In this document: piece by piece, positions 1 through 56,200 of the stretch
Layout: each line of letters starts with the position of its first letter
Numbering within the stretch: the first letter of the stretch is position 1
NCBI GenBank assembly: GCA_902781745.1
Contig: CACZKM010000004.1
Span: 1 to 56,200 of the forward strand
Reading direction: 5' to 3'
DNA: 56,200 nt
Source of the DNA: Oscillospiraceae bacterium
Lineage (GTDB): Bacteria > Bacillota > Clostridia > Oscillospirales > Oscillospiraceae
Made by a program: the position numbers and the translations under genes
Notes under the pieces: model-generated
The model's database searches: none
Seen by the model: the letters and a program-made list of their open reading frames with translations, nothing else
Told to the model about the DNA's origin: nothing

Positions 1-22
1 TGAAGCTCTTTTCGTAGGTCAT
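1..22 (-). CDS. 5' end of an unidentified gene (partial)
   Basis: Only the first seven codons (MTYEKSF) fall in the window; the gene runs leftwards out of it. The start is an ATG at 20-22 preceded on the minus strand by a purine-rich GGAAGG stretch. A TATGAT-like -10 lies about 30 nt upstream (51-56), without a convincing -35. Too little is visible for identification. Confidence 0.4.
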
Positions 23-192
23 CTTCCGCACCTTCCTTTCCTTCTATTCTATCATACTTTTGGTGCGTTTTCTGACTCTACGAAAATGGTAGCACTCCAG
101 TTTCGCTGTGTCTTTTTTGCGTCGTGATTTTTCTGTGAGAACCACTCTGCCTCTCAAAACCAAGAATTGACTCCCCTAAAGACTTATTTTGT

Positions 193-1038
193 CTACATCA
201 TCAGCCCAAGCCGTGCGACCCTTTGCAAATGCTCCCGCCCCGTGGAGCGCAGGTAGATCCTGGTGGTCTCGATGCTGCTGTGGCCCAGCACGTCGGCCAG
301 CATGACCACATCCCGACAGGCTCAATAGAAAGTCTGGGCAAAAAGATGCCGCAGGTTATGGGGAAAGACCTTGACAGGCTCTACCCCCGCTCTGCTGCAC
401 AGACTCTTCATCTCTGACCAAATCTGTTTTCTGGATAGTCCCCTCCCGCCTTTGGTGAGAAAGATCTCGCCAGAGGCGATTTTATTATTTCCGGCATATT
501 TCAGAAGCTTCCGGCAGAGACGGCCCGGCAGCAGGATCGTCCGGATCTTTCCCTTGAGCCGGATCTCCGCCCTCCGTGCTCTGGCCGCCTCCACGGTGAT
601 GTATCTCACCTCGCTGACCCGGATGCCAGTGGCGCAGATGGTCTCCAGCAGCAAGGCAAGACGCTGCCGCCCCTGGTCTTTCGCTGCGGCGACCAGACGA
701 AAGTACTCCTCCTTGGTCAGTTCCCGGCCCACGGCGCGAAACAGACGTCGTTGGATGCGCAGGGCCTTGACCTGGCAGTCCGTCCAGCCGAGGAACCGGA
801 AGAGCCGGTTGACAGACGCGAGGATGGCATTGACCGTCACCGAGGCATACCCAACTGCCACCAGAGACTCTTTCCAGGCCACCACCGCGGTCTTGTCCAC
901 AGGCCGGCCCGCCAGCCAGGCCATGAGCCGCCGGGCGTTGCGGAGATACAGCTCAATACTGCCTGGGGCGTACTCCTCCTGGCACAGGTGAGCAGCGAAA
1001 GACTGAATGTTTTCTTCTGTAAGCACATGGATTTGCAT
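193..1038 (-). pseudogene. Tyrosine recombinase (phage-type integrase), interrupted by in-frame TGA
   Basis: A 281-codon XerC/D-like integrase reading frame. The N-terminal SAM-like core-binding domain covers about residues 1-100. The catalytic domain follows, with the Arg in TGIRVSEV, a Lys around LKGKIR and the HNLRH box. After FAQTFY an in-frame TGA (322-324) stops translation. The same frame then continues without a frameshift through ACRDVVMLADVLGHSSIETT and RIYL to a natural TAG at 193-195. The lost part carries the LGH histidine and the nucleophilic tyrosine, so the 238-aa product should be inactive unless the stop is read through. The single nonsense change in an otherwise well-kept frame suggests recent decay. 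It was probably a mobilising enzyme of an element in the left part of the window. Confidence 0.85.
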
Positions 1039-1186
1039 AGACGTGAGACCTTCTTCTTGAACTTGGCCTATTCATTATAATATGTGAGGATTTCTCCGGC
1101 TCACGGTTCCGAATCGATCTTCCTGATACCCCAAGGCAGCCCGAATCCGATCCTGCCTACAACTGAAATACATACTATAAATAGGA

Positions 1187-1220
1187 AGCTCTCTGGAATC
1201 ATCAACAGTTCCAGAGAGCT
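1187..1220 (+). promoter_or_regulatory. 12-bp stem leader hairpin upstream of the DUF3846 gene
   Basis: AGCTCTCTGGAA (1187-1198) and its exact complement (1209-1220) flank a 10-nt loop. The hairpin ends about 10 nt before the GGAGG of the next gene, with a TATAAA-like box just upstream. It could block read-through from upstream, act as an attenuator or stabilise the transcript. Confidence 0.6.
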
Positions 1221-1244
1221 ATTTCCATTTTGGAGGTATCTGTT

Positions 1245-1613
1245 ATGACCGTTGTTATCGTGGAACCCTGCAAAGCCCCTGATCAGAAGGAAATAGACGC
1301 AAGCTTGGAAGCTATGCAGCAGATCGTCGGCGGTTTGATCCAGGCCATCTACCCTTTTGAGGAATCTATAGCCCTGATCTGCAACGAAGAGGACAAACTG
1401 ACAGGCTTGCCGCCCAATCGAGCGCTGCGAGATGAAACCGGAAAAATCTATGATGTGGTCTGCGGCGCCTTCTTTCTCTGTGCCGCGCCCCCCGACAGTG
1501 AGAACTTCGAGAGCCTGACAGAAGACCAAATGGAGCGGTATGCCAAGCGATTCCAGCACCCTGAGGTTTTCCTTCGGGTCAATGGCGAAATCGTTGCCAT
1601 ACCAGTTCCATGA
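1245..1613 (+). CDS. DUF3846 domain protein
   Basis: A 122-aa protein of the DUF3846 type, a family of unknown function common on conjugative elements and plasmids of Firmicutes. The body shows the familiar layout: a short beta-rich start (TVVIVEP), a stretch about an index or page (GGLIQAIYPF), a central NEEDKLTGLPPNRAL segment and a conserved G-x-FF region (CGAFFLCA). The start is the ATG at 1245 with GGAGG ten bases upstream; an earlier in-frame TTG at 1230 would overlap that ribosome site and is rejected. It is the first gene of a four-gene co-directional set with the small protein, amidoligase and amidotransferase downstream. No enzymatic role can be read from it. Confidence 0.75.
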   Translation: MTVVIVEPCKAPDQKEIDASLEAMQQIVGGLIQAIYPFEESIALICNEEDKLTGLPPNRALRDETGKIYDVVCGAFFLCAAPPDSENFESLTEDQMERYAKRFQHPEVFLRVNGEIVAIPVP

Positions 1614-1655
1614 ACCCACCGGCCCAGCAAGAACGCGAACAGGAGGTGATGCAAG

Positions 1656-1847
1656 ATGATGGACAGGATCCTTGACCGAAACGCGCTGGACACATCGGTC
1701 AGCATAGCTGGCAGGCTTCCGATTCTTTCGGAGCCGAGAAACCCGCTGGCTCTCCCCGCGCCTAAGCTCAACGGCGCGGCGGAGCTGAAAATCAATCGGG
1801 ACAGCCTGGACTTTAAAGTCGCGGTCTCCCTGGACATGGGCAGATAA
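1656..1847 (+). CDS. Small 63-aa protein of the amidoligase cassette, unknown
   Basis: Starts MMDRILDRNALDTSVSIAG after a strong AGGAGGTGAT site and ends at the TAA at 1845. It is proline-rich in the middle (LPILSEPRNPLALPAPKL) and lacks a signal peptide, cysteine pairs or a membrane segment. I do not recognise the family. It lies 42 bp after the DUF3846 gene and 71 bp before the amidoligase, with a hairpin in the second gap. Its size and place make it a conceivable partner or substrate of the amidoligase, but nothing in the sequence proves that. Confidence 0.55.
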   Translation: MMDRILDRNALDTSVSIAGRLPILSEPRNPLALPAPKLNGAAELKINRDSLDFKVAVSLDMGR

Positions 1848-1861
1848 TGCCCAAGTACAAC

Positions 1862-1893
1862 AGCCCCCGAGGATTCGAACGTCCTCGGGGGCT
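1862..1893 (+). promoter_or_regulatory. 12-bp stem hairpin in the leader of the amidoligase gene
   Basis: AGCCCCCGAGGA (1862-1873) pairs perfectly with 1882-1893 around the loop TTCGAACG. It ends 25 nt before the ATG at 1919 and is followed by TTCTCAGTTT, so it is GC-rich enough to act as a partial terminator or attenuator between the small gene and the amidoligase. Confidence 0.6.
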
Positions 1894-1918
1894 TTCTCAG
1901 TTTATGGAGGTTTTGATT

Positions 1919-3028
1919 ATGAACGAACACATTTGCTCAGTCTGCGGCTGTGTCATCGAGGAAGAAGACCACCGAAGGTTTGACGGACAGGACATTTGCG
2001 CTGACTGCCTGGATGATAACACCTATACCTGCGCCTGCTGCGGCGAGCGCATCTGGAACGAGGACGATGCCGGCGAAGGCTATATTCACCTCTGCCAAAG
2101 CTGCCGGGATCACCGTTATACCACATGCGAAAGCTGTGGCCGTCTCATCCATTACGACGATGCGTATTACGATGATGATGACGATGAAGATGGCCCGTAC
2201 TGTTACGACTGCTATAACCGGCACCGGGATAACCGTGTCATACAAAACTATTACTACAAGCCGGAGCCGGTTTTCTTTGGGGACGGACCACGCTATTTTG
2301 GCGTAGAGCTGGAAATCGACGGAGGTGGCGAAAGCAACAGCAATGCCGAGTTGATTTTAGACCGGGCCAACGACAACGGCACGGAGGTCATGTACGCCAA
2401 GCACGACGGTTCTCTGGATGACGGGTTTGAGCTGGTCACGCACCCGCTCTCTTTTGCGTACCACATGAACGAGTTCCCCTGGCCCTCCGTTTTAAACGAG
2501 GCCCGACAGTTGGGGTATCTGTCCCACCGCGCCAACACATGCGGCCTGCACATCCATGTCAGCAGAGATGCCTTTGGGGAGACAAGGGCTGAACAGGAGC
2601 CCTGTATTGCTCGGGTCCTGTACTTCGTGGAGAAGAATTGGGAGGAGCTCCTGAAGTTCAGCCGCAGAACGCCCCGCCAGCTGGAACGCTGGGCTGCCCG
2701 GTATGGGCTAAAGGAGAATCCGTTGGACATTCTGGATCACGCCAAGAAGGGCTACCACGCCGGACGGTACACCTGCGTCAACCTGGAAAACAGTGACACC
2801 ATCGAATTTCGAATGTTCCGTGGGACGCTGAAGCTCAATACCCTGCTGGCCACGATCCAAATGGTGGACCGCATCTGTGACGTAGCACTCAACCTGACGG
2901 ACGAGGAAGTCAAGGCCATGTCGTGGACCACCTTCGTCAGCGGTTGTACCAGGCCGGAGCTGGTCCAGTATTTGAAGGAGCGGCGTCTCTATATCAATGA
3001 GCCCATCGACACGGAAGAGGAGGTATAA
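1919..3028 (+). CDS. Zinc-finger amidoligase (Amidoligase_2 family)
   Basis: A 369-aa protein with two parts. Residues 1-105 hold three CxxC...CxxC zinc-binding pairs (CSVC/CADC, CACC/CQSC, CESC/CYDC) and a run of about ten acidic residues. From about residue 115 on it matches the glutamine-synthetase/GCS-fold amidoligase family: FGVELEIDGG, KHDGSLDDGFELVTHP, TCGLHIHVSRD and NSDTIEFRMFRGTL, the acidic and His residues being those expected to bind Mg-ATP. Such enzymes are predicted to join an amine to a carboxylate, probably on a peptide or protein. The start was chosen at ATG 1919 (TATGGAGG upstream); the longer frame from 1847 would read through the leader hairpin. The class II amidotransferase begins 4 nt after the stop, which fits ammonia or glutamine handling by the pair. 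Confidence 0.85.
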   Translation: MNEHICSVCGCVIEEEDHRRFDGQDICADCLDDNTYTCACCGERIWNEDDAGEGYIHLCQSCRDHRYTTCESCGRLIHYDDAYYDDDDDEDGPYCYDCYNRHRDNRVIQNYYYKPEPVFFGDGPRYFGVELEIDGGGESNSNAELILDRANDNGTEVMYAKHDGSLDDGFELVTHPLSFAYHMNEFPWPSVLNEARQLGYLSHRANTCGLHIHVSRDAFGETRAEQEPCIARVLYFVEKNWEELLKFSRRTPRQLERWAARYGLKENPLDILDHAKKGYHAGRYTCVNLENSDTIEFRMFRGTLKLNTLLATIQMVDRICDVALNLTDEEVKAMSWTTFVSGCTRPELVQYLKERRLYINEPIDTEEEV

Positions 3029-3032
3029 TACA

Positions 3033-3971
3033 ATGTGCTGTCTTTTCGGAATGATTGACTATGGACAAAACTTCACTGGCACGCAGAAGAGCAAGATCCT
3101 TGCCATCCTTGCCCGAGAGTGCGAGGCGAGAGGCACTGACGCAACGGGGATTGCCTACAACCACGCCGGCAAACTCCGAATCTACAAACGGCCGCTGCCC
3201 GCTCGCCGGATGAGATTTCATATCCCGAACGGAGTTTCAGTCATTATGGGGCATACGCGTATGACTACCCAGGGGAACGCTAAAAACAACCAAAACAATC
3301 ACCCGTTCGCTGGCAACACTCCTGTCGGCGGCTTTGCATTGGCTCACAACGGCGTTTTGTACAATGATCACTGGCTACGGAGTTCGCTCAAGTTACCGAA
3401 GACAGAGATTGAAACGGACAGCTATGTGGCGGTTCAGCTTATCGAAAAAAAGAAAACCCTCGACTTCGACAGCCTGCGTTACATGGCCGAAGAAGTTGAG
3501 GGCTCTTTCTGTTTTACGGTGTTGGATTCCGCAGACAATCTGCATTTTGTCAAAGGAGACAACCCCCTCTGCCTGTACCACTATCCCAAGCTGGGCCTGT
3601 ACCTCTATGCCTCCACAGAAGCGATCCTGACCAAGGCCCTTCGGGGAATGGGCAACCGCTTCGGTCAGCCGGTCAAGGTCCCGCTGGAAGCCGGAGATAT
3701 CCTGAAAATCGATCCTAACGGGAACCAGGAGCGGGGCAGCTTTGACGCCAGCTTACTGTATTTCCGGTACTACCGTCCGCTTAGCCCAGCCTACAGCTTT
3801 GACGGAAACTGCTGTCCGGCTGTGGCCGACGAATTTGAGGCCGCTTATATCGACGAGTTGAAAACCTTTGCCCGTTACTATGGATACGAAGAGGAGTTGG
3901 TGGACACCTGGCTTCAGGACGGGTTTACAACGGATGACATTGAGGATTTTCTTTACTGCGGCGAGATGTAG
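3033..3971 (+). CDS. Class II glutamine amidotransferase
   Basis: A 312-aa Ntn-hydrolase-type amidotransferase. After Met removal Cys2 (MCCLFGM) would be the nucleophile. Further family marks are the R-G-T-D-A-T-G-I-A loop, HTRMTTQGN, NNHPF, LAHNGVLYND and TDSYVAV, ending in EGSFCFTVLD. These residues bind glutamine in GATase II domains, so ammonia release from glutamine is the likely half-reaction. No synthase domain is attached, so it needs a partner; the amidoligase 4 nt upstream is the obvious one. The start at 3033 places Cys at position 2 and has GAGGAGG upstream; the earlier frame start (2997) would bury the nucleophile. A similar C-terminus recurs as a scrap at 5886-5954. Confidence 0.85.
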   Translation: MCCLFGMIDYGQNFTGTQKSKILAILARECEARGTDATGIAYNHAGKLRIYKRPLPARRMRFHIPNGVSVIMGHTRMTTQGNAKNNQNNHPFAGNTPVGGFALAHNGVLYNDHWLRSSLKLPKTEIETDSYVAVQLIEKKKTLDFDSLRYMAEEVEGSFCFTVLDSADNLHFVKGDNPLCLYHYPKLGLYLYASTEAILTKALRGMGNRFGQPVKVPLEAGDILKIDPNGNQERGSFDASLLYFRYYRPLSPAYSFDGNCCPAVADEFEAAYIDELKTFARYYGYEEELVDTWLQDGFTTDDIEDFLYCGEM

Positions 3972-4119
3972 CATTCCCCAAAACGATCGTTTGCAAGGCT
4001 GACTTCATAGAGGTGAAAACAATGGGTTATCAAGCATGTTTCCCTGTGACTAAAAGGCTGTCGATATCCTGATATGCGTTTTCGATCCGCTTGGTGTAAC
4101 ATCCCCAGTCCTGCTGTTC

Positions 4120-5769
4120 TTATTTCAACTTATACTTTGCGTAACGACCCCGATTGACAGGAACCAGAAGGTCCTGCTGCACCAGGCTTTTCAGCAATGT
4201 ATATGCCTTGTGGTCTTTTACGTGCAGTAAATTCACAACATCTGCTCGGGAAATGAATTCGTTGCTTCGAGCCAAATCGAGGATCAGTTCAGGATATCTC
4301 AGTTCATCAATGTCTTTCTGCCGGACATATCCGATTTTGTTCGGTTTATCATAAAACAGTTTCGGTGAGAGCGTATAATTCCTGCCTCTGCCGCCTCCAT
4401 ATGCTTCGACCAATCCGGCGTTGACCGCCTGATCGATCACAGTCTTTACAAGCGCTTCGCTCAAATTCAGGGAAGACGCGAGTTGCTTGACATCGCTCCG
4501 CGGGAGCAAGCGCAATTGGTTAAGAACAAGAAGCATTGGAAGCGGCAGAGGACGTCCAAGTCGGTTTTGTTCCTCGGCAATGATCTTTGTCATTTGTACA
4601 TCTGGATCAGAGCGAGGGATAAACAGAGAAACGGTGGCGGAAGTTGAAGCACTGTAATCCGGCAATCTTCTTCCGTAGATGAGAGAGCCCTCATAAATTC
4701 GGTCGATGCCTCTGCCTGTTCGTTCTGCAAGACCGACTCTCTTCAAGGCATCTGCCAGAAGGGGATTCCGTCCATGGGGTTCCGCTGTTAATAGGTTCTG
4801 CAGGGTGACACCTTCAATAAAACCACCGGGATTTGCCACAGTGAGACCTTCATCCGTGACAGCCATCCGTATACGCCCCATTTTCGTGTAATCTCTATGG
4901 CTGAATGCGTTTACGATCGCTTCTCGCAAGGCGCGATGATCAAAGCAGGGGGCAGACATTCTGAACAACCCCATTTGAAGCTCCTGTTCGGGATTCCAGG
5001 CCGCTGCATAAGAGGACAACTTCTCGATAGCTGCTAAGACAGGAAGCACAAAGTCGTCGTTTACTCTGATGCTGGTGCCTTCAAGGACCTGAAAAGCGAC
5101 TGTTTCCGTCGGTACAAACCGTTTAATGCTTTCTGTCCTTCCTGTCATCAAGATCCCGGCGATTGTTGGATGTAATATGTCGCCCTGCTCTCTGGCGAAA
5201 CCAAGGGCCTTTAGCAGTTCCTCATCGCCAAGCTCCAGCAATGCTTTTTCTCCGTCATAAGAAAGTATGAGTTTCCTGAGGCGTTCTATCTCCAGCGGAT
5301 CGATATCCTGCAGGGTAGCTTCCGCAATCACCATAGCGGAATAATCCAGCAAACGGAGATCAGACAGGCGGGTTGCAATTTCTGTGGGATACATGGGGAC
5401 ATTTTCAGGTGTGTTATCACTTTTCATCCGCCGGCGCAGAATCTTACCGGAGCTAGTAGCGACGATTCCGCCATAGGCTTTCGGAACGGAGATCTTCAGA
5501 ACCGGGTGGATTTCCTCTATGATCTCTGCGCGGACAGAGATAGGAGGCACTGTGTGGTTTGCGATATATGCGCTTAAAAAAATGGGATTGGAATGATCTT
5601 TATGCACACCGGTGATCGATCCGTCATCTTCGACGCCAAGATACAGGTTGCCCCCGTCAGTATTCGCAAAGGCAACTACGTCATCAAACAGATCAGAATC
5701 GCCATACTTTTTGAGATCGCTTTTAAATTCTACCGTGAGGGTTTCCTTGTCGGGGATTGTCCTAGCCAT
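4120..5769 (-). CDS. AlbA_2/Schlafen-like regulator with HATPase_c_4 and winged-helix C-terminus
   Basis: A 549-aa COG2865-type protein annotated elsewhere as putative transcriptional regulator or RNA-binding protein. The AlbA_2 domain covers about residues 1-125 (VEFKSDLKK, FANTDGGNLYLGVEDDG). A GHKL-type ATP-binding region follows near 280-370 (REAIVNAFSHRDY, NPGGFIEGV). The C-terminal third has two winged-helix-like stretches (SDVKQLASSLNLSEALV, SRADVVNLLHVKDHKAYTLL). The ATG at 5769 has GGAGGTG eight bases upstream and sits directly below a consensus promoter; the frame is open further upstream but that part is arginine-rich and overlaps the promoter. The promoter contains four GCGTT repeats, suggesting autoregulation. 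Beyond the TAA the frame continues 28 codons as plausible protein (see findings). Confidence 0.8.
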   Translation of the reverse strand: MARTIPDKETLTVEFKSDLKKYGDSDLFDDVVAFANTDGGNLYLGVEDDGSITGVHKDHSNPIFLSAYIANHTVPPISVRAEIIEEIHPVLKISVPKAYGGIVATSSGKILRRRMKSDNTPENVPMYPTEIATRLSDLRLLDYSAMVIAEATLQDIDPLEIERLRKLILSYDGEKALLELGDEELLKALGFAREQGDILHPTIAGILMTGRTESIKRFVPTETVAFQVLEGTSIRVNDDFVLPVLAAIEKLSSYAAAWNPEQELQMGLFRMSAPCFDHRALREAIVNAFSHRDYTKMGRIRMAVTDEGLTVANPGGFIEGVTLQNLLTAEPHGRNPLLADALKRVGLAERTGRGIDRIYEGSLIYGRRLPDYSASTSATVSLFIPRSDPDVQMTKIIAEEQNRLGRPLPLPMLLVLNQLRLLPRSDVKQLASSLNLSEALVKTVIDQAVNAGLVEAYGGGRGRNYTLSPKLFYDKPNKIGYVRQKDIDELRYPELILDLARSNEFISRADVVNLLHVKDHKAYTLLKSLVQQDLLVPVNRGRYAKYKLK

Positions 5770-5778
5770 TAAATACAC

Positions 5779-5842
5779 CTCCAACGCAAGTTTAACGCAA
5801 AAACGCGTTGGAGTCAATCGACTTATCGCACAAATGCGTTGG
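5779..5842 (-). promoter_or_regulatory. Promoter and repeated operator of the AlbA_2 gene
   Basis: On the minus strand TTGACT (5812-5817) and TAAACT (5789-5794) are separated by 17 bp. Overlapping them are four copies of one motif: CCAACGCAA at 5781 and TTAACGCAA at 5792 in direct orientation 11 bp apart, and inverted copies CGCGTTGG (5804-5811) and TGCGTTGG (5835-5842). CTCCAACGC (5779-5787) and GCGTTGGAG (5805-5813) make a perfect inverted repeat. A repressor bound here would cover the whole promoter. Confidence 0.7.
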
Positions 5843-5885
5843 GCGCTGCGATACAGTCTACATGAAACGGAGATAACCGTTCTGC

Positions 5886-5954
5886 GCCAAGGTAGAACTG
5901 GCATTTCAGAACGGGATTCCCTCCGATGATATCGAAGCTTTCCTGTACTGCTGA
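5886..5954 (+). pseudogene. 3' remnant of a second class II amidotransferase gene
   Basis: Reading 5886-5954 gives AKVELAFQNGIPSDDIEAFL then YC and TGA. This matches the end of the intact amidotransferase at 3033-3971 (VDTWLQDGFTTDDIEDFLYC), position for position. Nothing upstream continues it; the AlbA_2 promoter lies there instead. It is a scrap of a related cassette. Confidence 0.6.
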
Positions 5955-5968
5955 GAGATGTGATCAAT

Positions 5969-6067
5969 CTCAATAGGGTATACCCATGTGAGACTATAAA
6001 AAAATGTCTCAATAGGGTCTCTGCGCGCATTTTGAGACGTCTCACGCGCTGTGGGGACCCTATTGAG
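5969..6067. repeat. Three copies of CTCAATAGGGT
   Basis: CTCAATAGGGT occurs at 5969-5979 and 6008-6018, and inverted (ACCCTATTGAG) at 6057-6067. A GAGACGTCTC palindrome lies between the last two. The copies sit between the AlbA_2 promoter and the end of the broken fic gene, with no coding sequence of their own; operator or recombination-site use is possible. Confidence 0.5.
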
Positions 6068-6655
6068 TCACAGTATCATTTTTTCGAAGGCTTGTAGGAG
6101 AGTGTCCTGTATTCCGCTGGCGACATGGATCGTAGCGAGCATCAGCATATCGGGATCGATCAAGGAATAATCCAGGGAATACCCTGCACGCCTGGCCAGT
6201 TCTCGGAAAAACACGCGCTGTGTTCTTCCGTTTCCCTCTCTGAAAGGATGTAGGTAATTAATGCCGTTGTAGAAATCTGTGATTTCCTAAAGGAAAGACG
6301 GTCTGTCCAATCCCTGAAAATAATCCATTCCAGCTGCACGAGCGAACATTCTGTCTGCCAGTTCTTCGATTTCCTTTGACGGACAAAAACGGGTGTGCCG
6401 TTTGCTCACATCAACATCCCTAAGTTTTCCAGCCCAGTCGTAAAGCTGATCGAACAAAAACGCATGAAGGCGTTTATAGTAATCAAAACTGAACGGGTCC
6501 GGAAAAGGAGACATTTCATATTCTACGATCTTTGCGCTTACAATCAATGCTTCGACTTCATCAAGCTTCTGCTGCTGACGAATCCCAAATTTGTTGATCA
6601 ATACGGTAGTCCCTGGATAACAATGATTTTGGATAGGGTCTAAATCGTATGCCAT
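6068..6655 (-). pseudogene. Fic-family AMPylator toxin, interrupted by an in-frame TAG
   Basis: The frame starts MAYDLDPIQNHCYPGTTVLI with GGGAGAG upstream and runs 195 codons to TGA at 6068. It has the class I Fic layout: FGIRQQQKLDEVEALI, FDYYKRLHAFLFDQLYDWAG and, near the end, the catalytic loop HPFREGNGRTQR. An amber codon at 6287-6289, between RPSFL and EITDFY, lies 14 codons before that loop, so the 122-aa product would lack the active site. The reading frame is otherwise intact. An unbroken copy would transfer AMP to a target protein such as a topoisomerase subunit. The cognate antitoxin gene lies immediately upstream. Confidence 0.85.
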
Positions 6656-6660
6656 TCGGA

Positions 6661-6837
6661 TTACTCTCCCTTGTTGCCTAGCAACTGATCCACACACTCA
6701 CTTAAAGAGCGTTCACCATGAATCACAGCATCTATCATTTCCTGTATGGCAGAGGTTACATTCAAGCCCTCCATACGAGCGGACACAACTGCGTTTCGCA
6801 TGGAATCAAGCAAAGTCTGTTCCTGGAGTTCAGTCAT
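6661..6837 (-). CDS. VbhA-type Fic antitoxin
   Basis: A 58-aa helical protein (MTELQEQTLLDSMRNAVVSA start) ending 5 nt before the fic start codon. It carries SARMEG, matching the [S/T]xxxE[G/N] inhibitory motif by which class I antitoxins insert a Glu into the Fic ATP pocket. The ATG at 6837 is preceded by GGATGGTGAT at good spacing; another ATG at 6852 is possible. The antitoxin looks intact although its toxin is broken, so selection to keep it is probably relaxed. Confidence 0.75.
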   Translation of the reverse strand: MTELQEQTLLDSMRNAVVSARMEGLNVTSAIQEMIDAVIHGERSLSECVDQLLGNKGE

Positions 6838-6900
6838 AAGAAAAATCACCATCCTTACAGTTCAATCATAGCACATGTTAAAGGAGATGAAAAGCTAAAA

Positions 6901-7458
6901 GTGAAAATAGGATACATACGCGTCAGCACTCAGGAGCAGAACACGATCCGGCAGGAGGAACTGATGACTGCCCTGGGTGTGGACCAGATCTACATCGACC
7001 GCCTGAGCGGAAAGAACACCAACCGCCCGGAGCTCCAGAGCATGCTGGACTTTGTCCGTCAGGGTGATACCGTGGTCGTGGAATCCATCAGCCGCTTCGC
7101 CAGGAACACCCGCGACCTGCTGGAACTGGTGGAAAAACTGTCAGCAAAGGGTGTGGAGTTTGTCAGTCAAAAGGAGTCCATCGACACCTCCACTCCCACC
7201 GGCAAGTTCATGCTCACCGTCTTCGGCGCCGTAGCTGAACTGGAGCGGGAGTATATCCTTCAGCGCCAGCGGGAGGGGATCGACATCGCCAAGACCAACG
7301 GCGTTTACAAAGGTCGGAAGCCCATCGAGCCCCCTGGGTTTTCACAGGTGGTGGCTCGGTGGCGGCAGGGCGAAATCACCGCGGCAGCTGCGATGAAACA
7401 GCTTGGGATGAGCAAGGCGACCTTCTATCGAAAGCTGAAGCAGGCTGATTGGAAATAG
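6901..7458 (+). CDS. Small serine recombinase (resolvase/invertase family)
   Basis: 185 aa, the usual length for Tn3/Hin-type recombinases. The catalytic domain begins MKIGYIRVSTQEQNT with the nucleophilic Ser in RVST. It continues through YIDRLSGKNTNRPEL and VVVESISRFARNTRDLLEL and ends in the E helix (LEREYILQRQREGI). A short helix-turn-helix follows (AAAAMKQLGMSKATFYRKL). The start is the GTG at 6901 with AAAGGAGATG upstream. It is transcribed away from the fic antitoxin, 63 bp apart, and followed by hairpins and short repeats that may include its res site. Confidence 0.85.
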   Translation: MKIGYIRVSTQEQNTIRQEELMTALGVDQIYIDRLSGKNTNRPELQSMLDFVRQGDTVVVESISRFARNTRDLLELVEKLSAKGVEFVSQKESIDTSTPTGKFMLTVFGAVAELEREYILQRQREGIDIAKTNGVYKGRKPIEPPGFSQVVARWRQGEITAAAAMKQLGMSKATFYRKLKQADWK

Positions 7459-7576
7459 CTATGTTGTTCGGCGTGTAGAAAATGAAATGACGAGAGCCCA
7501 TGAGGACCATCGGGCTCTCAATCCCGCAGGGAAGGCAGTTATCGAGATGCGCTGTACCAGATCCGTGAAATACGGT

Positions 7577-7604
7577 GGGGGTCCGAGTAGGTACTCGGAC
7601 CCCC
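7577..7604. repeat. 28-bp perfect palindrome
   Basis: Arms GGGGGTCCGAGTA (7577-7589) and its complement (7592-7604) flank only GG, so the site is a near-continuous dyad rather than a normal RNA hairpin. It is a candidate dimeric-protein binding site or crossover site near the resolvase gene. Confidence 0.6.
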
Positions 7605-7751
7605 TCTGCCGGATGCACCGCCCATAGAGCCCGTCCTGTCGAGGGCCCCAAAACCCGCATGCTTCTTTTTTCTTGCCAAGCAATTTTTGCTGCCAAGCAG
7701 GGCAATAACAGCCCGGAAACCCTTGAAAACAAACGGTTTCTCGATAATCGC

Positions 7752-7787
7752 GCCTGGCAAAAAGCCTGGCAAAGTCACTTGCCAGGC
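7752..7787. repeat. Three GCCTGGCAA repeats
   Basis: GCCTGGCAA is found at 7752-7760 and 7764-7772 (12-bp period), and inverted (TTGCCAGGC) at 7779-7787. Related TGCCAAG words occur on both sides. Short phased repeats like these are typical of recombinase arm sites or iterons. Confidence 0.5.
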
Positions 7788-7920
7788 AGTGGTACGTTTT
7801 GCCAAGGTTTTTGCCCGGGTCCGTTAGGTTTTTAAGTCACCGATCCAGACGAGAGTCAATCGCATGGGGAGATCCTCCTTGCGCTGTTGTGCCCTTCCTG
7901 CTTTGCTCCTGGTTATTCGA

Positions 7921-8469
7921 TCAAGCGGCCGCAAGGCCTGTCAGCACTGCCATCGACACCCCTTCCGTCACCAGGGGGACCATCGCCGCATAGAACGCCT
8001 TCATTTCATCCATCCGATAATAGGCGACATAGAAGATGATACTGATCGTGAAAGCTGCGGCAATGACCGCGCACATGGCGCGGAAGCCGCCGTCCGACAG
8101 ACACCCCGCTGCTAGCAGTCGATTCGCAACCGTCAGTTCCAGCGTGGTCCATCCCACGATCAGGAACAGTTCGGTGGTCACGATCCTGTGGAAGCCGAAA
8201 CGGGTGACCAGCAGCAGCACGATATACGTGATCACGCCCATAACCGCGATCCTGTGCGGGTCCAGCCTGAGAGCGGTTTTCAGCTCAATGCTTCCCAGGC
8301 TGCACAGCATACCGGTGATCCCGAGGGCGGCCGTGATCAGCAAAAGAACGCCATTCAGACCTCCGACCCGGTCAGCGGACACACCCGGGCGATAGCCTCG
8401 GTACCACCAGATCAGATAGAAGGCGCAACAGAGGATCAGCAGGACCTGCCCCGCAAGTATCTTTTTCAC
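7921..8469 (-). CDS. Multi-pass membrane protein, unknown
   Basis: 182 aa with about five hydrophobic segments: GQVLLILCCAFYLIWWY near the N-terminus, GVLLLITAALGITGML, VMGVITYIVLLLV, TTELFLIVGWTTLEL and AVIAAAFTISIIFYVAYY. The GYRPGVSADRVGG loop after the first segment recurs, from memory, in unnamed Firmicute membrane proteins. The start is a GTG at 8469 after GGAAGGTGATG; an in-frame TGA just upstream excludes a longer form. No signal motif, catalytic residue or transporter signature is visible. It shares strand with the surrounding decayed toxin genes but no operon is evident. Confidence 0.6.
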   Translation of the reverse strand: MKKILAGQVLLILCCAFYLIWWYRGYRPGVSADRVGGLNGVLLLITAALGITGMLCSLGSIELKTALRLDPHRIAVMGVITYIVLLLVTRFGFHRIVTTELFLIVGWTTLELTVANRLLAAGCLSDGGFRAMCAVIAAAFTISIIFYVAYYRMDEMKAFYAAMVPLVTEGVSMAVLTGLAAA

Positions 8470-8587
8470 CCTTCATCACCTTCCGCCTCGGTATCGTAGC
8501 CAGTAGTGCCTGTAAATGCTCAGGGGTATTATCACGAATCCTACAAAGCTCATCCCAAAATGCTTTTCTTCCGATAGTATCTAGCAT
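8372..8587 (-). CDS. Short ORF overlapping the membrane protein start, doubtful
   Basis: A 71-codon frame beginning MLDTIGRKAFWDELCRIRD. Its first 40 codons, upstream of the membrane protein gene, look protein-like, but the rest overlaps that gene in another frame. It may be a leader peptide or the 5' scrap of a lost gene. The ribosome site is weak (GGGGTAAGAG). Confidence 0.25.
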   Translation of the reverse strand: MLDTIGRKAFWDELCRIRDNTPEHLQALLATIPRRKVMKGEKDTCGAGPADPLLRLLSDLVVPRLSPGCVR

Positions 8588-8636
8588 CTCTTACCCCACC
8601 ATCAGCGTGATGGAAAAACTTAAAACCAATGATTGA

Positions 8637-9056
8637 TTATATTGTCTTCCGGATATAGTAGGTTGATCGTCCGCCGCCGCGTTTTTCGATCTCTCCGCTG
8701 GCGCAGAGCGTCCGGAGATGGCGTTCAACCGATGTGGCGCTCATTGAAGTGACAAGCTCTGCGATTTCAGCCTCTGTGAACTTTCCGATTCTCGTTTTCA
8801 CGGCATTGCGCACGGTATTCAAGGGAGACGTGGCAACGAGCTCCATACGTTCCTCAAAATCACGGTATGCCGCGATGATCGTACCAAGCAGATATTTGAT
8901 AAATACCGTAGGATCGTCCTGGCCTTCGTGCCAGCCGGCCTGCGAAGCCTCCAGAGCGTCATAATAGCTCTCCTTCGTCCGAGCGATCTTGGCTTCCAGA
9001 AAAATATACTTGCCGATCTCATACCCGCAGCGATAGAGCAAAAGTGTCGTCAATAG
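8637..9056 (-). pseudogene. C-terminal remnant of a second Fic-family gene
   Basis: About 139 codons starting LLTTLLLYRCGYEIGKYI. This matches the helix that directly follows the HPFxxGNGR loop in Fic proteins, then WHEGQDDPTVFIKYLLGT, and ends with a winged-helix tail (FTEAEIAELVTSMSATSVER). The catalytic loop and everything before it are missing, and the only start would be a TTG inside the domain. The break lies about 12 bp from the edge of the 73-bp repeat at 9072, pointing to recombination at that repeat as the cause. Confidence 0.75.
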
Positions 9057-9071
9057 TTTGTTATGAGAGAG

Positions 9072-9144
9072 GGCGTTTCAAAACAGCTTGTCAGAAGATT
9101 GAAACGCCCGCAGGTTGCCGGGACGATGCTCCCAGCCGCTATGA
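9072..9144. repeat. 73-bp repeat, copy A
   Basis: Matches 9900-9972 with eight mismatches in 73 positions. Each copy contains a hairpin with arms GGCGTTTCAA/TTGAAACGCC, so on the minus strand it can serve as a terminator. The PIN toxin stop codon lies inside this copy. Confidence 0.8.
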
Positions 9145-9567
9145 ATTTTCGTCAGCAGGAAATAGTTCTAACAGTTCTTCCGGGGACAGCAACGTGATGC
9201 CGAATGTGAGAAAATCTTTTTTGTTCCGTGTGACAATGGCGTCACATTTGTTGGACTTGGCGCAGGTCGCCAACAAACAATCCTTAAAGTCGGACGCCCT
9301 TGTGATAAAAGCATTCAGAACATCCTCGTTCGTGACGGTCAGTACCTTTGCAATGTCCAAAACGGCCCCCAGCGCCTGATATGCCAGGTCAACGCTGTGT
9401 AGCTGTCTGTGAATCAGATAAAAAATGTCAGTCACGCTGGATACAGAGAGAAAGCCATGCACTTTCTTGTCCTCACAAAGGCTCAACACGGCTTTGGAGT
9501 GTTCATAGAACGGCTCTCGTTGCGTCAAAACATCCAGAAAGATGTTGGTGTCAATCATCAAGCGCAT
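9139..9567 (-). CDS. PIN-domain toxin ribonuclease (VapC-like)
   Basis: 142 aa spanning one PIN domain. The first acidic residue is Asp6 in MRLMIDTNIFLDVL. The centre has SVSSVTDIFYLIHRQL. The second acidic cluster is in RASDFKDCLLATCAK, followed by CDAIVTRNKKDF, the beta-strand and loop that carry the last metal-binding Asp and the TRN motif. Such proteins cleave RNA with Mg2+. The start overlaps the antitoxin stop by 17 nt, as expected for a toxin translated after its antitoxin. The C-terminus (FPADENS) ends inside repeat A, so the repeat has supplied the last codons and the terminator. Confidence 0.85.
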   Translation of the reverse strand: MRLMIDTNIFLDVLTQREPFYEHSKAVLSLCEDKKVHGFLSVSSVTDIFYLIHRQLHSVDLAYQALGAVLDIAKVLTVTNEDVLNAFITRASDFKDCLLATCAKSNKCDAIVTRNKKDFLTFGITLLSPEELLELFPADENS

Positions 9568-9781
9568 ACTTTCGCAGCCGCTCCTCTCTCAGTGATTTCG
9601 CATCATAGTTTTCCGAAATCTTCCCAACAAGAAGTCCGCTGATGGCGTCCACCGCACTGACATTGGGGTTGGAAACCTTCGCGATCAACTTTCCGTTCTT
9701 CGTAATGAATATATCCTCTGTGGCAAGCAGACCGAGATACTTCCCGAAGTTGACCTTGAACTCCGTAGCTGTGACGACCAT
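9551..9781 (-). CDS. Phd/YefM-type antitoxin
   Basis: 76 aa starting MVVTATEFKVNFGKYLGLLA. The N-terminal half has the Phd/YefM fold signature: TATEFKxNFGKYL, then EDIFITKNGKLIAKVSNP. The tail is charged and probably wraps the PIN toxin. The ATG at 9781 has TAGGAGG upstream; the longer frame to 9808 is not needed. First gene of the pair, and expected to repress the promoter between 9782 and 9899 with the toxin. Confidence 0.8.
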   Translation of the reverse strand: MVVTATEFKVNFGKYLGLLATEDIFITKNGKLIAKVSNPNVSAVDAISGLLVGKISENYDAKSLREERLRKYALDD

Positions 9782-9899
9782 AAAAAAGCCTCCTATCATT
9801 TCTGGCAATTATATTATATGCGATACAGATCAAGCAATCAATAGAAATCGTGCGATTTATAGTTTCTTTTTCTGAATTTCGTTCGGTTTGATGCTACAA

Positions 9900-9972
9900 G
9901 GCGTTTCAAAACAGCTTATCAGCAGATTGAAACGCCCGTAGTTTGCTGGGGCAATGCTCCCAACCGCTATGA
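9900..9972. repeat. 73-bp repeat, copy B
   Basis: Direct copy of 9072-9144, placed upstream of the toxin-antitoxin pair and just after the end of the ATPase gene, for which its hairpin may act as terminator. Together with copy A it brackets an 0.8-kb cassette. Confidence 0.8.
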
Positions 9973-10029
9973 GATGATTTGTCGTTAATGATTTCTCAAG
10001 GAGAGAGGATAGCAATTCTACGCTCCTCG

Positions 10030-11349
10030 TTAAGCATTCCACTCGTCGTGTATACAAAACACCGCATACAGAGGAACCGACTTGATCCCATCCTCAAACC
10101 CGAAATTCTTCATGGATATGCGTATCGCGTAAGCAGGCTTGAAAAGCCGGATGTATTCTTTGAGGCTTTCTGCACCGACGCGTTCCCCGCTCTTGACCTC
10201 AACGGGGATCAGTTTTCCGCCCATGGCGACCACAAAGTCCACCTCTTTTGTGCCCTTATCATTCCGCCAGTAGAAGGTCCTGAAACCGTTCTTGACCAGC
10301 TGCGTGTTGACGTAGTTTTCTGTCATACCGCCCCTGAAATCTGTCAGTTCTTCCTCCATGAAAAAGATGTCGTCAGGCCGAAGGTCCTTCTGGGCGCACA
10401 GCAACCCCATGTCAGAGAGATAGACCTTGAAGTCATCAATATCCTTGTAGTTATCCAGTGGCTTCATGATCTGCTCGGCACGATAGACCTGGGAGAGCAG
10501 ATTACCGGAAACCAGCCATTGGATGGCGTTCTCATATTCTGCCGCTCGGGCTCCCTTTTTTATGATCTTGTACTGGAACCGAACATTCTTCTTCGAGAGC
10601 TGAACTGACACCGTAGAATAGGTGAGCCTAGTCTTCTTGATTTCCGTGCTGTTCTCCTGGTACTTGCTCATGTCATCCAGGTAATCCATCTGGATGGTCT
10701 CCTGGACATGGCGTACCTGCATATAGTCTTTCGTATCAACAAAGCGAGCCACAGCCTCTGGCATTCCGCCAATCACAAGATACTGACGGTAGAGCTTCAG
10801 GGCAGCATCATGCAGGGCAGAGGGCATCGGCTCGTTCTCGGAATAACAGGTTCTGATACGCTTGACCAGTTCTTCCTCGCCCATGGCAAGAAGGAACTCC
10901 TCCATATCCATAGGGTGCATGGTATAACGATCCACCTTCCCCACAGGAAACGCGAACTTCTCACGATTGACAGCCACACCCAGAAGGCTGCCGGCAGCAA
11001 TCACGTGATATTCAGGCGCCTCCTCGCAGAAGTACTTCAGAGATGTCACTGCCCGTTCGCAGAGCTGGATCTCGTCGAAAACGATGAGCGTGTTTCCTCT
11101 GGTGATCGTCTGACCGCTGATGTGAGCCAGGACCGGCAGGAGATAGGACGGACTGATGTCCTCTGCAAAGGTCTTCTCTAGGGAAGGGCTGGTCTGGAAG
11201 TTGAAGTAGGCCACGTTGTCGTAGTTGTTCTTGCCGAACTCAAGGACAGCGTAGGTCTTACCCACTTGCCTGGCGCCCTGGACAATCAGCGGCTTGCGGT
11301 ACTTACTGGATTTCCATTGCTCCAGATACGCTGTTATGGTCCTGTACAT
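10030..11349 (-). CDS. AAA_14/DUF4143 ATP-binding protein
   Basis: 439 aa. The N-terminal ATPase has Walker A GARQVGKT (about residues 25-32), Walker B LIVFDEIQ and sensor AAGSLLG. A DUF4143 C-terminal domain follows, ending with the nuclease-like TKEVDFVVAMGGKLIPVEVK (D-x13-ExK pattern of PD-(D/E)xK folds). This family is common in gut bacteria and archaea; its role is unclear, with suggestions ranging from defence to DNA repair. Start at ATG 11349 after AAAGGATG. Its own promoter is visible 30-60 bp upstream, so it is a single-gene unit. Confidence 0.85.
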   Translation of the reverse strand: MYRTITAYLEQWKSSKYRKPLIVQGARQVGKTYAVLEFGKNNYDNVAYFNFQTSPSLEKTFAEDISPSYLLPVLAHISGQTITRGNTLIVFDEIQLCERAVTSLKYFCEEAPEYHVIAAGSLLGVAVNREKFAFPVGKVDRYTMHPMDMEEFLLAMGEEELVKRIRTCYSENEPMPSALHDAALKLYRQYLVIGGMPEAVARFVDTKDYMQVRHVQETIQMDYLDDMSKYQENSTEIKKTRLTYSTVSVQLSKKNVRFQYKIIKKGARAAEYENAIQWLVSGNLLSQVYRAEQIMKPLDNYKDIDDFKVYLSDMGLLCAQKDLRPDDIFFMEEELTDFRGGMTENYVNTQLVKNGFRTFYWRNDKGTKEVDFVVAMGGKLIPVEVKSGERVGAESLKEYIRLFKPAYAIRISMKNFGFEDGIKSVPLYAVFCIHDEWNA

Positions 11350-11379
11350 GGCATCGCATCCTTTGAAGATTTTTCTGAC

Positions 11380-11408
11380 AGTATAGCACGTTTAAGAATT
11401 TAGTGCAA
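11380..11408 (-). promoter_or_regulatory. Promoter of the DUF4143 ATPase gene
   Basis: Minus-strand TTGCAC (11403-11408), 17-bp spacer, TATACT (11380-11385); the start codon is 31 nt downstream of the -10 box. Confidence 0.65.
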
Positions 11409-11957
11409 TATTTTCTTGGTTTTTACATTAATTATAAGCGTAAATCATCCTTAATCGGCATCAGCTGACAAATATGCTATGGATTTGATCAGGTCGAAAG
11501 AAGCCATATCATACAGACTGCAGCCTTCCTAAGTGTACTGTATCGAGTGCAGAAGCCTGATCCATAGGGCGCATCTCGCTTTTCCTACTCCCTCTCCTTG
11601 CTTACAGCAATCACATACCCGGTGCTACAAAACACATCTTCGGATTAGGGGGCTTTTCTATAAAAAGAGATCCAAAGATAGCTCCTTCAAATACTCCGAT
11701 TATTTTTTCTTCGAGCTTGACACTCCGGTCACTCCGTTTCCCTTCGTTCAAGCTCGAATACACCCTCTGTGTTTCCGGCGAAAAACGCTCCATCACTCGG
11801 TCATTTTGGGCCTTTATTGATGGAGCGTTTTTCGCTTGGCTATCTTTGGATTATCGCTTGCAACTCGAAGAAAAGAATAATTGGTGCATTTTCGGTTCTA
11901 TCTTTATAGAAATCCCCCCCTGGGGATTTTTGTTAGTGCGTTTCACTTTTTTATTTG
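11409..11957. other. AT-rich intergenic tract with nested inverted repeats
   Basis: 550 bp without a supported gene. 11409-11640 shows nothing beyond short spurious frames. 11641-11935 is a nested inverted repeat described separately. Short frames on both arms would give related peptides around LEEK..GSIFIE.PP, which follows from the arms being inverted copies rather than from real genes. Confidence 0.5.
11641..11935. repeat. Large nested inverted repeat
   Basis: The innermost arms are perfect over 18 bp: GCGAAAAACGCTCCATCA (11778-11795) and its complement (11818-11835). Outside them TCCAAAGATAGC (11671-) pairs with GCTATCTTTGGA (11839-), and an imperfect outer pair joins TTATTTTTTCTTCGAG (11700-11715) with CTCGAAGAAAAGAATAA (11864-11880), then TTTCTATAAA (11656-) with TTTATAGAAA (11903-). 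A second stem TTCGAGCTTGA/TCAAGCTCGAA lies inside the left half. The tract may be a MITE-like element or a strong bidirectional terminator between the ATPase and the 457-aa gene. Confidence 0.65.
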
Positions 11958-13331
11958 TCACTCCCCTTCTTCAATCAATCGTACCTCATACAAAACTGCA
12001 TATACCTTTGATACCGTTTGTAGGTGTATTTCCTGCATCTTGGCTAATGATTTTGCATCCAACAACTTCTTTTGAATCTCAATAACTAATTCCACAATTG
12101 AGAAAAATAGCCCCGCTATTTTCTCTTCTCCCGAAATTCTGAGCATATTGATAACCATTCTTAACAGCAATGTTAATAATACTGTCTTATATATGAATGG
12201 ACACATTTTAAGCTCTTCCAACGATGATGTTACACATAAGTAATTGCTGAAACAATCGTATTTTATCTCGTTATTTATACCTCCAAACTCTGATAATGTA
12301 ACCGCTATCCCAGCTAACATCAACACAGGAATTCCTTGGTCTAAATCAAACACATCGTTTCTTTTTATATGATGAATGACAGGATTCAATCGGCTGAACC
12401 CATTTCTCAAGGTCGTCATTATTCTTGAGGTATCTGCTTTTGACTGTTCTTGAAATGTTTCACCAAATAAGCGGCTAAACATCCCGATCTTGTCTTCTTC
12501 GTTATGTTCGCACCCAGATACTTTATCGATAAAATATAGCTTGTGCCAGGGCACGATATCCTGTCTGCGCTTACATAAAGCTCTCTGATAAAATCTGATC
12601 ATCTGATCTTCAATGAAATCTTGGTCCTCAGAGATTGACAGAGCTATTTTCCTCCATTCGGAATTTACTTCCCCAAGCATGTAGACTGTCAATTGCTTAA
12701 ACCCCATTTGCAAGACATCTGATTCTCCATTGCCTACACTAGGCAAATTATAATCTTCCAAAAACGCACATAAGCGCTCTCTCGCATAATGTAGTTTGAA
12801 TGCAACTCGTACTTGATCATCTTCTTTTACTGTTGAGATCGCTATCCGAAGAAGCGTTTCCATTAATCGATACCATTCGAGATGGATCAAATAGAACAAG
12901 GGAACAATTTCATCAGGCCCTCTAATCTGCTTAAACAGCGAAATGTATTCTCTTTCAAGCCAATTGCTGAATTCCTTCCCCGCAACTGCCTGGTTCCAGA
13001 GCCCTGAATAGGTTTTGTTTATAATAATATCCGTAATGTGAATGCCTTGTTCAGCATAGGGACCATTCTCTATCAGGTAAAATAGTTTTAGCAACTTTAA
13101 GGCTTTGAATTGTTCTTCCTTATCAGCACTCTCCAGTTCTGCACTGATATGGATCCCTGCCCTATCCATTCTTTCTATCAGGCCAGGCTTTTTACGGCTC
13201 TTGTAAAAGCATCGATAAATCGCCTGCGGTTCCAAATACGATCTGTAATCCATAACAATATCCTTGGCAAGATCAAGAACGCTCAACGTCTGATTTTCAT
13301 TGAGTTTCGCGTTAATATCGTATTTCCCCAT
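11958..13331 (-). CDS. Unknown 457-aa helical protein
   Basis: No family recognised. The predicted protein (start MGKYDINAKLNENQTLSVLD) is rich in Leu, Ile and charged helix formers. It includes FKALKLLKLFYLIENGPY, IVPLFYLIHLEWYRLMETLL and a hydrophobic C-terminal stretch FIYKTVLLTLLLRMVINML. The ATG at 13331 has AAGGGGAGCG upstream; the frame is open 65 codons further but has no better ribosome site. It is clearly AT-richer than both neighbours, which suggests a different source. It is divergent from the 543-aa/helicase operon, with about 330 bp between the two starts, so the two units could share regulation. Confidence 0.55.
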   Translation of the reverse strand: MGKYDINAKLNENQTLSVLDLAKDIVMDYRSYLEPQAIYRCFYKSRKKPGLIERMDRAGIHISAELESADKEEQFKALKLLKLFYLIENGPYAEQGIHITDIIINKTYSGLWNQAVAGKEFSNWLEREYISLFKQIRGPDEIVPLFYLIHLEWYRLMETLLRIAISTVKEDDQVRVAFKLHYARERLCAFLEDYNLPSVGNGESDVLQMGFKQLTVYMLGEVNSEWRKIALSISEDQDFIEDQMIRFYQRALCKRRQDIVPWHKLYFIDKVSGCEHNEEDKIGMFSRLFGETFQEQSKADTSRIMTTLRNGFSRLNPVIHHIKRNDVFDLDQGIPVLMLAGIAVTLSEFGGINNEIKYDCFSNYLCVTSSLEELKMCPFIYKTVLLTLLLRMVINMLRISGEEKIAGLFFSIVELVIEIQKKLLDAKSLAKMQEIHLQTVSKVYAVLYEVRLIEEGE

Positions 13332-13659
13332 ACTCTCGCTCCCCTTATTTCTCATACATCTATATTCATATATAGGACGGACAATCAACAACATATTCCT
13401 ATCGTTTTTATGGGGTGTGCCATAAGTCTGCAGGAATGCACTCAATACGTTTGCAAAATTCTTTGCTAGGATAATAAGCAGATGGATTTCATCAATCTTG
13501 CACCTCGACAAGGCTGTTCGCCACACATGGCTTCATCTATAGGATTTTCATCCGGATGCAGGGCACAGTCATCTACCTGTGACGCTGGTTCACTGCGGTA
13601 TAGGCAGATGGCGGTGCCCAGACGCCTTGTCAGGTAGCCAAAATAAGGAGGAATTTACA

Positions 13660-15291
13660 ATGAAAAAAGAATTAGGACCATCTGCGACTACGGCGGGAAG
13701 ATCCCAACCCAGGTCGACGGAGGAAGCAAAGTCTTCCAACAAAAAGGCCAAAGGGAAGACTAAGCCAAAGCGTTGGAATCCAGTGTTCCTAAGGCTCTGG
13801 TTTCTTCACGCTATTTTCGTCAGGATCGGCGGCATCTATGTCGCTCTGACGGACAAAATCTTGCGCAAGTTTCTCCCTCAGTTCAAAGTACTGTCGGAGG
13901 GGAAGCGCCGGAAGGAACTTCAGAAGCTCTTGCGCAAGTGCAAGCGCAGGACGAAGGCCAGGATGAACCGGATACCTTCCAATGCGCCCAGAAAGGTCAC
14001 ATTTCCTGACGGCACCAAGCGTCCCGCCACACGCGAGGACTACCAATGCGGCGCCACGGCGTTGCTATCTGGTCTTCTGCACCTCTTCCCATCGACAACC
14101 GAGGGAAGGCGGATCCTGGCGATCATCGTGTGTGCCATGCGGTGCCGTAGCATTCGGGAGCGGTTTCCCGACTTCCATCCACACCTTTATGTAAAAAATG
14201 GCGCGGAGAAATTGGCTAATGTTTTCACAGTCCTAATTGAATGCATCGTCACCAAACGGGCGTGGAAGGAAACGCACATCGTCCTGAAGCGGAATCCGAT
14301 CCTGGACTTCCGCGCAGGAACAAGATATCTTCGCAAGAAGATCGTAGACTTCTCCCTGCTGAAGGTGACACGAAGGAGAAAGACATTAGTTCGACTCCCC
14401 GCTCCTTACACGGACTCTATTGTCCTTGTGCTTGAGGCGGAAGCCGAAGATGTCAAGGAAATCGCTCCATATCTGGAGGACACCGGCACGGTTTTTCTCG
14501 GCGGTATGAAGCCCAAGTCAGCAGAGACAGCGAAAGCTTCCCAGTTCAACACGTATTCCCCAGATGCCCTCCAGGTTCTCCAGGACAACGGACCCTTGAT
14601 TGCCGCTCTTCTAAGGTGGTATTGGGAAAAAGAGTCAGAGGACTGGGTCGAGCGCATCGAGGAGCGCGTGACCGCTTCCCTGTCCAGTGGAGATTCCGGA
14701 CGCTACGTGTCTGTCCAATACAAGCCGGATGTACTCCGCAATACAATTTACGATGTCGTTGTGGAACACTTTCTGACGGAACTATTGGAAGGACATTTCC
14801 TTTCTGAGGAGGAGTGTGCTGAATGGGGCAACCTGCTTTGGCCTACAGATACGGTCCCACCGGAGCTGGATGTTGTACTGCTCTCGCCCACCGAGCCTGA
14901 CACCTTCCTGCGCATTATCCGGAAAATGATTGCGGACAACCCGGCCCGGATCGTTCAGCACGGTCAGTCATACCGCGAGGTTAAGAACCCCCTAGGGGCA
15001 TGGCGGAAACACAAAATGATCGAGTGCTTTATGATGCTGGAAGCAACCTTTGAGAAGGAGTTCCCCAAGGCTGCCAAGGCACTGGGTAATATCGACCTTA
15101 CTATGTTCAGCCATGACTGGCTCCACCCGCTTCAAGATGAAATGGTGCGCGAAAACGTGATATTTGCAGGGTCCAATACTAGGTATCTGCGCTTTGACCT
15201 CCTAGAGAACGGGACACGTAACAGCACACACGTCGTTGCAACCCCCAAGTTCGTCTTGGATGAAACCGACGACGAGGAGGTGTTCTCATGA
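13660..15291 (+). CDS. Unknown basic protein encoded with the Fe-S helicase
   Basis: 543 aa, start MKKELGPSATTAGR after AAGGAGG. The first 45 residues are disordered and lysine-rich (SSNKKAKGKTKPKRW). A second basic patch follows near 85-110 (RRKELQKLLRKCKRRTKARM), then a mixed alpha/beta body with no motif I recognise and an acidic tail (DETDDEEVFS). The basic N-terminus points to nucleic-acid binding. Its TGA overlaps the helicase ATG by 4 nt (ATGA), so the two proteins are almost certainly co-translated and may form a complex. Confidence 0.6.
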   Translation: MKKELGPSATTAGRSQPRSTEEAKSSNKKAKGKTKPKRWNPVFLRLWFLHAIFVRIGGIYVALTDKILRKFLPQFKVLSEGKRRKELQKLLRKCKRRTKARMNRIPSNAPRKVTFPDGTKRPATREDYQCGATALLSGLLHLFPSTTEGRRILAIIVCAMRCRSIRERFPDFHPHLYVKNGAEKLANVFTVLIECIVTKRAWKETHIVLKRNPILDFRAGTRYLRKKIVDFSLLKVTRRRKTLVRLPAPYTDSIVLVLEAEAEDVKEIAPYLEDTGTVFLGGMKPKSAETAKASQFNTYSPDALQVLQDNGPLIAALLRWYWEKESEDWVERIEERVTASLSSGDSGRYVSVQYKPDVLRNTIYDVVVEHFLTELLEGHFLSEEECAEWGNLLWPTDTVPPELDVVLLSPTEPDTFLRIIRKMIADNPARIVQHGQSYREVKNPLGAWRKHKMIECFMMLEATFEKEFPKAAKALGNIDLTMFSHDWLHPLQDEMVRENVIFAGSNTRYLRFDLLENGTRNSTHVVATPKFVLDETDDEEVFS

Positions 15292-17327
15292 CCCGCTCCA
15301 ACGCGAAAGCGCCTCGTCCCATGGGCACCCTCCATCCTCGGGTGACCAACACGCCGCTGGATCTGCTGGACGTCATCATGGAGGATGTCGAGGAGACGCT
15401 GTGGAAACGGGGACTCTCGTTTGTCCCTGGGCAGAAGCAATCTCTGCGCTGCAGCGGCGAGGCCGAACTGACTGCCGCTCCTGGAGAAGTCAAGGTAATC
15501 AAGATTCCGCCAGGTGGCGCGAAATCAACCTTGATCCGCTCCTCCCTCAAGGCTTTTGCCTGCGAGTTCTCCCTCACCACCTCCATCGCCGAGGCCCTCG
15601 GCGGTGGGGTGGTGGCCGTGGAGACCATCAAGGAGGGCCGAGAACTGCTGGAACTCTGTGAATCTGTTGCGCCGGGCATTGCCCGGCTGGTGGAGTCCCC
15701 CAACGCCGCCAACCTGAAGGAGGGCTGTGTTTCCGGGCTGGCGACCAAGTATTCCGAATGCCCGGGACGTGCATGCCCGGACGCCGACCGATGCCCCATT
15801 CTCACGTCAGGTCAGCGCATCCACGATACCCCGATTCTTATTATAACACACGCCCGTTACGGATTCTACGCAGAAGATTTCGCTCCTTTGAGCGAATGGT
15901 ACGACCCGTCCGGAGCCGTGCACACCAGGAACCTTCTCCTAATCGACGAAGCGCCCGTCCTGATTGAAAAGAACGAGCTTTCCCCTTCAACAGTCCACCA
16001 GCTGGTGGCCCCGTTTTCCGACCCGCGAAGGTTCCGCTCCTTCAATTTCCTGGAACAACAGCTCTGGTACAAGCTCCTGCAGCCCTTCAACAAGCTACGT
16101 CGAAGCGCACCCAGTGACGCCGCATTCCAGACGATCCCGAAGGCCGATCTGCGGGAGGAGTACTTCACCGGGCTGGAGGATCTGGAGAACTCCATCTGCG
16201 AATGCGCGATAAAGCCCTGGTACGCCGACGAGGTGATCAAGACCTTCGACGCGCTCCACGGCGACGGACACGCATATCACTATAAGGGCCGTGCACAAAC
16301 CCTTCTCTCCCCTAGGGTCAAGAAGATCCATGGAGAAAACAAGCCAGCCACTATCATCTTCACCGGAACCGCTGATCTCATTCCCGTTCTCGCTCACAAC
16401 GAGAACTTTGAACTGGTCGACAGTTCCTTTCCAGTAAACGGCAGTCGGCTGACCCTCTACATCCAACACGGTGATGTCTTCACTTTTTCCAAAAGTGCTG
16501 CCAGGAACAAGACGAACCAGGCCGCCTGTCTGGCCTGGACGGAGCATCGTCTCCGAGAGATGAAAGCTCAGCATAAGCAAGCGTTGGTCGTGACCTACAA
16601 AGATTACGCCGAGCGGTTTTGGAATGCGTTGTCGCCCAAGTTTCCGGGCTTTCTTGTTCCCTTCCAGGAGCGGGACGGCAGCAAGCACAAACGAGTCCCG
16701 TACTTCGGCGGGATGAATGGGTCGAATCTGTATGGCGGCTGTACCGCCATGGTCATCGCCGGGCTCCACCGTTTTCGTCCGGAAGAGTACCTTGCCGAAG
16801 CGGTTGCTCTGGCCTCCGTTTCAACAGGCTGGGCCAATGCTCTGACCGAAGTGGGGAATAATGCCTTGCCTCTGATCACCCGGATGCAGGATATCCTGCT
16901 GGCCAACGACCTGGTCCAGGCCATATTCCGGACCGATATGCGCAACCACAGCAGCGAAAAGCATGTGGATGTGTGGCTCCTCCAGCCGCCTGATGACGTG
17001 GTTCGATATTTGCAGGCAGCTTTTCCTGGATGCCGGGTAGAGCACGTCTCCGAGGTTCCCCGGGAGGTTATCCTGTCTGCGGCCGATGAGGATGACTACG
17101 CCGGAAGGACACCCCATTACGTCCCTCTGTTGAGAGTCCTTTACGACCTGCCTGTCGGGACCGTCACCAAGCCGCAGGAACTGTATCGTCGTGCAGGACT
17201 GACTTATGATCAGTTCAAGGAAGCTAAGCGCAATAAGTTCGTAAAGGCTTTCCTTAGAGACCACGTGCAGCTCGAAGGGCGGGGCGTGAACACGACCTAC
17301 CTTATCGTCGCCAGCAAGGACGCCTGA
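15288..17327 (+). CDS. DinG/XPD-like Fe-S superfamily 2 helicase, divergent
   Basis: 679 aa. Walker A is PPGGAKST (residues 74-81), unusual in having Ala before Lys. Four cysteines follow at 147, 158, 163 and 169. The last three are spaced C-x4-C-x5-C, as I recall for the 4Fe-4S ligands of E. coli DinG. Directly afterwards comes ILIITHARYGF, the stretch that closes the Fe-S domain in such helicases, then the Walker B box LLLIDEAP (216-223). Later motifs (IIFTGTADLIP near 380; ALVVTYKDYAERFW) resemble helicase motifs III/IV. The C-terminal 60 residues look like a winged helix. It probably unwinds or remodels DNA in an ATP- and Fe-S-dependent way, together with the 543-aa partner it overlaps. 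Confidence 0.65.
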   Translation: MTRSNAKAPRPMGTLHPRVTNTPLDLLDVIMEDVEETLWKRGLSFVPGQKQSLRCSGEAELTAAPGEVKVIKIPPGGAKSTLIRSSLKAFACEFSLTTSIAEALGGGVVAVETIKEGRELLELCESVAPGIARLVESPNAANLKEGCVSGLATKYSECPGRACPDADRCPILTSGQRIHDTPILIITHARYGFYAEDFAPLSEWYDPSGAVHTRNLLLIDEAPVLIEKNELSPSTVHQLVAPFSDPRRFRSFNFLEQQLWYKLLQPFNKLRRSAPSDAAFQTIPKADLREEYFTGLEDLENSICECAIKPWYADEVIKTFDALHGDGHAYHYKGRAQTLLSPRVKKIHGENKPATIIFTGTADLIPVLAHNENFELVDSSFPVNGSRLTLYIQHGDVFTFSKSAARNKTNQAACLAWTEHRLREMKAQHKQALVVTYKDYAERFWNALSPKFPGFLVPFQERDGSKHKRVPYFGGMNGSNLYGGCTAMVIAGLHRFRPEEYLAEAVALASVSTGWANALTEVGNNALPLITRMQDILLANDLVQAIFRTDMRNHSSEKHVDVWLLQPPDDVVRYLQAAFPGCRVEHVSEVPREVILSAADEDDYAGRTPHYVPLLRVLYDLPVGTVTKPQELYRRAGLTYDQFKEAKRNKFVKAFLRDHVQLEGRGVNTTYLIVASKDA

Positions 17328-17336
17328 CACCCGGCC

Positions 17337-17380
17337 GAGACCGGAGGATGCAACCTCGGCAGATGCCATTCTCCGGTCTC
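17337..17380 (+). terminator. Hairpin after the helicase operon
   Basis: GAGACCGGAG (17337-17346) pairs with CTCCGGTCTC (17371-17380) across a 24-nt loop, starting 10 nt after the helicase stop. A U-tract is lacking, so termination would be inefficient. Confidence 0.4.
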
Positions 17381-17450
17381 TCAGATTCATGCGCTCTTCT
17401 CTCTGCTCAACTTTACTACTGGCCCACCTGAAAATATGGAGTTGAACTCT

Positions 17451-17696
17451 ATGCATACACACCACACAATTGATCCGGACACCCGTGTCGAAAAGGTTCA
17501 TGAACTGACCGGGGTCGACAGGGAGGTCATCCTGCGTATTCTGCTTTGGGAACTGGAACTGCAGTACCGACAGTACCTTACCCCCGAAAACTACGTCGAT
17601 TTCATGTCTGATGACCTGGCAGACGAACTGGAATATCCTCGTTCACTCATATTTCAAGTCCTCACGGCAGAGGACGAAATTATGGGACAACCGTAG
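17451..17696 (+). CDS. Small 81-aa protein, unknown
   Basis: Starts MHTHHTIDPDTRVEKVHELT with GGAG upstream; an ATG 15 nt earlier is less well placed. The rest is helical and acidic (VDREVILRILLWELELQYRQ, then YLTPENYVDFMSDDLADELE). No family recognised. It follows the helicase on the same strand after a weak hairpin and may be a third member of that unit. Size and charge would suit an accessory or regulatory subunit, but that is a guess. Confidence 0.5.
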   Translation: MHTHHTIDPDTRVEKVHELTGVDREVILRILLWELELQYRQYLTPENYVDFMSDDLADELEYPRSLIFQVLTAEDEIMGQP

Positions 17697-17809
17697 CCAT
17701 GTCCAATCCAGCCAGGATCCCGCGCCTATGCGCTCACGTTGTAAATCCGGTCTCATTCGGGAGCGGAACACATACTATAACATAAATGAAGCTGAGAGGT
17801 GACCCCTAC

Positions 17810-17947
17810 ATGAAATCTCCCCCACGCAACCCCGCGCCGCCCTCACGAGCTGACATCCGTCCCCACTGGACGGCAAGCCGCCGCTGTGACGGTACCCGCT
17901 CTGCTGAGGAGCCGATCCGCAGCTTGCTGGCTTCCCACAACATCTGA
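17810..17947 (+). CDS. 45-aa ORF upstream of the serine recombinase
   Basis: Starts MKSPPRNPAPPSRADIRPHW after GAGAGGTGACC, below a TATAAC -10-like box at 17775. It is rich in Pro and Arg and contains only one Cys. An inverted repeat (AGCGGGAG/CTCCCGCT) follows its stop. It may be a translated leader. Confidence 0.35.
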   Translation: MKSPPRNPAPPSRADIRPHWTASRRCDGTRSAEEPIRSLLASHNI

Positions 17948-18024
17948 GTACATAGCGGGAGGCAGTCCTTCGCTGTCTCCCGCTCCGACACCAAAGACAG
18001 AAACGTGTGAAGGAGTGGTCGTTG

Positions 18025-18147
18025 ATGAAAATCAGCCATACTTACCGGGAACCCGATCTCAGGAAAAGAGAGGCACATCAGGCGGCCATTCATCGCCGCT
18101 GTCTTCTTTTGTTGAACGGCCGCAGAGACCGAAAGGGGGGAAGGTAA
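18025..18147 (+). CDS. 40-aa basic ORF abutting the serine recombinase
   Basis: MKISHTYREPDLRKREAHQA start with AAGGAGTG upstream; its TAA directly touches the recombinase ATG. It is strongly basic (IHRRCLLLLNGRRDRKGGR). Its position suits translational coupling, or a small recombination-directionality factor, but it is shorter than most of those. Confidence 0.4.
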   Translation: MKISHTYREPDLRKREAHQAAIHRRCLLLLNGRRDRKGGR

Positions 18148-19605
18148 ATGACAGCAATCTACGCCAGGCAGAGCCTGGATGTAAAGGACAGCTTGTCGAT
18201 CGAGAACCAGATCGAGCTGTGCAGAAGGACCGCAGAAGGAGAGGTCAAAGTCTATCAGGACAAAGGCTTCTCCGGCAAGAACACCAACCGCCCGGCCTTC
18301 CTCCAGCTGATGGAGGCGGTGCAGAGAGGGGAGATTCACCGGATCCTGGTCTATCGGCTGGACCGATTCTCCCGCTCCATCGCTGATTTCAGCCAGATCT
18401 GGACGGTGCTTGAACAGTACAACGTCCAGTTTCAATCGGTCACGGAGAACTTCGATACCGCCTCCCCCATGGGAAGGGCCATGCTCAATATCGTGATGAC
18501 CTTTGCCCAGTTGGAGAGAGAGACCACCGCCGAGAGAGTGCGGGATAACTACCGTCATCGGGTCCAACTGGGGGCCTGGCCGGGCGGTCCGGCCCCCTAC
18601 GGTTTTGACATTGAGAAGGGCAAGGATTGGCAGGGAAGATCGACCTCTGTGCTGGCGGAAAACGAAAAATCTTCTGTGGTCATAGAGGCTTTCCAGAGCT
18701 ACCTGAAACCAGGAGTCTCTTTGAGAGGCCTGGCCAAAGAACTGACCGGTCGAGGGCTGCCTGCTCCCAGGAAAGAAGCGTGGGATAGTGTAACCCTCTC
18801 TCGGATGTTCCGAAACCCGTGTTATGTAAAAGCGGATGAAGAGGTATACTGGCACTACATCTCGCAAGGGGTCACGATCCAGCAGCCGAAGGAAGCTTTC
18901 GATGGAATCCACGGCTGCATCCTCATTGGGAAAAGAGACCGCGGAAAGGAGAAAAGAAACCCTTCCGGGCTTCAGCAATTGGCCGTTGGAAACCACAAGG
19001 GGATCCTGCCCTCCAGCCTCTGGCTTCAGGTCCAGGATAAGCTTTCCGGCAACCGTCAGCTGGATCGGAGTCAGGCTGGAAAATACTCTTGGCTCACCGG
19101 GCTCATGAAATGTGGAACGTGCGGGTACGCTCTTCGAATCAACCTGGACAAGAGAAGCGGAAAGCATTACCTTCTGTGCAGCGGAAGATCCAACTACGGA
19201 GTATGTGACGCTTCCATCTCGCTGGACCTTCGTGAGCTGGAGAGCGAGGTAGAAGCCGCTCTCCAGAAGGTACTGGACCAATGTCCGGAAGAGGACCTCT
19301 ATCCGGCGGAGGATAGCAGGACCGAGGAACTGGAGGAAATCGAAACGAAGATCAGCCGGTTGGTGGCGGCTCTGGCAGAGAGCTCAGAGATCGCAGCAGG
19401 CTACATATCCTCCGAGATCGAACGGCTCCATAAGAAGAAACTGGAACTGGAGGAGAGCTTGCGGAAAAAGCGGGCTCCGGGAGGCCAGGTCAAAAGGATC
19501 GATCTTCGGACAGCCGACTTCGAGGACAAAAAGCTGGTAGCCAGAGAGTTTATCCAGCGAATCGATATCGTTGGAGAAGAAGTGAATATTGAATGGAAGA
19601 TATGA
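18148..19605 (+). CDS. Large serine recombinase
   Basis: 485 aa. The catalytic domain starts MTAIYARQSLDVKDSLSIEN with the Ser nucleophile in ARQS. It continues through GFSGKNTNRPAFLQLM, ILVYRLDRFSRSIADF and PMGRAMLNIVMTFAQLERE. A recombinase domain (RNYRHRV..APYGF-type linker, SLRGLAKELTGRGLPAPR) comes next, then a zinc ribbon (MKCGTCGYAL with a later LLCSGRS..GVCD) and a C-terminal coiled coil near 390-440. This architecture belongs to integrases of transposons and conjugative elements such as those of the Tn4451/TndX and phage phiC31 type. The ribosome site GGGGGGAAGG precedes the ATG, and a terminator overlaps the stop. It is the only intact integrase seen in the accessory region. Confidence 0.9.
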   Translation: MTAIYARQSLDVKDSLSIENQIELCRRTAEGEVKVYQDKGFSGKNTNRPAFLQLMEAVQRGEIHRILVYRLDRFSRSIADFSQIWTVLEQYNVQFQSVTENFDTASPMGRAMLNIVMTFAQLERETTAERVRDNYRHRVQLGAWPGGPAPYGFDIEKGKDWQGRSTSVLAENEKSSVVIEAFQSYLKPGVSLRGLAKELTGRGLPAPRKEAWDSVTLSRMFRNPCYVKADEEVYWHYISQGVTIQQPKEAFDGIHGCILIGKRDRGKEKRNPSGLQQLAVGNHKGILPSSLWLQVQDKLSGNRQLDRSQAGKYSWLTGLMKCGTCGYALRINLDKRSGKHYLLCSGRSNYGVCDASISLDLRELESEVEAALQKVLDQCPEEDLYPAEDSRTEELEEIETKISRLVAALAESSEIAAGYISSEIERLHKKKLELEESLRKKRAPGGQVKRIDLRTADFEDKKLVAREFIQRIDIVGEEVNIEWKI

Positions 19606-19640
19606 CCTTCAGCCGGAGAAGCGCTGAAGGTCATTTTCTT
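19602..19640 (+). terminator. Rho-independent terminator of the serine recombinase
   Basis: ATGACCTTCAGC (19602-19613), which includes the stop codon, pairs perfectly with 19623-19634 and is followed by TTTCTTT. Confidence 0.8.
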
Positions 19641-19821
19641 TCCCAATGAGAACGGTTCCAACCTCGCCTTTCTTTTTGATTTGTTCTGCCTCAATCTTGC
19701 ATATATGCCGATCAGCGTGTAGAATACCAGTACATAAGTTGTAATCGCACCAAGGATCGTCAGGCACGTGTGATGACCCTTCTTTGTATCGCGATGGGAA
19801 TGCTTCTACGAGGTGAACACG

Positions 19822-20418
19822 ATGGAAAAGTATCTTTTTCCCAAGAGCTTCTTTAAAAAGAATCCGCTTGACCAGATGTCCGCGGCAGTCATTGCAGACT
19901 CCTTCTGTATGCTTAGCACAATCGACAGGCTCAACGAAGAGATCGAACGCATCATTGATGACGGTATCTCCGAAGAGCGGCGGGAAAAGATTCAGCAGGA
20001 TAAGCAGGTAATCGAAGCGCTTGACTCCGGAGAAGCCGTGGAAGCCTACATGCGCAAAGGCCACGATATCGTCGTCGATTATCTGTTCCTCAAAAAGGCG
20101 CTGACGCTGATTGACGATGCCGCACCCCTGGTCCTGAAGCGCTATCAAACCATCGCCCAGGATCGCTTTATCGAGCTGGCCTTCCGGCTTCTTGCCAACG
20201 CGGACAAGCGGTATGCGAAACAGCTGTTCGCGAACTACGCCAGGATCCGCGACCCCTATGCCAAAGCCGTGGCCTGCCTTCTGTTCGGGGAGCACAAGAT
20301 GGAGGAGAGCATTCCTCTGCTGCTGGCGGAGTATGACCATTTCAGGAGGGACTGTCCGGAAGAAAGCCATGCGCAGTTCCCGCTCCTTGCCCTTTACATC
20401 CTTGCGGGAAAAGCCTGA
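19822..20418 (+). CDS. Unknown 198-aa helical protein
   Basis: Starts MEKYLFPKSFFKKNPLDQMS with AGGTG upstream; an ATG 9 nt earlier is possible. The protein is wholly helical in character, with repeats of hydrophobic-charged spacing like HEAT or TPR proteins (RYQTIAQDRFIELAFRLLA, DKRYAKQLFANYARIRDPYA, EESIPLLLAEYDHFRRD). No named domain is recognised. It lies with the fic gene between the recombinase terminator and the recombinase remnant at 21508, so it is part of an inserted segment. Confidence 0.55.
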   Translation: MEKYLFPKSFFKKNPLDQMSAAVIADSFCMLSTIDRLNEEIERIIDDGISEERREKIQQDKQVIEALDSGEAVEAYMRKGHDIVVDYLFLKKALTLIDDAAPLVLKRYQTIAQDRFIELAFRLLANADKRYAKQLFANYARIRDPYAKAVACLLFGEHKMEESIPLLLAEYDHFRRDCPEESHAQFPLLALYILAGKA

Positions 20419-20583
20419 CGCATCTTCATCGTATCAGAAGTTTGGACTTACTCAGGATACTGTCTGCAAAACGGCCACGGTGTGAATACTTGGAGATTTT
20501 ACCGGCAAAATTTTCTCTGTTATTATATTGTTCCTCTTCTTTTCTTGCCGATAATGGTGTATACTGTACCCGAGGTGATATGT

Positions 20584-21480
20584 GTGAACATGATCTCCGT
20601 TTCAGAATGTGCGAGAAAATGGGGTGTGGCGGAGCGCACCGTGCGGAATTACTGTGCACAGGGTCGCATCCCAGGTGCTGTTCTCAAGGGAAAAACCTGG
20701 TGGATCCCGGAAGAAGCCCAGCGGCCGGTGCGGCGCAACAAGCGCAAAGCACTGCCGAAGACGCTATGGGAGCGCCTCCGTTTGGAACGCAGGATGCATC
20801 TGTATGGTGGAATTTATCACAAGCTCCAGGTTGACATGACATATCATTCCAATCATATAGAGGGCAGTCGACTTACGCATGACCAGACCCGATATATTTT
20901 TGAGACGAATACCATCGGGATGGAGGGCGAAAGCGTTACTGTGGACGATATTGTAGAGACGGCCAATCATTTCCGCTGCATTGATTTGGTGATTGAGAAC
21001 GCCATGAAGCCGCTGAGCGAAACGCTGATCAAGGATCTGCACCGTACGCTCAAAAACGGAACCAGCGACAGCCGTCAGCCCTGGTTCGCTGTAGGAGGAT
21101 ACAAAAAGCTGGCGAACGAAGTCGGCGGTCAGGCAACGACACTTCCTTCAAAGGTTTCCTCCGCTATGGCAAAGCTTTTGAGAGAGTATCATACCATTCC
21201 AAAGAAAACACTTGATGATCTGCTTGATTTCCATGTCCGCTTTGAAAGGATTCATCCTTTCCAGGATGGCAATGGACGTGTCGGCAGACTCATTTTGTTC
21301 AAAGAGTGTCTGCGCTTCGGGATCGTACCCTTCATCATAGATGAGCGCCATAAGATGTTCTATTATCGCGGCCTGAAGGAATGGCATAAAATGCCCGGAT
21401 ATCTGCGTGATACCTGCCTGTTGATGCAGGATGACTTCAAGGCTGTACTGGATTACTTCGAGATCGAGTATGACAATTAG
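20584..21480 (+). CDS. HTH-Fic family AMPylator, class II
   Basis: 298 aa. Residues 3-45 form a MerR/excisionase-like helix-turn-helix (ISVSECARKWGVAERTVRNY, then GRIPGAVLKGKTWWIP). The Fic domain begins near residue 75. YHSNHIEGSRL carries the [S/T]xxxE[G/N] inhibitory motif in cis (SNHIEG), and the catalytic loop is complete (HPFQDGNGRVGRL). The protein should therefore be a self-inhibited AMP transferase able to bind DNA, possibly its own promoter. The start is a GTG at 20584 after CGAGGTGAT; ATG 20590 is an alternative. It is the only fic of the three in this window that looks functional. Confidence 0.85.
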   Translation: MNMISVSECARKWGVAERTVRNYCAQGRIPGAVLKGKTWWIPEEAQRPVRRNKRKALPKTLWERLRLERRMHLYGGIYHKLQVDMTYHSNHIEGSRLTHDQTRYIFETNTIGMEGESVTVDDIVETANHFRCIDLVIENAMKPLSETLIKDLHRTLKNGTSDSRQPWFAVGGYKKLANEVGGQATTLPSKVSSAMAKLLREYHTIPKKTLDDLLDFHVRFERIHPFQDGNGRVGRLILFKECLRFGIVPFIIDERHKMFYYRGLKEWHKMPGYLRDTCLLMQDDFKAVLDYFEIEYDN

Positions 21481-21501
21481 ATGCACATTATCATTATCTT
21501 G

Positions 21502-21564
21502 CTGATAGAGTTTTTCCAGCGAATCAATATCGTTGAAGAAGAAGTGAATATCTTCCATCCATGA
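21502..21564 (+). pseudogene. 3' scrap of a second large serine recombinase
   Basis: Reads IEFFQRINIVEEEVNIFHP then TGA. The segment 21508-21552 matches 19546-19590 of the intact recombinase with four mismatches in 45 bases. Nothing upstream continues it. It probably marks the original integrase-proximal end of an older element. Confidence 0.75.
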
Positions 21565-21738
21565 AGAGCTTGTCCCAAATACACTGTTCTGTGGCAGGTT
21601 TTTTGCTATGACTCCATCTTTCCCGGCTCAAGAAAGACTATCCCGAAGCGGCCATAACTGTTCTTGATTCAGGCCCTCAGCATCTTCCGCGAAAGCGCCT
21701 TATCCCTTCTCCCACAAGCGCTTGCACCCGCTGCCAGC

Positions 21739-21990
21739 GGGGACAGCCTGGACTGGAAGGACTACGACGCCCCCACCATCACCCAGCGGGTGACCTCCCG
21801 GGTGGCCCCGGGGTCCATCGTCCTCTTCCACAACGCCGCCCTCCACACCCCCGAGGCTCTGCCCTCCATCCTGGAGTATCTCCTCCAAAACGGCTACCAG
21901 GTGGTCCCCGTCAGCCAGCTCATCCTCCCCGGGCAGTGCGGGACCGACTTTACCATCGACCACACCGGGCGGCAGATCCCCGCCCTGTGA
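21739..21990 (+). pseudogene. 3' part of a polysaccharide deacetylase gene
   Basis: From about 21742 the frame reads DSLDWKDYDAPTITQRV, then PGSIVLFHNAALHTPEALPS and NGYQVVPVSQLI. This is the C-terminal part of a NodB-type polysaccharide (peptidoglycan) deacetylase. The catalytic N-terminal part is absent; upstream the frame turns into unrelated low-GC sequence with no start or ribosome site. The homology begins abruptly, as expected at an integration junction, and the 5' half should lie left of this window if the element inserted cleanly. Confidence 0.75.
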
Positions 21991-21994
21991 TCCG

Positions 21995-22027
21995 AAAAAG
22001 GACGAAACCGCCGGTTCCGTCCTTTTT
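21995..22027 (+). terminator. Terminator after the deacetylase remnant
   Basis: AAAAAGGACGAAACC (21995-22009) pairs, with one mismatch, with GGTTCCGTCCTTTTT (22013-22027). A-rich and T-rich flanks make it bidirectional. Confidence 0.8.
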
Positions 22028-22030
22028 TCT

Positions 22031-22059
22031 TTGAAATCCGGGCCGGGCTATAGTATGAT
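22031..22059 (+). promoter_or_regulatory. Promoter of the Memo/AMMECR1 operon
   Basis: TTGAAA (22031-22036), 17-bp spacer, TATGAT (22054-22059); the gene starts 30 nt downstream after AGAAGGAGG. Confidence 0.75.
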
Positions 22060-22088
22060 AATAAAAAAACCAGAAGGAGGTATCCCCC

Positions 22089-23474
22089 ATGTCCATCCTC
22101 GCCGCCTTCCTGGTCCCCCATCCCCCCATGATCGTCCCGGCGGTGGGCAAGGGGAGCCAGACCCAGATCGAAGCCACCACCCGGGCCTATGAGCAGGTGG
22201 CGGAGGAGATCGCCGCCCTCCGGCCGGAGACCATCGTGATCTCCTCTCCCCACACCATCCTGTACTCCGACTACTTTCACCTCTCCCCCGGCGGGACCGC
22301 CCGGGGCTCCTTCGCCGCCTTCGGGGCGCCGGAGGTCCGCTTTGAGGAGACCTACGACGTCCCCCTGGTGGAGGCCATCGAGGCCCGGGCCAGGGACCGG
22401 GGCCTGCCCGCCGGGACCCTGGGAGAGCGGGACCGCGCCCTGGACCACGGCGTCATGGTCCCCCTGTACTTCATCCGGCAGCGGTATCCGGAAGGCAGGC
22501 TCGTCCGGGTGGGCCTGTCCGGCCTGGACCTGAACGACCACTACGCCCTGGGGCAGTGCATTGCCCGGGCGGCGGAGGAGACCGGCCGCCGGGTGGTCTA
22601 CGTGGCCAGCGGGGACCTCTCCCACAAGCTCCAGACCTACGGGCCCTACGGCTACGCCCCCGAGGGGCCCCGGTACGACGCCCGGCTCATGGACGTGTGC
22701 GCCCGGGCCGCCTTCGGGGAGCTCTTCGACTTCGACGAGACCTTCTGCGAGAAGGCCGCCGAGTGCGGCCACCGGTCCTTCGTCATCATGGCCGGGGCCC
22801 TGGACGGTCAGGCGGTGGAGGCCAGGGCCCTCTCCCACCAGGACGTCACCGGGGTGGGCTACGGCGTGTGCGCCTTTTACCCCAAGGGGCCTGACGGCGC
22901 CCGGCGGTTCCTGGACCGGCGGCTGGCAGAGCTGGAGGCGCAGTTGGCCGCCCAGCGGGACTCCTCCGACGCGTATGTCCGCCTGGCCCGCCGCGCCCTG
23001 GAGCACTACGTCCTCCACCGGGAGAAGTTCCCCCTCCCCGACGACCTCCCCGCTGCCATGACGGGGTCCCGGGCGGGGGCCTTCGTCTCCATCCACAAGT
23101 TCGGGCGGCTCCGGGGGTGCATCGGCACCATCCTCCCCGTAACGGGCTCCCTGGCCCGGGAGATCGCGGACAATGCCGTCAGCGCCGCCGTCCGGGACCC
23201 CCGGTTCGACCCCATCCGCCCCGAGGAGCTGCCCTGGCTGGAGATCAGCGTGGACGTGCTGGGGGCCCCGGAGCCCATCGCCTCCCCGGCGGAGCTGGAC
23301 GTGAAGCGCTACGGCGTCATCGTCACCAACGGCCGCCGCAGGGGGCTCCTTCTGCCCGACCTGGAGGGGGTGGACACCGTGGCCGACCAGATCGCCATCG
23401 CCCGGCAGAAGGCGGGGATCGGACCGGAGGAGCCGGTGGAGCTGGAGCGGTTCGAAGTGGTCCGCCATACCTGA
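22089..23474 (+). CDS. AmmeMemoRadiSam protein: Memo-like dioxygenase fused to AMMECR1
   Basis: 461 aa. Residues 1 to about 270 form a LigB/Memo-type class III extradiol dioxygenase-like domain (PHPPMIVPAVGKG, SPHTILYSDYF, DHGVMVPLYF, YVASGDLSHKLQ), with the His residues that would bind iron. Residues 290-461 form an AMMECR1 domain (GAFVSIHKFGRLRGCIGTI, VRDPRFDPIRPEELP). Memo, AMMECR1 and a radical SAM enzyme travel together in bacteria and archaea; their shared substrate is unsettled, with iron or copper handling and RNA or protein modification proposed. Here the first two are fused and the radical SAM partner starts 10 nt after the stop. Strong GGAGG site and own promoter. Confidence 0.9.
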   Translation: MSILAAFLVPHPPMIVPAVGKGSQTQIEATTRAYEQVAEEIAALRPETIVISSPHTILYSDYFHLSPGGTARGSFAAFGAPEVRFEETYDVPLVEAIEARARDRGLPAGTLGERDRALDHGVMVPLYFIRQRYPEGRLVRVGLSGLDLNDHYALGQCIARAAEETGRRVVYVASGDLSHKLQTYGPYGYAPEGPRYDARLMDVCARAAFGELFDFDETFCEKAAECGHRSFVIMAGALDGQAVEARALSHQDVTGVGYGVCAFYPKGPDGARRFLDRRLAELEAQLAAQRDSSDAYVRLARRALEHYVLHREKFPLPDDLPAAMTGSRAGAFVSIHKFGRLRGCIGTILPVTGSLAREIADNAVSAAVRDPRFDPIRPEELPWLEISVDVLGAPEPIASPAELDVKRYGVIVTNGRRRGLLLPDLEGVDTVADQIAIARQKAGIGPEEPVELERFEVVRHT

Positions 23475-23484
23475 GGGAGGAGGG

Positions 23485-24351
23485 ATGACCATGGCCGTCT
23501 GTGAGACCTGCTTCCGCCGCTGCGACCTGGCGGAGGGTCAGACCGGCTTCTGCGGGGCCCGGATCTGTGACGGGGACCGGGTCGTTCCCCAAAACTACGG
23601 CCGGGTCACCGCCCTGGCCCTGGACCCCATCGAGAAAAAGCCCCTGAACCGGTTTCATCCCGGCGGGCGGATCCTCTCCGTGGGGAGCTACGGGTGCAAT
23701 CTGCGCTGTCCCTTCTGCCAGAATCACGACATCTCCTGGTCCAAGGAGGCTCTGGCGCTGGAACAGACCGCGCCCGTCCTCGCCCCGGAGGAGCTGGCGG
23801 AGCTTGCCCTCCGGTATCGGGACCGGGGGAACCTGGGAGTGGCCTTCACCTACAACGAGCCCCTGGTGGGATGGGAATATGTCCGGGACGCGGCGAGGCT
23901 GGTGAAGGAGGCGGGGATGGTGAACGTCCTGGTCACCAACGGCACCGCCTCCCCGGCGGTCCTGGAGGCGCTGGCCCCCTGGATCGACGCCATGAACATC
24001 GACCTGAAGGGCTTCACCGACCGGTACTACCGGGAGGTCCTCTCCGGCAGCCGGGAGGCCGTGACGGCCTTCATTGCCCGGGCGGTCCAGGTCTGCCACG
24101 TGGAGCTGACCACCCTGATCGTCCCCGGAGAGAACGACAGCCCGGAGGAGATGCGGGCCATGACCCGGTGGATCGCCGGGCTGCGTGACGGAACGGGAAA
24201 GCTCATCGGCCCGGAGATCCCCCTCCACGTCACCCGGTTCTTTCCCCGGTTCCGCATGACCGACCGGCCGGCCACGCCGGTCCGGACCGTCCGCCGCCTG
24301 GCGGAGATCGCCGGGGAGGTTCTGGAACACGTCTACCCCGGCAATCTTTAA
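23485..24351 (+). CDS. amrS: AmmeMemoRadiSam radical SAM enzyme
   Basis: 288 aa. The radical SAM cluster is GCNLRCPFCQN (Cx3Cx2C, near residue 70). Before it lies an N-terminal cysteine set (CETCFRRCDL, GFCGARI) typical of AmrS and pyruvate-formate-lyase-activase relatives. Later motifs include GVAFTYNEPLVGWEYV and MNIDLKGFTDRYYREVLSGS, with HVTRFFPRF near the end. It should cleave S-adenosylmethionine to a 5'-deoxyadenosyl radical and act with the Memo-AMMECR1 protein encoded just upstream. GGAGGAGGG precedes two near ATGs (23485, 23491); the second has the better spacing. A terminator follows 5 nt after the stop. Confidence 0.9.
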   Translation: MTMAVCETCFRRCDLAEGQTGFCGARICDGDRVVPQNYGRVTALALDPIEKKPLNRFHPGGRILSVGSYGCNLRCPFCQNHDISWSKEALALEQTAPVLAPEELAELALRYRDRGNLGVAFTYNEPLVGWEYVRDAARLVKEAGMVNVLVTNGTASPAVLEALAPWIDAMNIDLKGFTDRYYREVLSGSREAVTAFIARAVQVCHVELTTLIVPGENDSPEEMRAMTRWIAGLRDGTGKLIGPEIPLHVTRFFPRFRMTDRPATPVRTVRRLAEIAGEVLEHVYPGNL

Positions 24352-24355
24352 TACG

Positions 24356-24439
24356 ATTCCCAAATAAACGCTTTCATTTGGGAATGGTATTAAGAAAGAC
24401 GCGCGCAAAAAAGGAGCCGCCCGGCGGGCAGCTCCTTTT
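24356..24439. terminator. Tandem hairpins between convergent genes
   Basis: ATTCCCAAAT (24356-24365) pairs with 24376-24385. A second GC-rich stem GGAGC...GCTCC (24413-24435), flanked by A6 and T4, works in both directions, ending amrS and the lipid kinase gene. The first stem recurs at 47890-47920. Confidence 0.75.
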
Positions 24440-24454
24440 GTTCTTGTCTTACGT

Positions 24455-25381
24455 TTACTTGCCGGGCTTCTCCACCGCCCCGTCCCCATGGACGATGCGG
24501 TAGGCGTTGTGGATGGCCTCGATCTCCGCCACCTGATGGGTGCCGCCGTCCTCCCCGTCCAGGGTCCAGGACAGGCCCTTCTCCGAGGTGATCTTCACCT
24601 TGGGGGTGGAGAAGGTGGTGAGCATGGAGTCCAGGTTGGTGGGGTCCAGGGTCAGCAGGGCGGGCACCGCCTCGGCCACGTCCTCCATGTGCTTCATGGG
24701 GGAGATCAGGGTGACCTCCAGCAGGCCGTCGGACAGGTCCGGGTGGCCGGGGGGGAAGTTCTTGAACCGCCCCACGGAGGTGGTGTTGCTCACCATGCCG
24801 TAGAGATAGTCCCCCTCGATGACCTTGTCCTCATACTCCACCTTCACATGGTGGGTCTTCCACATGGCCAGGGGGAGGCTCTTCATGGCCCCCAGCATAT
24901 AGGCGTTGTACCCCATGAGGTTCTTGAACCTCTGGGGGGTGTTGTAACTGACGTCGGTGAAGGCCCCGAAGGCCGCCACATAGAGAAAATTCCGGTCGTT
25001 GAACCGCCCCAGGTCGTGGATCTGGACGTCTCCCGTCACCGCCGTGGCCGCCAGCTCGTCCAGCTTGTCCGAGGGCAGGTCCAGGTTCTTGGAGAAGTCG
25101 TTGGTGGTGCCGATGGGGATGTAGCCGATCACCGGCGGCTCCGGCAGGCGGACCGCCCCGGAGATGGCCTCGCTGAGGGTGCCGTCCCCCCCGGCCACCA
25201 CCACCCGGTCAAAGTCCCCGGACCAGCGCTCCACGGCGTCCCCGGCGTCTCCCCGGTACTGGGTGGGGTAGGCGGTGACCAGACACCCCTTCTCGGTCAT
25301 GGCGTTGATCATGGCGGAGAGCTCCGCCCAGTTCTTGTTCTTCCCGGCGTGGCGGTTATAGACAAAAAGTACGCGCTGCAT
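24455..25381 (-). CDS. Diacylglycerol/lipid kinase family protein (YegS/DgkB-like)
   Basis: 308 aa, start MQRVLFVYNRHAGKNKNWAE with GGAGG upstream. The kinase core shows NRHAGK, VVVAGGDGTLSEAI (nucleotide-binding GGDGT) and IGYIPIGTTNDFSKNL, followed by the C-terminal beta-rich half (GDYLYGMVSNTTSVGRFKNF, SDGLLEVTLI). The length matches soluble Gram-positive DgkB proteins, which recycle diacylglycerol from lipoteichoic acid synthesis at the membrane. Exact lipid specificity cannot be read. It is transcribed alone and is convergent with amrS. Confidence 0.88.
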   Translation of the reverse strand: MQRVLFVYNRHAGKNKNWAELSAMINAMTEKGCLVTAYPTQYRGDAGDAVERWSGDFDRVVVAGGDGTLSEAISGAVRLPEPPVIGYIPIGTTNDFSKNLDLPSDKLDELAATAVTGDVQIHDLGRFNDRNFLYVAAFGAFTDVSYNTPQRFKNLMGYNAYMLGAMKSLPLAMWKTHHVKVEYEDKVIEGDYLYGMVSNTTSVGRFKNFPPGHPDLSDGLLEVTLISPMKHMEDVAEAVPALLTLDPTNLDSMLTTFSTPKVKITSEKGLSWTLDGEDGGTHQVAEIEAIHNAYRIVHGDGAVEKPGK

Positions 25382-25453
25382 GGCACAGCCTCCTTTTTTA
25401 CTCATTCTTACAAGGATTGGAAATTATCCTCATAATAGCATAGATCTTTCCCG

Positions 25454-25483
25454 TTGACAATCGTTGTTATTCCGGGATATACT
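25454..25483 (+). promoter_or_regulatory. Promoter of the ylmH-DUF896 operon
   Basis: TTGACA (25454-25459), 18-bp spacer, TATACT (25478-25483). It leaves a leader of about 48 nt before the GTG start. Confidence 0.75.
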
Positions 25484-25537
25484 GGCATTTAAGCTTTGAT
25501 TATCGGACGATTTGGACAAAAAGGAGGGCTCCCAGCC

Positions 25538-26335
25538 GTGAACAAGACCGACCTTCTGGACCGCTACGCCCGGGACGGGGACCAGCGGCTTCTTCTGGCC
25601 CGGGTGCTGGACCAGCAGCAGCTGGCGGAGCAGCGAGGCGTTCCCGCCCACACGGGCTTCCTCTCCCCGGCGGAGCAGGCGGTGAGCGCCGACCTTCTCA
25701 TGGCCGCCGCCCCGGGCCGGGGGATCCTCTTCGGGGGCTACGAGGGGGCGGAGCGGAAGCTCTGGGCCTTCCTGCCGGACTGGCTGGAGGAGGAAGTCTG
25801 GCGGGCGAGCGAGGACTGCCCCGTGGCCGCCCTGGCGGTCTCCGTGCCCCCCATGGCCAGCCTCACCCACCGGGACTACCTGGGCTCCCTCATGGGCCTG
25901 GGCCTCACCCGGGAGAAGATCGGGGACATCCTCCTGGTGGCGGGCGGGGCCCAGGTCCTGGTCCTCCGGGAGACCCTCCCCATCCTCCTGGCCCAGTGGG
26001 AGAAGGCCGGGCGGTATCCCGTGACCCTCTCCCCCATGGCCCTGGCGGACCTCACCCCCGCCCCGGGGGAGGTCAGGCGCCTCCGGGCCACCGCCGCCTC
26101 CCTGCGGCTGGACGCCGTCCTGGCCGCCGGGTTCTCCATCCCCCGGAGCCGAGCCGCGGAGCTCATCCGGGCGGGCCGGGTGATGGTGGACCACCGCCCC
26201 GCGGAAAAAGGGGACAGGACCGTGGAGGCGGGGGCCGTCCTCACCTGCCGGGGGTTGGGGAAATGCGTCCTCACCGACGCCGGGGGCACCAGCCGCCGGG
26301 GCCGGATCGTCCTGGAATTTGACCGTTACATCTGA
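25538..26335 (+). CDS. ylmH: YlmH-family S4-domain RNA-binding protein
   Basis: 265 aa. The N-terminal domain has the YlmH pattern (DQQQLAEQRG, GFLSPAEQAV, FGGYEGAERK, SVPPMASLTHRDYLGSLMGL, GLTREKIGDILL). The S4 domain occupies about residues 185-245 (LRLDAVLAAGFSIPRSRAAE, LIRAGRVMVDH). Relatives bind ribosomal or cell-division-linked RNA, and YlmH of Bacillus acts in ribosome quality control. Start GTG 25538 with AGGAGGG eight bases upstream; the frame from 25496 overlaps the promoter. It is usually found beside divIVA/ftsZ-region genes; here it stands with DUF896 instead. Confidence 0.88.
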   Translation: MNKTDLLDRYARDGDQRLLLARVLDQQQLAEQRGVPAHTGFLSPAEQAVSADLLMAAAPGRGILFGGYEGAERKLWAFLPDWLEEEVWRASEDCPVAALAVSVPPMASLTHRDYLGSLMGLGLTREKIGDILLVAGGAQVLVLRETLPILLAQWEKAGRYPVTLSPMALADLTPAPGEVRRLRATAASLRLDAVLAAGFSIPRSRAAELIRAGRVMVDHRPAEKGDRTVEAGAVLTCRGLGKCVLTDAGGTSRRGRIVLEFDRYI

Positions 26336-26357
26336 CGCATAATAAGGAGACATACCC

Positions 26358-26573
26358 ATGACAGAAGAACGCATCGCCCGGCTCAACGAGCTGGCCCGGA
26401 AGAAAAAGACCATCGGCCTGACCGAGGAGGAAAAGGTGGAGCAGGCCATGCTCCGCCAGGAGTACCTGGCCGCCATCCGGGCCAGCCTCACCGCCCAACT
26501 GGACAACGTCTATTACGTGGACGACCAAGGCAACGAGCAGAAGCTGAAAAAGAAGGACGAGCCTCTGTCCTGA
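26358..26573 (+). CDS. DUF896 (YnzC/UPF0291) protein
   Basis: 71 aa, MTEERIARLNELARKKKTIG start, then LTEEEKVEQAMLRQEYLAAI. This is the two-helix hairpin typical of YnzC-like proteins. The family occurs across Firmicutes and in Bacillus is linked to the SOS operon yneA-yneB-ynzC. Function unknown. It follows ylmH by 22 bp and is closed by a strong terminator. Confidence 0.9.
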   Translation: MTEERIARLNELARKKKTIGLTEEEKVEQAMLRQEYLAAIRASLTAQLDNVYYVDDQGNEQKLKKKDEPLS

Positions 26574-26593
26574 GGGCTCTCCCTGCCCCCATC

Positions 26594-26625
26594 CCCCTTC
26601 GCCCCCGGGGCGGAGGGGCTTTTTT
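26594..26625 (+). terminator. Rho-independent terminator after DUF896
   Basis: CCCCTTCGCCCC (26594-26605) pairs with GGGGCGGAGGGG (26607-26618, one G-T pair), followed by CT6. Confidence 0.8.
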
Positions 26626-26637
26626 CTCCCGTTCCCG

Positions 26638-26666
26638 TTGCGCCGGGCGGCCTTTTGTGCCATAAT
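26638..26666 (+). promoter_or_regulatory. Promoter of the YifB/ComM gene
   Basis: TTGCGC (26638-26643), 17-bp spacer, CATAAT (26661-26666), 42 nt upstream of the ATG. Confidence 0.6.
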
Positions 26667-26707
26667 GCAAGGTAGAAAAATATACCAACGCGAAAGGAGG
26701 CCCCCCC

Positions 26708-28228
26708 ATGCTGCAAAAGATCCGTTCCCTGGGGCTCCAGGGTCTGGCGGGGTATGAGGTCACCGCCGAGTGCGACCTCTCCCCCGGCCTGCCCAACTTC
26801 GATATCGTGGGCCTGCCGGACACGGCGGTGAAGGAGGCCCGGGAGCGGGTCCGGGCCGCCGCCCGGAACAGCGGCTTCCCCTTCCCCGTGGGGAGGATCA
26901 CCGTGAACCTGGCCCCGGCCAACCTGCGGAAATCGGGCACGGTCTACGACCTGCCCATTCTGGTGGGCATCCTGGCCGCCCACGGGCAGCTCATCTGGGA
27001 GGACGAGGCCAGCGCCTTTGTGGGGGAGCTCTCCCTCTCCGGCACCCTGCGCCCCGTGGTGGGGATGCTCCCCATGGCCCTGGCGGCGGAGCGGGCGGGG
27101 ATCCGGTCCCTCTTCGTCCCGGCGGCCTCCGCCCCGGAGGCCACCCTGGCCCGGGGGCTGACGGTCTACCCCGTGGAGACCGTGGCCCAGCTTGCGGACC
27201 ATCTCACCGGCCGGTCCCCCATCGCTCCCGCTGTCCCCTGGGCGGGGGATGCCTCCCCCGAGCCCCTGCCGGACTTTGACCAGGTCCGGGGCCAGGAGCA
27301 GGTGAAGCGGGTGCTGGAGATCGCCGCCGCCGGAGGCCATAACGTGCTGCTGGTGGGCCCGCCGGGGTCGGGCAAGAGCATGGCGGCCAAGCGGCTGCCC
27401 TCCATCCTGCCCCCCATGACCCGGGCGGAGGCCCTGGAGGCCACGGAGATCCACTCGGTGATGGGCCTGACCACCAAGGACCGCCCCCTGCTGACGGCCC
27501 GGCCCTTCCGGTCCCCCCACCACACCACCTCGGCGGCGGGGATGGCCGGGGGCGGCAACCCCTATCCCAAGCCGGGGGAGATCTCCCTGGCCCATCACGG
27601 GGTCCTGTTCCTGGATGAGCTGCCGGAATTCCACAAGGACGTGCTGGAGATCCTCCGCCAGCCTATGGAGGAGGGAACGATCACCGTGGTTCGCTCGGCG
27701 GCCTCGGAGACCTTCCCCAGCGACTTCATGCTGGTGTGCGCCATGAACCCCTGCAAGTGCGGGTGGTACGGCCACCCCTCGGGCCGGTGCCGGTGCTCCC
27801 CCACCGATGTGAAGAAATACCTCTCCCGGCTCTCCGGCCCCCTGCTGGACCGCATCGACCTCTTCGTGGAGGTCCCGCCTCTGGAGTTCCAGAACCTGGC
27901 CGACCGGACGCCGGGGGAGTCCTCGGCCTCCATCCGGGCCCGGGTGGTGGCGGCCCGGGCCCGCCAGACCGCCCGGTTCGGCGAGACCGGCCCCGCCTGC
28001 AACGCGGGGATGGGCCAGGAGGAGCTGCGGACCTGCTGCGGGCTGGACCCGGCGGGGCAGGCCATCATGAAGGGGGCCTATGAGCACATGGGGCTCACGG
28101 CCCGGAGCTATGACCGCATCCTGCGGGTGGCTCGGACCATCGCCGATCTGGATGGCGCGGAGAATATCGCGCCGGAGCATCTGGCGGAGGCGATCCAGTA
28201 TCGGGAGCTGGCCTACTTTCAGCAGTGA
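26708..28228 (+). CDS. YifB/ComM-family Mg-chelatase-like AAA+ ATPase
   Basis: 506 aa, the normal length. The N-terminal ChlI/Lon-like domain has PNFDIVGLPDTAVKEARERV and PANLRKSGTVYDLP. The AAA+ part has Walker A VGPPGSGKSMAAKRL (near 215), the HTTS loop SPHHTTSAAGMAGGG, Walker B GVLFLDELPEF and PCKCGWYGHP with a Cys cluster (NPCKCG..GRCRCS). ComM in Gram-negatives is a hexameric branch-migration helicase used in natural transformation; Firmicute members are less studied. Strong AAGGAGG site. It is a single gene followed by the repeat tract. Confidence 0.92.
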   Translation: MLQKIRSLGLQGLAGYEVTAECDLSPGLPNFDIVGLPDTAVKEARERVRAAARNSGFPFPVGRITVNLAPANLRKSGTVYDLPILVGILAAHGQLIWEDEASAFVGELSLSGTLRPVVGMLPMALAAERAGIRSLFVPAASAPEATLARGLTVYPVETVAQLADHLTGRSPIAPAVPWAGDASPEPLPDFDQVRGQEQVKRVLEIAAAGGHNVLLVGPPGSGKSMAAKRLPSILPPMTRAEALEATEIHSVMGLTTKDRPLLTARPFRSPHHTTSAAGMAGGGNPYPKPGEISLAHHGVLFLDELPEFHKDVLEILRQPMEEGTITVVRSAASETFPSDFMLVCAMNPCKCGWYGHPSGRCRCSPTDVKKYLSRLSGPLLDRIDLFVEVPPLEFQNLADRTPGESSASIRARVVAARARQTARFGETGPACNAGMGQEELRTCCGLDPAGQAIMKGAYEHMGLTARSYDRILRVARTIADLDGAENIAPEHLAEAIQYRELAYFQQ

Positions 28229-29497
28229 GGGCTGTCCTGGCTTCGGACAGGCGGCGCTGCGACCAGTAGTACCTACAGAGATACCGTCGGGTATTCAGCG
28301 AACGTCGCTGGGGGCGGGTGACCTCGATCCTGACCGCCTGTAGTCCGACTATATCCATGGCCGGTTAGGGCGGCGCTGCTGCCAGTAGTACCTACAGAGA
28401 TACCGTTGGGTATTCAGCAATCGTTGCTGGGCGGGTGGGTATGTACTCACCTTACCGTCTGTACGCCTACTGTTACGCACCGGGTTTAGGGCTGCCGCCC
28501 TACCGGGGTCGAACTGTCCGGGGGACAGTTCGATTCAATCCAAGGCGAAGCCACCTTGATTTCTGGCCTGCCCGGCCAGGTCGAACAGTCCGGGGGGCTG
28601 TTCGATCAAATCCAAAGCGAAGCTACCTTGATTCTTTCCGGCTTTTCTGGAAAAGCCGGGGGAAAAGCACCAGGGGGGTGCGCCCCCCTGGACCCCAGGG
28701 GACTCGTGGAGTAACCACCGGTCGTCGCACAGCACGCGCCATGTGGTCGCTTGCTGTTGCCGCCTGCAACTGTTTTTGTGTTTGGTTGTTGAGAATTGGA
28801 TTATGTGGGGGTAGTGGCTCTTTGCTGATTCGTGGGCAGCTTTTGCTTTATTTGCGGGGTTGCTCAAACCTCTCGGCCCCCCTTGCCAAGGGGGGCTGTC
28901 AGCGAAGCTGACTGGGGGGTGGAGACGTTGAGGGGCGGAGTATCGTTGCGTATAAGGAGCGATACGTCCCATCTTCTGTTGCAACGTTCCTGTTGCAACG
29001 TTCCTGTCGTAACTCTCCTGTCGTAACGATATCGCTCCCTGCAACGTAGCCACCCTTCCGTCATTTGCTTCGCAAATGCCACCTCCCCTTGGCAAGGGGA
29101 GGCAAGAGGCAGTGCGTTACTTCAACCAACAGCAACTATCCCCACAAAATCCAGTATTCATCAACCTAACTTCGATGCGTCGGAGAGCCAAAGAACCCGC
29201 ACCACAAAAGAACGGGTGCAGCACCTAACGAAAGCAGAACACCCCACCGACGCGAGCGCCTATAATAAGGGGGTCCAGGGGGAACCCCCTGGGCGTTTTC
29301 CGTCCCCTTTTGCGCCCAAAAGGGGACTCCCCGCCGGATAGGCGGCCCGTCCGGCGAGGACACCCCGCAGGGCGTCGCCCTAACAAACTACAAACCTGTA
29401 GGAGCACAGGCGGTCACGATCTCGGTCACCCACCCATCCCCCATCCAACGGATACAAAAAAGGGCCCCTGCGCCCTCGCAACAAAGGAGAATCCACC
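28229..29497. repeat. 1.27-kb intergenic mosaic repeat tract, copy 1
   Basis: No gene is supported. The tract starts with two tandem copies of a unit around AGTAGTACCTACAGAGATAC (28267 and 28389). GGGCTGCCGCCCTACCGGGG and GAACTGTCCGGGGGACAGTTC hairpins follow. Next come a block ending GTTTGGTTGTTGAG, two palindromes with TTGGCAAGGGG or CTTGCCAAGGGG arms (28875-28925, 29060-29112), and a 3' block from GTGCGTTACTTCAAC (29118) to about 29300. Much the same order recurs in the same orientation at 55262-56200. Short frames in it are repeat-derived. Confidence 0.75.
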
Positions 29498-30697
29498 ATG
29501 ACCAACCAAACCGCATCCACCCCTCCGGCGGAGCTCATCCTCCTGAAGCTGGGCGAAGTGGTCCTCAAGGGCCTCAACCGCCGGGGCTTCGAGGAACGCC
29601 TCATCGGCAACGCCAAGCGCCGGCTGAAAAAGCACGGGACCTTCAAGGTCACCTCCCGGCAGTCCATCGTCTACGTGGAGCCCCTGTCCGATTCCTGCGA
29701 CATGGACGGGGCCTACGACACCCTGTGCAAGCTCTTCGGCGTGGTGGGGGTCTCCCGGGCCAAGGCCTGCGAGAAGACCCCCGAGGCCATCTTCGCCGCC
29801 GCCGCCGACTACCTCCGGGACGACCTCCTGGCCGCTTCCACCTTCAAGGTGGAGTCCAAGCGGTCGGACAAGGCCTTCCCCATGAACTCCATCCAGCTCA
29901 GCCAGTATGTGGGGGGCGAGCTGGACGAGGCCTTCCCCCACCTCAAGCCCGATATGCACGACCCCGACGTGACCGTCCACTGCGAGGTCCGGGACTTCGC
30001 CGCCTACGTCCACGCCAACCCCGCCCCCGGGGCCGGCGGCCTTCCCGTGGGCATGGGGGGCCGGGCGGTCTCCCTTCTCTCCGGGGGCATCGACTCCCCC
30101 GTGGCCTCCTGGATGATGGCCAAGCGGGGGGTGGCCCTGGAGATGGTCCACTTCTTCAGCTACCCCTACACCTCCCCCGAGGCCAAGGACAAGGTCCTCC
30201 AACTGGCCCAGCTCCTCACCCCCTGGTGCGGGCGGCTCACCGTCCATGTGGTCCCCTTCACCGAGATCCAGGAGGAGCTCCGCCGGTCCTGCCCGGAGCC
30301 CCTGTTCACCCTCCTCATGCGCCGGTTCATGATGCGCATCTCCGAACGGGTGGCCCAGCGCATCGGGGCCCACGGCCTGGTCACCGGGGAGTCCCTGGGC
30401 CAGGTGGCCAGCCAGACCATGGACGCCATGGCCGTGACCAACGCGGTGGTGGACCTCCCCGTCTTCCGGCCCGTGGTGGGCATGGACAAGGAGGAGATCA
30501 TCCGCATCGCAAGAAACATCGGCACCTTCGAGACCTCCATCCTCCCCTACGAGGACTGCTGCACCGTCTTCACCCCCCGGCACCCCAAGACCCACCCCAC
30601 ACGGGAGGAACTGGAGGAGGCCGAGACCAAGCTCGACGTGGAGGGCCTCATCCGGAAGGCCGTGGACGGCATTGAACGGGTGGTGATGGAGCCGTGA
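29498..30697 (+). CDS. thiI: tRNA 4-thiouridine synthetase ThiI
   Basis: 399 aa, the short Gram-positive form lacking the C-terminal rhodanese domain. The NFLD and THUMP domains occupy the first 165 residues (LILLKLGEVVLKGLNRRGFE; FKVESKRSDKAFP). The PP-loop ATP pyrophosphatase follows with SLLSGGIDSPVASWMM, then MVHFFSYPYTSPEA, TGESLGQVASQT and a CCTVF Cys pair. It adenylates U8 of tRNAs for sulfur transfer and may also help thiamin thiazole synthesis. ATG 29498 with AAAGGAG. Its stop overlaps the cinA start (GTGA). Confidence 0.94.
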   Translation: MTNQTASTPPAELILLKLGEVVLKGLNRRGFEERLIGNAKRRLKKHGTFKVTSRQSIVYVEPLSDSCDMDGAYDTLCKLFGVVGVSRAKACEKTPEAIFAAAADYLRDDLLAASTFKVESKRSDKAFPMNSIQLSQYVGGELDEAFPHLKPDMHDPDVTVHCEVRDFAAYVHANPAPGAGGLPVGMGGRAVSLLSGGIDSPVASWMMAKRGVALEMVHFFSYPYTSPEAKDKVLQLAQLLTPWCGRLTVHVVPFTEIQEELRRSCPEPLFTLLMRRFMMRISERVAQRIGAHGLVTGESLGQVASQTMDAMAVTNAVVDLPVFRPVVGMDKEEIIRIARNIGTFETSILPYEDCCTVFTPRHPKTHPTREELEEAETKLDVEGLIRKAVDGIERVVMEP

Positions 30698-31944
30698 GCC
30701 ACACCGCCGAGCTTATCGCCGTGGGCACCGAGCTGCTTCTCGGCAACATCGCCAACACCGACGCCCAGATGATCTCTCAGGGGCTCTCCGCCCTGGGCAT
30801 CAACGTCTTTTACCACACGGTCGTGGGGGACAACCCGGACAGAGTCCGCCAGGCGGTGGACATCGCCAGGGGCCGGGCGGACATCATCATCACCACCGGC
30901 GGCCTGGGCCCCACCTGCGACGATCTGACGAAGGTGGCCCTGGCCTCGGCCTTCGGGAAGGAGCTGTACTACGACGAGCCCTCCGCCCAGCGCATCCGGG
31001 ACCGGTTCGCCGCCATGGAGCGGCCCATTACGGAGAACAACTACCAGCAGGCCATGCTCCCCCAGGGCTGCACCGTCCTGGACAACGACTGGGGCACCGC
31101 CCCCGGGGTGGCCTTTGAATCCGGCGGCGTCCACGTCATCATGCTCCCCGGCCCCCCCAGGGAGTGCGAGATGATGTTCAACTACCGGGCGGTTCCCTAT
31201 CTCAAGGGCCTCTCCGACGGGGTCATCGCCTCCCGGACCGTCAAGACCTTCGGCATCGGGGAGTCCGCCGCCGAGGAGAAGCTAAGGGCCCTGATGAATT
31301 CCCTCCACAACCCCACTCTGGCCCCCTACGCCAAGCCCTCGGGCACCGAGCTGCGGATCACCGCCCACGCCGACACCGAGGCGGAGGCCATGGCCCTCAT
31401 CGACCCCGTGGAGGCCCAGGTGAAGGAGATCCTGGGGGACGTGGTCATCGGGGTGAACGTGGAATCCGTGGAGGAGGTCTGTTTGTCTCTCCTGAAAGAG
31501 CAGGGCCTCACCCTGGGCGCCGCCGAGTCCTGCACCGGGGGCCTCATCGCCAAGTATATGACCGACCTGCCCGGCTCCTCGGCGGTGTTCCGGGGGGGCG
31601 TGGTCAGCTACACCGACGGGGTGAAGGCCGGCGTCCTGGGGGTCCCCCAGGGGCTGCTGGACCAGTACGGCGCGGTCTCCCCCCAGGTGGCGGAGGCCAT
31701 GGCCCGGGGGGCCAAGGCCGCTTTGGGCTGCGACATCGCCATCTCCTCCACGGGCATCGCCGGGCCGGACACCGACGACCGGGGCACCCCGGTGGGTCTG
31801 GTCTACCTGGGTCTGGCCTATGAGGACAAGTGCTATGTGAAAGAGTTCCACGCCGGCCACGTGGCAAGGGAGCGGGTGCGGCGGCAGTCCGCCCAGACCG
31901 CCCTGGACCTGGTGCGGCGGTATCTCACCGGCCTTTTGAAGTGA
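30694..31944 (+). CDS. cinA: CinA-family protein (nicotinamide-nucleotide amidase)
   Basis: 416 aa with both domains. The MoCF-like N-terminal half has AVGTELLLGNIANTDAQ, TTGGLGPTCDDLTK and MLPGPPRECEMMF, as in ADP-ribose pyrophosphatase-type CinA. The C-terminal PncC-type amidase has TLGAAESCTGGLIAKYMTDL, GVVSYTDGVK and SSTGIAGPDT. It recycles pyridine nucleotides (NMN deamidation) and is linked to competence in some species. The start is a GTG overlapping the thiI stop by 4 nt, showing translational coupling. Confidence 0.93.
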   Translation: MSHTAELIAVGTELLLGNIANTDAQMISQGLSALGINVFYHTVVGDNPDRVRQAVDIARGRADIIITTGGLGPTCDDLTKVALASAFGKELYYDEPSAQRIRDRFAAMERPITENNYQQAMLPQGCTVLDNDWGTAPGVAFESGGVHVIMLPGPPRECEMMFNYRAVPYLKGLSDGVIASRTVKTFGIGESAAEEKLRALMNSLHNPTLAPYAKPSGTELRITAHADTEAEAMALIDPVEAQVKEILGDVVIGVNVESVEEVCLSLLKEQGLTLGAAESCTGGLIAKYMTDLPGSSAVFRGGVVSYTDGVKAGVLGVPQGLLDQYGAVSPQVAEAMARGAKAALGCDIAISSTGIAGPDTDDRGTPVGLVYLGLAYEDKCYVKEFHAGHVARERVRRQSAQTALDLVRRYLTGLLK

Positions 31945-31953
31945 GGTGGTCCC

Positions 31954-32604
31954 ATGTTTACCCCCATTGACAAAGAGACCTTGCCCCGGCGGGAGCATTT
32001 TGACTACTACCGGACCTTCCTCCCCTGTGGCTACTCCGTCACTGTCCGGCTGGACATGACGAACTTCCACGCCATGACCCGGGCCCAAGGCCTGAAGCTC
32101 TACCCCAGCCTCATCTGGTGCGTCTCCCACACCCTCCTGTCCCACCCGGCCTGCCGGATGGGGGTGGACGGGGACGGGAACCCCGGCTGTCACGACGTGC
32201 TCCACCCCAACTACACCGTCTTTCACGAAGACGACCACACCTTCTCCGACCTGTGGACGGAGCATGACGAGGACTTTGCCGCGTTCTACCGCAGCTTCCT
32301 CTCCGACGTGGAGACCTACGGCTCCAACCACGGCATCAAGGCCAAGCCCGGCCAGCCCGCCAACTTCTACTGCATCTCCTCGGCGCCCTGGCTGGACTTC
32401 ACCGGCTATTCCGCCGCGGTGTCCGGGGACCGGCTCCCCGCCCTCTTCCCGGTGATCACCTGCGGGAAGATCGTAGCGGAGAACGGCCGGGAGACCATGG
32501 CCTTCGCCTGGAACATCTCCCACGCCGCCGCCGACGGCTGGCACACGGCGGCCTTCCTGAAGGACCTCCAGGACCTGCTGGACACCGTGACCCTGCATTT
32601 GTGA
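31954..32604 (+). CDS. Chloramphenicol-acetyltransferase-like protein
   Basis: 216 aa, the usual CatA length. The family signature near the C-terminus reads ISHAAADGWHTAAFL, keeping the H-x3-D-G catalytic motif although the preceding His of classic enzymes is Ser. Other family blocks are visible (FDYYRTFLPCGYSVTVRLDM; WLDFTGYSAA; FPVITCGKI). It should form trimers and acetylate a hydroxyl-bearing substrate. It sits 9 nt after cinA as part of a housekeeping operon, so a native role is more likely than acquired resistance. Whether it acts on chloramphenicol cannot be told. Confidence 0.85.
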   Translation: MFTPIDKETLPRREHFDYYRTFLPCGYSVTVRLDMTNFHAMTRAQGLKLYPSLIWCVSHTLLSHPACRMGVDGDGNPGCHDVLHPNYTVFHEDDHTFSDLWTEHDEDFAAFYRSFLSDVETYGSNHGIKAKPGQPANFYCISSAPWLDFTGYSAAVSGDRLPALFPVITCGKIVAENGRETMAFAWNISHAAADGWHTAAFLKDLQDLLDTVTLHL

Positions 32605-32620
32605 GAAAGAAGGAACGACC

Positions 32621-33019
32621 ATGAAATTAGCAGTGACCTATGAGGACGGACAGGTCTTCCAGCACTTCGGCAAGACCAAGCAGTTCAAGATCTACGACAT
32701 CGCGGAGGGCAAGGTGGGCTTCTCCATGGTGGTCTCCGCCGGGGGCAGCGGCCACGGGGCCCTGGCGGGCTTCCTGCGGATGCTGGGCATCAGCGTGGTC
32801 CTCTGCGGGGGCATCGGCCCCGGAGCGGTCCAGGCCCTCCAAAGCCTGGATATCACCCCCATCGCCGGAGTCACCGGCGACGCGGACCAGGCCGCCCAGG
32901 ACTTCGTGGACGGCAAGCTGGCGGAGAACACCGAGGCCCTGTGCGGCCACCACCACAGCGGGGACTTCGGCCACGGCTGCGGCCACCACACCTGCGAGGG
33001 CGGGTGCGCGGAGAGCTAA
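32621..33019 (+). CDS. NifX/NifB-type Fe-Mo cofactor-binding domain protein
   Basis: 132 aa. The dinitrogenase iron-molybdenum cofactor biosynthesis fold is seen in MKLAVTYEDGQVFQHFGKTK, FKIYDIAEGKV, GHGALAGFL and VVLCGGIGPGAVQAL. The tail is rich in His and Cys (CGHHHSGDFGHGCGHHTCEG), a metal-binding addition. No nitrogenase genes are near; family members in gut anaerobes are thought to carry Fe-S or other metal clusters. Last gene of the thiI-cinA operon, 16 nt after the CAT-like gene. Confidence 0.88.
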   Translation: MKLAVTYEDGQVFQHFGKTKQFKIYDIAEGKVGFSMVVSAGGSGHGALAGFLRMLGISVVLCGGIGPGAVQALQSLDITPIAGVTGDADQAAQDFVDGKLAENTEALCGHHHSGDFGHGCGHHTCEGGCAES

Positions 33020-33031
33020 ACCCAGACAAAG

Positions 33032-33303
33032 AAAGGGCCTGCTGCAAAACACGACCCGTGTGAGACATCCTCTGAAAACGCGAGATGGACACAGCGCAGC
33101 CCTCTCAGTCATTTGCTTCGCAAATGCCAGCTCCCCCGGAGGGGGAGCCAAGAGTTTCGTGCAACTCCGCAAAGCTGCACTAACTTGCCTCCCCCTTTGG
33201 GGGAGGTGGCACGGCGAAGCCGTGACGGAGAGGGCTGCGCTGCGTTCTAATCGCGTTTTCAGGGGCCATCCGAGCAATTTGGCTGTTTTGCAACAGGCCC
33301 TTT
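33032..33303. repeat. 272-bp imperfect inverted-repeat element
   Basis: The outer arms AAAGGGCCTGCTGCAAAAC (33032-) and GTTTTGCAACAGGCCCTTT (ends 33303) match with one mismatch. Inside them CTCTGAAAACGCGAGA...GCGCAGCCCTCTC (33070-33110) pairs with GAGAGGGCTGCGCTGC...CGCGTTTTCAGGG (33230-33265). The core holds two GC-rich palindromes, one with GCTCCCCCGGAGGGGGAGC and one with GCACGGCGAAGCCGTG. It lies between convergent genes and can fold end to end, so it may be a MITE and also serve as terminator. Confidence 0.75.
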
Positions 33304-33324
33304 GTTCTGTTTGGAAATTATCTA

Positions 33325-33894
33325 TTATTTGGTCAGGGTCACCAACGTCCCCTCCACGTTCAGGACCATGGTGTTCCCGGTGACGGTGCCGTAGGTGAGG
33401 CCCCCCTCCTCATCGGTGATGGTCAGGGCGCCGTTATCCTCGGACCACTTCACGGCGTAGCCGACGCCCCCGATGGTCCAGATGCCGGTCTTGTTTGCCT
33501 TGAGGTCCATGGAGAAGGAGCCCCCGGCGAAGGTGCTCTTGGGCAGGTCGTCCCCGTTCAGGGAGATCCGCACCGCCTTCCAGCTCCCCGCGCAGCCGGG
33601 GGCCGGGTCGGTGATGGTCACGGTCTTGGTGTCGTCGTTCCAGCTCACGGCCTTCCCCAGGGCCTGGCTCACCGCCCGGACGGGGAGGTAGGTGGTGCCG
33701 TCCACGATGAAGGGGTCCACCACCTTGCCGTTGGCGTCCTTGGGGACCACGGCAGAGCCGTTGATGTTCAGCTTGATGCCCCAGTAGTAGGCGGTGAGAT
33801 TCTTGGTGGTGTAGGTCCCCGCGGCGTAGGCCACGGTGGCGGCGGCCAGGGCGCAGCACAGCACCAGGGCCAGGACCCGTATCGTCTTTTTCAT
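33325..33894 (-). CDS. Secreted copper-amine-oxidase N-domain (stalk) protein
   Basis: 189 aa, start MKKTIRVLALVLCCALAAA: a clear signal peptide with a probable cut after YAAG near residue 26. The body has the copper amine oxidase N-terminal-like pattern (VDPFIVDGTTYLPVRAVSQA, LGKAVSWNDDTKTVTITD), common in Clostridia surface proteins. A second beta-rich unit follows (SMDLKANKTGIWTIGGVGYA). No LPXTG or S-layer domain is present, so it is probably released or loosely bound. GGAGGAGAAGG precedes the ATG. Confidence 0.85.
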   Translation of the reverse strand: MKKTIRVLALVLCCALAAATVAYAAGTYTTKNLTAYYWGIKLNINGSAVVPKDANGKVVDPFIVDGTTYLPVRAVSQALGKAVSWNDDTKTVTITDPAPGCAGSWKAVRISLNGDDLPKSTFAGGSFSMDLKANKTGIWTIGGVGYAVKWSEDNGALTITDEEGGLTYGTVTGNTMVLNVEGTLVTLTK

Positions 33895-34014
33895 AGCCTT
33901 CTCCTCCTGTTTCAATCTCGACGGGGTGCTCCCCCGGTGTCTCTATGGTTTCATTATAGCTTCCCGCTCTGCCGGAGTAAAGTTACAATTCCCTAACATC
34001 GCCCCGGAGAGAAT

Positions 34015-34043
34015 TTGACAATCCCCGTCCCTTGGGCTATGAT
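34015..34043 (+). promoter_or_regulatory. Promoter of the greA unit
   Basis: TTGACA (34015-34020), 17-bp spacer, TATGAT (34038-34043); 40 nt upstream of the first gene. Near-consensus vegetative promoter. Confidence 0.8.
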
Positions 34044-34082
34044 ACTGTGTATGTAATCTATTCCCCGAAGGAGGCTGCGGCT

Positions 34083-34457
34083 ATGGACAGACAGACCATC
34101 ATGTCCCGGCTGGAGGACCTGGTCCGCGCCCATCCCAACGGCGCCATGGTGTCGGGCTTCACCGTCCATGAGACCGGGATGAGCGACTGCGTCTTCACCC
34201 TGGGGGACACCGCCCCCTGCATCCGCCAGGACTACCCCTCGTCCTACACCCTGACCCTCCAACTGGAGGGCCCCTACGCCCTGCCCCCCGACCGGGTGCG
34301 AAACTCCGTGGAGCACACCTTCCTGACGGAGGAGGAGTTCCGCGGGGTCTGCGCCGCCCTGTCCGACCAGTTGACCCGGTCCGGTCCCGTGGACCAGGCG
34401 GCCAAGGAGCGCTTTATCGCCCAGTGGCGGCAGAAGAATGAGACGAAAAGAGGCTGA
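34083..34457 (+). CDS. Unknown 124-aa protein cotranscribed with greA
   Basis: Starts MDRQTIMSRLEDLVRAHPNG after GAAGGAGG. Mixed alpha/beta, with FTVHETGMSDCVFTLGD, IRQDYPSSYTLTLQLEG and a helical C-terminus (EEEFRGVCAALSDQLTRSG). No domain recognised, no cysteine pairs or signal. It lies 6 nt before greA under a strong promoter, so a constitutive role close to transcription is possible but unproven. Confidence 0.7.
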   Translation: MDRQTIMSRLEDLVRAHPNGAMVSGFTVHETGMSDCVFTLGDTAPCIRQDYPSSYTLTLQLEGPYALPPDRVRNSVEHTFLTEEEFRGVCAALSDQLTRSGPVDQAAKERFIAQWRQKNETKRG

Positions 34458-34463
34458 CTTCCC

Positions 34464-34967
34464 ATGCACGACGAACTGACCCAGGTGGATATCGACAAAA
34501 TGAAGGAGGAGCTGGACCACCGCATCAAGGTCCTGCGGCCCCAGCTCATCGAGGAGGTCAAGGTGGCCCGGGGCTTCGGAGATCTCAGCGAAAACTTCGA
34601 GTACAAGGCCGCCAAGCGGGAGAAAAACCGCAACGACAGCCGCATCCGCTACCTCCAGAACATGATCAAGACCGCCCACGTCATCCAGGCCGGATCGGCG
34701 GCAGACGCCGTGGGTCTCTTCGACAAGGTCACCTTCTACATTGAGGAGGACGACGAGGAGGAGACCATCCAACTGGTGACCACCCTCCGGCAGGACGCCC
34801 TGAAGGGCCTCATCAGCAAGGAGTCCCCGGTGGGCAAGGCCCTCATGGGGAAAAAGGTGGGGGACCGGGTGACCATCCAGGCCAGCGAGAGCTACGCCTA
34901 CGACGTGATCATCCGTTCCATCGAGAAGACCGGGGAGGACCCGGATATCCCCATCAGTACGTTTTAA
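34464..34967 (+). CDS. greA: Transcription elongation factor GreA
   Basis: 167 aa. The N-terminal coiled coil carries the catalytic acidic tip (VARGFGDLSENFEYKAAKRE: the D-L-S-E-N-x-E-Y signature), followed by a loop of basic residues and the FKBP-like C-terminal domain (GKKVGDRVTIQASESYAYDV). It stimulates transcript cleavage by backtracked RNA polymerase. The middle has an unusually acidic stretch (IEEDDEEETIQ). Closed by a palindromic terminator. Confidence 0.92.
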   Translation: MHDELTQVDIDKMKEELDHRIKVLRPQLIEEVKVARGFGDLSENFEYKAAKREKNRNDSRIRYLQNMIKTAHVIQAGSAADAVGLFDKVTFYIEEDDEEETIQLVTTLRQDALKGLISKESPVGKALMGKKVGDRVTIQASESYAYDVIIRSIEKTGEDPDIPISTF

Positions 34968-34979
34968 GCCAAAGACAGT

Positions 34980-35007
34980 AAGGGCCTGTTGCAACAGGCC
35001 CTTTTTT
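34980..35007. terminator. Bidirectional terminator between greA and the response regulator
   Basis: AAGGGCCTGTT (34980-34990) pairs with AACAGGCCCTT (34993-35003) and is followed by T4. The same GGGCCTGTTGCAACAGGCCC core appears as the ends of the 272-bp element at 33032. Confidence 0.85.
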
Positions 35008-35699
35008 CATCCTCTAAACCGGTACCCCACGCCCCAAACCGTCTCTATGTACTGGACAGGCTCCATGCCCGCCTCGATCTTGTCCCGGATGTGCTTGATG
35101 TGGACGGTCACCGTGGACACGTCCCCGATGGCGTCCATGCCCCAGACGTGGTCGAAGAGCTTGTCCTTGGAGAAGACCACGTCGGGGTGCTCGGCCAGGA
35201 AGAGGAGAAGGTCGTACTCCTTGCCGGTCATGGCCTTCTCCGCGCCGTTGACCCACACCCTTCTGGCCTCCCGGTCGATCTCCAGCCCCCGGATCTTCAA
35301 AATCTCCGGCCGGGCCTTTTTTTCGCTGCCCACCAGCCGCTCATACCGCTGGATGTGGCCCTTGACCCGTGCCACCAGCTCGCTGGGAGAGAAGGGCTTG
35401 GTCATGTAGTCGTCGGCCCCCAGCCCCAGGCCCCGGACCTTGTCGATGTCGTCGGCCAGGGCGGAGATGATGATGAGGGGGACGTCCTTGACCTCCCGGA
35501 CCCGGCGGCAGATCTCAAAGCCGCTGAGGCCCGGGAGCATCACGTCCACGATGATCAGGGCGTAGTCCTCCGCCAGGGCCTTCTGCAGGCCCTCCACCCC
35601 GTCGCCGCACAGGTCGCAGTCGAAGCCGCCGTTGAGGGTCAGATAGTCCCGCTCCAGCTCGGCCACGCTCTGGTCGTCCTCGATGATGAGCAGTCTCAT
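35007..35699 (-). CDS. OmpR-family response regulator of the ABC-transporter operon
   Basis: 230 aa, start MRLLIIEDDQSVAELERDYL. The receiver domain has the acid pair EDD (8-10), phospho-acceptor Asp in IIVDVMLPGLSGFE, and Lys in YMTKPFSPSEL. The winged-helix DNA-binding domain includes VWVNGAEKAMTGKEYDLLLF and VFSKDKLFDHVWG. The ATG overlaps the kinase stop (ATGA). Fourth gene of the operon ABC ATPase-permease-kinase-regulator, and the probable transcription factor for it. Confidence 0.93.
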   Translation of the reverse strand: MRLLIIEDDQSVAELERDYLTLNGGFDCDLCGDGVEGLQKALAEDYALIIVDVMLPGLSGFEICRRVREVKDVPLIIISALADDIDKVRGLGLGADDYMTKPFSPSELVARVKGHIQRYERLVGSEKKARPEILKIRGLEIDREARRVWVNGAEKAMTGKEYDLLLFLAEHPDVVFSKDKLFDHVWGMDAIGDVSTVTVHIKHIRDKIEAGMEPVQYIETVWGVGYRFRG

Positions 35700-36844
35700 A
35701 GCAGGTCCTCCTTTGCCGCCAGGGGCAGGTAGAGATAGGCATGGGTGCCCTCCCCCTCCCGGCTGGTGAGCCACAGCTTGCCGTGGTGGCTCTCGGCGAT
35801 GCTTTTGCAGATGGCCAGCCCCAGACCGCTGCCGGGGACCGACGAGGACCGGGCGGCGTCCGCCCGGAAAAAGCTGTCGAAGACATGGGCCAGGGCCTCC
35901 TCGGGGATGCCCCGCCCGTCGTCGGACACCGACAGGATGACCCCCTGGCGGTAGCCCTCGGCGGCCAGGACCACGGTGCCCCCGGGCCGGCCGTACTTTA
36001 CGGCGTTGGACACCAGGTTGTCCAGCACCCGCTTGAGCTTCCCCCGGTCGGCGGTGACCGTGGCGGGGGAGGCCAGGGGCTTGGCCACGAAGGCCATCTC
36101 CCGGCCCCGGACATCGGCCTGATACTCAGGGATGAGGTCGGCCAGGAAGGCGGCCAGCTCCACCCGCTCGAAGTGGTACTGCATCCGCCCCAGCTCGTAT
36201 TCGGAAAAGTCGGTCATGTTCCCCACCAGACCCTCCAGCACCAGGGTCTTGGCGTAGACCACCTCCAGGTAGTGGTCCCGCTTCTCCGGGGTGTTGGCGA
36301 CGCCGTCCCGGATGCCCTCCACATAGCCCTTGATGGCGGTGACGGGGGTGCGCAGGTCGTGGGAGAGGTTGGCCATGAGCAGGCCCCGCTCCTCCTGGGC
36401 CGCCGCCTCCGCCAGGGAGGCCGCCTTCAGCCGCTGCCGGACCCCCTCCAGGGACTGGGCCAGCTCGTCCAGCTCCCGTTCCCGGCAGGAGAGGATCTCG
36501 TGGTCCAGGTCCCCCTCCCGGAGGTCGTCGGCGGCCCGGCGGAGCTCCTTCAGGGTGGCGGAGAGCCGCCCGGTGACCCGGCTGGTGAGGACGAAGCACA
36601 GCCCCGCCACCGCCAGGCACAGCAGGACGATCCCGATGGTGAAGTAGGGCAGGATGGCCCGGCCGGCAAACTCCCGGTGGACCAGCTTGGTCATGGACTG
36701 GACGAAGCTCTGGCCCTGGGGGTTCCCCGCGGCGAAGAGGGCCAGCATCACCGCCGCCAGCACCAGGCCGATGACCAGGGAGAGGACCAGCATGAGGATG
36801 CCGGTGCGGAGATAGAGCCCCCGCAGGGTGGTCTTTTTTTGCAC
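35696..36844 (-). CDS. Sensor histidine kinase of the ABC-transporter operon
   Basis: 382 aa. Two transmembrane segments (GILMLVLSLVIGLVLAAVML and ILPYFTIGIVLLCLAVAGLC) flank a short external loop of about 40 residues. A HAMP domain follows, then HisKA with the phospho-His in ANLSHDLRTPVTAIKGYVEG, and HATPase_c (NLVSNAVKYG, DDGRGIPEE, GSGLGLAICKSI). Such a small sensor domain is typical of kinases that read the state of a partner transporter, as in antimicrobial-peptide sensing modules. 23 nt after the permease gene. Confidence 0.92.
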   Translation of the reverse strand: MQKKTTLRGLYLRTGILMLVLSLVIGLVLAAVMLALFAAGNPQGQSFVQSMTKLVHREFAGRAILPYFTIGIVLLCLAVAGLCFVLTSRVTGRLSATLKELRRAADDLREGDLDHEILSCRERELDELAQSLEGVRQRLKAASLAEAAAQEERGLLMANLSHDLRTPVTAIKGYVEGIRDGVANTPEKRDHYLEVVYAKTLVLEGLVGNMTDFSEYELGRMQYHFERVELAAFLADLIPEYQADVRGREMAFVAKPLASPATVTADRGKLKRVLDNLVSNAVKYGRPGGTVVLAAEGYRQGVILSVSDDGRGIPEEALAHVFDSFFRADAARSSSVPGSGLGLAICKSIAESHHGKLWLTSREGEGTHAYLYLPLAAKEDLL

Positions 36845-36867
36845 GGCCCCCGCCTCCTTATGATTGA

Positions 36868-37620
36868 TTATGCCTCTTTCCGGTCAAAGAGCAGGTAGCC
36901 GCAGCTTCCGAACACCAGCCCGTACCCCGCCAGGATGCCGATGCGGGTGAGCATGGCCTTGAAGGGGAGGGTCACCCCCACCCACAGGTTGTGCCACCGC
37001 AGGTACCCGGTGAAGAGGAGCCCCCCGGCGGCGGGCACATAGGTCCCCACCACCACCAGGGCCACATAGGCCGCCAGGCACGCCAGCACCGCCAGGCCGC
37101 TGCCCTTCACGAGCTGGTTGACCAGGCAGAAGAACAGGATGAGCACCGCCAGGGGGACCAGATCCAGCAGACCCGAGGCCACGCTCCGGGCGATGCCCTG
37201 GCTCCCGCCCCCCATGATGAGCTGGGCGGCGGCGCTCACCGCCAGCAGCACCACCAGGTCGAAGAGGCACAGGAGAAAGACCGCCGCGGCCTTGGAGAAG
37301 AAGAGCTTCCCCTTCCCCACGGGGCGCATGAGGGAAAACCGCAGGGTGTGGTCGGCCTGCTCCCCGGCGAAGAGGTCGCAGCAGCCCATGAGGGCCATCA
37401 GGGGCAGGAAGAGCAGCAGGAGGAAGAGGAGGTTCTCCCCCGTCAGTCCCCCCACCAGCAGCTCCCGGGGCAGGGCCTCGTCCAAGATCAGGTCCGCCGC
37501 CAGCACCCGCAGGGCGCTGCCCACGCAGACCAGGGCCCCCAGGATCAGAAAGACGATATATTTTTTCCGCCGGCTGAGCTTGAAGAGCTCATTTTTCAGG
37601 TTGGCGACAAAGGGCTGCAT
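36868..37620 (-). CDS. ABC transporter permease
   Basis: 250 aa with about six hydrophobic segments: KKYIVFLILGALVCVGSAL, NLLFLLLLFLPLMALMGCC, AVFLLCLFDLVVLLAVSAA, LVPLAVLILFFCLVNQLV, SGLAVLACLAAYVALVVV and ILAGYGLVFGSCGYLL. The layout matches ABC-2-type permeases linked to bacitracin/lantibiotic export (BcrB/LanFE-like). The start is ATG 37620 with GGGGGAGATGG; a longer frame upstream runs antisense-like through the ATPase gene and is rejected. 14 nt after the ATPase. Confidence 0.85.
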   Translation of the reverse strand: MQPFVANLKNELFKLSRRKKYIVFLILGALVCVGSALRVLAADLILDEALPRELLVGGLTGENLLFLLLLFLPLMALMGCCDLFAGEQADHTLRFSLMRPVGKGKLFFSKAAAVFLLCLFDLVVLLAVSAAAQLIMGGGSQGIARSVASGLLDLVPLAVLILFFCLVNQLVKGSGLAVLACLAAYVALVVVGTYVPAAGGLLFTGYLRWHNLWVGVTLPFKAMLTRIGILAGYGLVFGSCGYLLFDRKEA

Positions 37621-37634
37621 CCCATCTCCCCCTT

Positions 37635-38369
37635 TCACAGCAGCACGGAGCCCTTTTTGTCCCGCACCCTGGCCAGGAAGTAGTCCTCCAGGGTGGGGTG
37701 GAGCCGCAGGGCCTCCTCCTTGGTGGCGAAGGAGAGCATCTCCCCCTCGTGGAGCACCAGGACGTGGGTGCACATCTTCTCGATCTCCGAGGCCAGGTGG
37801 CTGGCCACCAGGAAGGCCGTCTCCTTCTCCCGGGCCAGGCGGATGATGATCTCCCGGACCTCCACCGTGGCCTCGATGTCCAGGCCGTTGGTGGGCTCGT
37901 CCAGCACCAGCAGGGCCGGGTCGGACAGCAGGGCCAGGGCCAGGCCCATCCGCTGCTTCATGCCCAGGGAGAACCGGCCGCACTTCTCCTTCTTGTACCG
38001 GGCCAGGCCCACCAGCTCCAGGACCCGGTCCATCCGGGCCCCGTCCACCCCGGGGTAGTACCGGGCGGCCATGGCCAGGTGGTCCCAGGCGGTGAGGTTC
38101 TCGTACAGGGCAGGCTGCTCGATGAGGGCCCCCACCCCGGCCAGGGCGGGCTCCCGCTCCGCCACCACGTCGTGGCCGAAGACCAGGGCGGAGCCGTCGG
38201 TGGGCCGGGCCAGGCCGGCCACCACCTTCATGATGGTGGTCTTGCCGCTGCCGTTGGGCCCCAGGAGCCCCACCACCTGGCCGGGCTCCACGGAAAAGGT
38301 GATGCTCCGGGCCCCCCGTCCGTTTTTGTAGACCTTGGACAGGTGGTCTAGCTGTAAGACAGGCGCCAT
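37635..38369 (-). CDS. ABC transporter ATP-binding protein
   Basis: 244 aa. Walker A GPNGSGKT (about 36-43), Q-loop in VGALIEQPALYENL, signature FSLGMKQRMGLA (an LSxGQ variant seen in BcrA-type ATPases), Walker B LLVLDEPTNGLD and the switch His in VASHLASEIEK. BcrA-like proteins drive export or resistance to peptide antibiotics. First gene of the four-gene operon; its promoter has a poor -35 and a TTAATA/TTAAGA direct repeat upstream. Confidence 0.92.
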   Translation of the reverse strand: MAPVLQLDHLSKVYKNGRGARSITFSVEPGQVVGLLGPNGSGKTTIMKVVAGLARPTDGSALVFGHDVVAEREPALAGVGALIEQPALYENLTAWDHLAMAARYYPGVDGARMDRVLELVGLARYKKEKCGRFSLGMKQRMGLALALLSDPALLVLDEPTNGLDIEATVEVREIIIRLAREKETAFLVASHLASEIEKMCTHVLVLHEGEMLSFATKEEALRLHPTLEDYFLARVRDKKGSVLL

Positions 38370-38407
38370 GCTCTCTCCTCCTTCTCAAAGGAACTTGTTC
38401 ATCTTGT

Positions 38408-38461
38408 ATGATAGCACAGAAGGATGAAGAAAGGGGGAAGATTTTCTTAAAAGTTTATTAA
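38408..38461 (-). promoter_or_regulatory. Activator-type promoter of the ABC/two-component operon
   Basis: On the minus strand TATCAT (38408-38413) has only CCCCTT at the -35 position. Just upstream lies the direct repeat TTAATA-N5-TTAAGA (38445-38461), an 11-bp period as used by OmpR/PhoB regulators. The arrangement suggests activation. Confidence 0.55.
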
Positions 38462-38472
38462 ACGGGAGGAAA

Positions 38473-38513
38473 ACGCCCTCTCCGTCACGGCTTCGCCGTG
38501 CTGGAGAGGGCGT
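38473..38513 (-). terminator. TTCG-loop hairpin after the second two-component operon
   Basis: CGCCCTCTCC..CACGGC-TTCG-CCGTG..GGAGAGGGCG forms a long stem with a two-base bulge pair and a stable TTCG tetraloop on the plus strand; T4 follows on the minus strand. A member of the CGGCTTCGCCG palindrome family of this genome. Confidence 0.65.
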
Positions 38514-38543
38514 CCTTTTCGCAACCGCCCGGTCACCCCTTCT

Positions 38544-40778
38544 TCACTTCACCCTGGGAAAGGCCAGCCGGACCTTGAACAGATCCCCGTCGATGGACAG
38601 GTCGAAGGTCCCGCCCTGGAGGCCCGTCAGGTCCCGGGCGATGGCCAACCCCAGGCCGCTGCCCTCGGTGGTCCGGGCCTCGTCCCCCCGGACGAAGCGC
38701 TCCATGAGCTCGTCGGCGGAGATGTTCAGGGGGGAGGCGGAGATGTTCCGGAAGAGGATGGTCACCCGGTCCCCGTCGGAGGCGCTGGAGAGATAGACTC
38801 TCGTCCCCGGCTGGGCGTACTTTTCGATGTTGCTCAGCAGGTTGTCGAACACCCGCCACAGCAGCCGCCCGTCCGCCATGATACAGGGATTCCCCTCGGC
38901 GGGAGTCAGCACCAGCTTCAGGTCTTTTCCGCTCAGCCGCTCCTGGTACTCCCCGACGCCCTGGGACAGCAGGACGTTTACATCCGTCCGCTCCAGGTCC
39001 ACCGGGATAGTTCCGGTGGATGCCTTGGAGGCCTCCACCAGGTCCTCCGTCAGCTTTTTCAGCCGGGCGGACTGGCGGTCCAGCACCTCCAGATACTCCC
39101 TGGCCTCGTCGGTGGGCATGGGCTGCTTTTTCAGCAGGTCCACATAGCTGACGATGCTCGTCAGGGGGGTCTTGATATCGTGAGACACGTTGGTGATGAG
39201 CTCGGTCTTCATCCGCTCGGACTTCATCTGGTCCTCTACGGCGCTCTGGATGGCGGCGCGGATGCTGTTGAGGTTCTCCCCGTGGGTCCGGAAAGGACCT
39301 TTCAGGCTGGCCAGATCCACCTGGTAGTCCAGGTTCCCGGCGGCCAGCTCCTTCCCGCCCGCCTGGAGCCGCCGGAAGGCCAGCGCCAGCCAGATCACCC
39401 CCGCCAGCTCCAGGGCCTTGAACAGGAACCAGAGGAAGACGCCGCCCCAAATGCCGTCGGCGACAGCGACGATGGACAGGCCCTCCAGGAAGGCGAAGGC
39501 CAGGAAGACCGCCGCCGCCAGCCAGAACAGAGGGAGCCTGTCGGCCAGCTTTTCCAACCGGCCCCCCGCCTTTTTCAGCCCCCTGCCGCACACCTTGCCC
39601 GCCTTGGCGAAGAACAGGGTCCCCCTCTGGGGCTCCTTGGCCTTCACCCGCCGGACCACCGACAGGAGGACGTACAGCCCAAAGGCCAGGGCCAGGCACA
39701 GCAGGCCGTAGGGCAGAATGGGGAACAAGTCAGGAATGAGCTTCCAGCCGGAGGGGTCCAGCCCAGCGGCCAGCCAGATCAGCACGGCGATGAGCCCGGC
39801 GGGGAGCAGCAGGTCCACAGGGCCCTTGTAGTCAAAACCGCTCAGGGCGATGCCCTCCCGCTCCCTTTCGTGACCCGTGGCCCACAGCAGGAAGACCAGG
39901 CACAGCAGGCCGACGGCCACCCCGGCGGGGATGAGGACCTGATAGGCGGTCCGGGCGTTGTACAGGGCGGCGGCCTGGCTGAGCTGCTGCCAGGTCTGGC
40001 CCTCCGGGGTCATCTCCGCCCGGATGAAGCCGCTGACGGTGAGGGTCTCGCCGCGGCCCCAGTTGATGCAGACGGCCTGCAGGGGATAGCCCCCGTCCTC
40101 CGATTGGGAGGTGATGTCGTAATCCACCAGGGGGTACTGGTCCTGGAGCTGGGCCAGGGTGTTGCGGAGGGCGTCCTCCTGATAGAAGGTGGCCTCGTAG
40201 GTGTCCAGCAGGACCTGGCTGCCCTGGTCGTCATAGTCGTACAGGTTGGCCTTCAGGACGAAGGGGCCGCTCTCCCCGCCTGTATCCCCGGTGAGGCTCA
40301 CCTCGTCGTAGCCCTCCTCCAGCTTTTCGACGGCCGCGTCCCGCTCCCGCTGGGTGTCGTAGGTCTCATCGACCCGCACCACCTCCGGCAGGGTGACGGT
40401 CTCGGTGTGTCGGGCCCGGTAGTCCCCCAGCTCTTCGCTGGCGGCCAGGACCCGTCCGTCGCTCCCCCGGACGGTATAGAACAGGTTTTTGTCCCGGTCC
40501 ATCCAGGACTGGACTTCCCGCAGCATCTCCCGGGTCATGGCGTCCGGGTCCGCTCCCTCCGCCTCGGAAATACTCTGGAGTGTGACCGCGGCGGGCTGAA
40601 CGTAGTTCTCCAGGAGCAGGTCCTCCACGCTATCCTTGTAGCAGTCGTAGCCGTCCCCGGCGCCCATCGTGTTGAGCCAGGTCAGAGGCCCCCGGCACCC
40701 CAGGGCCAGGGTCAGGCAGAGGACGCAGAGGACAAAGGCCGCGACCTTGGCCTTTTTGCTTGTACGTAAGGTCTTCAT
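38544..40778 (-). CDS. Large multi-pass sensor histidine kinase
   Basis: 744 aa, start MKTLRTSKKAKVAAFVLCVL. After a first membrane segment come about 240 extracytoplasmic residues (35-275; repeats of ..VTLPEVVRVDETYD.., no named domain). Five or so membrane spans follow (AGVAVGLLCLVFLLW, LLLPAGLIAVLIWLA, ILPYGLLCLALAFGLYVLL, FWLAAAVFLAFAFLEGLSIV, VFLWFLFKALELAGVIWLA). The cytoplasmic part has HisKA (NVSHDIKTPLTSIVSYVDLL) and HATPase_c (NLLSNIEKYAQPG; GSGLGLAIARDL). The ATG overlaps the regulator stop (ATGA). Signal unknown; the large outer domain points to an external ligand. Confidence 0.9.
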   Translation of the reverse strand: MKTLRTSKKAKVAAFVLCVLCLTLALGCRGPLTWLNTMGAGDGYDCYKDSVEDLLLENYVQPAAVTLQSISEAEGADPDAMTREMLREVQSWMDRDKNLFYTVRGSDGRVLAASEELGDYRARHTETVTLPEVVRVDETYDTQRERDAAVEKLEEGYDEVSLTGDTGGESGPFVLKANLYDYDDQGSQVLLDTYEATFYQEDALRNTLAQLQDQYPLVDYDITSQSEDGGYPLQAVCINWGRGETLTVSGFIRAEMTPEGQTWQQLSQAAALYNARTAYQVLIPAGVAVGLLCLVFLLWATGHEREREGIALSGFDYKGPVDLLLPAGLIAVLIWLAAGLDPSGWKLIPDLFPILPYGLLCLALAFGLYVLLSVVRRVKAKEPQRGTLFFAKAGKVCGRGLKKAGGRLEKLADRLPLFWLAAAVFLAFAFLEGLSIVAVADGIWGGVFLWFLFKALELAGVIWLALAFRRLQAGGKELAAGNLDYQVDLASLKGPFRTHGENLNSIRAAIQSAVEDQMKSERMKTELITNVSHDIKTPLTSIVSYVDLLKKQPMPTDEAREYLEVLDRQSARLKKLTEDLVEASKASTGTIPVDLERTDVNVLLSQGVGEYQERLSGKDLKLVLTPAEGNPCIMADGRLLWRVFDNLLSNIEKYAQPGTRVYLSSASDGDRVTILFRNISASPLNISADELMERFVRGDEARTTEGSGLGLAIARDLTGLQGGTFDLSIDGDLFKVRLAFPRVK

Positions 40779-41470
40779 GGTTTTCCCTCCTCCATCTTGT
40801 ACCCCTGGCCCCAGACCACTTTGATATACCGGGGGTCCGAGGGGTCGATCTCCAGCTTTTCCCGCAGGTGGCGGATGTGGACCGCCACGGCGTTCTCCAC
40901 CCCGAAGGGCTCCTCCCCCCACACCAGACGGTAAATGCGCTTGGGGGAGAAGACCGTCCCCGGGGCGCCCATAAGGAGCTTGAGGATCTCATACTCCCTG
41001 GGCGTCAGGCTCACCGGCTCCCCGTCCAGAGTGACGGACTTGGCCCGGTCGTCCAGGGTGATCCCCCCGATGGTCCAGGCGGTGGGGGCCACCTGTCCGC
41101 CCCCCAGTTGGAGATACCGCCGGAGCTGAGACTTCACCCGGGCCAGCAGCTCCACGGGGTTGAAGGGCTTGGTGACGTAGTCGTCCGCCCCGGCGTTCAG
41201 GCCCAGGATCTTGTCGGTGTCCTCGCTCTTGGCGGTGAGGAGGATCACGGGGACGTTGGAGGTCTCCCGGAGCCGGGCCAGGCAGGCGATCCCGTCCATG
41301 GCGGGCATCATCACGTCCAGCAGGACCAGGTGGATGTCGGTGGTCTCCAGCACCCGCAGGGCCTCGGGCCCGCTGTAGGCGGGAAAGACCTGATACCCCC
41401 CGGTGGTGAGATAGATGGTCAGGGCGGAGACGATGTCCCGCTCGTCGTCGCAGACCAGGATGTTATACAT
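40775..41470 (-). CDS. OmpR-family response regulator
   Basis: 231 aa, start MYNILVCDDERDIVSALTIY. Receiver: DDE acid pocket, phospho-Asp in LVLLDVMMPAMDG, Lys in YVTKPFNPVEL. Winged helix: VTLDGEPVSLTPREYEILKL, VFSPKRIYRLVWGEEP, VAVHIRHLREKLE. It belongs to the VanR/OmpR class usual with clostridial kinases of this shape. First gene of its operon, with a promoter overlapped by TTAAGA repeats, suggesting autoregulation. Confidence 0.92.
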   Translation of the reverse strand: MYNILVCDDERDIVSALTIYLTTGGYQVFPAYSGPEALRVLETTDIHLVLLDVMMPAMDGIACLARLRETSNVPVILLTAKSEDTDKILGLNAGADDYVTKPFNPVELLARVKSQLRRYLQLGGGQVAPTAWTIGGITLDDRAKSVTLDGEPVSLTPREYEILKLLMGAPGTVFSPKRIYRLVWGEEPFGVENAVAVHIRHLREKLEIDPSDPRYIKVVWGQGYKMEEGKP

Positions 41471-41512
41471 GGCAGGCACCTCTTCTCTCGGGTCTCTGTT
41501 TCTTACGCTCCT

Positions 41513-41570
41513 ATCATAGCCCATCGGAGATTAAGAAACAATGCGGGGAATCCTTAAGATTTCTTTAAGA
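41513..41570 (-). promoter_or_regulatory. Promoter and TTAAGA repeats of the second two-component operon
   Basis: Minus-strand TTGTTT (41536-41541), 17-bp spacer, TATGAT (41513-41518). On the plus strand TTAAGA occurs at 41531, 41554 and 41565; the last two form an 11-bp direct repeat, the third overlaps the -35. Confidence 0.65.
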
Positions 41571-41910
41571 GCCGGTGGGTATGCGCGCGAATGCCCTCCG
41601 CTGTGGCAAACCGCCTGTCAGGAACCCCGGGAAAAGACGACTATGCGAAAAGCACCCTTGAAAGACCAGTTTGTCTCTCAAGGGTGCTTGCCGTTTCTGT
41701 ATCGTAATGGTATACGGGTGTATGAAATGGGACACCGTTTCCTTTTCCCGGGTTGACGAAATATTTTCGTCGTGCTACACTTCGGGTATAGAACATTTGT
41801 TCTATGCTGACAGCTCGTTAACCGCCGCCTCACGCCATGCCGATGTCATCGAAAAAAACAAGAAACCCAAACGCTGCCCCAATCAGGACAAAGTTCGGAT
41901 TTCTTGCTTT
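41571..41910. other. Intergenic region with a hairpin and an outward promoter
   Basis: No gene. A 12-bp stem AAGCACCCTTGA/TCAAGGGTGCTT spans 41650-41689. A consensus plus-strand promoter with a palindrome follows at 41753-41805. The rest, up to the tRNA end, shows nothing clear; an A7 run at 41857 may supply the U-tract ending minus-strand tRNA transcription. Confidence 0.5.
41753..41805 (+). promoter_or_regulatory. Promoter with SOS-box-like palindrome
   Basis: TTGACG (41753-41758), 17-bp spacer, TACACT (41776-41781). ATAGAAC-ATTT-GTTCTAT (41788-41805) covers the expected transcription start. The core GAAC-N4-GTTC matches the Gram-positive LexA/DinR box, one base from the ideal GAACATATGTTC. 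Confidence 0.6.
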
Positions 41911-41995
41911 TGGTGGAGGAGGATGGATTCGAACCATCGAAGTCGTCGACAACAGATTTACAGTCTGCCCCCTTTGGCCACTCGGGAACTCCTCC
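41911..41995 (-). tRNA. tRNA-Tyr (anticodon GTA)
   Basis: 85 nt including an encoded CCA. Acceptor GGAGGAG/CTCCTCC, anticodon loop CTGTAAA with GTA, a long class II variable arm and T loop GGTTCGAATCC. It follows tRNA-Thr by 11 nt on the same strand and shares its promoter. Confidence 0.95.
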
Positions 41996-42006
41996 ATATG
42001 AAATTG

Positions 42007-42082
42007 TGGAGCTGGTGGACGGACTCGAACCCCCGACCTGCTGATTACAAATCAGCTGCTCTACCAACTGAGCTACACCAGC
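42007..42082 (-). tRNA. tRNA-Thr (anticodon TGT)
   Basis: 76 nt with encoded CCA. Acceptor GCTGGTG/CACCAGC, D arm GCTCAGTTGGTAGAGC, anticodon stem-loop CTGATTTGTAATCAG (anticodon TGT), T arm GGGGGTTCGAGTCCGTC. First of a two-tRNA unit. Confidence 0.95.
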
Positions 42083-42108
42083 ATAGGCGCTCATCCGTGA
42101 CGAAGAGT

Positions 42109-42137
42109 ATAATACCAGACGTTACGGAGATTGTCAA
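42109..42137 (-). promoter_or_regulatory. tRNA operon promoter
   Basis: Minus-strand TTGACA (42132-42137), 17-bp spacer, TATTAT (42109-42114), 27 nt upstream of tRNA-Thr. Confidence 0.8.
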
Positions 42138-42165
42138 TGACTTTTTTTCAAAAAAGGAGGTTTTT

Positions 42166-42564
42166 TTGTACCAATCCGTTGACTTTTTTCCTTTCCGGGA
42201 CCGGCAGGCCGCCGTCCCGGTCGGTTTTTGCCCCGGCTGCGGCGGACCGCTGTATCCCGGAGAGGACCGAGACAGGGCCGGGCGATGCCCCGGCTGCGTC
42301 CGGCGGAACCAACAAAAAGAGGAGGATGCTATGACATTACAGGAGATGGGCGCGGCGTACCGCGACCAGGCCCGGGTGCTCCAGACCCGCATCCGGGACC
42401 TGGAGGCGGCACGGGCCCAGGAAAAAGAGAGAGAAGAACGGATCAACCTCACCGGGCGCATCGATCTGCTCCGGGGGATCTGGCGGGAGACCAGAGACCT
42501 GTCGGTGCTCCTGGAGCGATACTATGATAGGGGGTACCGGCGCAGTGGGAAGTACACGCTATAA
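42166..42564 (+). CDS. Zinc-ribbon plus coiled-coil small protein, unknown
   Basis: 132 aa if started at the TTG 42166, which has AAAAAAGGAGG just upstream. The N-terminal half has FCPGCGGPLYPGEDRDRAGR followed by CPGC, a clear CxxC...CxxC zinc ribbon. The C-terminal half starting at MTLQEMGAAYRDQARVLQTR is a long charged helix ending RYYDRGYRRSGKYTL. A second start, ATG 42331 with GAGGAGG, would give the helical part alone (77 aa), so two products are possible. The end overlaps the sigma-like gene by 41 nt, indicating coupling. Such pairs are seen in accessory modules of Clostridia, function unknown. Confidence 0.65.
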   Translation: MYQSVDFFPFRDRQAAVPVGFCPGCGGPLYPGEDRDRAGRCPGCVRRNQQKEEDAMTLQEMGAAYRDQARVLQTRIRDLEAARAQEKEREERINLTGRIDLLRGIWRETRDLSVLLERYYDRGYRRSGKYTL

Positions 42565-42892
42565 CCGCCGCCGGGTCCCCCCGGAGGTGGCCCGGTGGGC
42601 CGCCCTCCTGGCCGAGGACAACAGCAAGACCCTTCGGGCCCTCCGGAGCAGCCTGGCCCGGGCCCTGGCGGAGGAGGTCACCCCCCGGCAGCGGCAGGTG
42701 CTGGCCCTGTACTACCAGGGCGGGCTGAGCCTGGACGAGATCGGTCAGCGGCTGGATATCCACCGCAGCACGGTCTCCCGGACCCTCAAGCGGGGGGAGG
42801 ACCGGCTCCGCCGCTGCCTGCGGTACGGCTCCCCCGCCCTGCTGGAGAGCGACGGCCCCCGGCGGAGGGGAAAGCGGCTCGGCCGAGGATGA
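42524..42892 (+). CDS. Sigma-70 region 4-like HTH protein
   Basis: 122 aa. The DNA-binding core is EEVTPRQRQVLALYYQGGLS followed by LDEIGQRLDIHRSTVSRTLK, the helix-turn-helix of sigma region 4, with a basic tail (RRRGKRLGRG). Region 2 is missing, so it cannot act as a complete sigma factor and is more likely an HTH regulator. Start at ATG 42524 (GGAGCG upstream); GTG 42545 is an alternative. Translationally linked to the zinc-ribbon gene. Confidence 0.75.
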   Translation: MIGGTGAVGSTRYNRRRVPPEVARWAALLAEDNSKTLRALRSSLARALAEEVTPRQRQVLALYYQGGLSLDEIGQRLDIHRSTVSRTLKRGEDRLRRCLRYGSPALLESDGPRRRGKRLGRG

Positions 42893-42897
42893 ACACA

Positions 42898-42936
42898 GGC
42901 GGCGGCGGGAGGGCGTCGCCGCCGTCTTTTTTCGTT
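42898..42936 (+). terminator. Terminator after the sigma-like gene
   Basis: GGCGGCG (42900-42906) pairs with CGCCGCC (42917-42923) and is followed by GTCT6, directly before the dtd promoter. Confidence 0.75.
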
Positions 42937-42964
42937 GACGGCCCATCCTCTTTTGTGTTATACT
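42935..42964 (+). promoter_or_regulatory. Promoter of the dtd operon
   Basis: TTGACG (42935-42940), 18-bp spacer, TATACT (42959-42964); 37 nt before the dtd start. Confidence 0.75.
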
Positions 42965-43001
42965 TTAATCTGTTATAGTATCGTTCAAAGGAGGCGTCGC
43001 T

Positions 43002-43445
43002 ATGCGCGCTGTGGTGACCCGGGTGTCCTCCGCTTCGGTGGACATCGCCGGCAAAACCGTTGGAGAGATCGGCCGGGGGTTCCTGGTCCTGCTGGGCATC
43101 GCGCCCACGGACACCGAGGCCCAGGCCGACAAACTGGCTGATAAGATCTGCGGCCTGCGGGTCTTTGAGGATGCGGCCGGAAAAATGAATCTGAACCTGG
43201 AGACCGCGGGCGGCAGCCTGTTGGTGGTCTCCCAGTTTACCCTGTACGCCGACACCAAGAGCCGCCGGCCGGGCTTCACCGGCGCGGCCAAGCCGGATAT
43301 CGCCATCCCCCTGTATGAGCGCTTCATGGCCGCCTGCCGGGAGAGGGGCTTCGCCGTGGAGCACGGCGAGTTCGGCGCGGATATGGCGGTCGCCTCCGTC
43401 AACGACGGGCCGGTGACCATCTGGTTCGACACCGATTCCATGTAA
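43002..43445 (+). CDS. dtd: D-aminoacyl-tRNA deacylase
   Basis: 147 aa. Diagnostic motifs: MRAVVTRVSSASVDIAGK at the N-terminus, VVSQFTLYADTKSRRPGF (the SQFTL catalytic segment) and VNDGPVTIWFD (the cross-subunit Gly-cisPro-type loop NDGPVT). The dimeric enzyme removes D-amino acids, and Gly from tRNA-Ala, proofreading translation. AAAGGAGG upstream; first gene of a four-gene run with the MBL hydrolase 14 nt later. Confidence 0.95.
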   Translation: MRAVVTRVSSASVDIAGKTVGEIGRGFLVLLGIAPTDTEAQADKLADKICGLRVFEDAAGKMNLNLETAGGSLLVVSQFTLYADTKSRRPGFTGAAKPDIAIPLYERFMAACRERGFAVEHGEFGADMAVASVNDGPVTIWFDTDSM

Positions 43446-43459
43446 GGGAGGCGGGGACT

Positions 43460-44077
43460 ATGCTGCAAATCAGACGGATGCCCGTGGGCCAGATCGGCAC
43501 CAACTGCTACCTGCTGGAGGACCTAGAGGCCAAGACCTGCGCCGTCATCGACCCCGGCGACCAGGCCGACGACATCGCCCGGGAGATCGACAAGTCTGGG
43601 CTCAGGCCCACCATGATCCTCATCACCCACGGACATTTTGATCATGTCCTGGGGGTGCCCGGTCTGCTGAAGCATTATCCCGGCCTGCCCGTGTACATCC
43701 ACGAGAAGGAGGTCAACTGGAACAAGGCCGGCGACCAGTACATGACCATGAACCCCGTGGAGGGCATCCACACCGTCAAGGAGGGGGACGTCATCGACTT
43801 CGGGGACCTGCCCATCCAGGTCCTCCACACCCCCGGCCACTCCCGGGGCTCCGTCACCTACCGGGCGGGGGACGTGCTCTTCTGCGGAGACACCCTCTTC
43901 GCCGGCTCCTGCGGCCGGACGGACTTCGTGGGGGGGAGCTATCCCACCATCCTCAAGTCCCTGAAGCGGCTGGTGGAGCTGGGGGACGACCTGCGGGTCT
44001 GCCCCGGCCATGAGGGGGTCACCACCACCGGGACGGAAAAGGAACGGAACCCCTTCGTCCTTCAGGCCCTGCAATGA
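43460..44077 (+). CDS. Metallo-beta-lactamase-fold hydrolase (glyoxalase II-like)
   Basis: 205 aa. Metal ligands: ITHGHFDHVLGV (HxHxDH), VLHTPGHSRGSV, then FCGDTLFAGSCGRTDF and PGHEGVTT. It begins with the typical VGQIGTNCYLLED. The length fits the short Gram-positive group of glyoxalase II/YcbL-like thioester hydrolases. Its stop overlaps the hemZ start (ATGA). Substrate not determined by sequence. Confidence 0.9.
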   Translation: MLQIRRMPVGQIGTNCYLLEDLEAKTCAVIDPGDQADDIAREIDKSGLRPTMILITHGHFDHVLGVPGLLKHYPGLPVYIHEKEVNWNKAGDQYMTMNPVEGIHTVKEGDVIDFGDLPIQVLHTPGHSRGSVTYRAGDVLFCGDTLFAGSCGRTDFVGGSYPTILKSLKRLVELGDDLRVCPGHEGVTTTGTEKERNPFVLQALQ

Positions 44078-45534
44078 AGCTCTTTTTTACCGGCCACGGG
44101 GAGAAGTACGCCGTGGAGCAGACCCTCCTCACCCTCTTCCCCCAGGAACGGCCGGTCTATCCTGACGAACCCCCCGGCGGGGACAATGAGCTGGAGCTGG
44201 CCTTCTCCCGGGGCCCCGTGTGGTGCACCGCCTCGGCGGTCCTCCGGCGGGCGGGGAAACCCTACGCCAGGCAGTGCCGGGTGAAGACCGCCGACCTCCC
44301 CCCGGAGGACCCCGTCCTGGCCACCCGGCTGACCAGGCGGACCCTCCAGCGGGCCTTCTACCTGGCGGCGGTGGACTGCCTGGGGGCCGAGCCCCCCTGG
44401 GGGATGCTCTCCGGGGTCCGCCCGGTGAAGCTCCCCACCCGGGCCATGGAGGCCGGGGCCACCCCCCGGCAGGCCGAGGCCGAGCTCCGGGACCGCTACC
44501 GGGTCTCCCCGGAGCGGCGGCGGCTGGCCATGGACTGCGCCAAGGCAAGTTTAGCGGTCAAGGGCGCCCTGAAGCCTGAGGAGGTGTCCCTGTATGTGGG
44601 CATCCCCTTCTGCCCCACCCGGTGCGCCTACTGCTCCTTCATCTCCTCGTCGGGGTCGGCCAACAGGCTCATCCCGGACTACCTGGAGGCCCTCTTCCGG
44701 GAGATCGACCGGGCGGGCCAGGCCCTCCTGGCGGCGGGGCGGCGGGTCCGCACGGTGTACATCGGCGGCGGCACCCCCACCACCCTCACCGGGGACCAGC
44801 TCCGGGCCCTGCTGGACAGGCTCCATACCGCCTTTCGGCTGGACCCCGGCACGGAGTTCACCGTGGAGGCCGGCCGGCCGGACACCATCACCCGGGACCG
44901 GCTGGCGGCCATCCGCGACGGTGGCGGAAACCGGATCTCCGTGAACCCCCAGACCATGTCTGACAAGGTCCTCTCTCTCATCGGCCGGAGCCACCGGGCA
45001 GAGGACATCCGCCGGGCCTACGCCCTGGCCCGGGAGATGGACGCGGGGTACATCAACATGGACCTCATCGCCGGCCTCCCCGGAGACGACGCCGGCGGCT
45101 TCCGGCACACCCTGGACCAGGTCCTGGACATGGGGCCGGAGAACATCACCGTCCACACCCTGGCCCTGAAGAAGGGGGCCCGGCTGAAGCAGGAGGACCT
45201 GGTCCTCCCCGACGGCCCCGCCGTGGCCGCCATGCTGGACTTCGCCTGGGCCCGGCTCCGGGCGGCGGGGTACGAGCCCTATTACCTCTACCGGCAAAAG
45301 TTCATGTCCGGGTCCTTTGAGAACGTGGGCTGGTGCCTGCCCGGCACCGGGAGCGAATACAACATCTGCATGATGGAGGAGCTCCACACCGTCCTGTCCC
45401 TGGGGGCGGGGGGCGTCACCAAGGGGGTGGCCGAGGGCTGCGTGAAGCGGCTGGCCAATCCCAAGTACCCCCAGGAGTACATCCGGGGCATCGACGAGAT
45501 TTTGGCGGAAAAACAGAACTTTTTCGCATTTTGA
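44074..45534 (+). CDS. hemZ: Coproporphyrinogen III dehydrogenase-like radical SAM protein HemZ
   Basis: 486 aa. N-terminal HemZ-specific domain of about 165 residues (GMLSGVRPVKLPTRAMEAG), then the radical SAM cluster YVGIPFCPTRCAYCSFISSS (Cx3Cx2C), YIGGGTPTTLT, FTVEAGRPDTITRDRL, RISVNPQTMSDKVL and NMDLIAGLPGDD. HemZ/HemN-type enzymes oxidise coproporphyrinogen without oxygen. Many anaerobic Firmicutes keep it without a full haem pathway, so the true substrate may differ. Translationally coupled to the MBL gene. Confidence 0.92.
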   Translation: MKLFFTGHGEKYAVEQTLLTLFPQERPVYPDEPPGGDNELELAFSRGPVWCTASAVLRRAGKPYARQCRVKTADLPPEDPVLATRLTRRTLQRAFYLAAVDCLGAEPPWGMLSGVRPVKLPTRAMEAGATPRQAEAELRDRYRVSPERRRLAMDCAKASLAVKGALKPEEVSLYVGIPFCPTRCAYCSFISSSGSANRLIPDYLEALFREIDRAGQALLAAGRRVRTVYIGGGTPTTLTGDQLRALLDRLHTAFRLDPGTEFTVEAGRPDTITRDRLAAIRDGGGNRISVNPQTMSDKVLSLIGRSHRAEDIRRAYALAREMDAGYINMDLIAGLPGDDAGGFRHTLDQVLDMGPENITVHTLALKKGARLKQEDLVLPDGPAVAAMLDFAWARLRAAGYEPYYLYRQKFMSGSFENVGWCLPGTGSEYNICMMEELHTVLSLGAGGVTKGVAEGCVKRLANPKYPQEYIRGIDEILAEKQNFFAF

Positions 45535-45594
45535 TCGAAAACACGGTCCGTTATGTGACCTGCGACATAGAAAAACGGAAACGGAGGGACTATC

Positions 45595-46530
45595 ATGGCA
45601 TATCAGCTGCAAGAGATCAACCGGCGGATCGACCAGGATGTAAAGGGCTTCCTGGAGGAGTGCGACGCCCTGTACACCAAGCGGGTCAACGACGCCGCCG
45701 ACGCCATCGTGGCCAATCTGAAAAACAGCCCCATCGTCCTCCTCTCCGGCCCCTCGGGGTCCGGGAAGACCACCACGGCCCTGAAGATCGAGGAGGTCCT
45801 GGACAACCGGGGCATCGAGACCCACACCATCTCCATGGACAACTACTTCAAGACCCTGGACCCCAAGACCGCCCCCCGGACCAAGGAGGGCATGGTGGAC
45901 TATGAGTCCCCCCTGTGCATGGATATGGACCTGCTCATCGACCACTTCAACAAGCTCAGCCGGGGGGAGCCCATCCTCATCCCCCGGTTTGAGTTCGCCC
46001 GGCAGATGCGCAACGACTCCCTGGGCACCCCCCTGCGGCTGGGAAAGAACCAGGTGGCCATCTTCGAGGGCATCCACGCCCTCAACGACGACTGCGCCGG
46101 CCGCCATCCCCAGGCCATGTGTATGTACATCTCCGCCCGGTCCAACGTGCTGGAGGGCCGGGAGCTCCGGTTCAAGGGCACCTGGATGCGGCTGACCCGC
46201 CGGGCGGTCCGGGACTACAACTTCCGGGGCACCGGCGTGGCGGAGACCATGGACATGTGGGCCAACGTCCGCCGGGGGGAAAAGCTGTACATCTCCCCCT
46301 TCAAGGGCCGGGCCAACTTCATTTTCGACTCCTCCCTCCCCTACGAGGTGAGCGTCATGAAGAACTACGCCATGCCCCTGCTCCAGGCGGTGCCCCAGGA
46401 GAACGTCCGCCGGCGGGAGCTGCTGGACCTCATCAAGGGCTTCGAGCCCTTCCACCCCATCGACCCCGATCTGGTCGCCCCCAATTCCCTGATTCGCGAA
46501 TTTATCGGCGGCGGCACCTATCAATACTAA
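45595..46530 (+). CDS. Uridine kinase/nucleoside kinase family protein
   Basis: 311 aa. P-loop SGPSGSGKTTTALKI (near residue 50), SMDNYFKTLDPKTAP, the substrate loop YESPLCMDMDLLIDHFNKL, PRFEFARQMR and IFEGIHALND. This matches the group of uridine-kinase-like ATPases in Clostridia that often carry an upstream TGS/threonyl-tRNA-like region; here that region is absent. It should phosphorylate uridine or a related nucleoside. ACGGAGGG upstream, 60 nt after hemZ. Confidence 0.85.
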   Translation: MAYQLQEINRRIDQDVKGFLEECDALYTKRVNDAADAIVANLKNSPIVLLSGPSGSGKTTTALKIEEVLDNRGIETHTISMDNYFKTLDPKTAPRTKEGMVDYESPLCMDMDLLIDHFNKLSRGEPILIPRFEFARQMRNDSLGTPLRLGKNQVAIFEGIHALNDDCAGRHPQAMCMYISARSNVLEGRELRFKGTWMRLTRRAVRDYNFRGTGVAETMDMWANVRRGEKLYISPFKGRANFIFDSSLPYEVSVMKNYAMPLLQAVPQENVRRRELLDLIKGFEPFHPIDPDLVAPNSLIREFIGGGTYQY

Positions 46531-46904
46531 AGAACAGACCCTGTATGCCGCACAAACGTCTTGCCTCCCCTTACCAAGGGTCGAACAGTCCGGGGGACTG
46601 TTCGATGCAATCCAGGCGCAGCCACCATAAACCATGGGGGACCGCCGAAGGCGGTGGAAGGGTGGGAACGTTGGGAAAGCACTATCGTAACGATAGAGCG
46701 GCCCGCTGCGTCTCCACCCCCCAGTCACGGCTTCGCCGTGCCAGCCCCCCTTGGCAAGGGGGGCCGAGAGGGTCGTGCTTTGATGGCAGTGCTGTGTAAT
46801 TATTTACACCCATGGCAAATGATTGCGTTGTTTGTCAGGAATATCCTCAAGACTCCAGTTTACTCTATTCAGAAGAAGTTAAAAATGAAAGGAAGTAACC
46901 CACC
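46531..46904. repeat. Repeat-rich intergenic region
   Basis: No gene in 374 bp. It contains CTTGCCTCCCCTTACCAAGG (46559-), GAACAGTCCGGGGGACTGTTC (46583-46603) as in the 28-kb tract, a CACGGCTTCGCCGTG palindrome (46726-46740) and CCCCCCTTGGCAAGGGGGGC (46745-46764). The last 100 bp, more AT-rich, probably hold the promoter of the Mrp gene. Confidence 0.65.
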
Positions 46905-47747
46905 ATGTCTGAATCCTGCACCCATGATTGCAGCACCTGCGGCTCCTCCTGCGAGCACGTAGACGCAAAGGACCTCATCGCGCCTCTGAACAAATATTCC
47001 TCCATCTCCCACGTCTATGCCGTCATGTCCGGCAAGGGCGGCGTGGGCAAGAGCTCCGTCACCGTCTCCCTGGCCGCCGCCATGGCCAAGAAGGGTTTCC
47101 GGGTGGGCGTCATGGACGCCGACGTCACCGGCCCCTCCATCCCCACGGCCTTCGGCATGGACGGCCGGGCCGTAGGCGACGGGGAGTCCATCTTCCCCGA
47201 GATCACCGCCGGCGGCATCAAGGTCATCTCCCTGAACCTCCTGCTGGAGAACAAGGCCGATCCCGTCATCTGGCGGGGCTCCCTGATCTCCGGGGTCATC
47301 AAGCAGTTCTGGACCGACGTGCGCTGGGGCGAGCTGGATTACCTCTTCATCGACATGCCCCCCGGAACCGGCGACGTGCCCCTGACCGTCTTCCAGTCCA
47401 TCCCCGTGGACGGCATCGTGGTGGTCACCTCTCCCCAGGACCTGGTCTCCCTCATCGTCACCAAGGCCGTGCGCATGGCCGACATGATGCACAAGCCCAT
47501 CCTGGGCGTGGTGGAGAACTACAGCTACTTCCAGTGCGACAAGTGTGGGGAGAAGCACTTTATTTTCGGCCACAGCGACCTGGACAAGGTGGCCAAGGAC
47601 GCGGGCGTCAACGTCCTGGCCAACATCCCCATGGACCCCGCCATGGCCGAGGCCATGGACAAGGGCGAGATGGAGAACATCGAGCGCAACTACCTGGAGC
47701 CCGTGGCGGACTATATCCTGGACTACGAGAAGAACAAAAAGAAGTAA
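46905..47747 (+). CDS. Mrp/NBP35-family Fe-S carrier P-loop ATPase
   Basis: 280 aa. The N-terminus carries a cysteine cluster (SCTHDCSTCGSSCEH) as in NBP35-type proteins. The deviant Walker A is VMSGKGGVGKSSVTVSLAAA, followed by VGVMDADVTGPSIPTAFGM, LFIDMPPGTGDVPLT and the CxxC pair SYFQCDKCGEKHFIFG, the Fe-S site at the dimer interface. It should hand Fe-S clusters to apoproteins in the cytosol. GAAAGGAAG upstream, single gene. Confidence 0.93.
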   Translation: MSESCTHDCSTCGSSCEHVDAKDLIAPLNKYSSISHVYAVMSGKGGVGKSSVTVSLAAAMAKKGFRVGVMDADVTGPSIPTAFGMDGRAVGDGESIFPEITAGGIKVISLNLLLENKADPVIWRGSLISGVIKQFWTDVRWGELDYLFIDMPPGTGDVPLTVFQSIPVDGIVVVTSPQDLVSLIVTKAVRMADMMHKPILGVVENYSYFQCDKCGEKHFIFGHSDLDKVAKDAGVNVLANIPMDPAMAEAMDKGEMENIERNYLEPVADYILDYEKNKKK

Positions 47748-47751
47748 AGGG

Positions 47752-47920
47752 AGGCCCTCTCCGTCACGGCTTCGCCGTGCCACCTTTCCCAAAGGGAGAG
47801 GCAAGATTTCGTGTCTTGTCTGCAAAGCCGCACGAAACTTGGCTCCCCCTTTGGGGGAGCTGGCAGGCGCGAAGCGACTGACTGATACTATTCCCAAATT
47901 AAAAACTTTAATTTGGGAAT
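47752..47920. repeat. Palindromic repeats and TTCCCAAATT hairpin
   Basis: GGCCCTCTCCGTCACGG-CTTCG-CCGTG (47753-) and CTCCCCCTTTGGGGGAG (47843-47859) are members of the genome's palindrome family. They are followed by ATTCCCAAATT (47890-47900) paired with AATTTGGGAAT (47910-47920). The latter stem is almost the one at 24356-24385. It probably terminates the Mrp transcript. Confidence 0.65.
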
Positions 47921-48011
47921 CCGCGTGCTGCGCACGCTCATGCCGCGCAAGCGCGTCATACCGTCTCATGCAGTCTCAAATGAGAGGGCTTCATCGTATA
48001 AGGAGAACGGT

Positions 48012-48770
48012 ATGAAACTCATATCCTGGAACGTCAACGGCCTGCGGGCCTGCCTGAAGAAGGACTTCCTGGCCTCCTTCCGGACCTTGGACGCCGACGT
48101 CTTCTGTCTCCAGGAGACCAAGCTCCAGCACCACGCCGGAGACCTGGAGCTCGACCTGCCCGGCTACCACCAGTTCTGGAACAGCGCCGAGAAGAAGGGC
48201 TACTCCGGGGTGGCGGTGTTCACGAAAGCCGAGCCCCTGTCCGTGACCTACGGTCTGGGCGTCGAGGACCATGACCACGAGGGCCGGGTGATCACGGCGG
48301 AGTTCCCGGGCTTCTACCTGGTCTGCTGCTACACCCCCAACGCCCAGAACGAGCTGAAACGCCTGGACTACCGCATGACCTGGGAGGACGCCTTCCGGGC
48401 CTACTTACAGAAGCTGGACGCCGTCAAGCCGGTGATCCTCTGCGGGGACCTGAACGTGGCCCACCAGGAGATCGACCTGAAGAACCCAAAGACCAACCGC
48501 CGCAACGCCGGCTTCACCGACGAGGAGCGGGAGAAGATGACCGACCTGCTGGCCGCGGGCTTTGCCGACACCTACCGGACCCTCTACCCGGAGAAGGTGG
48601 AGTACTCCTGGTGGAGCTACCGGTTCAAGGCCCGGGAGAAGAACGCCGGGTGGCGCATCGACTATTTCATCGTGTCGAATCGGCTCATGGACCGGGTGGC
48701 GGACGCCAAGATCCACACCGAGGTCTTCGGCAGCGACCACTGTCCCGTGGAGCTGACCTTGCACGATTGA
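48012..48770 (+). CDS. xth: Exodeoxyribonuclease III (Xth family)
   Basis: 252 aa, start [20 protein letters not shown] after AAGGAG; the longer frame upstream runs through the repeats and is rejected. Catalytic residues lie in SWNVNGLRA (Asn), CLQETKLQ (metal Glu), CYTPNAQ (Tyr), [12 protein letters not shown] (Asp/Asn), WRIDYFIVS (Asp) and GSDHCPVEL (Asp-His pair). It repairs abasic sites and blocked 3' ends. Followed by a strong terminator. Confidence 0.94.
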
Positions 48771-48784
48771 TCGAACCAGAACAG

Positions 48785-48830
48785 AACGCGGACCCCAACG
48801 CTGAAAGCCAGCGCGGGGTCCGCGTTTTTG
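48785..48830 (+). terminator. Rho-independent terminator of the exonuclease III gene
   Basis: AACGCGGACCCC..CGCTG pairs with CCAGCG..GGGGTCCGCGTT and is followed by T3G. Confidence 0.85.
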
Positions 48831-48880
48831 TCTGTCTTTTTATACTATTTCTTGATAAAAACATTTCATATGTTTTTATT

Positions 48881-48973
48881 ACCATGGGCTATGCCCATGG
48901 CCGCCGCACGGATGTGCGGCGAAGAAAGCCGTTCGCCGTGGGCGATTAAAATGTTTTTTAAACATTTTAATCG
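48881..48973 (-). terminator. Row of hairpins below the minus-strand operon
   Basis: CCATGGGC/GCCCATGG, CCGCCGCAC/TGTGCGGCG and, AT-rich, CGATTAAAATGTTT (48943-48956) with its exact complement (48960-48973). The last can end transcription coming from the minus-strand operon; the row may also protect the 3' end. Confidence 0.55.
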
Positions 48974-48983
48974 ATAATTAGTA

Positions 48984-49565
48984 TTACCGATAAATCGTCT
49001 GGGTGGGGCTGGCTCCCTGGCCGGTGATCCCCTGGAGGTAAGTCATCACCGGGCCCATGGCCTCCAGGAACCGGGCCTGGGCCTTCTTCTGCCGCTCGAA
49101 GAACTTCTTCTTCACGGGAGGCGTCCACCGGCACCACACCGAGGGCAGCCCGTTCAGGGAGATCCACAGGCAGCTTCCGTCGTAGGTGGTGGTGGTGTGG
49201 CCGTCCTCGTCGGAGCTCTCGGAGTAGAGCAGGCACTCGGCGTACCCCGTCACCAGGTCCAGGGGAAGGAGAAGGGTGTCCTTCTCCGCCCGGAACAGGC
49301 GGTTGGTGTTGTCCGCCTGGAACTCCCCCTGGATGAAGTCCGGGGCAAAGACCCGTTCATACTCCGGCTGCCGGGCGTAGAGGCCCTGGATGCCCCGGAC
49401 CTCCCCCAGGGTCATGCTCTTGCTCCAGGCCCGGGAGAGGAATCGCAGGTTTTTCTGCAGAGGCTTCCGGCAGTCCGGGCAGATCACGCCGTCGGCCAGC
49501 TTGTTGTACTTCTTGCGGCTGTTTCCGCAGAGGGAACAATCCTGTGATGTGAAATGCAGTCCCAT
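48984..49565 (-). CDS. Zinc-ribbon protein, unknown
   Basis: 193 aa, start MGLHFTSQDCSLCGNSRKKY. A CSLC...CPDC ribbon occupies residues 10-32. A middle region follows (SMTLGEVRGIQGLYARQPEY) and a C-terminus ending in a helix (KKFFERQKKAQARFLEAMGP). Similar ribbons with a downstream SHOCT/DUF4428-like section occur in many Firmicutes, but I cannot assign a family. GGGAGGTG before the ATG; last gene of the minus-strand cluster, 54 nt after the peptidase. Confidence 0.7.
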   Translation of the reverse strand: MGLHFTSQDCSLCGNSRKKYNKLADGVICPDCRKPLQKNLRFLSRAWSKSMTLGEVRGIQGLYARQPEYERVFAPDFIQGEFQADNTNRLFRAEKDTLLLPLDLVTGYAECLLYSESSDEDGHTTTTYDGSCLWISLNGLPSVWCRWTPPVKKKFFERQKKAQARFLEAMGPVMTYLQGITGQGASPTQTIYR

Positions 49566-49619
49566 GGCGCACCTCCCGGCGTCGTGTCGGTCAGGCTTCG
49601 GCGTCTTTCTGTCTCAGAT

Positions 49620-50873
49620 TTACACTTCTTCCAATAACGCCCGGTATTCCTCGGCGGACCGCACCTGGCCCACCGCCGACAGGGACGCCCGGTCCCAGCG
49701 GAAGAGGTCCTTGGCCAGGTCCATCACGTCCTGGCGGGTGACGGCGTCGTAGGCCGCGATGATCTGCTCCGGGGTCAGGATCTCCCCGGTGAAGAGGAGG
49801 GACCGGCCGGCGTGGCTCATCCGGGCCTGGGTGGACTCCAGCCCCATGATTACGTTGGCCTTGGACTGCTCCCTGGCCCGCTCCAGCTCCTCGTCGGTGG
49901 GGCCCTGGGCCAAAAACTCCCGGATTACCTGGCAGATGGTCTGGATGGCCTGGGCCTCGGTCTCCTTATTCAGGGCGGTGTAGACGCAGAAGACCCCGGT
50001 GTCGGCGTGGCCCGCCCCGTAGGAGTAGACCGAGTAGCACAGCCCCTGCTGCTCCCGCACCCGCTGGAAGAGCCGGGAGGACACTCCCCCGCCCAGGATG
50101 GCGGAGAGGAGCTGGAGGGCGAACCGCCTGGGGGAGTCGTAGGTCAGGCCGGGGAAGGCCAGGGTCAGGTGGTTCTGCTCGATGGGCTTTTTCGTGGCCA
50201 CGAAGGCCGGGGTGTAGGCCGCCGGGGCGGTATCCGTCTTCTCCCCGGCGGGGAGGGCGGAAAACCGGCGGCGGAGGTCCGCCAGGACCTCTTCGGAAAA
50301 GCTCCCCGCCAGGGCCACCACGGTGTTGTCCGGCCGGTAGTGGCGGCGGTGGTAGTCCTTGAGGAAGGCCCCGGTCATGGGCGCCAGGGTCTCCTCCTTC
50401 CCCAGGATAGGCCGGGAGAGGGGGGAGCCGGCGTAGACGTGCTCGAAGAGCTTTTCCCCGCACAGGTCGTCGGGGGTGTCCTCGTACATATCGATCTCCT
50501 CCAGGATGACCCCCCGCTCGGTCTCCACGGCCTTCTGGTCAAATCGGGAGCAGAAGACCATGTCCCAGAGGATATCCAGGGCCTGGGCCAGGTGGTCGTC
50601 CAGGACGTGGGCGTAGAAGCAGGTGCACTCCTTGGTGGTGAAGGCGTTCATCTGGCCGCCGATGGCGTCGGTCTGCCGGGCGATGTCGGCGGCGGACCGG
50701 GTCTCGGTGCCCTTGAAGAGCATGTGCTCGATGAAGTGGGCCGCGCCGGACTCCCCGTCCTTCTCCTCCCTTGAGCCCCCGGCGATCCAGAAGCCCAGGG
50801 CGGCGGAGCGGACGGTGGGGATGGCCTCGGTGACCAGACGGACGCCGTTGGGGAGGGTTTCGATCTGTACCAT
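49620..50873 (-). CDS. M16-family zinc peptidase
   Basis: 417 aa. The inverted zinc motif HFIEHMLFKGT (HxxEH, near residue 50) and the downstream Glu (ETERGVILEEIDMYED) identify a pitrilysin/PqqL-like peptidase. The inactive C-terminal half has LTLAFPGLTYDSPRRFALQL and GGGVSSRLFQRVREQQGLCY. It corresponds to Bacillus YmxG/MlpA, a processing-peptidase-like cytosolic enzyme. Start at ATG 50873 after GAGGT; 28 nt after the MurE-kinase fusion. Confidence 0.92.
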   Translation of the reverse strand: MVQIETLPNGVRLVTEAIPTVRSAALGFWIAGGSREEKDGESGAAHFIEHMLFKGTETRSAADIARQTDAIGGQMNAFTTKECTCFYAHVLDDHLAQALDILWDMVFCSRFDQKAVETERGVILEEIDMYEDTPDDLCGEKLFEHVYAGSPLSRPILGKEETLAPMTGAFLKDYHRRHYRPDNTVVALAGSFSEEVLADLRRRFSALPAGEKTDTAPAAYTPAFVATKKPIEQNHLTLAFPGLTYDSPRRFALQLLSAILGGGVSSRLFQRVREQQGLCYSVYSYGAGHADTGVFCVYTALNKETEAQAIQTICQVIREFLAQGPTDEELERAREQSKANVIMGLESTQARMSHAGRSLLFTGEILTPEQIIAAYDAVTRQDVMDLAKDLFRWDRASLSAVGQVRSAEEYRALLEEV

Positions 50874-50901
50874 GGACGATACCTCGTTTCCGCGGGTAGG
50901 A

Positions 50902-53271
50902 TTACCGCTTTCTTTCAATGGTGGTCCCCAGGGACTTTTCGGAGATGGCCTCCAGGAGGATGGCGTGCTCCATGCGGCCGTCCAGGACGGTGACCGCCCC
51001 CACCCCGTGCTCCACGGCGTGGATGCAGTTGAGGGTCTTGGGGATCATGCCCCCGGCGATGAGCCCGCTGTCCATGAGCTCCCGGGCCCGGCTCACGTCC
51101 ATCCGGGCGATGCGGGTGGACTGGTTCTGGCTGTCCACCAGGATGCCGTCGGTGTCGGTGAGGAAGACCAGCTTGTCCGCCTTCACCGCCTCGGCCACCG
51201 CCCGGGCGGCGTCGTCGGCGTTGCAGTTGCAGGCCCCGCCGTCCTCTCCCCGGGAGATGGGGGAGACCACCGGCAGGAAGCCGGCGTCCAGCAGGGTGTG
51301 GAGGAGGGTGGGGTCCACCTTGGAGATGGCGCCCACCCGGCCCAGGGCGGGGTCCTTCTGCCGGGCGGTGATGAGGCCGCCGTCCCGGCCGGAGACGCCG
51401 CAGGCCCGAGCCCCGATCTTGTCCAGGGCGGCCACCACGGCCTTGTTGACCTTGGCGGAGAGGGCCATCTCGGCGGTGTCCAGCACCGCCTCGTCGGTGA
51501 CCCGGTAGCCCTTCTCGAACTGGGTGGGCACCCCCAGCCGGTCCAGGAGCGTGGTGATCTCCTTGCCGCCCCCGTGGACCAGCACCACCCGGACCCCCAC
51601 GGACTGGAGGGCGGCGGCGTCCTCCAGGATGGTGTCGGTAGAGGCGGTGTCCAAGGTGGCCCCGCCGTATTTGATGACGATGGTCTTCCCCTCGTACCGG
51701 CGCAGGAGGGGGAGGACGTCCAGCAGGGCCCGGACCTTGCTCATGCCGTCCATGCCGTGCTGTACATCGTATTCATGGAGATATTTTTTCGAGTACTCCA
51801 CGTCGGAGGGGGTGTCGACATACTCGATGCCCCGCTTCTGCCGGGTCTCGGCCCCCTTGCCGGTGAGAAGGATGACCGTGGGCTCCTCGCAGCCCATCAC
51901 CGCCAGGCGGACGGCCTCTCCCCGGTCGGGGACGATGGAGTAGTCGCAGTTTTCCGCCTCCACATACCGGGCGATGTCCCGGCAGATGTTCTCCACGGGC
52001 TCCTCCCCGGCGTCCTCCTCGGTGAGGATGACCAGGTCGGAGTACTTCCCGGAGATCTCCCCCAGGTCCTTCCGGCGGTCGTAGGCCTTATAGCCCGGGC
52101 AGCCGAAGACCGTGACGATCCGCCGGCCGGGATACTCCTCCTTGACGGACTTGAACAGGGTCTCGAAACTCATCCGGTTGTGGGCGTAGTCCACGATGAC
52201 GGAGACCTTCTCGTCGGCGTTGGCGTAGACCTCCATCCGCCCCGGCACCCTTGCCTTCATGAGGCCGGCGTAGGCGTACTGCTCGGGGATGCCCAGGGCC
52301 TCGCACACCGCCAGGGCGGCCAGGGCGTTCTGGACGTTGAAGAGGCCGGGCATGGTCAGCCGGAACTCCCGGCTGTACCGGGGGGTCTTCACCCGGAAGA
52401 GGATGTCGCCCCCCTGCTTCCGCACCTGGGAGCCGAAGATGGTGGCGGAGGGGTCCTTCTGGGAGAAGGTGATGATCCGGGGGCTGCTCTTCCGGGCGGC
52501 CTCCAGGACCCGGTCGGCGTGGTCGGAGTCCAGGTTGACGCAGGCGGCGGCGGCCTGGCGGAAGATCCGGAGCTTGGAGGAGAAGTAGTCCTCAAAGTCC
52601 GGGTGCTCGATGGGGGAGATGTGGTCCAGGCCGATGTTCAGGAAGACGGCGGCGGCGAACTCCACGTTCATCACCCGGTCATACTTCAGGGCCTGGCTGG
52701 AGACCTCCATGGTGAGGTAGCGCATTTTGCTCTCCACGGCGTGGGCGAAGTGGCGCTCTAAGTCCAGGGGCTCCGGGGTGGTGAGGTGGGACTCAAACTT
52801 CTCCACCCCGTCGAAGGTCTCGATGGAGGAGATGACGCCGCTGGGGGCCTGCTTCTTGGCGGCCAGGTATTCGTCAAAGATATACTTGAGGTAGTAGGTG
52901 GTGGAGGACTTGCCCTTGGTGCCGGTGATGCCCACCACCCCCAGCTTGGAGGAGGGGTGGTTGTAGTAGAAGTCCGCCAGCAGGGCCATGGCCGACCGCA
53001 CGTCGGTGACCTGGAGGCAGGGGGCGTCCACGTCGCCGTAGGGCTTCTCCGCCAGGTAGGCGAAGGCCCCGGCGCCCAGGGCGGCCCGGAGGAACTCCTC
53101 CTTGAAGTGGGCGCCCTTGCAGATGAACAGGGTGCCGGGCGCCACCTGCCGGGAGTCGCAGCTCACCAGGGCCACCTCCCGGGTCAGGGGCGCGCCGGCG
53201 GCGCTCACCAGCAGGCCCTCCTTCTGCAGCAATTGGATGTAATCCCCCAGGGGATACAGCGTCAGATTCAT
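50902..53271 (-). CDS. MurE-type Mur ligase fused to an acetylglutamate-kinase domain
   Basis: 789 aa in one uninterrupted frame. Residues 1 to about 495 are a MurE-class ligase: VSCDSRQVAPGTLFICKG, P-loop GITGTKGKSSTTYYL, EVSSQALKYDR, GLDHISPIEHPDFEDYF, GLFNVQNALAALAVCEA, VDYAHNRMSFETL and VFGCPGYKAYDRR. At the place of the DNPR motif that binds diaminopimelate in MurE it reads TEEDAGEEP, so the added amino acid cannot be assigned. From about 505 on follows a full ArgB-like kinase: KTIVIKYGGATLD, VVLVHGGGKEITTLLDRLG, GVSGRDGGLITA, CNCNADDAARAVAEAV and AGGMIPKTLNCIHAVEHGV. No ribosome site precedes the Met pair at the junction. AAAGGAAGTGG precedes the true ATG; the upstream frame is rejected. 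Third gene of the cluster. Confidence 0.85.
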   Translation of the reverse strand: MNLTLYPLGDYIQLLQKEGLLVSAAGAPLTREVALVSCDSRQVAPGTLFICKGAHFKEEFLRAALGAGAFAYLAEKPYGDVDAPCLQVTDVRSAMALLADFYYNHPSSKLGVVGITGTKGKSSTTYYLKYIFDEYLAAKKQAPSGVISSIETFDGVEKFESHLTTPEPLDLERHFAHAVESKMRYLTMEVSSQALKYDRVMNVEFAAAVFLNIGLDHISPIEHPDFEDYFSSKLRIFRQAAAACVNLDSDHADRVLEAARKSSPRIITFSQKDPSATIFGSQVRKQGGDILFRVKTPRYSREFRLTMPGLFNVQNALAALAVCEALGIPEQYAYAGLMKARVPGRMEVYANADEKVSVIVDYAHNRMSFETLFKSVKEEYPGRRIVTVFGCPGYKAYDRRKDLGEISGKYSDLVILTEEDAGEEPVENICRDIARYVEAENCDYSIVPDRGEAVRLAVMGCEEPTVILLTGKGAETRQKRGIEYVDTPSDVEYSKKYLHEYDVQHGMDGMSKVRALLDVLPLLRRYEGKTIVIKYGGATLDTASTDTILEDAAALQSVGVRVVLVHGGGKEITTLLDRLGVPTQFEKGYRVTDEAVLDTAEMALSAKVNKAVVAALDKIGARACGVSGRDGGLITARQKDPALGRVGAISKVDPTLLHTLLDAGFLPVVSPISRGEDGGACNCNADDAARAVAEAVKADKLVFLTDTDGILVDSQNQSTRIARMDVSRARELMDSGLIAGGMIPKTLNCIHAVEHGVGAVTVLDGRMEHAILLEAISEKSLGTTIERKR

Positions 53272-53300
53272 GGAACCACTTCCTTTCTGTCTCTCGTCCG

Positions 53301-54005
53301 TCATACGTTCCGCAGCCGCTTCCCGCAGCGCAGGATAGACTGCTCCGCCAGGATCTCCATGGCGTCGATATAGTAAGGGGGCAGGCCGTGGAGGGTCCGG
53401 TAGACCGACAGCTCCGTGCAGCCCAGGATGGCGCAGTCGCACCCGGCCTGCCGGAGGAAGGAATCGATCTCCCCGAACTTCTCCCGGGAGCCGGTCTCCC
53501 CCCGCTTGATCTCGTCGTAAATGATGGACATGACCACCTTCTGGAGGTCCGCCGGCGGCGTCACGGCGGTCAGTCCCGCCGCCTCCAGCTCCTTCTGGTA
53601 GATGCCCGTCTGAATGGTGCCGTCGGTGGCCAGGATGCCCACCGTCCGGCGGCCGGCGGCGGCGATGGCCCCCACGGTCTCCCGGATCATGTGGATGATG
53701 GGGACGGTAAGCTGGGCCTGGAGCCGGTCGGCAAAGTAGTGGGAGGTGTTGCAGGGGATGGCCAGCACGGTGCATCCCGCCCCCTCCAGGAGCTTCGCGT
53801 CGGCCAGCAGGGTCTCATAGACCGCCTCGGCGTCGCCTCCCAGAATGCCCGCGGTGCGGTCGGGGATCTTGGCGTCGCTCCAGATGAGGACCCGAAGGTG
53901 CTCCTGGTCGCTCTCGGCCTGGGTGCGGTCGATGATCCGCTGGTAAAAGGTGTTGGTGGCCTGGGGACCCATGCCGCCCAGCACGCCTAAAATGCCTTCC
54001 TTCAT
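53301..54005 (-). CDS. Aspartate/glutamate racemase family protein
   Basis: 234 aa, start MKEGILGVLGGMGPQATNTF. The two catalytic cysteines lie in LAIPCNTSHYF and AILGCTELSVYRT, as in cofactor-independent aspartate racemases; the opening GGMGPxAT is typical of the aspartate branch. It would make D-Asp (or D-Glu). It lies 10 nt after the ATP-grasp ligase and 29 nt before the MurE fusion, a pairing that I recall from enterococcal D-Asp cross-bridge genes. Confidence 0.9.
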   Translation of the reverse strand: MKEGILGVLGGMGPQATNTFYQRIIDRTQAESDQEHLRVLIWSDAKIPDRTAGILGGDAEAVYETLLADAKLLEGAGCTVLAIPCNTSHYFADRLQAQLTVPIIHMIRETVGAIAAAGRRTVGILATDGTIQTGIYQKELEAAGLTAVTPPADLQKVVMSIIYDEIKRGETGSREKFGEIDSFLRQAGCDCAILGCTELSVYRTLHGLPPYYIDAMEILAEQSILRCGKRLRNV

Positions 54006-54015
54006 GGGAATCAAC

Positions 54016-55224
54016 TCAATTCTTTTTCTCGTAATAGGTCTTATACTTCTTAAAGTGGCCCAAAAGGTTCTTTTTCATGCGCAGGGTCCGGCCGAAGGAC
54101 TTGTCCCCGCTGTAAAACAGGGGGGTGACCTCCTGACCGGCGGCGATGCGGGCCTTCATCTCCTTGTGGTAGTCGGAGACGATATAGTCGAAGGCCACCT
54201 TCCGGGGGACCACCCGCCACAGGCTGGGGTTGTCGGCGATGACGAAGGGGAGGTCCTTCCCCTCCACCCGGTCCTCCACCAGGAGCCTGGCGATGTTGTA
54301 CCCCGCGCCGGTGACATAGAAATTGCTCCGGCCCTGGCGGCAGTTGATCTCGAAGAACTGGTACTTCCCCGTCCGCTGGTCGTACTTGATGTCAAAGTTG
54401 GAGAAGCCCACGTAGCCGATCTCCTCCAGGAAGTCCTTCACCTTCTCGCACAGCTCCCGGTTGACCTCCGTGAGGATGACGGCGTGGTTGCCGATGCCGT
54501 GGGGGGTGTGCTCCTCCAGGAGGACGTGGCCCAGGCACATGAGCTTGACCTTGGCGTTGCGGTCGGAGTAGCAGGTGAGGACCCGCATGAAGCTGTCGTC
54601 CCCGGGGACGTAGTCCTGGATGATCATGGTGTCGGGGTACCCGGCGGCATAGACCTTGTCCAGGACCTCTTCCAGGTTGGCCCGGTCGGGGCAGGTGAAG
54701 ACCTTCTCGTTGCCCTCAAAGGGGTGCTCCCAGTAGGCCACGCCGTTGGCGGGCTTGCAGATATAGGGGGCGGGGAAGGGCAGCTCGAAGTCGTGGCCCA
54801 TCTCCTTGGAATACACAAAGGTCCCGGGGTGGTCGATGCCGTGCTTGTCGCACAGGGCGTAGAACTTCTCCTTGTTGATGAGGTCGTTGATCATCTCCCC
54901 GCTGACCGTGGCGGCGATGCAGTTGTCCGGGAAGCTGTCCTTGTTCTCGGCGGCCAGCTTCACATAGCTGTCGCCGCAGCCGATGACCAGGACGGTCTTT
55001 CCTTCAAACTCCTTCGCGGCGTTGGCCACGTTCTCCCGGAAGGTCGCCGGGTCCTCGTTCTTCGGGCACACCCGGTAGTCGATGATGGAGGACCCGTAGG
55101 CCGGGCCCGAGGCGAACTTTCCGTAGCAGACGGATTTGACGCCGTAGGCCTCATGGAAGGCCCGGGCGACGCTGTAGACGTTGATGTCCCCTCCGAAGAG
55201 GAGGGGCTGGAAACGCTGTTCCAT
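54016..55224 (-). CDS. ATP-grasp ligase, D-aspartate ligase-like
   Basis: 402 aa, start MEQRFQPLLFGGDINVYSVA after AAAGGAAGTG. The opening LLFGGDINVYSVARAFHEAY resembles the Asl D-aspartate:UDP-MurNAc-peptide ligases. ATP-grasp features follow: PYICKPANGVAYW (Lys for ATP), MIIQDYVPGDDSFMRVLTCY, FSNFDIKYDQRTGKYQFFEI then NCRQGRSN (Mg-binding acid/Asn pair). It is a carboxylate-amine ligase; the racemase gene next to it favours D-Asp as substrate, joined to the third residue of the stem peptide. First gene of the operon. Chemistry is inferred, not proven. Confidence 0.8.
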   Translation of the reverse strand: MEQRFQPLLFGGDINVYSVARAFHEAYGVKSVCYGKFASGPAYGSSIIDYRVCPKNEDPATFRENVANAAKEFEGKTVLVIGCGDSYVKLAAENKDSFPDNCIAATVSGEMINDLINKEKFYALCDKHGIDHPGTFVYSKEMGHDFELPFPAPYICKPANGVAYWEHPFEGNEKVFTCPDRANLEEVLDKVYAAGYPDTMIIQDYVPGDDSFMRVLTCYSDRNAKVKLMCLGHVLLEEHTPHGIGNHAVILTEVNRELCEKVKDFLEEIGYVGFSNFDIKYDQRTGKYQFFEINCRQGRSNFYVTGAGYNIARLLVEDRVEGKDLPFVIADNPSLWRVVPRKVAFDYIVSDYHKEMKARIAAGQEVTPLFYSGDKSFGRTLRMKKNLLGHFKKYKTYYEKKN

Positions 55225-55261
55225 GGTGAAAACACTTCCTTTGTATGGATACAGGGCCATG

Positions 55262-56200
55262 GCCCTGGGGGGGTGTGCTAACCTTACCGCCTGTAGTCCG
55301 ACCAGAACCATGGCCGGTTCGAGCGGCGCTGCGACCAGTAGTACCTACAGAGATACCGTTGAGTATTCATCGATCCTTGCTGGGCGGGTGGGTGTGTACT
55401 ATCCTTACCGCCTGTATGCCTACCGGTACGCACCAGATATAGGGTTGCCGCCCTACCGGGGGTGGCCTGCCCGGCCGGGGCCCGGCTTTTCTGGAAAAGC
55501 CGGGGGAAAAGCACCAGAGGGCTGCGGCCCTCTGGACTTCCGGGGACTCGTGGAGAATCCGCCGGTCGTCGCTTGACACACGCCATGTGATGGCTTGTCG
55601 TGACCGCCTGCAACTGTTTGGGGGTTTGGTTGTTGAGGTTTGGATTTTGTGGGGGTAGTTGTAGTACGTTCGGAGCCGCACAGCCTCTTGCCTCCCCTTG
55701 TCAAGGGGAGGGGGACCGCCGAAGGCGGTGGAAGGGTGGCTACGTTGCAGAGAGTGATATCGTTACGACAGGAGACATGACGTATTGCTTCTTATTACGC
55801 AGCGATAGAGCGGTACGCAACGTCTCCACCCCCCAGTCACGGCTTCGCCGTGCCAGCCCCCCTTGGCAAGGGGGGCCGAGAGGCTTAAGCAACTTCGCAA
55901 CAAAGTGCAATCTGTTGCTACTTTTACAAGAGGAGGCAAGAGGTAGTGCGTTACTTCAACAACAGCAACTATCCCCACAAAATCCAGTATTCATCAACCT
56001 AACTTCGATGCGTCGGAGACTGAAAGGACCCACACCACAACAGTACGGGTACAGCACCTAACGAAAGCAGAACACCTCACCGAAGCGAGCGCACATAAAA
56101 AAAGGGGGTCCAGGGGGGAACCCCCTGGCGTTTTCCCCCGGCTTTTTCGGAAAAAGCCGGGAAGAATCAAGGTTGCTTCGCTTTGGATTTGATCGAACAG
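55262..56200. repeat. Mosaic repeat tract, copy 2 (runs off the window)
   Basis: Same order and orientation as 28245-29300. It shows AGTAGTACCTACAGAGATAC (55338), GGGTTGCCGCCCTACCGGGG, GGGGACTCGTGGAG (55542), the GTTTGGTTGTTGAG block, the TTGGCAAGGGG palindromes (55690-55880) and the 3' block GTGCGTTACTTCAAC...GAAAGCAGAACACC (55949-56073). That block matches 29118-29240 closely. No gene is supported here. Confidence 0.75.

Follow-up and report, generated by a model that had tools for sequence, protein, structure and literature searches.

The locus described here raises the question why a ligase of peptidoglycan synthesis should share one polypeptide with a kinase of amino acid synthesis, and what the operon encoding this protein would make. 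In the window (the whole analysed stretch of 56,200 nucleotides), the fusion gene occupies positions 50902..53271 on the minus strand, as a single open frame of 789 aa. The sequence-only reading had claimed a complete Mur ligase and a complete domain like acetylglutamate kinase (NAGK) in this frame, and both curated models exceed their cut-offs: residues 32–482 match the MurE model TIGR01085 (309.6 bits, cut-off 257.3), and residues 530–761 the NAGK model TIGR00761 (235.6 bits, cut-off 151.3). Its statement that the junction lacks a ribosome site agrees with inspection by eye, which found no Shine-Dalgarno-like stretch before the in-frame ATGs there; AAAGGAAG lies upstream of the ATG in both the ligase and the MurE genes, again as judged by eye. 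The operon runs from an ATP-grasp ligase through a racemase to murE2-NAGK, all on the minus strand, with the previously reported gaps of 10 nt (ligase stop at 54016, racemase ATG at 54005) and 29 nt (racemase stop at 53301, MurE ATG at 53271). The source contig belongs to a fragmented assembly (95 contigs, 89% complete), as might be expected if the fusion were an assembly or frameshift artefact, but 12 other genomes of the family and named isolates, e.g., [Clostridium] viride DSM 6836, carry the same fusion, which refutes this explanation and leaves it a negligible probability.

No riboswitch or T-box leader reached the gathering threshold in positions 48500–56200, where three weak matches lie below it; no regulatory RNA was found near the operon in 16 related loci, and the promoter scan returned nothing. 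Other RNAs in the surroundings are two c-di-GMP riboswitches about 8 kb from the operon at L046, an SRP RNA about 1.1 kb from it at L244, and tRNAs at L160 and L243.

The fusion was also considered as the cell's sole MurE or sole NAGK, and this was rejected: the search for other murE and argB genes, suggested together with the initial description, found both, as a canonical DNPR-type MurE and a run of arg genes with its own argB. Both halves of the fusion are therefore paralogues. Two-domain proteins of this kind, for which a search had likewise been advised, were retrieved in full length from 13 of 150 family genomes (source genome included) and from 67 of the best 80 loci in a scan of named genomes, and the fusion is found in many genera and further families. 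The second-type MurE (MurE2) is present in 32 family genomes, 18 of which lack the kinase, and a pair of MurE genes was detected in 27 of the 28 MurE2 genomes checked. A second cell-wall ligase appears to be carried by many spore-forming Clostridia. Stand-alone argB accompanies the fusion in 12 of the 13 fused family genomes. The thirteenth (G037) was set aside as a genome with the fused NAGK only, because it is contig-cut at that place: its run of arg genes breaks off within argJ at the end of the contig, just before the site expected for argB. ArgC matches were obtained in 19/19 genomes, six of them over the model cut-off.

The MurE domain (51757..53271, minus strand; residues 1 to about 505) qualifies as a MurE by its TIGR01085 score and by the P-loop/catalytic lysines K121 and K233, which, like R345, H364, and E475, are conserved in all 107 aligned MurE2 rows (97 distinct). 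The DNPR stretch of meso-DAP-adding MurE was said to be replaced by TEEDAG, and residues 417–422 (52006..52023, minus strand) do read TEEDAG in an alignment that includes the DNPR MurE of the same genome and the MurE of E. faecalis, L. curvatus, and Collinsella. DNPR is absent from every MurE2 examined and present in all 27 canonical MurE copies fetched. Its loss is not odd in itself, since Lys-type Gram-positive MurE have a similar stretch, e.g., TTDDPA in E. faecalis. The authors of the S. aureus MurE study, in the accessible part of their paper, consider the DNPA stretch alone not to set specificity; there, Asp-406 and Glu-460 are described as binding the lysine amine, and Arg-416 of E. coli MurE as binding the DAP carboxylate (PMC3829189). 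The equivalent positions here are E419 (E or D in 106/107 MurE2 rows, X in one), E475 (107/107), and G422 (G in 104/107). Among curated ligase models for a named substrate other than DAP, the closest is NF010628, for L-lysine-adding MurE of the lactic acid bacteria type; MurE2 matches it with 333.8 bits (cut-off 536), compared with 680.7 bits for the E. faecalis enzyme as control.

The racemase gene (53301..54005, minus strand; ATG at 54005, with a TTG at 54014 as alternative start) encodes a protein that passes TIGR00035 (221.5 bits, cut-off 93.1), matches aspartate racemase 1jfl in the PDB, and has two cysteines, in IPCNTS and LGCTEL, as seen by eye. Because it also passes the cut-off for CuyB, a cysteate racemase (218.2 against 190 bits), the earlier assignment as Asp/Glu racemase holds as a family label only. 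The ATP-grasp ligase (54016..55224, minus strand; 402 aa) has homologues in three lactobacilli, with 99–100% length coverage and 35–39% identity, two of them annotated as carboxylate-amine ligase. It gave no Pfam match and one chance-level match in the PDB (E 0.03), and none when searched as a profile. In Enterococcus faecium, an adjacent racemase and ATP-grasp ligase (Aslfm) place D-Asp on the stem-peptide lysine. The proposed likeness to such a racemase/D-Asp-ligase pair, assessed with the lactobacillus proteins, is indirectly supported by the full-length homologues and by the racemase that adjoins the ligase both in the window and in L. curvatus, one of the three lactobacilli; a D-Asp ligase of the Asl type is the probable assignment. 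An aslA/racD operon of Lactococcus lactis is described in the available text of PMC4155827.

The kinase domain with its N-terminal helix stretch (50905..51744, minus strand; residues 510–789) matches TIGR00761 and NAGK structures in the PDB, and can be counted as an NAGK by the curated score and the active-site Lys, Gly-Gly, Arg, Asn, Asp, and Lys. Nine active-site residues are retained in all 69 distinct full-length fused kinases, and in 22/23 stand-alone ArgB. The arginine-feedback consensus, E-(L/I)-(F/M)-(T/S)-x-x-G-x-G-T as given in section 7 of the accessible PMC4490483 text, is eroded to EAISEKSLGT (50923..50952, minus strand; residues 774–783), and its first Gly occurs in 0/69 distinct fused kinases versus 23/23 stand-alone ArgB. 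With the N-terminal helix stretch present and the feedback motif eroded, the fused kinase is predicted not to belong to the arginine-sensitive NAGKs. Loss of the feedback Gly may have been a single ancestral event; in a tree of 53 rows, the fused kinases fall on one side of a starred branch, apart from the 23 stand-alone ArgB. The dN/dS ratio of the fused kinases is 0.05–0.25 in five of six pairs, the sixth being not computable. In 11 relatives, the catalytic residues of the kinase are lost and MurE is intact, which together with the 18 MurE2 genomes lacking the kinase indicates that the kinase is accessory and that MurE2 does not need it. The dead remnants retain the N-helix and the C-terminal region, and in these regions dN/dS is 0.065 and 0.12 in two pairs of close relatives that have the 715-aa form. 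In G128, neither the fused kinase nor the ArgB of the arg operon has its catalytic residues, and the genome has an additional argC-argJ-argB set whose kinase is intact.

Related operons provide further context. In another family the gene order is murF-ectB-femX-murJ-murE2-asl, where EctB, a diaminobutyrate transaminase, scores 600.5 bits (cut-off 552.2), and at L240 an ornithine-racemase-like gene adjoins asl-racemase-murE2, its product being below the model cut-off (351.6 of 480). Among the best 80 named-genome loci, a second murE-like gene starts less than 0.8 kb downstream in ten. Eight of the 80 have the racemase only and two the ligase only, some being truncated where the contig stops. 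Both genes are missing from 12, five of which (L100, L115, L117, L137, and L141) include at least 7.5 kb of upstream sequence. Indirect evidence thus far supports a non-standard stem peptide, as had been proposed from the window.

We propose, at about even confidence, that the operon constitutes a second peptidoglycan-precursor branch beside the meso-DAP branch, using D-Asp and a diamino acid other than DAP, for which ornithine is the likeliest candidate, with an ornithine supply that would be insensitive to arginine. MurE2, encoded besides the canonical DNPR-type MurE, has no arginine to hold a DAP carboxylate and has acidic residues where S. aureus MurE binds the side-chain amine; it would join to UDP-MurNAc-L-Ala-D-Glu a diamino acid that lacks a side-chain carboxylate, in the fused lineages most likely L-ornithine. 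Judging from homology and gene order, D-Asp would be produced by the racemase and put on the side-chain amine by the Asl-like ligase. The fused NAGK, as a catalytically complete paralogue freed from arginine feedback and joined to the ligase that consumes the product, could sustain the flow of ornithine when plentiful arginine stops ArgB, the later steps of the synthesis being left to the ArgC and ArgJ that serve the normal pathway. Between the two kinase roles envisaged earlier, ornithine supply is favoured by the retained active site and the lost feedback Gly, and activation of a muropeptide carboxylate gains no support, the ordinary NAGK active-site residues being retained in 69/69 distinct fused kinases. 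Ornithine has been reported in the peptidoglycan of Lactobacillus fermentum (PMC4155827, accessible part). It is somewhat less assured that the bacteria form two chemically different stem peptides, either simultaneously or at different life stages, one with meso-DAP and the other with ornithine (or, in related operons, diaminobutyrate) that carries a D-amino acid, the diamino-acid ligase sharing a polypeptide with the enzyme for the committed step, freed from feedback, in the synthesis of that amino acid. Since the second MurE and the second NAGK stand beside canonical ones, a plain meso-DAP main wall alone would not contradict this scheme.

Enterococci and lactobacilli use a MurE that adds L-lysine, and MurE2 is near Lys-type MurE around the specificity stretch. 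MurE2 might then add L-lysine to give a Lys-D-Asp stem, the kinase serving as a scaffold (NAGK hexamer) or as an acetylglutamate sensor that regulates MurE2; the 18/32 genomes that manage without the kinase and the constrained N-helix and C-terminal region of the dead remnants would fit. A mere scaffold, however, would not need the nine active-site residues kept in all 69 distinct full-length kinases, and the diamino-acid genes found nearby elsewhere point to ornithine or diaminobutyrate, not lysine, so that we regard this explanation as rather unlikely. It is less likely still that an extra NAGK for ordinary arginine synthesis joined MurE2 by chance and without functional link. The pathway is ordinary, as stand-alone argB in 12/13 fused family genomes shows, and in G128 both native NAGKs have decayed where another intact ArgB exists, but the fusion is maintained across many genera and further families, purifying selection acts on the kinase in the five measured pairs, and erosion has affected the feedback motif of every one of the 69 distinct sequences, a change from which an arginine-serving spare would gain little while ArgB retains feedback.

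There is also a slim chance that the kinase was repurposed for a muropeptide carboxylate, or that the operon product is a non-peptidoglycan, cyanophycin-like peptide. MurE substrates hold an N-acylated glutamate, loosely resembling acetylglutamate, and cyanophycin synthetase is a precedent that combines ATP-grasp and Mur-ligase domains. Against these, every full-length kinase has the active-site Arg and Asn, the operon joins homologues of murF, murJ, and femX in another family, and ten of the 80 loci have the second murE-like gene close downstream.

Within the proposed second branch, the two stem types could, speculatively, serve different walls, e.g., of the vegetative cell and the spore cortex. 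SpoIVA was matched in 26/28 MurE2 genomes (25 over cut-off; the two without match are 73% complete). Among the 150 family genomes, the association of MurE2 with sporulation through SpoIVA is not significant, with 29/32 MurE2-positive against 96/118 MurE2-negative genomes (p = 0.29), or 21/21 against 67/75 for genomes at least 90% complete (p = 0.19).

If the proposal is true, a second wall peptide would exist in Clostridia such as Evtepia, Pseudoflavonifractor, Intestinimonas, and [Clostridium] viride; a Mur ligase would be linked to the pathway that makes the substrate it consumes, and feedback control would have been removed through erosion of an allosteric site after gene fusion. In its available part, a wall survey gives no data for Oscillibacter and several related genera, and meso-DAP for Faecalibacterium (PMC11382707). 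Because DAP, lysine, and ornithine muropeptides are dealt with separately in the same review (PMC11382707), fragments of a second wall could meet different host handling. The link between kinase and wall is directly testable, since strains with an intact ([Clostridium] viride DSM 6836) and a dead kinase (Flintibacter muris DSM 110149) are deposited.

Among the papers listed by our literature search, none appeared to describe a MurE-acetylglutamate kinase fusion. A second murE of Streptacidiphilus was considered as a counterpart and rejected, being a 400-aa DUF1727 (MurT-like) protein according to the accessible text of PMC7601586. The fused kinase shares its catalytic residues and N-terminal helix stretch with arginine-sensitive hexameric NAGK (ArgB, e.g., of Thermotoga and Pseudomonas), but differs in its eroded feedback motif, its location behind MurE, and its separate position in the tree. 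In analogy to Lys-type MurE of lactic acid bacteria and enterococci (PRK14022/NF010628), MurE2 lacks DNPR, has a (D/E)DP(A/G)-like stretch, and carries an acidic residue where S. aureus has Glu-460; it differs in falling short of the model cut-off, in its 37% identity to the E. faecalis enzyme, and in being the only MurE found in just 1/28 genomes (G266, 81% complete). As for aslA/racD of L. lactis and Aslfm of E. faecium, a racemase is adjacent to a full-length related ATP-grasp ligase, but here both genes lie upstream of a second MurE with an attached kinase, and the host also has a DNPR-type MurE. Lysinibacillus sphaericus combines a Lys-D-Asp vegetative wall with a DAP spore cortex, a scheme for which no support was found in the accessible portions of the literature; judged from genes alone, the MurE2 genomes resemble such two-wall sporeformers in having two MurE types (27/28) and SpoIVA, and we know of no counterpart to the MurE-kinase fusion among these. 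In PRK11929-type MurE-MurF fusions, MurE is likewise joined to another cytoplasmic enzyme, but to the Mur ligase of the following step (the present protein matches PRK11929 with 274.7 of 1023 bits) and not, as here, to a kinase of amino acid synthesis.

The MurE and kinase domains, claimed in the sequence-only reading to share one 789-codon frame, do so: the second-type MurE (MurE2) and N-acetylglutamate kinase (NAGK) halves occupy an open frame of 789 aa on the minus strand (50902–53271), and both models are passed, with 309.6 bits against a cut-off of 257.3 for the MurE half (TIGR01085) and 235.6 bits against 151.3 for the NAGK half (TIGR00761). The claimed spacing is also reproduced, with the ATP-grasp ligase gene (asl; 54016–55224) 10 nt before the racemase gene (53301–54005), and the latter 29 nt before MurE. 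A putative M16 peptidase gene, named by eye, lies downstream of the fusion (49620–50873). The window is one contig of a 2.05-Mb genome, whose near relatives, among the best 80 of 341 relatives in a named-genome scan, are Evtepia and [Clostridium] viride.

Both halves of the fusion are, by sequence, paralogues of other genes in the same genome, where additional murE and argB genes were looked for and found. The other MurE is of the DNPR type and lies amid division and cell-wall genes (neighbours named by eye), while the stand-alone argB passes its model cut-off, is 42% identical to the fused kinase domain, and sits in a run read as argG-argH-argC-argJ-argB-argF (argG, argH, argJ and argF named by eye; the ArgC match falls under the TIGR01850 cut-off). 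At a threshold of E up to 1e-60, exactly two MurE genes are present in 27 of 28 MurE2 genomes; G266, which departs from this, is 81% complete. Leaving out three neighbouring frames of about 100–127 bits, DNPR is found in the 27 canonical MurE copies fetched and in none of the MurE2 examined. A DAP-epimerase match occurs in 20/28 MurE2 genomes, including that of the window, and ArgC is matched in all 19 genomes tested, with the model cut-off passed in 6.

Among 150 family genomes, MurE2 was set off at about 47% identity (next match 37%) and is present in 32: 13 with the full fusion, counting the window, 18 lacking the kinase, and one, G128, in which a remnant of it persists. A search for other MurE-NAGK proteins returned 67 full fusions among the best 80 of 341 relatives, the remainder being 10 with a shortened kinase and 3 cut by contig ends; full fusions are also known from families f170 and f134. 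In these best 80 of 341 loci, racemase and ligase are both close by in 58, the racemase only in 8, the ligase only in 2, and neither in 12, five of which extend 7.5 kb or more upstream. With the window's genome counted, the ligase occurs in 25/291 class genomes (E up to 1e-40) and 12/299 phylum genomes (E up to 1e-20).

Because 10 genomes are common to the named-genome scan and the other genome set, kinases were counted by distinct sequences. Nine active-site residues are intact in all 69 distinct full-length fused kinases, and dN/dS is 0.05–0.25 in five of six full-fusion pairs (the sixth not computable). As for the arginine-site motif defined for NAGK/NAGS (PMC4490483, section 7), its first Gly is present in 23/23 stand-alone ArgB but in 0/69 distinct fused sequences, and its Glu in 23/23 and 23/69, respectively. 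A single branch, with an SH-aLRT support of 100, divides fused from stand-alone kinases in a quick 53-row tree that includes 30 fused sequences, so the loss of the feedback Gly may be a single event.

Eleven relatives carry an in-frame shortened kinase devoid of the catalytic residues, with MurE intact. These decayed kinases form two clades among the full fusions at an unresolved fork in a quick tree, which is compatible with one or two losses; remnant dN/dS is 0.065 and 0.12 in two close pairs and 0.42–0.50 in four. In G128, whose fused kinase is a remnant, five of nine active-site residues are also gone from the ArgB of the arg run (L295, G128:C1, 5406–6305), which still has the arginine-site motif. 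An additional argC-argJ-argB set, whose kinase is intact, adjoins an Orr-like racemase (resembling ornithine racemase; score under its cut-off) and an NhaC-type antiporter with a match to ArcD as well. Thus, both native kinases decayed in a genome that has another intact NAGK, a pattern that, in this one genome, fits the fused domain acting simply as a NAGK.

The G+C content is 42–56% in window positions 1–22000 and 60–70% in the remainder of the contig; the former stretch carries recombinase-like and other mobile-element-like frames, named by eye, and looks like an integrated element adjoining the chromosomal part. An intergenic repeat comprises an 86-nt block (46686–46771 and 55798–55883) and a 38-nt block (46636–46673 and 55710–55747), at 93–95% identity between copies and almost equal spacing, with one copy upstream of the asl operon and the other about 9.1 kb off. 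Immediately before the ligase start, 49-nt direct repeats (55260–55308 and 55381–55429; 76% identity, 121 nt apart) are possible leader or regulatory sites, at which an Rfam scan matched no family.

Outside the family, 32 genomes carry the ligase, and the 28 neighbourhoods fetched include 12 with a MurE2-type gene nearby, 4 with a canonical-group MurE (DNPD), and 12 without MurE in the stretch. In family f175 (L247, L248, L249, L258), the ligase–racemase pair is joined by a canonical-group MurE with DNPD replacing DNPR, a separate pairing of MurE with this ligase. Two f48 genomes have the order murF-ectB-femX-murJ-murE2-asl; in the one scanned, the diaminobutyrate transaminase EctB scores 600.5 bits (cut-off 552.2), MurJ 383.9 (cut-off 235.6), and FemX 184.6, under its cut-off of 500, while murF was named by eye and the second genome assigned by similarity. 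At locus L240, a gene 29 nt before the ligase has ornithine racemase as its sole NCBIfam match (351.6 bits, cut-off 480), and 22 of the best 80 named-collection loci have an Alr-type racemase close to the operon. Such neighbours assign MurE2 and the ligase to peptidoglycan synthesis and connect both with ornithine and diaminobutyrate. At ten loci (L094, L096, L101, L104, L105, L109, L110, L114, L121, L128), a second murE-like gene, 31–36% identical to MurE2, starts at most 0.8 kb downstream of the fusion; that of L114 is the DNPR-type MurE of genome G145. RecJ-like and relA/spoT-like genes occur together beside the ligase gene in 15/29 related family loci (including L042, L044, L045, L047, L057, L058 and L063; one gene pair tested by model), an arrangement that might connect the ligase gene with the stringent response.

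The two MurE types, the eroded feedback motif of an otherwise intact kinase, and the operon partners are all evident at the sequence level, and the account best supported is that of a second precursor branch, which would use a diamino acid other than DAP together with a D-amino acid. The diamino acid would probably be ornithine, whose supply the fused kinase would make insensitive to arginine, and the D-amino acid would most likely be D-Asp. No wall chemistry for these species was found in the open-licence literature searched. A split of the two branches between vegetative wall and spore cortex is speculative; SpoIVA, a sporulation marker, is matched in 26/28 MurE2 genomes and is common across the family, and its association with MurE2 among family genomes is not significant.

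The replacement of DNPR that had been claimed is borne out, the MurE2 rows reading TEED(S/P/A/C)GEE, TAEDPGEE or TEDDP(G/A), one with an X. PMC3829189 describes Asp-406 and Glu-460 of S. aureus MurE as holding the lysine amine, and the DNPR arginine of E. coli MurE as holding the DAP carboxylate. Glu419 and Glu475 of MurE2 (fusion numbering) take the places of Asp-406 and Glu-460, and Gly422 that of the arginine. These counterparts argue against DAP as the added residue but do not separate lysine, ornithine and diaminobutyrate. In the alignment, the MurE2 stretch is close to TTDDPA of E. faecalis MurE and TTDDPG of L. curvatus MurE.
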